Below, in pieces: positions 1-29,377 of a DNA stretch of 29,377 nucleotides (position 1 is the first letter of the stretch; every line of letters begins with the position of its first letter). Below the pieces are notes generated by a model. That model was not told the DNA's origin, made no database searches, and saw only the letters and a list, made by a program, of their open reading frames with translations. Position numbers and translations under genes: made by a program. The stretch comes from a virus, in the IMG/VR virus record IMGVR_UViG_3300022822_000064, positions 1-29,377 of that record. One strand, given 5' to 3'.

Positions 1-312
1 CACCGCAAGCGCAAGAAAGCACGCGTAAGCAAGCTGGTAATTACCGGCATACAACGCGAGGCAGAGAAAGCTGGCTGGACTCTTGAGCAAGCGCTGTCTG
101 AGACGGTAGTCCGGGGCTGGGCCTCATTTAAAGCCGAGTGGGTCGCTGAGAAGAAAAACTATACCCAGCAGGCCGCTGACATTGCTCGGTCTACAGTGCC
201 CTCCAAGCCGGGGGTTGACCCTGTGCTTGCCAGAATCAATCAAGACCGTGAGGCTGCCAAGCCCATGCCCGAGCATATACGCGCTCAGATCAAACAAGCA
301 TTGGGGAAATGA
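1..312 (+). CDS. C-terminal part of a replication-type phage protein (5' end outside window)
   Basis: An open frame enters from the left edge and ends at TGA 310-312, giving 103 residues. The first visible residues are strongly basic (H-R-K-R-K-K). Near residues 25-50 there is a W-T-L-E-Q-A-L-S-E followed by R-G-W-A-S-F-K-A-E-W-V. This 'Gly-Trp-x-x-Phe-Lys-x-x-Trp' element is what I recall from the C-termini of phage O-like/DnaT-like replication and helicase-loader proteins. The remainder is polar and probably flexible. The next gene starts in the ATGA overlap at 309-312, so the two are translationally coupled. The functional class is inference from one motif and position; the catalytic or DNA-binding part lies outside the window. 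Confidence 0.55.
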   Translation, partial: HRKRKKARVSKLVITGIQREAEKAGWTLEQALSETVVRGWASFKAEWVAEKKNYTQQAADIARSTVPSKPGVDPVLARINQDREAAKPMPEHIRAQIKQALGK

Positions 313-791
313 TGCGTAAAAAGAGCAAGTACAAACCAAAACCAATGTTGGCTAACCCGCTGGCCTTTGTGGTGGAAAGCGTAACCCCAGTGGCCCAGCA
401 CGAAGGCTCTCTGCTGACGTTGAAATTGAAGAATCACAACGCTTTGGCCATGCTTGTCAAAGGTCAAGCTGGGCGCAAAGAGCTAGACATGCTCATAAAC
501 GCCTTGAATACCACCGAGGCGCTTGTTCTGATGGGGTTTGGTAGTGAGTATGCTTTTGTTGCAAAAAATGGCTTAGACGCGCTTCTAGAGGTCTGCAAAC
601 GCGGTATGAGGACAGACCACTACATCTTGAAGGGTGCTGAGATGCAAACATTGGACGAGGCAATGCAATTACACGACGAGCAATTAGAAATCGTGACGGT
701 GGGTGAGTTAGACAGGTCCCAGCGACTTGTTCGTGATCTACTGAAATTGAAAAAAGCAAAAGTGATCGACGACAAGGAGAACGTGAAATGA
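309..791 (+). CDS. Conserved phage protein of unknown function (early block)
   Basis: 160 residues from ATG 309, which overlaps the upstream stop in ATGA. The N-terminus is basic (M-M-R-K-K-S-K-Y-K-P-K-P), and this opening is familiar from early-region proteins of beta-proteobacterial phages, but I know of no assigned function. There is no signal peptide and no membrane segment. The middle is mixed alpha/beta with a hydrophobic stretch around residues 75-90. The C-terminal third is helical and charged, ending K-L-K-K-A-K-V-I-D-D-K-E-N-V-K. A second start codon immediately follows the first (ATG at 309, codon 2 also reads ATG), so the exact start may be either. The gene is coupled at its 3' end to the next gene through ATGA at 788-791. 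Confidence 0.7.
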   Translation: MMRKKSKYKPKPMLANPLAFVVESVTPVAQHEGSLLTLKLKNHNALAMLVKGQAGRKELDMLINALNTTEALVLMGFGSEYAFVAKNGLDALLEVCKRGMRTDHYILKGAEMQTLDEAMQLHDEQLEIVTVGELDRSQRLVRDLLKLKKAKVIDDKENVK

Positions 792-949
792 CACAACAAG
801 AGATGATGGAAGACAGCAGACAGTACTGTTGCTACTGCGGACAAGAAAAGGTGCGGTTTCACTGTTGTCGTGAGAATCACTTCCAGACATTTGCTGAGAT
901 GCCTGCTGATGAGCAGGACGAGTTTTTAAGAGAACGAGGCAGTGCTTAA
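788..949 (+). CDS. Small cysteine-rich, probably zinc-binding protein
   Basis: 53 residues, starting at ATG 788 in an ATGA overlap with the previous stop and ending TAA 947-949. Residues 13-31 hold a compact Cys/His cluster: C14, C15, C17, H25, C26, C27 and H31, in the pattern C-C-x-C-G ... H-C-C. This suggests a single zinc-binding knuckle. The C-terminus is acidic, with the segment E-M-P-A-D-E-Q-D-E-F. No signal peptide or membrane segment is present. The coupling on both sides supports it as a real gene although it is short. I do not recognise a named family; a regulatory or protein-binding role is only a guess from the zinc-finger-like layout. Confidence 0.6.
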   Translation: MTQQEMMEDSRQYCCYCGQEKVRFHCCRENHFQTFAEMPADEQDEFLRERGSA

Positions 950-1385
950 GCTACTACTGGCTTTGTTGATGCTGCCTTCATCGGCATTGGCTGTGCCGTA
1001 CTCTAAGCAAGCTAAATGTCTGGCTGACAATCTGCATTACGAGGCACGCGGTGAGAGCTTGGCGGGTATCAGGGCAGTAGCTAACGTAGTCTTAAACAGA
1101 GTCGCAAGTAAGCGTTGGCCAAATTCCATCTGCAAAGTTGTGTATCAAAAAAAGCAGTTTAGCTGGGCCAACGATTACAGGGCTAGAAACCCAAAGCTGG
1201 TGGCGTACACGCAGAAGGTGCAACGAGTAGTGGCTAAGGCAATGGCAGGCAGGCTAAAGGACAACACACAAAGGTCAACGCACTATCACACAATAGCTGT
1301 TTACCCGCAGTGGGCAAATAGATTAAAGATGACTAAAGTCATTGGTTTCCACGTTTTCTATAAATATCACAAGAGAAAAACATGA
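942..1385 (+). CDS. Secreted SleB/CwlJ-like cell wall hydrolase
   Basis: 147 residues from GTG 942, overlapping the upstream gene by 8 bases. The start is chosen because only it gives a complete signal peptide: L-K-L-L-L-A-L-L-M-L-P-S-S-A-L-A, with likely cleavage after A17. An in-frame ATG at 969 would remove it. The mature part matches the Hydrolase_2 (SleB-type) fold. It has Y-E-A-R-G-E at 33-38 containing the predicted catalytic Glu34, then R-A-V-A-N-V-V-L-N-R-V at 44-54, Q-F-S-W near 72, and a C-terminal H-Y-H and P-x-W. Cys26 and Cys64 could form a disulphide after export. SleB enzymes cleave peptidoglycan, several as lytic transglycosylases. Here it could aid lysis or act as an accessory muralytic enzyme. 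It is unusual that it lies in the early block, 27 kb from the lysis cassette. Confidence 0.85.
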   Translation: MLKLLLALLMLPSSALAVPYSKQAKCLADNLHYEARGESLAGIRAVANVVLNRVASKRWPNSICKVVYQKKQFSWANDYRARNPKLVAYTQKVQRVVAKAMAGRLKDNTQRSTHYHTIAVYPQWANRLKMTKVIGFHVFYKYHKRKT

Positions 1386-1591
1386 GCGCAGAAAAAGAAA
1401 TCAGACGCACCAACGCATGGTTGCGCAGACGCATCAATCCAAAGCGCATGCCAAAGCCAGACAAGCCGATCATTGATTACCGTATAGACATACCGCTGCA
1501 TTGGCTGGAGAATATAGCAGCGTTTGCCAAGGTCATGTCGGTGGTGTTGGCGGTGTGTTTGTTTGCCGGGTACGCCAGTGTGTTTATCTAG
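1382..1591 (+). CDS. Small predicted membrane protein
   Basis: 69 residues from ATG 1382 (ATGA overlap with the hydrolase gene). The first 40 residues are highly basic, with repeated Arg and Lys (N-A-W-L-R-R-R-I-N-P-K-R). Residues about 46-68 form one hydrophobic segment (A-K-V-M-S-V-V-L-A-V-C-L-F-A-G-Y-A-S-V-F-I) ending at the C-terminus. This predicts an N-in, C-terminally anchored inner-membrane protein. Coupling to the SleB-like hydrolase gene suggests a membrane-related partner or lysis-related role, but that is inference. No known family is recognised. Confidence 0.6.
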   Translation: MSAEKEIRRTNAWLRRRINPKRMPKPDKPIIDYRIDIPLHWLENIAAFAKVMSVVLAVCLFAGYASVFI

Positions 1592-1601
1592 GTGACAGAC
1601 A

Positions 1602-1904
1602 ATGTCGGACACTAACGATAGCAACCTGCTGTGCCACGCCTGCCACAAACATCACAAAGGGGCCAAGCCGGTGACGTTAATTGATGGCCGGGTGGTCAGC
1701 AGCTACTCAAAAGAATGGATGCTGGAATGCGAAGCAAGATGGGTAATCGAGAAGTTGCCGGACAAAGCAAAGCCGGGTGGAAAGACCAGCAAGAGCGGGT
1801 ATCTAATCAAGGTGGAGGACCGCAGAGGCAAACCGGCCATGATGGAGTTAAGAGCGCTTATGGCAGCCCTGTGGCGATCAAGCTCGGCAAAGCGCCGAAG
1901 ATAG
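1602..1904 (+). CDS. DUF7696-like phage protein
   Basis: 100 residues from ATG 1602, preceded by AGGTGA at 1590-1595 with a good 6-base gap. It opens with a Cys/His patch (C-H-A-C-H-K-H-H). The core V-V-S-S-Y-S-K-E-W-M-L-E-C-E-A-R near residues 30-45 and the C-terminal L-x-A-L-M-A-A-L-W-R are the pattern I associate with the phage family DUF7696, whose members sit next to replication genes and have no known function. The C-terminus is basic. It overlaps the following gene by 34 bases in a different frame. Family assignment is from memory; function is unknown. Confidence 0.65.
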   Translation: MSDTNDSNLLCHACHKHHKGAKPVTLIDGRVVSSYSKEWMLECEARWVIEKLPDKAKPGGKTSKSGYLIKVEDRRGKPAMMELRALMAALWRSSSAKRRR

Positions 1905-2548
1905 TCAAGCGCGAACAGATCGAGGACCAGCGCGTACTGACAGTAGTGCCACTGCGCGCAGCCAAGGACAGGGGACTGCGGCCAATGGAGTTACGGGCTT
2001 TATTGGTTTTAGGTAGCTACAGCAACAAAGGCGGCCTGACATGGGTAGGCACTAAGCGAGTAGGTGAAGACCTAAGCGTAGGCCAGCGCCGTGCAGCGTA
2101 CTTACTCAAGGCACTGGTGGACAAAGGCTACGTCAGGATCATTAGCTTTGGCTACCGCAAGATCAGAGCGCACACCAGACAAATCGTGTTCAGAGAAGAC
2201 ATCAGCGCAGACGAAGCCGCCACAATCAGCGGCGAGTTAGCACCGTATCAACTACACAAGCAGGAGATGGAAACCATGGAAAAGATGAAACAGCCTAAGC
2301 GCAGAGGTAGGCCACCGATAGACAAATGTAATCAAGCGGCGATACCTGATAGTGTTCCGCTATCTAAGAGCAGGGATGTTAATAGGGAGCTAGTCGAAAT
2401 TGGCTCTCTCTCAGGCCACTCATTCGCTGGCGTGGAGCCGGCGCTGCTGGCGATGGCGGTCGAGATGGCAGCAGATCGGCTGGGCATCAGCAAGGATCAG
2501 CTAACCTCAGACCAGATCAGCGCGCAACTGCGAAGGCTGCTCGAGTAG
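1871..2548 (+). CDS. Winged-helix replication/regulatory protein
   Basis: 225 residues if it starts at GTG 1871. The frame is open back to ATG 1715. The added 52 residues look like an antisense-style translation of the neighbouring gene (glycine/glutamine-rich, no pattern), whereas the sequence from A-I-K-L-G-K-A-P-K-I-V-K-R-E onward matches what I recall as the N-terminus of such phage proteins. Residues about 35-105 form a winged helix-turn-helix: L-R-P-M-E-L-R-A-L-L-V-L, then G-L-T-W-V, then a recognition-like Q-R-R-A-A-Y-L-L-K-A-L, then a wing with R-K-I-R-A-H-T-R-Q. After this comes a basic linker (P-K-R-R-G-R-P-P) and a C-terminal helical segment. The role may be replication initiation or transcription control. 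It lies just before a 611-base noncoding stretch that could be its target. The start has no strong ribosome binding site. Confidence 0.65.
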   Translation: MAIKLGKAPKIVKREQIEDQRVLTVVPLRAAKDRGLRPMELRALLVLGSYSNKGGLTWVGTKRVGEDLSVGQRRAAYLLKALVDKGYVRIISFGYRKIRAHTRQIVFREDISADEAATISGELAPYQLHKQEMETMEKMKQPKRRGRPPIDKCNQAAIPDSVPLSKSRDVNRELVEIGSLSGHSFAGVEPALLAMAVEMAADRLGISKDQLTSDQISAQLRRLLE

Positions 2549-2635
2549 TACCTTGATACTGCTATGCCCCGCAACTACATATTCCACAATGACCATTATG
2601 TTAAGTCGCGTTGTGCAGGTAGGCCTTAAGTATGC

Positions 2636-2670
2636 GGTACCCATCGGCTCGCGAGAGGGATGGGGGTACC
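2636..2670. repeat. Inverted repeat / hairpin
   Basis: GGTACCC at the left arm (2636-2642) is exactly complementary to GGGTACC at 2664-2670. The pairing can continue with ATC/GAT beyond a two-base bulge, enclosing a loop of about 13 bases. No T-tract follows, so it is not a standard intrinsic terminator. A structural role in the transcript or a protein-binding site is possible. Confidence 0.45.
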
Positions 2671-2725
2671 TATTTGCGCGCTGTCAGGCGGTGCTGGGCT
2701 GGCGGTTCTGTAATACGTCTGCGCT

Positions 2726-2739
2726 AAGGGTATACCCTT
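2726..2739. promoter_or_regulatory. Perfect 14-bp palindrome, candidate operator
   Basis: AAGGGTATACCCTT reads identically on both strands. It lies in the noncoding stretch between the winged-helix gene and the packaging genes, followed directly by a C-rich run. Its size and symmetry fit a dimeric repressor or initiator site. No second copy was noticed in the window, so operator function is inference. Confidence 0.35.
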
Positions 2740-3094
2740 GCCCCCCTGCCCCTGCCATATACCGAGGGGGGACCTTACTCAAAATTTTCTCAATAATCAG
2801 CGGTGCGGGGAATGGCTGTTGCTAGGTGATGGCTGCTGTGTTTTGGACGAGTACAGGCACCCACATAAAAAAATGTGTATTAACGCTAGAAGCGTTGCAG
2901 CACCTTGTTTATCTAGACTACTAAGTCGCTCGACTGTGTTGGACCTGTTCGCTGTTGCTACTTGAGTACCGGCCGATTCGTCACGTTTATCCCAGTTGGT
3001 AAGCTGCCTGCCGTCTGGAGGGCTGGGTGATGGCCCCACCAGTTAATGTACCGATTCCGGCCTGTATTTGCAATAGCGTTTGCGTATATTTTTG

Positions 3095-3124
3095 TTGACT
3101 GACCTTATTTAATAGTGATAGCAT
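3095..3124 (+). promoter_or_regulatory. Putative sigma70-type promoter for the packaging/head block
   Basis: TTGACT at 3095-3100 matches five of six bases of the -35 consensus. With an 18-base spacer, TAGCAT at 3119-3124 matches four of six bases of the -10 consensus. The surroundings are AT-rich (TATTTTTG before, TTATTTAATAG between). The predicted start would lie about 30 bases before ATG 3160. The position at the 5' end of a long co-oriented gene run supports it; the -10 match is only moderate. Confidence 0.45.
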
Positions 3125-3159
3125 CTGGGTCTCATCACTTTACAAATTGAGGTTTTCTA

Positions 3160-3321
3160 ATGCCATCTAAAGGTCTGTACGCAAACATCAACGCCAAGCA
3201 AGAACGTATTGCCGCTGGTAGTAAAGAGAAGATGAGGCCGGTGGGCAGTAAGGGTGCGCCTACTGCTGCTGCGTTTAAGCAATCTGCTAAAACTGCAAAG
3301 CCGGTAAAAAAGAAGAGTTAA
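3160..3321 (+). CDS. Small basic conserved phage protein
   Basis: 53 residues from ATG 3160, preceded by GAGG at 3148-3151. The product begins K-G-L-Y-A-N-I-N-A-K-Q-E-R-I-A-A-G-S, continues with E-K-M-R-P-V-G-S-K-G-A-P-T and ends in a lysine-rich tail (T-A-K-P-V-K-K-K-S). This opening and the P-x-G-S-K-G-A-P-T element form a pattern I have seen in many podophages, including marine ones, always as a very short basic protein near replication or packaging genes. Function is not known. The high positive charge suggests nucleic-acid or virion association. It is the first gene after the noncoding stretch and probably the first of the transcript from the promoter at 3095. Confidence 0.75.
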   Translation: MPSKGLYANINAKQERIAAGSKEKMRPVGSKGAPTAAAFKQSAKTAKPVKKKS

Positions 3322-3363
3322 CACGCGCCAGCAGTCAATCAACTTTATATACAGGATTACAAA

Positions 3364-3615
3364 ATGGAAGTTAGAGTGAACAGCGGTTTCTTGATGAAGA
3401 ACACCAAAAAAGAGTCCGAGACTCATCCCGATTACACCGGCACTTGGGCCGACGACGATGGCACTGAGTACTACCTGAATGCGTGGTTAAACACCAGCAG
3501 CAAGTCTGGCAGTAAGTACTTCAAGATTACCCGCGGTAAAGCCAAGGTCCCGCGACAGGACGTTGCACCAGCGCCCGCCGCGGTCACCGGCTTGGACGAC
3601 GATATCCCGTTCTAA
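3364..3615 (+). CDS. Small SSB-like protein with acidic D-D-D-I-P-F tip
   Basis: 83 residues from ATG 3364, with AGGA at 3353-3356 as ribosome binding site. The N-terminal 60 residues (S-G-F-L-M-K-N-T-K-K ... H-P-D-Y-T-G-T ... Y-Y-L-N-A-W-L-N ... S-K-Y-F-K-I) look like a short beta-rich, OB-like unit. From memory they resemble small phage/bacterial proteins with the S-G-x-L-F-K-N-x-K and H-P-D-Y-x-G motifs. The last residues D-D-D-I-P-F copy the acidic tip of bacterial single-strand-binding proteins, which recruits replication and repair partners. It is about half the length of standard SSB. A role in single-stranded DNA handling is therefore likely but inferred. It ends in a TAATG overlap with the terminase small subunit gene. 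Confidence 0.6.
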   Translation: MEVRVNSGFLMKNTKKESETHPDYTGTWADDDGTEYYLNAWLNTSSKSGSKYFKITRGKAKVPRQDVAPAPAAVTGLDDDIPF

Positions 3616-4043
3616 TGGCGGCCATGAAAGGCAACTCTGTCCCCAGCATGAAAAACTGGGGTGGGGTTCGTAACGTTGTACAACGCATCGAGCGCAGCCA
3701 AACCATTGTTGCCAACCGCGAGGCTGTCGCTTACTCATTGCTGACAATGGCTAACGCCAAAATTACAGACATCTTTGAGTGGGACGACATGGGTAATGTG
3801 AAGGTCAAGGCCTCCAACCGCATACCTGAGCACGCAATCCAGTCGATCAAGTCGATTAAGCAGCGTGTTGATAAAGACGGCGCGGCCACTATTGAGCTTG
3901 AGTTGTACGACAAGGTGCAAGTGCTGCGCATCTTAGCCAAAGCCTCTGGTTTGCTTGACGCGCCTGACGATGGGCAAAAGCCGTCGGTGATTGCCATTAA
4001 CGTGCAAGGCCCTGACATTGAGGACGCCACCACCAATGAGTGA
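3615..4043 (+). CDS. terS: Terminase small subunit (putative)
   Basis: 142 residues from ATG 3615, which overlaps the previous TAA; an in-frame ATG at 3624 is an alternative. It is followed with an 8-base overlap by the large terminase. The central part T-D-I-F-E-W-D-D-M-G-N-V-K-V-K ... I-P-E-H-A-I-Q-S-I-K-S-I-K-Q-R-V is typical of terminase small subunits: a short acidic turn, an alternating strand and a helix. So is the later segment Y-D-K-V-Q-V-L-R-I-L-A-K-A-S-G-L. The protein is expected to recognise phage DNA and stimulate the large subunit at packaging. No obvious helix-turn-helix is visible in the N-terminal 45 residues, so DNA recognition may be through a less typical region. The call rests on pattern plus neighbour. 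Confidence 0.8.
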   Translation: MAAMKGNSVPSMKNWGGVRNVVQRIERSQTIVANREAVAYSLLTMANAKITDIFEWDDMGNVKVKASNRIPEHAIQSIKSIKQRVDKDGAATIELELYDKVQVLRILAKASGLLDAPDDGQKPSVIAINVQGPDIEDATTNE

Positions 4044-5571
4044 ACACCAGCTAACAAGCATGAATATTGATCTGCGTGGCTCGCCCATTGCGTTCAAGTT
4101 CTTGCAAACCAATGCGTTTGTACGCGGTTTGATGGGGCCGGTGGGTAGCGGCAAGTCCTATGTCTGTGCGGCTGAGGTTATGATGCGCGCCGTAAAGCAA
4201 AAGCCCAGCCCCAAAGACGGTATTAGGTACACGCGCTTTGTTGTTGTTCGTAACAGCTACCCAGAACTAAAGACCACCACTTTGAAGACGTGGGCGGACC
4301 TGTTCCCAGAAAACGTCTACGGCCCAATTCTGCACACGCCACCTATTACCCACCACATCAAGCTGCCCCCACGAGGTGACGCCGCCGGTATTGACTGCGA
4401 GGTCATCTTTTTGGCCCTTGACCAACCAAAGGACGTGCGTAAATTGCTGTCGTTGGAGCTTACCGGCGCGTGGGTAAATGAGGCCAAAGAGTTGCCCAAG
4501 GCTGTGATCGACGGGTTGACCCACCGGGTTGGCCGTTACCCCAACAAGTCGGATGGCGGCGCTACATGGCACGGCATCTGGATGGACACCAACCCAATGG
4601 ACGACGACCATTGGTGGCACAAAGTGGCCGAGAAAGAGCCGATCACCGGCAAGTACGCATGGAAGTTCTTCAAGCAGCCTGGTGGCGTGATTGAGGTGCC
4701 AGCCGAAGACCTGCCGGAGAACCCAGAGGCTAACGACCACATTTTTGCGTCAAGCAAATGGTGGAAGATTAACTCTAAAGCGGAAAACATTAAGAATTTG
4801 CCGGGTGGTTACTACCTCCAGCAGCTTGCTGGCAAAACGCTAGACTGGATTCGCTGCTATGCAGAGGGTAAATACACGTTTGTTCAGGACGGTAAGCCGG
4901 TGTGGCCAGAATATGACGACAACATCATGTCTGCTGACTTGCTGGTAGACCCGTCGCTGCCGATCCAGATTGGTCTAGACTTTGGTTTGACGCCTGCGGC
5001 CGTGTTTGGCCAGCGTATGGCTAATGGCCAGTGGCGCGTGCTGCACGAAATCGTAACGTTCGACATGGGTTTGGAGCGGTTTGGCCAAGCATTGATGGCC
5101 GAGTTGCAAACTAGGTTCCCAAAACATGACATTCGCATCTGGGGTGACCCGGCTGGTATGCAGCGAGATGCTATTTACGAGACCACGGCATTTGAATACT
5201 TGCGCAGCCTTGGATTAAAGGCAGAACCAACGGCCACCAACGATTTCAAAGCTCGTCGTGAAGCATCGGCCGCGCCAATGAACCGAATGGTTATGGGTAA
5301 ACCCGGCTTACTGGTAAACAAATCATGCAAGCTGCTGCGCAAATCATTGTCTGGTGGCTACCACTTTAAGCGAATTGCAGTTGGCGCTGGCCAAGATAGG
5401 TTTCGAGACACGCCAAACAAGAACGAACACTCACACGTTGGCGACGCCTTTGGCTACCTATTAACTGGCGGCGGCGAATACCGCCAGCTTACCCGTGGCT
5501 CTAGGCCGTCCAGTGGTAAATCATTTATTGCGCAGACAGTTACCAATGCAGACTTCGACCTCTTTGCTTGA
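4036..5571 (+). CDS. terL: Terminase large subunit (packaging ATPase/nuclease)
   Basis: 511 residues from ATG 4036, overlapping the small subunit gene by 8 bases. The frame is open back to 3991, but those residues duplicate coding space of the small subunit, so 4036 (or ATG 4060) is preferred. The N-terminal ATPase shows Walker A G-P-V-G-S-G-K-S at residues 34-41 and a Walker B-type L-T-G-A-W-V-N-E with catalytic Glu149. The C-terminal RNase H-like nuclease has G-L-D-F-G (Asp315), W-G-D-P-A-G (Asp371) and S-H-V-G-D-A-F-G-Y-L (Asp470), a complete acidic triad. The enzyme docks on the portal, pumps DNA into the prohead and cuts the concatemer. Length is normal for the family. The 3' end overlaps the next gene by 26 bases. 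Confidence 0.97.
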   Translation: MSEHQLTSMNIDLRGSPIAFKFLQTNAFVRGLMGPVGSGKSYVCAAEVMMRAVKQKPSPKDGIRYTRFVVVRNSYPELKTTTLKTWADLFPENVYGPILHTPPITHHIKLPPRGDAAGIDCEVIFLALDQPKDVRKLLSLELTGAWVNEAKELPKAVIDGLTHRVGRYPNKSDGGATWHGIWMDTNPMDDDHWWHKVAEKEPITGKYAWKFFKQPGGVIEVPAEDLPENPEANDHIFASSKWWKINSKAENIKNLPGGYYLQQLAGKTLDWIRCYAEGKYTFVQDGKPVWPEYDDNIMSADLLVDPSLPIQIGLDFGLTPAAVFGQRMANGQWRVLHEIVTFDMGLERFGQALMAELQTRFPKHDIRIWGDPAGMQRDAIYETTAFEYLRSLGLKAEPTATNDFKARREASAAPMNRMVMGKPGLLVNKSCKLLRKSLSGGYHFKRIAVGAGQDRFRDTPNKNEHSHVGDAFGYLLTGGGEYRQLTRGSRPSSGKSFIAQTVTNADFDLFA

Positions 5572-6031
5572 TTACGTTGACCTGCCGCCAGAGGTACAGC
5601 TAGTCAAATACAGCGCACTGCACTATGCGCACTTAAACTTAGATGACGACTACATGGTTGAGGTCGCCAAGGTGGCATCGCCAGATATCATTCTCCAAAA
5701 TCAAACGTCGTCTGGCATTGCTTATACGGCGATGCTATACGGGAAGCCCGCCGCGGTGTTTGGGTCGCTTGCCTTGTTTTATGGCGTTGAAGAGATGTGG
5801 CTGATGCTGGGCGCGGATGGCCGCAAACACGCGAAGACACTAACCAGAGTGGCCCATGGCTTTGTTGATTTCAGAATGAAAGCAGGGGGTTTGCATAGAC
5901 TGCAAATGACTGTAAGATGTCGGGACTTGAAAGCTGTGCGGTGGGCTAAGTCTCTTGGTTTTGAAATCGAGGGGTTAATGCGTAAATACGGCACAGACGG
6001 GTCTGATTTTTTTATGATGTCAAAGGTGTAA
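5546..6031 (+). CDS. GNAT-like/gp13-type small protein
   Basis: 161 residues from ATG 5546, inside the end of the terminase gene; the frame is open to 5495 but the extra residues overlap terminase coding further. The product has an acyltransferase-like layout: D-Y-M-V-E-V-A-K, a strand A-A-V-F-G-S-L-A-L-F-Y-G, the segment W-L-M-L-G-A-D-G-R-K-H-A-K-T, and a final A-V-R-W-A-K-S-L-G-F-E-I-E-G. That last element is the classical end of the GNAT fold. In T7-type podophages a protein of this size and pattern (T7 gp13 family) is needed for virion morphogenesis. The substrate is unknown, and whether it still binds acetyl-CoA cannot be told from the sequence. Its position beside the terminase and portal favours a morphogenesis role. 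Confidence 0.7.
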   Translation: MQTSTSLLDYVDLPPEVQLVKYSALHYAHLNLDDDYMVEVAKVASPDIILQNQTSSGIAYTAMLYGKPAAVFGSLALFYGVEEMWLMLGADGRKHAKTLTRVAHGFVDFRMKAGGLHRLQMTVRCRDLKAVRWAKSLGFEIEGLMRKYGTDGSDFFMMSKV

Positions 6032-6033
6032 AA

Positions 6034-6294
6034 ATGAGCGGTATTACCAGAATGATTACAGGCAAGGCTTCCCCAGAACAAGCGCAAGCCTTGGAGATGC
6101 AAAAGCAGTCCACAGCAACAGCCACTGCCAACTTGGAAAAGCAAGAAACAAACTTAAAGGCTTCTGAAACAAAAGCAGCCTTGGCCAATCAAGGCATGAT
6201 TAAGTCGCGCACAAGAGGCGGCCGCCGAGCTTTGCTATCTAGCCAGCGCGCTGACGCTGAGTTGGGCGTAAAGCAAGACACGCTGGGAGCATAA
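6034..6294 (+). CDS. Small helical structural protein near the portal
   Basis: 86 residues from ATG 6034, two bases after the preceding stop. Residues 10-60 are low-complexity, Gln/Ala/Lys/Thr-rich and helical. The C-terminus R-G-G-R-R-A-L-L-S-S-Q-R ... D-T-L-G-A is a conserved ending I recall from small proteins that sit just upstream of podovirus portal genes. No membrane segment or signal peptide. The function is unproven; a virion or assembly role is suggested by position and by the conserved R-R-A-L-L-S element. Confidence 0.65.
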   Translation: MSGITRMITGKASPEQAQALEMQKQSTATATANLEKQETNLKASETKAALANQGMIKSRTRGGRRALLSSQRADAELGVKQDTLGA

Positions 6295-6296
6295 CC

Positions 6297-6362
6297 ATGA
6301 TGAAATACAAACCGACTGCGCCGGCTAAAAAAACAAAACCAAAACCAGCGCCTAAAAAATGA
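6297..6362 (+). CDS. Possible 21-residue Lys/Pro-rich mini-protein
   Basis: ATG 6297 starts a frame of 21 codons ending TGA 6360-6362, two bases after the previous stop. The product is almost only Lys, Pro, Ala and Thr (K-K-T-K-P-K-P-A-P-K-K). It ends in an ATGA overlap with the next gene, exactly like the longer genes around it, which argues for translation through it. It may be a true micro-protein or simply a coupling leader. No strong Shine-Dalgarno is visible. Confidence 0.35.
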   Translation: MMKYKPTAPAKKTKPKPAPKK

Positions 6363-6955
6363 CTACCATTTTTGTTGATCGTGAGTCGCAATCGACAAAG
6401 GCTCAGTTAGCCACGCTTACCCAACAGGACGGCGACGACAAGCAGATAGTGGCTGGCTCTGACCATCCGCTTATAACGATAGACATCAATCATCAGCGTT
6501 TGCATGAGGGCCGGGGCTTTTACTCTCATGTGTTTAGAGACACAAACAACAAGTTAGCTGACAACGCATCTATTGATATGGTGCTTGCCGCCGCCCCGGG
6601 TGTTTCTCCGCATTTATCCTACACGGCTGAGTGCGGCGCTGCGGCTGAGATCTATTTGTACGAAGGAACTGTCACTAGTGGTGGCACAACGTACACGCCA
6701 GTATGTAGGCGCAGAGTTAATCCGCAGACAAGTGATGTGGCGATGGTAGTTGACCCGACTGTTTCAAGCGTCGGGACGGTGTTGTCGGCCACGTTTCTAG
6801 ACGGAGGCGCTGCAAGCGGCAGCAGCAAAAACGCCGGTGGCCACATTGAAAGTTTAGAGTGGGTGCTTAACCCGCTAACAAATTACATGGTGCGATTAAC
6901 TAACAAGTCTGGGTCATCCGAAGTCGCCCACCTCTCACTTTACTGGTACGAATAA
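6359..6955 (+). CDS. Putative virion structural protein upstream of the portal
   Basis: 198 residues from ATG 6359. It is beta-rich, with the ordered pattern I-D-I-N-H-Q-R-L-H-E-G, G-F-Y-S-H-V-F, A-E-I-Y-L-Y-E-G-T-V, a D-P-T-V segment and a C-terminal E-W-V-L-N-P-L-T-N-Y-M-V-R-L-T-N. This 'E-W-x-L-x-P-x-T-N-Y' ending is common to phage structural proteins of about 200 residues that bind the capsid or neck. No signal peptide or membrane segment. It joins the portal gene through a TAATG overlap at 6953-6957. The exact location in the virion (decoration, neck or fibre-like) cannot be told. Confidence 0.6.
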   Translation: MTTIFVDRESQSTKAQLATLTQQDGDDKQIVAGSDHPLITIDINHQRLHEGRGFYSHVFRDTNNKLADNASIDMVLAAAPGVSPHLSYTAECGAAAEIYLYEGTVTSGGTTYTPVCRRRVNPQTSDVAMVVDPTVSSVGTVLSATFLDGGAASGSSKNAGGHIESLEWVLNPLTNYMVRLTNKSGSSEVAHLSLYWYE

Positions 6956-8562
6956 TGGCACCTAAAAAATTATCGGTTGAAAAAATACTTCAGCGCCAAA
7001 AAATAGCGCAAACACGCAAAGAAGACTTTCGCAGCCTTTACGAAGACGCCTACGAGTTTGCTTTACCGCAACGTAACTTGTACAGCGGGGACTACGAAAG
7101 CAACCACACTGGCCGCAAAAAAATGACGCGGGTGTTTGACTCGACTGCAATTGGATCTACCCAGCGCTTTGCCAACAAACTGCAATCTGGCATTTTCCCA
7201 TCTCAGCGCAAGTGGTGCAGGTTGGAGCCGGGTACCGAGATACCGTTTGAGCGCCGAGCCGAAGCGCAGCGAGCACTTGATCTCTACCTTGAGAAAATGT
7301 TTGCCGTTCTAAAGCAGTCTAATTTTGACATAGCCATTGGCGAGTTTTTGCTTGACCTGTCTGTTGGCACGGCAGTTATGATGGTGCAGCCCGGTGACGC
7401 GGTAAACCCAATTAACTTTATCCCAGTGCCTCAGTACTTGGTGTCGTTTGAAGAGGGTGTAAACGGTCAGGTGGACAACGTCTACCGCAAGATGCGTATT
7501 AAAGGCGAGTCTATTGCGCAGCAGTGGTCTGACGCAGTTATCCCGCCAGAGCTACAACGCAAGATTGAAGAGAAGCCCACTGAAGAGGTGGACTTGATCG
7601 AAGCTACCGTCTACGACTACGACCGTGGCGATTACTGCTACCACGTTATTCACGAGAAGAGCAATTCGGAGTTAGTTTACCGGCGCAAGAAGACAAGCCC
7701 ATGGGTTGTGTCGCGCTACATGAAAGTGGCAGGCGAGATCTATGGCCGAGGTCCGGTGCTGACTGCTCTGCCAGACATCAAGACGCTAAACAAGACGCTC
7801 GAGTTGTTGCTTAAAAACGCATCGCTTGCAATCACGGGTGTGTACACCGCAGCCGACGACGGCGTGCTTAACCCGGCCACTGTGCGAATCGTACCGGGTG
7901 CCATCATTCCAGTTGCCCGCAATGGCGGACCGCAAGGCGAGGCCCTTAAGCCGCTACCACGCGCCGGTGACTTTAACGTAAGCCAGATCATCATCACAGA
8001 CTTGCGTCAAAACATTAAACGCATTTTACTGGATGAGTCACTGCCGCCTGACAACATGAGCGCACGATCAGCAACTGAGATTGTTGAGCGCATGAAAGAG
8101 TTGTCACAAAATCTTGGCAGCGCGTTTGGCCGATTGATTAACGAGACAATGATTCCGTTGGTCAGCAAGGTGCTGGAGGTCATGGACGAGGGCGGCATGA
8201 TTGACCTGCCGTTGCGAGTCAATGGTTTGGAGGTAAAGGTCACGGCCACGTCACCACTGGCCATGGCGCAAAGCATGGATGAGATCAACTCAATCATCCA
8301 GTATCAGCAGATTGCGCAAAGTCTTGGACCAGAAGGCCAGTTGGCCGTAAAGGTTGGCGAGACTTTGGACTACATCGGCGACAAGCTAGGCATTCCAGCA
8401 ATGCTGCGTAACACGGCAGAAGAACGCGCCGCGTTAATTCAGCAGATGACGCAGCAAGCAGCAATGGCCGAGCAGGCTGCCCAGGCGCAAGGCCCGCAAG
8501 GCATGCCGGCTGAAGGCCAGCCGCCCGAGATGGGTGGACAACAGCAGCAGGGCATGGCATGA
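6955..8562 (+). CDS. Portal / podovirus head-to-tail connector protein
   Basis: 535 residues from ATG 6955. The N-terminus (R-S-L-Y-E-D-A-Y-E-F-A-L-P-Q-R, then R-V-F-D-S-T-A-I, F-A-N-K-L-Q-S-G-I-F-P, W-C-R-L-E-P-G) is diagnostic of the podovirus head-tail connector family (T7 gp8 / Bbp17-region type). Later landmarks are G-R-G-P-V-L-T-A-L-P-D-I-K-T-L-N and M-S-A-R-S-A-T-E-I-V-E-R. Twelve copies are expected to form the ring at the single capsid vertex through which DNA is pumped and ejected. The C-terminal 50 residues are Gln/Ala/Gly/Pro-rich and probably disordered or barrel-extending. Its length equals that of T7 gp8. The 3' end overlaps the next gene by 4 bases (ATGA). Confidence 0.95.
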   Translation: MAPKKLSVEKILQRQKIAQTRKEDFRSLYEDAYEFALPQRNLYSGDYESNHTGRKKMTRVFDSTAIGSTQRFANKLQSGIFPSQRKWCRLEPGTEIPFERRAEAQRALDLYLEKMFAVLKQSNFDIAIGEFLLDLSVGTAVMMVQPGDAVNPINFIPVPQYLVSFEEGVNGQVDNVYRKMRIKGESIAQQWSDAVIPPELQRKIEEKPTEEVDLIEATVYDYDRGDYCYHVIHEKSNSELVYRRKKTSPWVVSRYMKVAGEIYGRGPVLTALPDIKTLNKTLELLLKNASLAITGVYTAADDGVLNPATVRIVPGAIIPVARNGGPQGEALKPLPRAGDFNVSQIIITDLRQNIKRILLDESLPPDNMSARSATEIVERMKELSQNLGSAFGRLINETMIPLVSKVLEVMDEGGMIDLPLRVNGLEVKVTATSPLAMAQSMDEINSIIQYQQIAQSLGPEGQLAVKVGETLDYIGDKLGIPAMLRNTAEERAALIQQMTQQAAMAEQAAQAQGPQGMPAEGQPPEMGGQQQQGMA

Positions 8563-8813
8563 GTTGGGAAGACTTAGAGTCCATCGCTCAACCGGCCGAA
8601 ATAGATCAAAGCGTATTGGACGTTAACATTTTGATGGCTAGGGCTTTTGAGTCCGAAGCCGGCAAAAAGGTACTGGCACACTTGCGACAGTTCTACCTAG
8701 AGCAGCCGTGCTGGGAACCCGGCGCGGATTCCTCTTTTGGGCAATGGAGGGAAGGGCAGAATTCTGTCATCCGCGATATTGAAGCCCGCATCCGAAAGGC
8801 AAAACATAAATGA
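8559..8813 (+). CDS. Bbp19-like small protein
   Basis: 84 residues from ATG 8559. The core A-R-A-F-E-S-E-A-G-K-K-V-L-A-H-L-R-Q-F-Y followed by W-E-P-G-A-D-S and R-E-G-Q-N-S-V-I-R-D-I-E-A-R-I corresponds to the Bbp19-like family. These are short proteins always encoded between the portal and scaffold genes in this type of podophage. The family function is not established; the syntenic position suggests a head assembly or virion-associated role. It is coupled on both sides by ATGA overlaps. Confidence 0.8.
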   Translation: MSWEDLESIAQPAEIDQSVLDVNILMARAFESEAGKKVLAHLRQFYLEQPCWEPGADSSFGQWREGQNSVIRDIEARIRKAKHK

Positions 8814-9562
8814 CCGATGAAGCAAATGACAACTCCGGCCTGCTAGACAGCGTTAGCGCTGACGAACAGCAGACAACCGAGAGCCAAGAGCAAGACATCG
8901 CACACCAGCAAGTAGATAAAGAAACTCCGCTGGAGAGGCCAGACTTTTGGCCGGAAAAATTTTGGAACAAAGATTCAAATGAGCCTGACCTTGAAGGTAT
9001 CAGCAAGTCTTATTCCGAGCTAGAAAAGCAATTCCGCTCTGGCAAACACAAGGCACCAGAAGACGGGAACTACAGCCTAGATGGTCTTGAGAATATCTCT
9101 GCCGAAGATCCAGTTGTAAAGACTTACATGGGCTGGGCTGCTAAGTACGGCTTGTCCCAGCAGGCTTTTGGCGAATTGGCGTCGCAAATTACGGCAATGG
9201 GCGACAACCAAGAGGCCGAAGCGCAACTAAGCATAAAGCAGGAGCGCGAAGCTTTAGGCCCTAATGCAGACGCCATCATCAACAACATGGCTACTTGGGC
9301 GCAGGGCCTTGTCAGCAAGGGCATTTGGAGCAAGTCCGACTTTGATGAGTTCAAGGTTTGGGGTGGCACTGCTAATGGCTTGCAAGCTTTGATGAAACTG
9401 CGCGGCACATACGAGGGCCGCATACCAGCTACATCAGTTGCGCCTAGCTCTGCAATGAGTAAGGATGAGTTGCAAGAGATGGTGGGCAAGCCGGAGTATT
9501 TGACCGACCCATCGTACCGGGCCAAGGTCCAACGACTCTTTAACGAGCACTACCCAGATTAA
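8810..9562 (+). CDS. Capsid assembly scaffolding protein
   Basis: 250 residues from ATG 8810. The protein is acidic and rich in Gln/Glu, as scaffolds are. It carries the familiar podovirus scaffold motif R-P-D-F-W-P-E-K-F-W followed by D-L-E-G-I-S-K-S-Y-S-E-L-E-K-Q at about residues 43-75. A helical middle and a C-terminal helix (Y-R-A-K-V-Q-R-L-F-N-E-H-Y) follow; in related scaffolds the C-terminal helix contacts the capsid. It should guide prohead formation and then leave. Gene order portal-Bbp19-scaffold-capsid confirms the call. A strong terminator follows 24 bases after the stop. Confidence 0.88.
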   Translation: MTDEANDNSGLLDSVSADEQQTTESQEQDIAHQQVDKETPLERPDFWPEKFWNKDSNEPDLEGISKSYSELEKQFRSGKHKAPEDGNYSLDGLENISAEDPVVKTYMGWAAKYGLSQQAFGELASQITAMGDNQEAEAQLSIKQEREALGPNADAIINNMATWAQGLVSKGIWSKSDFDEFKVWGGTANGLQALMKLRGTYEGRIPATSVAPSSAMSKDELQEMVGKPEYLTDPSYRAKVQRLFNEHYPD

Positions 9563-9585
9563 GCTCAATACCCTTTTAGAGTTAC

Positions 9586-9610
9586 GCCCCTGCAAGTCAG
9601 GGGCTTTTTT
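9586..9610 (+). terminator. Intrinsic terminator after the scaffold gene
   Basis: A 7-bp GC-rich stem (GCCCCTG, 9586-9592, with CAGGGGC, 9598-9604) encloses a five-base loop and is followed at once by six T (9605-9610). It separates the scaffold transcript from the capsid promoter just downstream, allowing a separate high-level transcript for the capsid. Read-through is still likely because capsid and tail genes follow in the same direction. Confidence 0.9.
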
Positions 9611-9621
9611 ACGCCTAACAG

Positions 9622-9652
9622 TTGACAGCTAAGTGTTATTCTGCTGTAAAAT
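9622..9652 (+). promoter_or_regulatory. Strong sigma70-type promoter of the capsid gene
   Basis: A perfect TTGACA -35 lies at 9622-9627. With a 17-base spacer, TGTAAA at 9645-9650 forms a -10 preceded by TGC, an extended -10 element. TAAAAT at 9647-9652 (five of six) at 19 bases is an alternative. It starts 17 bases after the terminator's stem and about 140 bases before the capsid ATG, leaving a long leader. Host polymerase would be sufficient to drive the late genes. Confidence 0.75.
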
Positions 9653-9790
9653 GCGCGTAAGGCTAATCTGAGCAATCAGACCCTATCATTGTTGTATTCA
9701 ACACGCCGGCACCGTACTGCAAGCTAATGACCCGCATAGCGGCCAATCGACAGCGTAAATCCTAAACAAACTTTTCGTAAGGAAAACAAA

Positions 9791-10633
9791 ATGGCTATCA
9801 ATCTTAGTACAGCTTTTGTTACCCTGTTCGATGCGGAAGTAAAGCAAGCGTATCAGGCAACTGCTACATTGCGAGGCGCTGTCCGTGTTCGCTCAGGTGT
9901 TGAAGGCTTAACATACAAGTTCCCCAAAATCGGCAAGGGCGTTGCTCAAGTCCGCGTACCCCAGACTGACGTTGCTCCGTTGAATGTCAGCTACTCGCAA
10001 GTAACTGCGACCATGAGCGATTACATCGCTGCTGAGTACTCAGACATCTTCATGCAACAAAAAGTCAACTTTGACGAGCGTCGCGAGTTGGTGCAAGTTG
10101 TGTCTAACGCAATCGGCCGCCGCCAAGACCAGTTGGTGTTGGATGCGCTGAATGCTTCAAGCACTTCATTGACCGTTGCTAACAGTGTCGGTGGTGCAAC
10201 CACTAACTTGAACGTGGCCAAGCTGCGCGAAGCTAAACGTTTGATGGACGCTAACAACGTGCCAATGGAAGGTCGTACCATGATTATTCATGCCGACTCT
10301 TTGGCTTCTTTGCTAGGTGAAACCGCTGTAACCTCTTCTGACTTCAACACCGTTAAGGCGTTGGTTCAGGGCGACATCAGCACATTCTTGGGCTTCTCAT
10401 TCATCACTTTGGGCGACCGCTCAGAGGGTGGCTTGCCAATTGATGGTTCTAGCGACCGTACTGTTTACGCTTTCCACCGCGACGCGATGGGCATGGCTGA
10501 AGGTATGTCTCCTAAAACCGAAATCAACTACGTTCCTGAGAAGACATCATTCTTGGTTGCCTCAATGTTCTCTGCTGGTGCAGTTGCCATTGACGACGAC
10601 GGTATCGTAAAAATCACTTGCCGCGAGGCGTAA
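9791..10633 (+). CDS. Major capsid protein
   Basis: 280 residues from ATG 9791 with AAGGA at 9779-9783. The start A-I-N-L-S-T-A-F-V-T-L-F-D-A-E-V-K-Q-A-Y, then V-R-S-G-V-E-G-L-T-Y-K-F-P-K-I, and the later R-R-E-L-V-Q-V-V-S-N-A-I-G-R-R-Q-D-Q-L, belong to the capsid family found after Bbp19/scaffold genes in this podophage type (HK97-like fold presumed). The length is short compared with T7 gp10 (about 345), which is normal for this family. It is expressed from its own strong promoter and is followed by a small capsid-associated gene and a terminator, as expected for the most abundant virion protein. Confidence 0.93.
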   Translation: MAINLSTAFVTLFDAEVKQAYQATATLRGAVRVRSGVEGLTYKFPKIGKGVAQVRVPQTDVAPLNVSYSQVTATMSDYIAAEYSDIFMQQKVNFDERRELVQVVSNAIGRRQDQLVLDALNASSTSLTVANSVGGATTNLNVAKLREAKRLMDANNVPMEGRTMIIHADSLASLLGETAVTSSDFNTVKALVQGDISTFLGFSFITLGDRSEGGLPIDGSSDRTVYAFHRDAMGMAEGMSPKTEINYVPEKTSFLVASMFSAGAVAIDDDGIVKITCREA

Positions 10634-10643
10634 GGAGTTAAAA

Positions 10644-10922
10644 ATGGCTTTTTCAAGTACAGGTTGGACGGTAGTATCTGCCGCCAAGCGAGGTCAAGCT
10701 CCAAGCGTTTACGCATACAAAACTACTGACGCTGTTGCTGACGTGAATACCGCGGGCTATTTCAATAGCTTGTCTGACACACTAGCAGTTGGCGACTTGG
10801 TTTACTGCGTAACCAGCACCGGCACTACTGCTGTAGCAAGCCTCAACTATGTCTTAAGCAATGCTTCTGGCGTGGTTGATGTTAACGACGGCACCGTGCT
10901 GGTAAACACTGACTCTGATTAA
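10644..10922 (+). CDS. Small capsid-associated (decoration-like) protein
   Basis: 92 residues from ATG 10644 with a perfect AAGGAG at 10632-10637. It is beta-rich and low in charge: G-Y-F-N-S-L-S-D-T-L-A-V-G-D-L-V-Y-C-V-T, then V-L-S-N-A-S-G-V-V-D-V-N-D-G-T. Proteins of this layout directly follow the capsid gene in related phages and are presumed head-decorating or stabilising. It shares the capsid transcript and ends before a terminator, which suggests high expression. The function itself is inferred. Confidence 0.65.
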   Translation: MAFSSTGWTVVSAAKRGQAPSVYAYKTTDAVADVNTAGYFNSLSDTLAVGDLVYCVTSTGTTAVASLNYVLSNASGVVDVNDGTVLVNTDSD

Positions 10923-10940
10923 TCAGTGTTAATTTAAATG

Positions 10941-10980
10941 GGCCGGCCTCTAAGAATTCTTTGGGGTTGGCCTGTTTTGT
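10941..10980 (+). terminator. Intrinsic terminator after the capsid genes
   Basis: GGCCGGCCTC (10941-10950) can pair over its full 10 bases with GGGGTTGGCC (10963-10972) if G-U pairs are allowed in the RNA, around a 12-base loop, and is followed by TGTTTTGT. The loop contains a second small palindrome (AAGAATTCTT). It probably trims transcription after the capsid gene, so tail genes are made in lower amounts. Confidence 0.7.
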
Positions 10981-10992
10981 ATGAGGTAAAAA

Positions 10993-11607
10993 ATGGCTGC
11001 TGGTGATACGTCCGTCTCGATCTGTTCCGATGCTTTGCTTTTGCTTGGTGCTCGGCCCATATCCTCTTTTAATGAGGGCACAGACGCGTCAAACGTATGC
11101 GACCGCATCTACCCCGGCGTTAAACTGTCTACGTTGCAAGCTTACACTTGGGCGTTTTCGTTTAAAAAGCAAACGCTTGCTAAGACAATTAACACGCCAA
11201 TCAACACCTACAAATACGAGTATGTCTTGCCGTCTGATCGTCTTGGGACCATCCGCAGGGCTTACTCTTCAGGCGCGGCTGGTGGCGTCCCATTTACAGA
11301 CTGGGAAATCCAAGGCGACAAAGTGCTTTCCAGCGTGGAGTCAATGGCCATTGATTACCAGTTTGAGGTAGCAGAGTCTGCTATGCCTGTCTATTTTGTC
11401 CAGCTATTGCGCTACATGATGGCGTGGCATTTGTCCGAGCCAATTACTGATCAAGTCACAAAGACACAGTACTGGCAAGGCGTGTCCGTCGGCTCCCCAA
11501 GCGAAAACAATCGAGGCGGCTACTTCAGAACAGCCGCGGCAATTGATGGCCAAGGCCAAACCACCTCTGCGTTTGAGGATTTTTCGCTCATAAATGTTAG
11601 GTACTAA
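10993..11607 (+). CDS. Tail tubular protein A / head-tail adaptor (gp11-like)
   Basis: 204 residues from ATG 10993, preceded by GAGG at 10983-10986. The opening S-I-C-S-D-A-L-L-L-L-G-A-R-P-I-S-S-F-N-E-G and the segment L-Q-A-Y-T-W-A-F-S-F-K-K are typical of the T7 gp11 adaptor family. So is the later L-L-R-Y-M-M-A-W-H-L-S-E-P-I-T. Twelve copies bridge the portal and the nozzle. Length matches T7 gp11 (about 196). The next gene follows by a TAATG overlap. Confidence 0.9.
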   Translation: MAAGDTSVSICSDALLLLGARPISSFNEGTDASNVCDRIYPGVKLSTLQAYTWAFSFKKQTLAKTINTPINTYKYEYVLPSDRLGTIRRAYSSGAAGGVPFTDWEIQGDKVLSSVESMAIDYQFEVAESAMPVYFVQLLRYMMAWHLSEPITDQVTKTQYWQGVSVGSPSENNRGGYFRTAAAIDGQGQTTSAFEDFSLINVRY

Positions 11608-13586
11608 TGACACGATTAGTCCAAATACAAACAAATTTTTCTAGTGGAGAAATTGACCCGCTGTTGCGCGCCCGTGTTGATTTGGCCCAATACCAAAACG
11701 CAGCGGAGCGCTTAGAAAACGTAATTGTGCAACCGCAGGGTGGCGTCAAGCGCCGCGGCGGAATGAAGTATTTGTTTGAGCTACCAAGTGTGGCTTTACC
11801 AGAAAACGGCACTCGTTCAATAGCGTTTGAGTTTAGCGTGTCTGATCGATACATGCTGGTCTTTACGAACCAACGTATGTACGTTTTTAAAGACAAGACT
11901 TTAATTACAAACATTAACGGCAGCGGCAACGACTACCTGGCGGTGGCCGCAGTAACAAGCAGTATTTTGTCAACGATGTGCTGGACGCAAAGCGCCGACA
12001 CACTGATCGTTACACATAAAGATATAAACCCCATTCGTATTGTGCGCGAGGCCAACGACGCAACTTGGACTGTTGCAGACATATCGTTTAACAGCATTCC
12101 AAAATACGCGTTTACGCTTGCAACGTCAAACCCGGCCGGCACTATAACGCCAAGCGAAACATCTGGCAGCGTAGTTGTTACCGCGTCCAGCGCAGTGTTT
12201 AGCTCTGGCAACGTCAACCAATACATCAATGTGCAACCACAAGGACGCATGAAGATTGTGTCGTTTGTTAGCACAACCAAGCTTGAGGTCGTCACCGAGA
12301 TACCATTCTTTGACACTACCGCAGTGGCTAATGGCAACTGGGAGCTAGAGACCGACTACGAGGACGTGTGGAGTAGTGAGCGCGGATGGCCGCGCACTTG
12401 CACATTCCATGAAGGCCGCTTGTACTTTGGTGGCAGCGCGTCACGGCCATCTACGATGTGGGGCAGCAAAGTAGGTTTGTTCTTTGACTTTTTGCCGGAT
12501 CAAGTCTACGACGACGACGCTGTCGAGGCTACGCTAGACACTAATAGTTTAAACACGATCACCGACATATTAAGTGGCCGTGACTTGCAAATATTTACAA
12601 CTGGCGGTGAGTTCTATGTGCCGCAAGAGGGTTTGTCTCCTATTACCCCGTTAAACTTTTTTGCTCGCGCTGTGAGCCGCAATGGTTCTCGCGAGGGCAT
12701 TCGAGTGCAACAGTTGCAGTCCGGCACGTTGTACATCCAGCGGCAAGGTAAAGCGCTGAACGAGTTTCAGTACAGCGACACTACGTTGTCTTACATCAGT
12801 AGCAACATCAGCTTGCTGTCAAGCCATTTGATCAAGGACCCTGTAGAGTTGGCTTTGCGTAAAGCCACTAGTACAGACGAGTCTGATGCGTTGATGCTGT
12901 TAAATGGCGATGGCACCATTACGGTCTATTCAATACTACGCCAACAAAACGTTGTGGCTCCAAGTCGCATAACAACAAACGGCGAAATTAAAGATGTTGG
13001 CGTTGACATTGAAGACGTTTACACAGTAACTAAACGTGTATTTGATGATACCGACCACTACTTTGTTGAGGTGTTTGACACCGAGAAATTTACAGACTGC
13101 GCGTTCCAAGGTGGCGCCGCCAGTGGCGCTACCAGCCTGCCGCATGAGGGTGCGACCGTGCAAGTAATTGCAGATGGCAACGTGCTTGCAGATGAGGTTG
13201 TAACAAGCGGCGCAGTTACATTTGAGCGGGCAAGCGTATCGACTTATGAGGTTGGCCTTGGCTTTGACGTTACTATTCGCACACTGCCAATTGAGCCACG
13301 CATGGCTCAGGGTGTGCGCATAGGCTTTAAAAAGCGCATTGTTGAAGTTAACGCTTTGTTGTTTGAATCGCAGCATTTAATAATCAACAACGTGCTTGTG
13401 CCAATACGCACGCTTGACACGCCGGGCACGCTAGATGAGTCAACGATTGACTTCACCGGCACAAAGGTAATCAACGGCCTGCTGGGATTTACTCGCGATG
13501 CACAAATCACGGTCAGTCAAAACCTGCCGCTTAAATTAACATTGCTTGGACTTGAGTTTAAGTTGTCTGTATACGGAGGTTCATAA
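11607..13586 (+). CDS. Tail tubular protein B / tail nozzle (gp12-like)
   Basis: 659 residues from ATG 11607. The N-terminus Q-T-N-F-S-S-G-E-I-D-P-L-L-R-A-R-V-D-L-A and Q-P-Q-G-G-V-K-R-R-G-G-M is the standard start of podovirus nozzle proteins. The rest is beta-rich, including G-R-L-Y-F-G-G-S-A-S-R-P-S-T-M-W-G-S near residue 270, another family landmark. Six copies form the tip of the short tail through which DNA leaves. Length is slightly less than T7 gp12 (794). Coupled by TAATG to both neighbours. Confidence 0.9.
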   Translation: MTRLVQIQTNFSSGEIDPLLRARVDLAQYQNAAERLENVIVQPQGGVKRRGGMKYLFELPSVALPENGTRSIAFEFSVSDRYMLVFTNQRMYVFKDKTLITNINGSGNDYLAVAAVTSSILSTMCWTQSADTLIVTHKDINPIRIVREANDATWTVADISFNSIPKYAFTLATSNPAGTITPSETSGSVVVTASSAVFSSGNVNQYINVQPQGRMKIVSFVSTTKLEVVTEIPFFDTTAVANGNWELETDYEDVWSSERGWPRTCTFHEGRLYFGGSASRPSTMWGSKVGLFFDFLPDQVYDDDAVEATLDTNSLNTITDILSGRDLQIFTTGGEFYVPQEGLSPITPLNFFARAVSRNGSREGIRVQQLQSGTLYIQRQGKALNEFQYSDTTLSYISSNISLLSSHLIKDPVELALRKATSTDESDALMLLNGDGTITVYSILRQQNVVAPSRITTNGEIKDVGVDIEDVYTVTKRVFDDTDHYFVEVFDTEKFTDCAFQGGAASGATSLPHEGATVQVIADGNVLADEVVTSGAVTFERASVSTYEVGLGFDVTIRTLPIEPRMAQGVRIGFKKRIVEVNALLFESQHLIINNVLVPIRTLDTPGTLDESTIDFTGTKVINGLLGFTRDAQITVSQNLPLKLTLLGLEFKLSVYGGS

Positions 13587-14242
13587 TGAGTTGGTTTGCA
13601 CCCGCTGCCGCAGCCGCCGGCACCGCTACTGCCGCCACCACGGCGACAGCCGTTGGCACAGGTTTAACCGCCGGGGCCACAGGTTTTGGTTTAACCGCCG
13701 CCGGCGCTGGCCTTGGCTTGACAGCCTCAACCAGCGCTTTTGCTGGGGTCGGCGCTTCCGCTGCCGCAGGCGCTGGTTCTTTGTTTACAGCCGCCAACCT
13801 TGGACTTTTGTCTAGCGCTATATCTGTTGGGTCATCTCTTTACCAAGGGAAGCAGCAGGCAATTGCCTACCGCATACAGGCTATGCAGGCGTCACTTAAA
13901 GGCCGGCAAGAAGCATTGAACTACAACCGCAGAGCCTTTGATACGTTAGAGCGCAACCGACGATTGAACGCAAGTCTTAACGCCCGCGCTGCTGCTGGCG
14001 GCATTGACCCGTTTAGCGGAAGCCCGCTGACTCTTGCGGACGCCAACAATATTGCCGCATACGAAGAGGCGACCATTGATCGGGATAATGCAGAGATGGC
14101 TATCTACGGAGGCTTGGCTCAGTCGCAATCATTGCAAGCCGCCGCGGCCACGTCGCAAACATTTGGGTACTTGACTGCCGCAGCGAAAGGGGCGTCTGGA
14201 GCCGCGAGCTTCATGGACACCCGGACTCCAAGAGGCACCTAA
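13586..14242 (+). CDS. Internal virion protein, gp14-like
   Basis: 218 residues from ATG 13586. The first 75 residues are almost only Ala, Gly, Thr and Leu with long hydrophobic runs, fitting membrane insertion. Then comes a helical part (Y-Q-G-K-Q-Q-A-I-A-Y-R-I-Q-A-M-Q, R-R-A-F-D-T-L-E-R-N-R-R) and the conserved N-A-R-A-A-A-G-G-I-D-P-F-S-G-S-P element. Size, position after the nozzle, and the hydrophobic N-terminus match the smallest T7-type ejection protein (gp14), which forms the outer-membrane pore after release. Codons in the N-terminal part are strongly GCC/GGC-rich, making a GC-rich patch. Function is by analogy. Confidence 0.75.
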   Translation: MSWFAPAAAAAGTATAATTATAVGTGLTAGATGFGLTAAGAGLGLTASTSAFAGVGASAAAGAGSLFTAANLGLLSSAISVGSSLYQGKQQAIAYRIQAMQASLKGRQEALNYNRRAFDTLERNRRLNASLNARAAAGGIDPFSGSPLTLADANNIAAYEEATIDRDNAEMAIYGGLAQSQSLQAAAATSQTFGYLTAAAKGASGAASFMDTRTPRGT

Positions 14243-14244
14243 TA

Positions 14245-15945
14245 ATGGCAACATTACCAATATTTCAAAAGCGCGGCGTAGGCACGTCAGTTGTTCAAGA
14301 TGTGTCGATAGCGCCGCAGCAGGCCGCTATATCAGGTATGGGTTCTTTGGACCAAGCTGTAAGCAGAATGACGGCTTACTTTCAAAGCCAAGCAGCCACT
14401 GACGCTAAGACTGCGGCCGTAAAGTACGCGGCAGAAAATCCGTTGACGGAAGACCAAGTTAAAAACAAATTGGCGACGCCAGAGAAGTTGCGGGTTGAAG
14501 GCGCTGGCAGCATCTTTCAACAAACGTACGAAGGCATGCAGGCTCAGATCTTAGGCAACAATTTGCTGCTTGAGCACACAGCCGAAATCGGCGAAATCTC
14601 TGGCCGCATAGAAGCTGGCGAAACGTTTGACTTGCGCCAGTTGCAAGTAGACCTGAAAGACCGCCGAGATGGCGTTGTAACGCTGCTCAACGAGATTGAT
14701 CCGCAGGTGGCAATACAGGTCAGCAAAGGCATTGCACAAGCCGGCAACAGCCTGCTTAAGATCGGGGCCAAAAAACAGGCTGAGACTCAGATTGGACTTG
14801 CAAGGGCTAAAGCTGTAGACGTTGTTAATAGAGTTATCCCAGCGCTTGAGATGCAGATCGAGCAGCAGGTCGGCGGCGACTATCAGCAAACCGCTGCGCA
14901 AGTGGCGGCCGGTGAAAAGCCTGTCCAGATCACAGCGTCAGACATTATTGCGGACGGCGCGGCTTTGGTTGAAACAGTTGCTGTTGCGGCACAGTCTCCA
15001 GAAATTTACGATGATTTTATAAAGCAGTCTAGGCAAGCTGTTGTCAACGTTGTGGTTAAACAGATGACGACAGCAGGCGTCGCCTCAAACGGTGGCAGTG
15101 CAATGGGTATGTTGGACAGCGGCAACCTTGGCCGCTTTTCGCAAATGTACAAGCGCGAGTTGACACTCACAGAAAAAACAGAAATCCGCAAGTCGGTTAT
15201 TTCTTACTGGGGTGACAAGCACGCGGTGGGCGAGCGCGCTCGAATCAAACAAGAGCGAGAAGAAACTAGAGCGGCTGTTGGCGTATGGAACCAATGGGAC
15301 AGCCGCGAGATAGACGACGACCAGTTGGTGCAACGTCTGCAATCACTTAATCAGCTTACCGGAGAAAGTTTACTAAAGATTAGGAGTGGTGGCGGCCCGG
15401 GCGCAAGCGCTGTAGATTACTCGCTAATTTTGACCGCAACTCAAAACAATGGGTACGGCCAAACAGACATCAACTCAATGCTGGAAAACAAGACTGTCAA
15501 CCTATCGCAGTGGACAAAGCTCAACAGCGAATTAAACCAAGTTGGCACGGACCTTGGCAACGCAAAAGCGTACATTAACAAAATGTCTGGCGTCCCAGAA
15601 GGCTTGGATATCGCAGGAAGCTTTGCTACTCAGCGCGCAGCGTCTGCTAGGTTGCAAGGTCAATTGCTAAAGCAGCAAGCGGAGGCCACGCAAAGCGGTA
15701 TTCCATTCGACCCAATGACAGCGGCAGAGAATTTGGTTAAAAGCGCTACTCAGTCCGACCCCGGCTTGGTGGGTGTGGCGGCAGACAAAGCAGAGTTAAA
15801 TCGCTTGTTAGTTGAAAACGGATTGTCCGAAGATAGCCTTGTCTACTCAAACGTTGGCATGATTAAGAGCGCTGGTGTGAAAGACGATGCCGTAGCAAGA
15901 AGAATTGCAAAGTTAACTAAAAGCATTACCGGAAGCAAAAACTAA
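14245..15945 (+). CDS. Internal virion protein, gp15-like position
   Basis: 566 residues from ATG 14245, two bases after the previous stop. It is predicted mainly helical with long charged/Gln-rich stretches. The start L-P-I-F-Q-K-R-G-V-G-T and the motif A-A-V-K-Y-A-A-E-N-P-L-T are common to second ejection proteins of many podophages. No catalytic motif or membrane segment is visible. By synteny it corresponds to T7 gp15 (747 residues), a component of the periplasmic tunnel; here it is shorter. It joins the next gene by a TAATG overlap. Sequence similarity to T7 itself is not apparent. Confidence 0.72.
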   Translation: MATLPIFQKRGVGTSVVQDVSIAPQQAAISGMGSLDQAVSRMTAYFQSQAATDAKTAAVKYAAENPLTEDQVKNKLATPEKLRVEGAGSIFQQTYEGMQAQILGNNLLLEHTAEIGEISGRIEAGETFDLRQLQVDLKDRRDGVVTLLNEIDPQVAIQVSKGIAQAGNSLLKIGAKKQAETQIGLARAKAVDVVNRVIPALEMQIEQQVGGDYQQTAAQVAAGEKPVQITASDIIADGAALVETVAVAAQSPEIYDDFIKQSRQAVVNVVVKQMTTAGVASNGGSAMGMLDSGNLGRFSQMYKRELTLTEKTEIRKSVISYWGDKHAVGERARIKQEREETRAAVGVWNQWDSREIDDDQLVQRLQSLNQLTGESLLKIRSGGGPGASAVDYSLILTATQNNGYGQTDINSMLENKTVNLSQWTKLNSELNQVGTDLGNAKAYINKMSGVPEGLDIAGSFATQRAASARLQGQLLKQQAEATQSGIPFDPMTAAENLVKSATQSDPGLVGVAADKAELNRLLVENGLSEDSLVYSNVGMIKSAGVKDDAVARRIAKLTKSITGSKN

Positions 15946-18746
15946 TGGACGAGCAATACGAGAAAAATTTAGACATGACTTTTATGCTGCCTTACAACAG
16001 CATCTTGCCGCAGGAGACAATACCAGCGGATCAAGGCCCAGAGTCTGTGCCGGGCGCTGGTGAAGGGCGCGGTCCTTTGTCTGCTGGCGCGGCCACTGAC
16101 TTTGTTAAAGAGTCGTTTGACATGTCGGCTGGTTTCTTAAAAGGTGCGGCAAATGCGTGGATTGGCATCGGTGGCGACGTTGAGCGTTTGACCACCGGCT
16201 TGGTGTATGCGGCTAACCCTAATGATGGCGAAGGTCCTATTGATGCATTTTTGCGCGGGGCTGGCAAAGACAGCACGCTGTTTTACGACACCGAAGACGC
16301 AAAGAGATTCTTGGACAAGTATTTGCCCTATGAGCCGACAACAAAGACCGGCGCGCAGGAAATTATGGATCGTCCGGGAAGCGAAGCTTTTGGCGAGTTC
16401 TCAGGCATCGGCGGCCAGCTTAAGGTTGCCATGGCTGGCTTAAAAAAGCTTGGCCAAGTACTGCCACGCAACTTGCCTGTTGGCCTTAGCATCAAAGACG
16501 TTGACCCGGCCGGCACCGCAAGGATTCTTGCCGGGGAAAGCGCGTTGCCAGACACGCCAGCAATGGCCGCGCAAAACGACGTACTAGGCGAGTTGGCGCC
16601 ACCGCCTGCTGTGGCCGAGCCAGTAGCCGTTGCCGCACCAGCACCAGCCCCGGCTAAGGTCTCTATCAGCGCTGAAGAAAAGCAATCGCTTATATCTTCT
16701 GCTGGAGAGAGCAAGGCTATGCAAAAGACTGCTATCACTGAAGCACGCCGAGTCAAAGGTAATTACCCCAAGTCAGATGGCTGGGCACCAATCGAGGTGG
16801 GAAAGGCTATTGTCAAAGTGGCGAAGGACGGCAAGGAAAGCCTAAAAGTTGCCTTTAAGAAAATCCCTTACGCATTTCAGAACCCACAGGACAAAACCTC
16901 GCCGGCCAAATGGCAAAAGACGATGTCCGACCGCGTTGTCAGCGAAGTCGATCAGGTAGTGAAGCGTGCGCAAGCTGGAGACCAAGGCGCGTTAGATATC
17001 TTAGAGCAGGCTAACTGGTACCGCACAATGCGCAATCGCTTGCGCTCCGAGTTTGGCGGCATGGGCGACGTGTTTGCCGACGTGCTTGGCACCACCAGCG
17101 CGCAGACCAACGTGCAGCAAAACTTTAGCAACGCCATTCAAGTGCTGCGCAAGTTTAGCCGCGGTGAGTTTGATGCTGAAATTGCAGCCTATGAGGCAAG
17201 GTTAAAGTCTGGCGAGCCAACAGACCCACGCACACTAACGCAGCTATTCAACAAGGGCGAGTTCCCATTGATTACTGGCGCGTCAGGCAAGTTGTTTAAC
17301 ACCAACAGCCCAGCCACTACAGGCGCGCTGCTGGACATGTTCCGCACAGTAAAAGCTGGTGATGCTCCAAAGACGCCGAACTTTACCGCTAACCTAATTG
17401 GGTTGACCAACGAGGCTACCGTTGACGTGTGGGCTGCTCGCTTGTTGCGCCGGGTTTCTGGCCGACCAGCCATTCCACCACCAGCAGAGCAGGGTGTGTC
17501 CGGCGTGCATAAGGCCGGCTCTACGTTGTTCGAACCTGAAGTCAGTGGAGAGTTTGGCTTTGGTCAGACAGTGTTTAAAGCTGCCGCTGATGAGATCAAC
17601 GCCAAAGGCTTAATTAAGTCTGTTCGCTCAGACCTCGGCGACCTTGGCCCAGATGACTTGCAAGCCGTGGCGTGGTTTATTGAAAAAGAAAAGTGGACGG
17701 CCAATGGCTGGACAACCAAATCAGGCGAAGGCGGCTCTCTTGATTTTGAGATGGACTTTGCCGGACAGTCTGATGTCGGCCGCGTAAAAGAGTTGCGCAG
17801 CACGATATCCTCCAGCAAGACGCCAGAAGCCGACAAGCTGGCCGCGCAAAAGGAGTTGGATACGTTGGTGGCCCCAGCAGACAGAATCACGCTAGGCGTC
17901 TCTGCCGAGCGTCCTAACGACACCCCATCTAACTTTAGGCAGGCCGAGGTGGCCGCCGAGTTTGACGATGTAGTGCGCGATGATAGTAATGTCATTGGTT
18001 ACAAACTTAACAGCACTTACGGCCGCTTTATGAAGCAGGACGAACGAGCGTTAGACGGTGAGTTTGTCGTTACCAAGCAGTTCAACTCAGAGCCGCTAAA
18101 GCGCCGACTGGTGGAGATGGGTAAGCAATACGACCAAGACGCGGTGTTTATGTCCAAGGTGGTAAACAGTGGCACATCGCCAAATGCTCGCCCCGGTGTT
18201 GAGATCTACTTTAAAGAGCGCCAAACCCCTGATTTTGTTCGCAAGATCACAGACAAGCTCGAAGAGTACGGGGTTGACGGCTTCACGTTTGTGACCGACA
18301 TGCGCCAGTCTGACCGTGTTACCACTCAGGCTTTATCTGGCGGTGCGGACGTTGGCGGTATGACTGGCGTGCGGTTCCAGTACATCCCTGAATTTGACGA
18401 CGCCTACAACCCGGCTAATCGCGACGCGATAATGGGTGAAAAGCAAGAGTTGTTTGATAAGGTTGTGCGAGATATAATCGGTGATGAGAGCGTGTCAGAA
18501 GCTCGATTAATGTGGTATGAGACTGACGTTTACATGAGGGACGATTACGATGTTTACCTTGGAACAAATGCTGGAAAAGCGAATAGCCGAACTGGGACCG
18601 GATCACAAAGCGGTGCAGATGTTGCGCAACCAAATAGCGGCGGACAGCAAGGGTCAGACTTTGCAAGAGGTGTATCTGACCGGCTCCGTAAAAGCGCCAG
18701 AAAAAACACCGGCGTAAACAACACCAACAACGGCGGGGCTGATTAA
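15945..18746 (+). CDS. Large internal virion protein with polyvalent-type domains
   Basis: 933 residues from ATG 15945. Residues 1-130 resemble an ejection-protein start with a glycine-rich helix pair (A-G-F-L-K-G-A-A-N-A-W-I-G-I-G-G-D). A Pro/Ala linker lies near 217-240. Residues about 350-510 (M-R-N-R-L-R-S-E-F-G-G, then Q-T-N-V-Q-Q-N-F, and V-W-A-A-R-L-L-R-R-V) form a helical unit I recall from large phage polyvalent proteins (DUF7178-like). Residues about 725-820 (A-V-F-M-S-K-V-V, R-P-G-V-E-I-Y-F-K, G-V-D-G-F-T-F-V-T-D-M-R-Q) are another domain recurring in such proteins. The C-terminus is polar and Ser/Asn/Gly-rich. It is probably packaged and injected; any enzymatic role is unknown. 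Confidence 0.65.
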   Translation: MDEQYEKNLDMTFMLPYNSILPQETIPADQGPESVPGAGEGRGPLSAGAATDFVKESFDMSAGFLKGAANAWIGIGGDVERLTTGLVYAANPNDGEGPIDAFLRGAGKDSTLFYDTEDAKRFLDKYLPYEPTTKTGAQEIMDRPGSEAFGEFSGIGGQLKVAMAGLKKLGQVLPRNLPVGLSIKDVDPAGTARILAGESALPDTPAMAAQNDVLGELAPPPAVAEPVAVAAPAPAPAKVSISAEEKQSLISSAGESKAMQKTAITEARRVKGNYPKSDGWAPIEVGKAIVKVAKDGKESLKVAFKKIPYAFQNPQDKTSPAKWQKTMSDRVVSEVDQVVKRAQAGDQGALDILEQANWYRTMRNRLRSEFGGMGDVFADVLGTTSAQTNVQQNFSNAIQVLRKFSRGEFDAEIAAYEARLKSGEPTDPRTLTQLFNKGEFPLITGASGKLFNTNSPATTGALLDMFRTVKAGDAPKTPNFTANLIGLTNEATVDVWAARLLRRVSGRPAIPPPAEQGVSGVHKAGSTLFEPEVSGEFGFGQTVFKAAADEINAKGLIKSVRSDLGDLGPDDLQAVAWFIEKEKWTANGWTTKSGEGGSLDFEMDFAGQSDVGRVKELRSTISSSKTPEADKLAAQKELDTLVAPADRITLGVSAERPNDTPSNFRQAEVAAEFDDVVRDDSNVIGYKLNSTYGRFMKQDERALDGEFVVTKQFNSEPLKRRLVEMGKQYDQDAVFMSKVVNSGTSPNARPGVEIYFKERQTPDFVRKITDKLEEYGVDGFTFVTDMRQSDRVTTQALSGGADVGGMTGVRFQYIPEFDDAYNPANRDAIMGEKQELFDKVVRDIIGDESVSEARLMWYETDVYMRDDYDVYLGTNAGKANSRTGTGSQSGADVAQPNSGGQQGSDFARGVSDRLRKSARKNTGVNNTNNGGAD

Positions 18747-21700
18747 TGGCAATAGATCCTCTAGGCAATCGTCTGGACGCAATGGTGGCGGACTCAGCCA
18801 CGCCTGCCAATCCAGTCGATCCAAGCCAGTCGCTTGTTGCTGACCTGCCAACAGATCCGTTTGAACAACAGCCAGACTTTGAGCCGACACAAGTTGCCGG
18901 ATTAGCCTCTATTGCAGGCAAGGTTGGCAAGGCGGCAGCCGCTGCCGCTAAAAAAGCTGGTGCGGCCGTAGAGGCTGGCACAGAGAAAGCTGCGCAAAAA
19001 CTGCAAAAGCTTGCGCCTGACGCAATGAGTGAGTCAGAGGTTGGTTTAAAGGCTGACCGGCCAATGATTAACCCTGCTGACAAAGCCGACGATGTTGGCC
19101 CTTACCGGGTTATACGAGAGGCGGAAGAAGAGCAAGTCGCCAACATCTTAGAGCAGCAATCAACCATGCCGGGTGGCACTACGCCCTCACCTACAGCCAA
19201 GCAAAAAGAGGCCGGAGTTGTCAAAGGCCCGATCAACACGAATCTGATTACGGGTGATGTAGAGCTAAAGCAATTTGTCGAGTCGGTTGCCAAAACCTAT
19301 GGCGTAGACGACATGCCGGCTATGAGCTTTAACGATTTGATCGACAAAGTTACAAAGACAGATTATGTTGTGTCGTACCGCGGCGAAGAAATAGGCCGGT
19401 TTAAGACTGAATCTGAAGCTCTGGATTCTTTGTTTAACGAAAGCCAGTCTCGCATCGCATCTAACAAAGCGTTTAACCGCAGTGATATGGTCGTGCAGCA
19501 AGACTTGCCGTACACAGAGGGTGACCTGCAAAGCTTTGTTGACCCGGCTACGCAAACAGTAGCAGACCCAAAGCAGTTGTACAAACTGATGCTTTCTGTT
19601 AACGATGCAGGCACGGCGGCTTTTGATTTAGGTAAGCGCGTGGTTGCCGCTAAAAGCGATGGTACTTTAACGCCTGATCTAGCGATGAGTTTTAAACAGG
19701 CTGTTGCCGTTGAGGGCGCGCTGCTGCAAGGGCTTAAGCGCAAGCAGGTTGACATTGCCCGCTCTCTTGGTATATTCAAAATGGCCCGCAGCGCTGGAGA
19801 TCAGCGCGGTCCCTTGGTTGAGCAGTTGTTGAACGACGTTGGCGGCATTGAGTCAGTGCATGATCTGGCCAAGCACTACGTTGCACTGGACGGCAAGTCT
19901 GCTCGCCGAAATGTTGCAGCGGCGTCCTTGCGTGGTAGCGTTAAAGATGCGTGGATGTCAACGTGGATTAACGGCTTGCTGTCCGCGCTACCAACTCACG
20001 CGCTTAACCTTTCATCAAACACTTACTTTACAGCCTCCCAAATACCTGAGATGTATTTGGCGTCTGGTGTGGGTAAGGTGCGCAACCGGCTGTTTGGTGG
20101 CGAAGAAGCAATCCGGTTAAATGAAGCAAACTCGCGCGCTTTTGGTCTGGCGCAAGGTGTTCTTGATGGCTTTGTTATCTCAGGCAAAGCGTTCATCAAA
20201 AACGAGCCTACAGACGCGCTAACAAAAATTGAGTCTGTGCGTGGTGGCCGAGATGCTTTTGACATTAACTTTGGCGATACGCAATTTGGTAACAACATGA
20301 ACAAAGCCACTCGCGCTTGGGGTTCTTTTGTTACCGTTCCCGGACGTGCGTTAATGGCCGAAGACGAATTCTTTAAAGCGCTTGGTTACCGCATGGAGTT
20401 AAACGGTTTGGCTGTGCGCGCTGGAAACACTAGATTTGACGCGCTGGTAAAGGCTGGCACTGATCCAGATGCAGCCATGCTTGAGGCCAAGCAGTTGACC
20501 GCCTCAATATTGAAAGACCCGCCAAGCGATATCGACAACGCTGCTAAAGCGAACGCTGCGATGGTCACCAACACGCGACCGTTAGAAGAGTCTTTGCAGT
20601 TTCTTGAGCAGACGCGCAACCTAAAGTACATTGGTCCTTTGCTGCGATTGCACATGCCGTTCGTAAAAACGCCAACAAACTTTGGCTTAGAGTCTTTAGC
20701 CCGGTCCCCACTGTTTGCCATAAGCCCACGCTTTTGGGCGGATTGGAACTCCGGCGGCATTGGCCGAGACAAGGCAATTGCCAAAGTAACGCTAGGCTCG
20801 ACGATGATTATCGGTGCCAGCACTTTGGCCACACAAGGCTTAATAACTGGCGCTGGGCCGTTTAGGCTGAGTGACAAAAAAGCTTTAGAGGGCACTGGTT
20901 GGCAGGCATTTAGCGTTTCGTTTGACAACGAAGACATGACGCCAGAGCTTTTAGAAAAGTATCAAAAAATAACCAGCGTCAAAGTTGGGCCTACTAAGAC
21001 TTCTATGAGCTACGCTGGCATGGAGCCGTTATCTTTACAGCTTGCCATTGGGGCAACTTGCGCAGAGTACGCTATGGCTGGCCCGGACGAGGAAACGCTA
21101 GAGCGATGCATGACAGGTGGCGGCATTGCTCTGTACGAGTACATTGGCAACCAACCCATGATGTCGGGCATAGCTGATGTGGTTAATATTTTCAGAAGCC
21201 AAAAGGCTGATGGCCCCGGTTTGATGTACGACCTTATGGTCAACACAGTAAAAGTAGGCGGCAACTATTTGATCGGCGGCTCACCTCTTGGCGCGTACAG
21301 TAGTCTGGTTGCGTCAACAGAGCGCGTGCTCTACCCGGAAAAGTCCGGCCTTGGCCCGCCTAATATGGCGGCTAGAGACGACGCAACCGCTGGTTCTTAT
21401 AACGCGTGGTTGTCCGTTGTTAACCGTGCGGCAAGCCGAAACCCGTTTGTTAGCGACAGCGTCCCCCAGTCTTACGATTCAATTACAGGCGAGCTTGAGA
21501 CCGTAGGCAAAGGCAACTTGTACGAGCTATGGTCTCCGTTTAAAACCAAAGACGGTAAAATGCCAAATGGATACGAAGTTCTCGTGAAGTATGGGGTGCC
21601 ATCTTACGATCCGCCTCGAAGCATTGGCGGCGTTGTCTTAAGCCAAGAGCAGATAAACCGTTGGAAGAAACTAGCAGCTGGAACGGAAATGCGCATACGC

Positions 21701-22009
21701 GATCCTTTGAACGGCGAATTGCAAACTCTTGCGCAGTCATTGCAGCAACAAGCGCAAAACCCTGATCTGGCCGCAATGTGGGAGAACCCATCTAGAGGCC
21801 GAGGCAAAGCGCAAGTACAGGGTTACCTTAGCAATGTGATCTCATCTCGCTACAACGCTGCTAAAGACGCCATGATTTATGGCATGAAAGAAACAAACCC
21901 CAAAACAGGATTTCCAACTGGCCGCTGGCTGGTTGAGCCTGACCCAGAGCTTGCAGACGCTATTGAAGAAGTGGCGCGTCTTAAAGACATTGAAGGCAGA
22001 AAACGCTAG
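18746..22009 (+). CDS. Largest internal virion protein, LPD38-like (gp16 position)
   Basis: 1087 residues from ATG 18746, TAATG-coupled to the previous gene. Residues 51-94 are an Ala/Lys-rich amphipathic helix region. Residues about 629-657 (G-P-L-L-R-L-H-M-P-F-V-K-T-P-T-N-F) carry the 'P-F-x-K-T-P-x-N' signature of the large polyvalent protein-associated domain LPD38, followed by a hydrophobic segment around 685-704 (S-T-M-I-I-G-A-S-T-L-A). A conserved G-N-Q-P-M-M-S-G lies near 800. The order and size fit the largest ejection protein (T7 gp16, 1318), which spans the inner membrane during DNA entry. Unlike gp16, no transglycosylase Glu motif is visible at the N-terminus. Confidence 0.7.
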   Translation: MAIDPLGNRLDAMVADSATPANPVDPSQSLVADLPTDPFEQQPDFEPTQVAGLASIAGKVGKAAAAAAKKAGAAVEAGTEKAAQKLQKLAPDAMSESEVGLKADRPMINPADKADDVGPYRVIREAEEEQVANILEQQSTMPGGTTPSPTAKQKEAGVVKGPINTNLITGDVELKQFVESVAKTYGVDDMPAMSFNDLIDKVTKTDYVVSYRGEEIGRFKTESEALDSLFNESQSRIASNKAFNRSDMVVQQDLPYTEGDLQSFVDPATQTVADPKQLYKLMLSVNDAGTAAFDLGKRVVAAKSDGTLTPDLAMSFKQAVAVEGALLQGLKRKQVDIARSLGIFKMARSAGDQRGPLVEQLLNDVGGIESVHDLAKHYVALDGKSARRNVAAASLRGSVKDAWMSTWINGLLSALPTHALNLSSNTYFTASQIPEMYLASGVGKVRNRLFGGEEAIRLNEANSRAFGLAQGVLDGFVISGKAFIKNEPTDALTKIESVRGGRDAFDINFGDTQFGNNMNKATRAWGSFVTVPGRALMAEDEFFKALGYRMELNGLAVRAGNTRFDALVKAGTDPDAAMLEAKQLTASILKDPPSDIDNAAKANAAMVTNTRPLEESLQFLEQTRNLKYIGPLLRLHMPFVKTPTNFGLESLARSPLFAISPRFWADWNSGGIGRDKAIAKVTLGSTMIIGASTLATQGLITGAGPFRLSDKKALEGTGWQAFSVSFDNEDMTPELLEKYQKITSVKVGPTKTSMSYAGMEPLSLQLAIGATCAEYAMAGPDEETLERCMTGGGIALYEYIGNQPMMSGIADVVNIFRSQKADGPGLMYDLMVNTVKVGGNYLIGGSPLGAYSSLVASTERVLYPEKSGLGPPNMAARDDATAGSYNAWLSVVNRAASRNPFVSDSVPQSYDSITGELETVGKGNLYELWSPFKTKDGKMPNGYEVLVKYGVPSYDPPRSIGGVVLSQEQINRWKKLAAGTEMRIRDPLNGELQTLAQSLQQQAQNPDLAAMWENPSRGRGKAQVQGYLSNVISSRYNAAKDAMIYGMKETNPKTGFPTGRWLVEPDPELADAIEEVARLKDIEGRKR

Positions 22010-22021
22010 GAGCGATGACAA

Positions 22022-23524
22022 ATGGCTTACCCAATTAGTGATGTAACACGCCGTGTGGTGTACTCCGGCTCTGCCGGGACTGGACCATACAGCTTTAGCT
22101 TTGAGGTCCTAACGCAGACCGACGTGGCCGTCTACAAAGACACCGCCTTGCTGACGTTGACTACCGACTACTCGGTCACGGTAAACGCAAACGGCACAGG
22201 CTCTGTGACGCTGGTTGTTGCTGCTACTGGTGTCAATCAAATTACGTTGGTTGGAGACCGGGCTATTGAGCGCTCTACCGACTTTGTGACTGGTGGTGAC
22301 TTGTTTGCCAACACGCTAAACGAAGAGTTGGACAGCGTGGTCATCTTTGCGCAGCAAATTGAAGAGGTTGCAAACCGCGGACTCAAAGCCCCGGTCACAG
22401 ACCCAACCGATGTCAACATGGAGTTGCCGGTCAAGGCCACGCGCAAAGGCAAAGTACTTGCGTTTGATGAGACAACAGGCGACCCCGTATCAGGCCCGGC
22501 ATTGGACTCAATGATTACGGTCATTGCCCAGTCTGCCAACATTAACACTGTTGCCGACAACATCTCCAGCGTCAACACTGTAGCTGGCAACACATCCAAC
22601 ATCAACACTGTTGCTGGCATCTCCGGCAACGTAACTACCGTTGCGGGTATATCTGCCAACGTAACTACTGTTGCGGGAGACGAGGCAGACATAGGCACAG
22701 TGGCTACCAACATTGCCAATGTCAACACCGTTGCGGGTGTCTCAGCCAACGTAACAACCGTTGCAGGCATCAGCGCCAACGTGACTAGTGTGGCGGGTAA
22801 CGCGACGAACATCAACACGGTGGCCGGCGTATCTGCCAACGTCACCACAGTTGCTGGCATATCAAGCGACGTGACTACGGTTGCGGCAATTGACTCTGAT
22901 GTGACCGCTGTTGCAGCAGACGCCACAGACATTGGCGCAGTAGCAACAAGCATAGCCAACGTCAATACGGTGGCAACAAACATTGCCAACGTAAATTCAG
23001 TTGCCGGCAACACAACGAACATTAACGCGGTGGCCGCTGACGCCACAGATATTGGCACGGTCTCAGCCAACATTGCTAATGTAAACACAGTTGCCGGCAT
23101 TAGCGCAAACGTCACCACAGTTGCTGGCATCGATACAGAGGTAACGGCTCTGGCTGGTGTGCAGACTGAAATAGAGGCGCTGTACGCAGAGATTGGCAAC
23201 ATAGCTACCAAGGTATCAAAGACATCAGACACAGGCTCTGCCGTCCTACCAGCAGGCTCTACGGCTCAACGTGACGGCTCACCATCTGCGGGTTATTTGC
23301 GGTGGAACAGCGACGACACAAGCGCAGAAGTTTACGATGGCTCTGCATGGGCGGCGGTTGGTGGTGGCAACAGCACTACCGAGGGCTTGTACGAGATGGC
23401 TAACACTATCAGCGTGGATTACACCATCGGCACAGGCAACAACGCCATGAGCGCTGGTCCTATTACAGTTAACAGTGGCGTGTCTGTTACCGTCCCTACC
23501 GGCTCACGCTGGGTCATCAGTTAA
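22022..23524 (+). CDS. Tail fibre protein with decapeptide-repeat shaft
   Basis: 500 residues from ATG 22022, with AGGAG at 22008-22012 inside the end of the previous gene. Residues 1-165 form the virion-attachment part of T7 gp17-like fibres: D-V-T-R-R-V-V-Y, G-P-Y-S-F-S-F-E-V-L, T-D-Y-S-V, then E-R-S-T-D-F ... L-F-A-N-T-L-N-E-E-L-D and I-E-E-V-A-N-R. Residues 170-389 are 22 tandem decapeptides, likely a trimeric shaft. The C-terminal 110 residues are Gly/Ser-rich and end S-V-T-V-P-T-G-S-R-W-V-I-S, a fibre ending common in marine and freshwater phages. It should link the tail to the separate tip proteins downstream. Confidence 0.9.
   Translation: MAYPISDVTRRVVYSGSAGTGPYSFSFEVLTQTDVAVYKDTALLTLTTDYSVTVNANGTGSVTLVVAATGVNQITLVGDRAIERSTDFVTGGDLFANTLNEELDSVVIFAQQIEEVANRGLKAPVTDPTDVNMELPVKATRKGKVLAFDETTGDPVSGPALDSMITVIAQSANINTVADNISSVNTVAGNTSNINTVAGISGNVTTVAGISANVTTVAGDEADIGTVATNIANVNTVAGVSANVTTVAGISANVTSVAGNATNINTVAGVSANVTTVAGISSDVTTVAAIDSDVTAVAADATDIGAVATSIANVNTVATNIANVNSVAGNTTNINAVAADATDIGTVSANIANVNTVAGISANVTTVAGIDTEVTALAGVQTEIEALYAEIGNIATKVSKTSDTGSAVLPAGSTAQRDGSPSAGYLRWNSDDTSAEVYDGSAWAAVGGGNSTTEGLYEMANTISVDYTIGTGNNAMSAGPITVNSGVSVTVPTGSRWVIS
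22529..23188 (+). repeat. 22 tandem 30-bp (decapeptide) repeats in the tail fibre gene
   Basis: The fibre protein is repetitive here with a period of ten residues. Typical units are I-S-A-N-V-T-T-V-A-G and N-I-A-N-V-N-T-V-A-G, with general form x-x-x-[N/D/E]-[I/V]-x-[T/A/S]-[V/L]-[A/S/Y]-[G/A/T/D]. Counting from Q170 gives 22 uninterrupted units (660 bases); the first and last are degenerate. The DNA copies differ at third positions, so the repeat is old or has been kept apart by drift. Such arrays can change copy number and so fibre length. Confidence 0.9.
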
Positions 23525-23531
23525 GGTTTAT

Positions 23532-23987
23532 ATGGCAATTATATTAAATGGAACAACTGGCATTACAACGCCTGACATTGATTCAACAGCGGGATTTGAT
23601 GGTGAAGACTTAACAGGTGATGTTGCTGCTGCACGTATTACTGGAGCATTAAACGCCACAGGCTCTGCGCCTATTTATGCTTGCAGGGCTTGGGTTAATT
23701 TCAACGGCACTGGAACGGTGGCTATTCTAGCCAGCGGGAATGTGTCGAGTATTACTGATGACGGTGTGGGTAAATATAGAATGAATTTTACTACGGCTAT
23801 GCCCGATGCAAATTATTCAGAAACTATTTCAATGACTGGAAACAGCGAATCTGCTAACACGTTTAGTACAAACGTTGGGACTAGCTCACCCTCACGTGTA
23901 CCTACAGCAGAATACGCAGTTATTTGCACAAAGTTTAATGGGGCTGCTTATGATGCCTCTCTCATTATGGCAGCCGTCTTTCGCTAA
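23532..23987 (+). CDS. Tail fibre tip / receptor-binding candidate 1
   Basis: 151 residues from ATG 23532, 7 bases after the fibre stop. The frame is open upstream to 23475 but that part lies inside the fibre gene. The N-terminus I-L-N-G-T-T-G-I-T-T-P-D-I is the usual start of small fibre-tip proteins. The core A-C-R-A-W-V-N-F-N-G-T-G-T-V-A-I followed by S-I-T-D-D-G-V-G-K-Y and A-M-P-D-A-N-Y is a widely shared phage/prophage fibre-tip domain. A receptor-binding role is likely. It is followed by two small genes that look like its accessory or chaperone genes. Confidence 0.75.
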   Translation: MAIILNGTTGITTPDIDSTAGFDGEDLTGDVAAARITGALNATGSAPIYACRAWVNFNGTGTVAILASGNVSSITDDGVGKYRMNFTTAMPDANYSETISMTGNSESANTFSTNVGTSSPSRVPTAEYAVICTKFNGAAYDASLIMAAVFR

Positions 23988-23997
23988 AAGAAACAAT

Positions 23998-24183
23998 ATG
24001 AAAAGAATTATTTATCAAACAAACGAAGGTGGCGTTGCCATCATTGTCCCCGCTGACTGTGGCTTAACCATCGAGCAGATTGCAGCCAAAGACGTACCCG
24101 CTGGTGTAGCCTACAGCATCGTGGACGTTGCAGACATTCCAACCGACAGAACTTTTAGAGGAGCGTGGTCATGGGAATCGTAA
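23998..24183 (+). CDS. Small conserved tail-region protein
   Basis: 61 residues from ATG 23998. The sequence K-R-I-I-Y-Q-T-N-E-G-G-V-A-I-I-V-P-A and D-V-P-A-G-V-A-Y-S-I-V-D, ending D-R-T-F-R-G-A-W, is a pattern I recognise from small proteins encoded after fibre tips in many phages; a tail-assembly or chaperone role is assumed but not shown. It overlaps the next gene by 13 bases. Confidence 0.6.
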   Translation: MKRIIYQTNEGGVAIIVPADCGLTIEQIAAKDVPAGVAYSIVDVADIPTDRTFRGAWSWES

Positions 24184-24404
24184 TTAACATCAGCAAAGCC
24201 AAAGACATTGCACATGATGTACGCCGTGCTGCTCGCTCAGTTGAGTTTGCTCCGCTGGACATTAAAGCCACTATTCCCTCAGAAGCTGTAGCAGCCGAAG
24301 AAGCTCGTGCTGTTGTTCGCACCAAGTATGACGACATGCAAACAGCCATTAACGCGGCAACTACAGCAGACGCAATTAAGGCAGCAATGCCACAGGGGGT
24401 TTAA
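24171..24404 (+). CDS. Putative tail fibre assembly chaperone-like protein
   Basis: 77 residues from ATG 24171. This start is chosen over GTG 24165 because GGAG at 24160-24163 sits 7 bases before the ATG. The product (I-V-I-N-I-S-K-A-K-D-I-A-H-D, then A-R-S-V-E-F-A-P-L-D) is helical, with a charged Ala-rich middle. It resembles small helical proteins encoded directly after fibre genes in other phages, some annotated as tail assembly chaperones. It ends in TAATG with the next start. The function is inferred from position and shape. Confidence 0.55.
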   Translation: MGIVINISKAKDIAHDVRRAARSVEFAPLDIKATIPSEAVAAEEARAVVRTKYDDMQTAINAATTADAIKAAMPQGV

Positions 24405-24451
24405 TGAGTAAAGTAGCGATAATCGGCAACGCCTCCTTGGGTTTTGTATGA
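24404..24451 (+). pseudogene. 5' remnant of a fibre-tip gene, cut off by the endonuclease insertion
   Basis: ATG 24404 (TAATG overlap with the previous gene) starts 11 codons, S-K-V-A-I-I-G-N-A-S, that look like the normal beginning of a small fibre gene. After 24436 the frame runs into unrelated sequence and stops at TGA 24449. The same nine bases, AACGCCTCC, end this remnant (24428-24436) and recur at 25235-25243, immediately before the fibre sequence G-T-G-I-F-T-V continues in the same frame. Joining 24436 to 25244 gives an uninterrupted gene. The remnant may still serve as a translation leader for the endonuclease, which starts in ATGA at 24448. Confidence 0.7.
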
Positions 24452-25243
24452 GCTTTGTTGTGTACTGGATACGCAAAGCATCCCATACGGACATTATGTC
24501 TCAGGGGTATGTCGGCGTGTCTGGTAATGTTCAGAAACGGTTTGCTGCGCATCGCAACATGGAGAATGGTACAAACGCTTACCTGCGCCACGCTATTCAA
24601 AAGCACGGCTGGGACAATATGGTTAAATCCGTGTTGCTGATGGCTGACAAAGAGTATTGCTTAGACATTGAGCGCAAACTGCGACCAGCAGACAAACTTG
24701 GCTGGAATCTAACAACAGGCGGTGGATACCCTCCAACTATGTCTGGGCCGCAACCGCATTTGCGCGGGAAGCCAGCTTGGAACAAAGGTAAGACTGGTGT
24801 GTTTTCCAAAGAAACATTGGAGCGCATGAGCAAAGTAAGGCTGGGCGTTTCTCCAGCCAATAAAGGCGTTCCCCTTTCCGCAGAAGCGCGCAAAAAGTTG
24901 TCAGAAGCGTTAAAAGGGCGTGTAAGCCCCAGAAAAGGCGTGAAGCTACCGCAAGAACTTGTTGACCGCGTCAGCGCTAAGAACCGTGGCCGTGTGCAGT
25001 CAGCGGAAGAACGAGCCATGCGCTCAAAAATGCTAAAGGGCATTCCAAAACCACTACGCTCTGAGCAACACAAGTTAAAATTGGGGGTATCTGCAAAGGG
25101 CAGACGCTGGTACAACAACGGTCAAAGCGTAACATTTTGTTTTGAAGGTGCGCAGCCTGACGGGTATGTTCTTGGTCGCAAGAGCAGAAAATTTTGCAAG
25201 GAGCAATAAATTGTCACTAATTTCATTATCCCCAAACGCCTCC
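24437..25243 (+). mobile_element. Homing-endonuclease insertion (about 807 bp)
   Basis: This segment comprises the GIY-YIG endonuclease gene plus short flanks, bounded by the nine-base direct repeat AACGCCTCC (24428-24436 and 25235-25243). Its removal restores an in-frame fibre-tip gene from the 11-codon remnant into the downstream protein. Exact edges are uncertain by the length of the repeat. The endonuclease gene fills almost the entire insert (24448-25209), leaving no space for an intron core. Confidence 0.65.
24448..25209 (+). CDS. GIY-YIG homing endonuclease with NUMOD3-type repeats
   Basis: 253 residues from ATG 24448. The catalytic domain covers residues 1-90: Y6-W-I (the 'GIY' strand), Y21-V-G ('YIG'), R31, E75 in L-D-I-E-R-K-L and N87 in G-W-N-L, the full set of active-site positions of the family. 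The middle (about 105-215) has repeated N-K-G-K/A-E-x-R-K-K-L/S-x-A-L-K-G-R elements, like NUMOD3 DNA-binding modules. The C-terminus W-Y-N-N-G is typical of such phage endonucleases. It should cut a fibre gene lacking the insertion and be copied into it by repair. It is freestanding rather than intron-encoded. The downstream gene's ribosome binding site lies within its last codons. Confidence 0.9.
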   Translation: MSFVVYWIRKASHTDIMSQGYVGVSGNVQKRFAAHRNMENGTNAYLRHAIQKHGWDNMVKSVLLMADKEYCLDIERKLRPADKLGWNLTTGGGYPPTMSGPQPHLRGKPAWNKGKTGVFSKETLERMSKVRLGVSPANKGVPLSAEARKKLSEALKGRVSPRKGVKLPQELVDRVSAKNRGRVQSAEERAMRSKMLKGIPKPLRSEQHKLKLGVSAKGRRWYNNGQSVTFCFEGAQPDGYVLGRKSRKFCKEQ

Positions 25244-25795
25244 GGCACAGGTATTTTTACAGTAGCCAGCCCAAACAGCAATGTTGACCGAGTGCTCACA
25301 TTGCCTGATGAGACGGGTACGGTAGATACGTTGCAACGAAGTGGTAATGTGTTGCAGGTGGTTAATTTCCAGACTGGTACTGTGGCTACTGGGACGACGG
25401 TAATTCCGCAGGACAACACCATACCTCAGATTACTGAGGGCGACCAGTATATGAGCTTGGCGATTACGCCTACGAGTGCATTAAATAAGTTACTCATACA
25501 AGTAGTAGCAATGCACGGAACACCTACAGACAATTCGTGGATTGTCAGTGCGCTTTTTGTGGGTTCGACTGCCAATGCTCTTGCATCCTGTGTTCAATAT
25601 GAATCGGGGATTGATGCGATAAGGGTTAACACGTTTTCACATTCTATGGTTGCTGGTGCGACAACTGAACTTACTTTCAGAGTTAGAAGTGGGCAGAATA
25701 CGGCGGGTACATTGACATTTAATGGATATGACTCAGCCGGTAAATATGGTGGTGTACTGGCCTCCTCAATAACAATCACGGAGTACACACCATGA
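25211..25795 (+). CDS. Tail fibre tip protein 2, re-started at TTG
   Basis: 194 residues from TTG 25211, preceded by AAGGAG at 25198-25203 with a 7-base gap. The frame is open further upstream to 25142, but that lies in the endonuclease gene. The first 11 residues come from within the insertion. From residue 12 the sequence (G-T-G-I-F-T-V-A-S-P-N-S-N, R-V-L-T-L-P-D-E-T-G-T-V) is the common N-terminal module of small fibre proteins. The C-terminal half (V-L-Q-V-V-N-F-Q-T-G-T-V-A-T-G-T-T-V, I-T-E-G-D-Q-Y-M, ending A-S-S-I-T-I-T-E-Y-T) is shared with the protein at 26070. Likely receptor-binding tip. It is coupled by ATGA to a chaperone-like gene. Confidence 0.78.
   Translation: MSLISLSPNASGTGIFTVASPNSNVDRVLTLPDETGTVDTLQRSGNVLQVVNFQTGTVATGTTVIPQDNTIPQITEGDQYMSLAITPTSALNKLLIQVVAMHGTPTDNSWIVSALFVGSTANALASCVQYESGIDAIRVNTFSHSMVAGATTELTFRVRSGQNTAGTLTFNGYDSAGKYGGVLASSITITEYTP
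25353..25398 (+). repeat. 46-bp near-identical direct repeat, copy 1 (fibre tip 2)
   Basis: This stretch, encoding L-Q-V-V-N-F-Q-T-G-T-V-A-T-G-T-T, is identical to 26233-26278 except for one base (A/G in the Thr/Ala codon). Similarity continues at lower level through the I-T-E-G-D-Q-Y-M coding part. It marks a recent duplication or recombination between the two tip genes. Confidence 0.9.
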
Positions 25796-26070
25796 CCTAC
25801 AAAGTAATCCGCAACGCTCAGGGTGAAGCTACCTGCTTCGGCCCAAACGAGGACTTTTACCAACCTCTTGTTAAGGACGGTGAAACTCTAAACATTGAAG
25901 CCGATGTCCCGCAACCTTCAGCAGCAACCCTCCAAAGCCAAGCTAACGCAAAAGCCCAAGCCTACCTAGCCTCAACAGACTGGATGGTGCTAAGGCAAGC
26001 GGACAGCGGCGAGGTTATGCCTAACAACATCAAAGACGCACGCGCTGCGGCTCGACTGGAGATTAAATAA
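25792..26070 (+). CDS. Putative tail fibre chaperone (DUF4376-like)
   Basis: 92 residues from ATG 25792 in ATGA overlap. Its Shine-Dalgarno (GGAG) lies inside the last codons of the preceding fibre gene. The product begins Y-K-V-I-R-N-A-Q-G-E-A and has the C-terminal Y-L-A-S-T-D-W-M-V-L-R-Q-A-D-S-G-E, followed by A-R-A-A-A-R. The 'T-D-W-x-x-x-R' element is characteristic of phage tail fibre assembly chaperones. Directly behind a fibre tip gene, it probably helps fold that tip. It joins the next gene by TAATG. Confidence 0.7.
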   Translation: MTYKVIRNAQGEATCFGPNEDFYQPLVKDGETLNIEADVPQPSAATLQSQANAKAQAYLASTDWMVLRQADSGEVMPNNIKDARAAARLEIK

Positions 26071-26672
26071 TGGCTGCATCATTAACTAGTACAGACTTAA
26101 CCTTAGATAACACTTCAGGCGCTAGCATACCCGGTACTCCATCGGCAGGGCAAACTGTAATCTATCCTAAAGATGATAAGTTGCTTTATTATAAGAATGA
26201 TGCTGGGCAGGAGTTGCCTCCGGGTAAAGTAATGCAGGTGGTTAATTTCCAGACTGGTGCTGTGGCTACTGGGACGACTGTTATGCCTAACGACGATACC
26301 ATCCCTCAGATTACTGAGGGTGACCAGTATATGACTCTTGCGATTACTCCGACTAACGCGAGCAATATATTGCAGGTCAATGTCACCGTGTTCGCAGCAG
26401 CAAGTGCGGCGAATAATATCGGTGTGGCCTTGTTTGAAGGTGTTACAGCTAATGCGCTTGCTGCAATCTATGAGCCTCCCAATTCGACAGATGGGGGTGT
26501 CGGTTTATCTTTTATGCACAGAGTAGTGGCTGGGGTTACGTCTGCGCTTACGTTTAGGGTGAGAATAGGAAACGGGATAGCCTCAACAGTTACATTTAAC
26601 GGACGGGTTGGTGGGAGAATCTTCGGCGGCGTAATGGCATCCTCAATCACAATCACGGAGTACACAGCATGA
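26070..26672 (+). CDS. Tail fibre tip protein 3
   Basis: 200 residues from ATG 26070. The N-terminus (L-T-S-T-D-L-T-L-D-N-T-S-G, A-G-Q-T-V-I-Y-P-K-D-D-K) differs from the tip at 25211. From residue 54 on it is homologous: M-Q-V-V-N-F-Q-T-G-A-V-A-T-G-T-T-V, I-T-E-G-D-Q-Y-M-T-L-A-I-T-P-T, and the ending A-S-S-I-T-I-T-E-Y-T. The middle (A-S-A-A-N-N-I-G-V-A-L-F-E-G) is divergent, as expected for the receptor-contacting part. The two genes are duplicates with exchanged N-terminal modules. Coupled by ATGA to its own chaperone-like gene. Confidence 0.78.
   Translation: MAASLTSTDLTLDNTSGASIPGTPSAGQTVIYPKDDKLLYYKNDAGQELPPGKVMQVVNFQTGAVATGTTVMPNDDTIPQITEGDQYMTLAITPTNASNILQVNVTVFAAASAANNIGVALFEGVTANALAAIYEPPNSTDGGVGLSFMHRVVAGVTSALTFRVRIGNGIASTVTFNGRVGGRIFGGVMASSITITEYTA
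26233..26278 (+). repeat. 46-bp near-identical direct repeat, copy 2 (fibre tip 3)
   Basis: Second copy of the repeat at 25353-25398, with 45 of 46 bases equal and the same reading frame. The 880-base distance equals one fibre-tip plus chaperone unit. Confidence 0.9.
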
Positions 26673-26971
26673 ACATAACATCCTCCATCCTCCATCTAAT
26701 CCCAGAAGCACAATTCATGTGTTGGGAGAATGACTACAATCGTATAACTTGGAACAACACCAACACTAAGCCTCTACCATCATTAGCAGACCTTGAACTT
26801 GCATGGGTGGCCGTACAAGCAAACATAGCCGCTAACAAATACCAAGAGTTACGTGCCTCAGCATATCCTCCAGTAGCTGACTACTTAGACGCAATAGTTA
26901 AAGGCGACACAGCACAAGCGCAAGCATACATTGATGAATGTCTGGCAGTAAAGGCTAAGTATCCTAAATGA
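26669..26971 (+). CDS. Putative tail fibre chaperone 2
   Basis: 100 residues from ATG 26669. It begins N-I-T-S-S-I-L-H-L-I-P-E-A-Q-F-M-C-W-E-N-D-Y, a start typical of phage fibre-assembly chaperones. It continues with L-A-D-L-E-L-A-W and the helical Y-Q-E-L-R-A-S-A-Y-P-P-V-A-D-Y-L-D-A-I-V-K-G-D. The pattern and the position after a fibre tip match the gene at 25792 in role though not closely in sequence. It ends in an ATGA overlap with a short leader frame. Confidence 0.7.
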   Translation: MNITSSILHLIPEAQFMCWENDYNRITWNNTNTKPLPSLADLELAWVAVQANIAANKYQELRASAYPPVADYLDAIVKGDTAQAQAYIDECLAVKAKYPK

Positions 26972-27009
26972 CAAAAAGCAACAAACCAACCCCGGCTGAT
27001 AAGGTGTAA
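26968..27009 (+). CDS. Possible 13-residue leader peptide before the lysis cassette
   Basis: ATG 26968 overlaps the previous stop in ATGA and reads 13 codons (T-K-S-N-K-P-T-P-A-D-K-V) to TAA 27007. The following gene starts three bases later in the same frame. It may be a coupling leader, or the N-terminus of the next protein cut off by a stop codon. Low certainty that it makes a functional peptide. Confidence 0.3.
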   Translation: MTKSNKPTPADKV

Positions 27010-27012
27010 CAA

Positions 27013-27204
27013 ATGGAACGCAACGTCGGGACAGCGCACAGCAGAATCGATGACTTAGAAAAAGAAGTCATTGCAATCAAGACAGAGGTGCGTATTCAGT
27101 TTAAGGATTTGTTTGGTCGGGTGAAGCGGCTGGAGACAATCCTATTGGCGGCCACTGGGACAATTATGGTTCTATTGCTGACAGTATTGTCGAAGATGGG
27201 TTAA
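27013..27204 (+). CDS. Small coiled-coil membrane protein (XhlA-like, lysis cassette)
   Basis: 63 residues from ATG 27013. Residues 8-40 are a charged coiled coil (I-D-D-L-E-K-E-V-I-A-I-K-T-E-V ... L-F-G-R-V-K-R-L-E). Residues 41-60 are one hydrophobic segment (I-L-L-A-A-T-G-T-I-M-V-L-L-L-T-V-L). This layout matches the haemolysin XhlA / small holin-partner type. As the first gene of the lysis group it may act as holin, anti-holin or membrane partner. The AAGG at 26999-27002 region could be its ribosome binding site. Confidence 0.65.
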   Translation: MERNVGTAHSRIDDLEKEVIAIKTEVRIQFKDLFGRVKRLETILLAATGTIMVLLLTVLSKMG

Positions 27205-27205
27205 C

Positions 27206-27652
27206 GTGTTAATTGAGCTTGCTGCCGCGAACGCCGCGTTTGCAGTTATCAAAGAGGCTGTGCAATCTGGCAACGACATCATGTCGGCTGGCCAAGCCGT
27301 GTTTAAATTTTTTGACAGCAAAACAGAGATAGCGGCCAAAGCCACAAAATCAGGTTCAGACTCAGAAGCCTTTTTCGCGCTTGAGACAATCAAGCAAAAT
27401 GAAAAGCAGCTTAGAGAGTTGATGATATATCAGGGGCGCGGGGGCCTGTGGGATGACTGGTTGGCGTTTCAGGTTGAGGCGCGTAAAAAGCGTGAGGCTG
27501 AGAGCCGTGCCATAGTGCTCAAAAAGCGCAAGCGCATTAAGGCGGTTAAAGATGTAATAACAGGCATTGCCGTGTTTCTGTTGGGTGTTACCGGCATCGG
27601 CGTTATTGTGCTACTCATCTGGGCGGTTGTAACTAAAGGCGGGCAACAATGA
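27206..27652 (+). CDS. Membrane protein of the lysis region, unknown function
   Basis: 148 residues from GTG 27206, one base after the previous stop. The opening L-I-E-L-A-A-A-N-A-A-F-A-V-I-K-E-A-V-Q and the I-Y-Q-G-R-G-G-L-W-D-D-W element are a conserved phage pattern I recognise without an assigned function. Residues 85-115 are very basic. Residues about 116-142 are a hydrophobic segment (I-T-G-I-A-V-F-L-L-G-V-T-G-I-G-V-I-V-L-L), giving a mostly cytoplasmic protein with a C-terminal anchor. The position before the holin suggests a lysis role such as anti-holin. Coupled to the next gene by ATGA. Confidence 0.65.
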   Translation: MLIELAAANAAFAVIKEAVQSGNDIMSAGQAVFKFFDSKTEIAAKATKSGSDSEAFFALETIKQNEKQLRELMIYQGRGGLWDDWLAFQVEARKKREAESRAIVLKKRKRIKAVKDVITGIAVFLLGVTGIGVIVLLIWAVVTKGGQQ

Positions 27653-28125
27653 ACGAATTATTGGGATTACTTAAAAATGCAGCACCTGCGATTGCTACTG
27701 CTCTTACTGGGCCTCTGGGCGGGTTGGCAGTCAGCGCGCTGGCTGCCAAATTCGGGGTTGCTGACGAGTTGGAGGCGGTCACTGCGGCAATTAAAGCTGA
27801 CCCAGCGGCTGCGCAAAAGATGCGCGAGTTGGAGCACGAAAAGTTCAAAGCGGTTTTAGCCGACCGAGCCGACGCACGAGCTATGCAGACAGCCGCGCTA
27901 AACCAAAGCGATGTGTTCTCTAAGCGGTTTGTGTACTACCTAGCGGCTTTCTGGTCTACCTTTGCCGTGGTGTATATCGCCTGCGTGACCTTCTTGGATA
28001 TACCGGAAGAAAACGTGCGGTTTGCTGACACAATACTGGGCTTCTTGCTAGGTACGGTCATAGCTACGATAATGAACTTTTTCTTAGGCGCAAGCGACAC
28101 CACCGGCAAGGAGCCATCCAAATGA
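27649..28125 (+). CDS. Holin, three-TM (GTA holin-like)
   Basis: 158 residues from ATG 27649. Hydrophobic segments lie at about 8-32 (A-P-A-I-A-T-A-L-T-G-P-L-G-G-L-A-V-S-A-L), 95-117 (Y-Y-L-A-A-F-W-S-T-F-A-V-V-Y-I-A) and 126-147 (T-I-L-G-F-L-L-G-T-V-I-A-T-I-M-N-F-F-L-G). The last segment with T-V-I-A-x-I-M-N-F-F-L-G is the signature of the 'holin of 3TMs' family of gene transfer agents and phages. Between segments 1 and 2 lies a charged helical loop. It should form the membrane lesion that lets the endolysin out. Coupled by ATGA to the endolysin gene. Confidence 0.85.
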   Translation: MNELLGLLKNAAPAIATALTGPLGGLAVSALAAKFGVADELEAVTAAIKADPAAAQKMRELEHEKFKAVLADRADARAMQTAALNQSDVFSKRFVYYLAAFWSTFAVVYIACVTFLDIPEENVRFADTILGFLLGTVIATIMNFFLGASDTTGKEPSK

Positions 28126-28574
28126 CATTTAAGTTATCACAACGCAGCATTGATCGACTGGACGGCGTACGTCCTGAGCTAAAGGCTGTGGTGCTGCGAG
28201 CCATTGAGATTACCAAGGTGGACTTTGGCGTGTCTGAAGGGTTGCGTAGCGAAGAAACACAGCGCAAGTATGTGGCCGCCGGCAAAAGCAAAACTATGAA
28301 GTCAAAGCATCTGGTTGGCGAGGCTGTAGACTTGGTTGCCTACGTCGATGGAAACGTTTCGTGGGAGCTTAATCTATACGACGACATTGCCGATGCCATG
28401 GCACAAGCTGCGCGTGAGGTGGGTATGCCAATGCGATGGGGTGCTGCGTGGAACGTGGCCGACATTTGCGAATGGGCAGACACCATGGAAGATGCAATGA
28501 ATCACTACATTGACACGCGCAGAAGTGAGAACCGCCGACCCTTTATCGACGGCCCTCATTTTGAAATGGCTTAG
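28122..28574 (+). CDS. M15-family endolysin (D-Ala/L-Ala-D-Glu peptidase)
   Basis: 150 residues from ATG 28122. The M15 zinc site is complete: S-K-H-L-V-G-E-A-V-D gives His63 and Asp70, and the C-terminal D-G-P-H-F-E gives catalytic-position Asp143 and ligand His146. The E-G-L-R-S-E-E-T-Q element at 39-47 is the usual substrate-side motif. Length fits single-domain endolysins. It has no signal peptide, so it depends on the holin. The enzyme should cleave peptide bonds in the peptidoglycan stem. Its last three bases overlap the stop of a convergent gene. Confidence 0.92.
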   Translation: MTFKLSQRSIDRLDGVRPELKAVVLRAIEITKVDFGVSEGLRSEETQRKYVAAGKSKTMKSKHLVGEAVDLVAYVDGNVSWELNLYDDIADAMAQAAREVGMPMRWGAAWNVADICEWADTMEDAMNHYIDTRRSENRRPFIDGPHFEMA

Positions 28575-28714
28575 TCGTTTAGCTCACGCGGCTCGACCAT
28601 AAACCAATCCCCAAAAGACATTGGCACCACCTTATAGTCTTGGCATTTGATGCAATATCTTTGATACTCTTCTTCAAGCAAGGTCCAGTCCATTTGCCAA
28701 TTAGTGGTGTCCAT
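28571..28714 (-). CDS. Small unknown protein beside the ERF gene
   Basis: 47 residues, ATG at 28714-28712 (complement), stop at 28573-28571. A good GAGG ribosome binding site lies about 6 bases before the ATG, inside the end of the ERF gene, and the start is one base after the ERF stop. Content: N-W-Q-M-D-W-T-L-L-E-E-E-Y, a C-I-K-C pair, and V-V-P-M-S-F-G-D-W-F-M-V-E-P. The C-x-x-C pair is a possible metal or disulphide site. No family recognised. The spacing and binding site make it a credible gene although short. Confidence 0.6.
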   Translation of the reverse strand: MDTTNWQMDWTLLEEEYQRYCIKCQDYKVVPMSFGDWFMVEPRELND

Positions 28715-28715
28715 A

Positions 28716-29375
28716 TTAAGCCTCTTTGGGTTCGGTGGTTAAAGCAAGTGAGACGTGGGTTTGTAACTCAAAGTCCAGTTTGCTAATTTGCTTTTCGTTG
28801 GCCTTGCCAATATCGGAAAGCTTTAGAATTTTATCCTCTTGCGACAATTTGCCGGACTCTTTGACTTTAGTACACAACCCCACTAGCTCGTTAACCCATT
28901 GGCCAGAATCCTTAAGGACGGCGTAGGTTCTATTGTTTGGCAGCATCAATGGTAAGCCCTGCACTGCTGGCTGCACATTGTCCAAAGCATTGCGTGGTTT
29001 GGCTTTTGAAGCAGCGTTGCCGTCGTCGTCCTCCGCTGCTATGCCACACGCCGCCATGATGCTGTAACGCCTAGCGTATGTCAGCGCGCTGCCGTATCCC
29101 TGCGGGTCTTGCTTTGCAGCGGGTACATGCAGCTTGCCACCGCGCAGGACCTCGCCACTTTCATGCATAAACACAGTCTCTACGGTCACTCCATCGAGGT
29201 CTGCTGATGTCTCTTGATAGACAGCAATGCCATTGTTTAGCAATGCATCATTGACTGCTTCGAGGCAGCCAGCAAGGTCAGCATACTTGCTTCTAAAGTG
29301 TGGATTGGTGCTGCTTTTTAAAGCAGGAGCAAACTCTTTTTTAGCAGCTACAAAAGCCGCGGCTATCTTGTTCAT
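28716..29375 (-). CDS. erf: ERF-family single-strand annealing protein
   Basis: 219 residues, ATG at 29375-29373 on the complement, two bases from the window edge. The N-terminal two thirds is the ERF fold: K-K-E-F-A-P-A-L-K-S-S-T-N-P-H-F-R-S-K-Y-A, split here as F-R-S-K-Y-A-D-L after N-P-H, then L-N-N-G-I-A-V-Y-Q-E, and G-Y-G-S-A-L-T-Y-A-R-R-Y-S-I-M-A near 92-107. The C-terminal third is charged and probably binds partners. ERF proteins anneal single-stranded DNA in recombination and circularisation of the phage genome. It is transcribed against the structural genes, so it belongs to a separate early transcript starting beyond the right edge. Confidence 0.92.
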   Translation of the reverse strand: MNKIAAAFVAAKKEFAPALKSSTNPHFRSKYADLAGCLEAVNDALLNNGIAVYQETSADLDGVTVETVFMHESGEVLRGGKLHVPAAKQDPQGYGSALTYARRYSIMAACGIAAEDDDGNAASKAKPRNALDNVQPAVQGLPLMLPNNRTYAVLKDSGQWVNELVGLCTKVKESGKLSQEDKILKLSDIGKANEKQISKLDFELQTHVSLALTTEPKEA

Positions 29376-29377
29376 TT

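Follow-up and report, generated by a model that had tools for sequence, protein, structure and literature searches.

The short tail-fibre gene of a podovirus-like phage contig houses, between its codons 11 and 12, an intronless homing endonuclease gene (HEG). Judging from the sequence comparisons described here, this HEG is very probably specialised for fibre-gene leaders and swaps the start of the gene that it enters, with the fibre gene being rebuilt. We will use the term "leader" for the first ~11 codons, a conserved stretch of phage tail-fibre genes that appears to be the target. The contig, here called the window, is the whole stretch of DNA analysed (a single virus record of 29,377 nucleotides, 29.4 kb), and its podovirus-like character is seen in the order of virion modules in its open reading frame (ORF) list. 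Comparison with relatives establishes the insertion, the empty (HEG-free) sites, the replacement leader, the joint movement of HEG and leader, and the recurrence of the arrangement. The relatives of the window are all metagenomic contigs, and the loci overall are mostly metagenomic.

All features of the locus lie on the + strand. The first is a small gene of 79 aa (24165–24404), which matches the PHROGs family phrog_20196 of unknown function and whose stop codon TAA overlaps the original fibre ATG at 24404 in the sequence TAATG. The native start and first 11 codons of the fibre gene follow as a 5' remnant, MSKVAIIGNAS (ATG to TCC, 24404–24436). In the window, this peptide continues as LGFV and then meets the stop TGA at 24449–24451, forming a leader minicistron of 15 codons (MSKVAIIGNASLGFV*, 24404–24451). 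The stop overlaps the HEG start ATG (24448–24450) as ATGA. The inserted element (24437–25243), delimited by the empty sites and by a near-identity block at 24428–25252, is 807 bp long and consists of 11 nt, the HEG of 253 aa (24448–25209) and the replacement leader; only 11 nt and 34 nt of it lie outside the HEG reading frame. A Shine-Dalgarno sequence for the fibre gene, AAGGAG (25198–25203), is embedded in the 3' end of the HEG. The replacement start and leader, MSLISLSPNAS (TTG to TCC, 25211–25243), is part of the element; its TTG is located one base past the HEG end. It opens the restored short tail-fibre gene of 194 aa (25211–25795), which begins with MSLISLSPNASGTGIFTVASPNSNVDRVLTLPDETGTV; dozens of viral contigs contain homologues with its leader motif. 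An earlier, sequence-only reading of the same DNA had given the coordinates, the 807-bp separation, a repeat at both junctions and an open frame on joining 24436 to 25244, and all of these hold. Its division of the fibre gene into a start and a continuation was correct as to the separation, but the continuation's own TTG at 25211 with its AAGGAG had been missed.

The HEG-free alleles of relatives support the proposal that a GIY-YIG HEG without an intron has entered a fibre gene. When relatives were searched for a continuous gene, the joined sequence was found as one gene in at least five contigs. In L035, L036, L042, L043 and L074, a single uninterrupted fibre gene reads ATGAG(T/C)..GG(C/T)AAC(G/A)CCTCC and continues directly across the junction with GGCACAGGT.. 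The joined-flank query spans the junction for ~550 nt in these five at 86–90% DNA identity with 3–4 gap positions in total, while BLAST segments from the window itself stop exactly at 24436 and restart exactly at 25235. In L035, L042, L043 and L074, the 79-aa gene likewise lies directly 5' of this uninterrupted gene. Relatives without the HEG do, then, show a continuous gene. The HEG-free leaders have the sequence MSKVAI(I/T)GN(A/T)S or MSQVAIIGNAS and match the upstream leader, which makes 24404 the native start and marks 25211 as foreign. The 24404 remnant, which could have been a conserved independent leader, is thus the start of the fibre gene, apparently reused for the HEG. The HEG-bearing arrangement is found in several separate metagenome assemblies (L001–L004), which rules out a chimaera created in a single one of them. 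Further empty sites have been identified: the L116 insertion is empty in L093 and L094, and the insertion shared by L161, L162 and L167 is empty in L164. The HEG of L164 occupies another fibre gene, which is empty in L162 and L161. On the sequences compared, this reciprocal pattern of empty and occupied sites is the prediction for a mobile element common to fibre genes.

The 9-bp sequence AACGCCTCC is present in two copies only (24428–24436 and 25235–25243), which end the two 11-codon leaders and are spaced 807 bp apart. The repeat alone proves little, since at least two copies also arise in 6 of 100 shuffled sequences. Sister insertions have no such repeat (for example, ACCTCG against GTGTCT in L119), and it is therefore best read, from the codons involved, as the homologous Asn-Ala-Ser codons of the two leaders rather than as a target-site duplication. 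At a single locus, gain of the element looks the same as its precise loss, since exact removal of the DNA from one 9-bp copy to the other would restore the empty allele.

The HEG and the replacement leader move as one block. Between the window and L001, L002 and L003, there is 1 mismatch in the 825 nt that hold the HEG, the replacement leader and the site (24428–25252), against 19 mismatches in the 249 nt directly upstream (p 8e-12); downstream, mismatches restart at 25253. The fibre bodies in this comparison are different proteins of 48–52% amino acid identity. A near-identical block between diverged flanks indicates that the HEG and its leader have travelled together, recently, between diverged phages. 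From 25244 onward, the window and these three contigs carry the same HEG and leader, and their fibre bodies diverge ~60–110 nt past the insertion, a pattern which suggests recombination hot-spots at the leader.

Similar insertions recur in other aquatic phages. Of 227 HEG relatives confirmed by profile scans, 80 were retrieved, and most of these adjoin the 5' side of a fibre-type gene. In ~20 of the relatives, the peptide of a native-leader remnant matches the start of the gene 3' of the HEG, and the insertion lies at or beside the Gly codon that ends the leader in nearly all of these cases. The HEG tree connects the insertions, not all of which are independent. Two arrangements of the remnant are seen. 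In-frame leader-HEG fusions number 8 (MEP301, L116/L007, L181, L193, L194, L136, L185 and L191). In the window, L117, L182, L152, L172, L161, L162, L167 and L184, the stop codon of a leader ORF overlaps the HEG start or lies directly next to it. Cultured but more distant relatives of the HEG, from phages of Klebsiella and Pseudomonas, lie in terminase or portal/protease regions, outside fibre genes, which limits the fibre preference to the nearer clade. One of these, in Pseudomonas phage vB_PsaM_M1 (L282:1992–2690), has the portal gene on one side and the protease gene on the other. This HEG and the protease gene have similar-looking ribosome-binding regions (CAACGGAGAAAACACATA and CAACACGGAGAACACGTAG); start swapping may, from this resemblance, extend beyond fibre genes.

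The distribution of translation signals suggests that the HEG depends on a captured start and donates a new one. The HEG start has a Shine-Dalgarno sequence of its own in 0 of 14 coupled cases (the window and 13 other loci), while one precedes 21 of the 22 replacement starts; among native leaders the figure is 18 of 22. For the window's native leader, no Shine-Dalgarno sequence was scored in the upstream sequence CAGGGGGTTTA. The codon differences between remnants and replacements comprise 72 synonymous and 44 non-synonymous changes, against a random expectation of 26% synonymous, and all 8 changed codons in the L116 leaders are synonymous. Nearly the same peptide encoded by different codons points to a conserved protein function in both leader copies. 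The window leaders (MSKVAIIGNAS in the remnant and MSLISLSPNAS in the replacement) are less alike in protein than those of the sisters, as if the donated leader had come from another fibre lineage; leaders of the type xPNASGTG occur in L037, L092 and L101. The Gly codon is GGC in 13 of 18 remnants and in 3 of 18 replacements (p 0.013, from a post hoc comparison of pairs that are not independent), and wobble C is lower overall in the replacement leaders (0.21 to 0.12). The shift of the Gly codon is only suggestive of immunity to the element's own nuclease or of an avoidance of deletion between repeats. GGC was considered as an obligatory target codon and rejected, as only ~1/3 of HEG-free leaders have it by a pattern that also catches non-leader ORFs.

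The HEG product is a predicted nuclease with an intact GIY-YIG fold and catalytic residues. In the Pfam search, the window protein alone scores under the curated cut-off for the GIY-YIG domain (residues 1–95, 17.4 against 22.6), while the NUMOD3 motif of its modular DNA-binding region (residues 142–167, E 2.5e-7) is above cut-off. Among 45 family members, 40 match GIY-YIG and 39 match NUMOD3. In the alignment of the 45 members, Y6, G20-Y21-x-G23, R31, E75 and N87 are invariant. The window protein also matches a homing endonuclease family in PHROGs (6.5e-20). A search of PDB sequences with the family profile gave no match at E 0.1, and a fold comparison was therefore needed. The best alignment of the AlphaFold model (pLDDT mostly 83–96 in the domain) is to the catalytic domain of I-TevI (Z 9.7, 89 residues, 2.6 Å). 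Bacterial and archaeal genomes searched with the HEG alignment yielded 51 pattern matches and no relative; at the sensitivity of this search, HEGs of the window type are found only in phages.

Based on these observations, we propose that the element inserts directly 5' of the Gly codon with which the leader closes. Left upstream, the host start and leader would now drive translation of the HEG; in some copies they would be fused to it in frame, in others they would form a short leader ORF to which the HEG start is coupled. In the window, the HEG would receive its ribosomes from the minicistron at 24404–24451. A ribosome-binding site and a start codon would come with the 3' end of the element, together with a replacement leader whose codons are often changed synonymously. 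The fibre gene would thereby be rebuilt, and normal fibre production is expected. Homing, as inferred from the family, would begin with a cut in the leader of the HEG-free allele, which would then be repaired on the template of the HEG-bearing copy. The occurrence of both empty and occupied alleles, and of a near-identical element between diverged flanks, gives indirect signs of such site-specific cutting and of super-Mendelian inheritance. It is speculated that the recoding shields the copy from its own nuclease. The window also encodes an Erf-like single-strand annealing protein (28716–29375, - strand, phrog_2324, E 1e-42). This protein could assist the repair and may help in homing that depends on recombination, as well as in the exchange of fibre modules.

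The rival explanations have to be weighed against the same locus. According to the sequence-only reading, the HEG disrupts the fibre gene, and in the simplest form of this account the upstream 11 codons would be dead and the downstream ORF a pseudogene. The 807 bp between the native start and the fibre body agree with such a loss, but it is very unlikely, and the claim of disruption has to be given up, since the insert supplies at 25211 a new ribosome-binding site, a start and the 11 missing codons. The ~20 sister insertions are alike in having functional-looking replacement leaders that conserve the protein. In addition, the fibre body has a dN/dS of ~0.3 against the HEG-free alleles and is, by this measure, still under purifying selection. 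We see little chance, too, that the window holds an ordinary intergenic freestanding HEG, in which case the leader would be a mini-ORF of chance or independent origin, and the fibre gene would have its original start downstream. Many family members do lie between two genes without a detectable remnant (cleanly so in L120, L005, L139 and L171), and the remnant is undetectable in ~2/3 of the wider HEG family. For the window, however, this reading is contradicted by the HEG-free alleles, which join the upstream and not the downstream leader to the fibre body, and leader-remnant match scores of at least 35 are found at 11 of 61 HEG loci against 4 of 474 non-HEG gene pairs (p 2e-8). It may hold for the remnant-free members, which may be simply intergenic or may carry remnants that have decayed.

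That the 807 bp are spliced out as a group I or II intron, or skipped by translational bypass, with the AACGCCTCC pair as junctions, is extremely unlikely. The identical 9-mers and the preserved frame are what such a process would need, but no Rfam match for an intron RNA was obtained up to E 1 within 24100–25500, and apart from the HEG frame the insert has only 11 nt and 34 nt. Sister insertions without identical junctions nevertheless keep the replacement start and ribosome-binding site. A tandem duplication of the fibre gene, with the leader as the remnant of a second copy whose body was replaced by the HEG, is suggested by the tandem paralogous cassettes at 25211 and 26070 of the window. 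It is highly improbable, as each empty allele is a single gene that runs from the remnant straight into the same body, and an additional cassette is absent.

The closest behaviour described so far is that of the fungal mitochondrial mORFs, found in atp6, atp9, cox2 and nad3 of Glomus sp. and in atp6 of Allomyces macrogynus (PMC3630166). These insert with a foreign C-terminus, and the old end can persist as a remnant whose differences are mostly synonymous (PMC3630166). As in the mORFs, the window has an intronless HEG in a coding gene that carries a substitute for the severed end, so that a hybrid gene survives and the native end persists. Here, on the other hand, it is the N-terminus that is swapped (the start codon, ribosome-binding site and 5' end) and not the C-terminus; the target is a phage tail-fibre gene in place of a fungal mitochondrial one, and the captured start would translate the HEG. 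The window element acts like an mORF without being classed as one and is its N-terminal counterpart in phages. The freestanding HEGs of T4-type phages (Seg and Mob) are also phage-borne with overlapping frames, and Seg has a GIY-YIG nuclease domain. Among these HEGs, segG contains the gene 32 promoters and mobE lies within nrdA of Aeh1 (PMC2988022). The promoters that SegG brings for its downstream gene can be likened to the downstream signals of the window element. The passages on them describe HEGs between genes or splitting a gene into two functional polypeptides and no replacement N-terminus (PMC2988022); unlike the split mobE/nrdA of Aeh1, the downstream ORF of the window regains a complete N-terminus. 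The catalytic-domain fold and the Y/R/E/N pattern are shared with the GIY-YIG enzyme I-TevI, which lies in a self-splicing group I intron of td, whereas no intron was detected at the window. A replacement N-terminus supplied by a HEG was not found in literature searches of an open-access library and may have been described earlier elsewhere.

A family member from a cultured phage is gp20 of Methylophilales phage MEP301 (44% identity). Its publication presents it as a putative endonuclease that presumably degrades the DNA of the host, and neither homing nor a swapped start was recognised in it (PMC8024684). In MEP301, the leader-HEG fusion begins MASIKLQGDTS-LYWIR.. and is followed by the fibre gene MASIKLQGDVS-GEL.. 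No exact empty allele was found for MEP301; MEP401 has the same upstream gene and a different adjoining fibre.

Beside introns and inteins, the start swap would be a third way for a phage homing gene to reside inside an unbroken coding gene. It ties host-range genes, which evolve fast, to a family of selfish nucleases and accounts for a recurrent oddity of annotation, namely a short leader ORF, an endonuclease and a fibre gene in succession. Only tentatively, we suggest that the HEG clade lives on the shared fibre leader, captures its start and donates a recoded, nuclease-resistant leader, and that the breaks drive swaps of host-recognition modules. As many unrelated fibre bodies begin with this leader, such breaks would swap modules between phages. 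Whether HEG cutting at fibre leaders leads to fibre-module exchange is a question that can now be tested, with MEP301 as a cultured example.

Other fibre genes of the window have features of their own. The paralogous genes at 25211 and 26070 share a 131-bp stretch (25342–25472 and 26222–26352) of 85% DNA identity and a C-terminal SSITITEYT motif in otherwise different bodies, and the shared stretch looks like a cassette exchange. The gene at 23532–23987 is of the fibre type, starts with MAIILNGTTGITTPDIDS and has a leader of the type occupied by sister HEGs in other phages, making it a potential empty target in the window phage. A T7-type tail fibre is encoded at 22022–23524 and contains a long array of degenerate repeats with units of the N-TVAGISANVTTVAG type.
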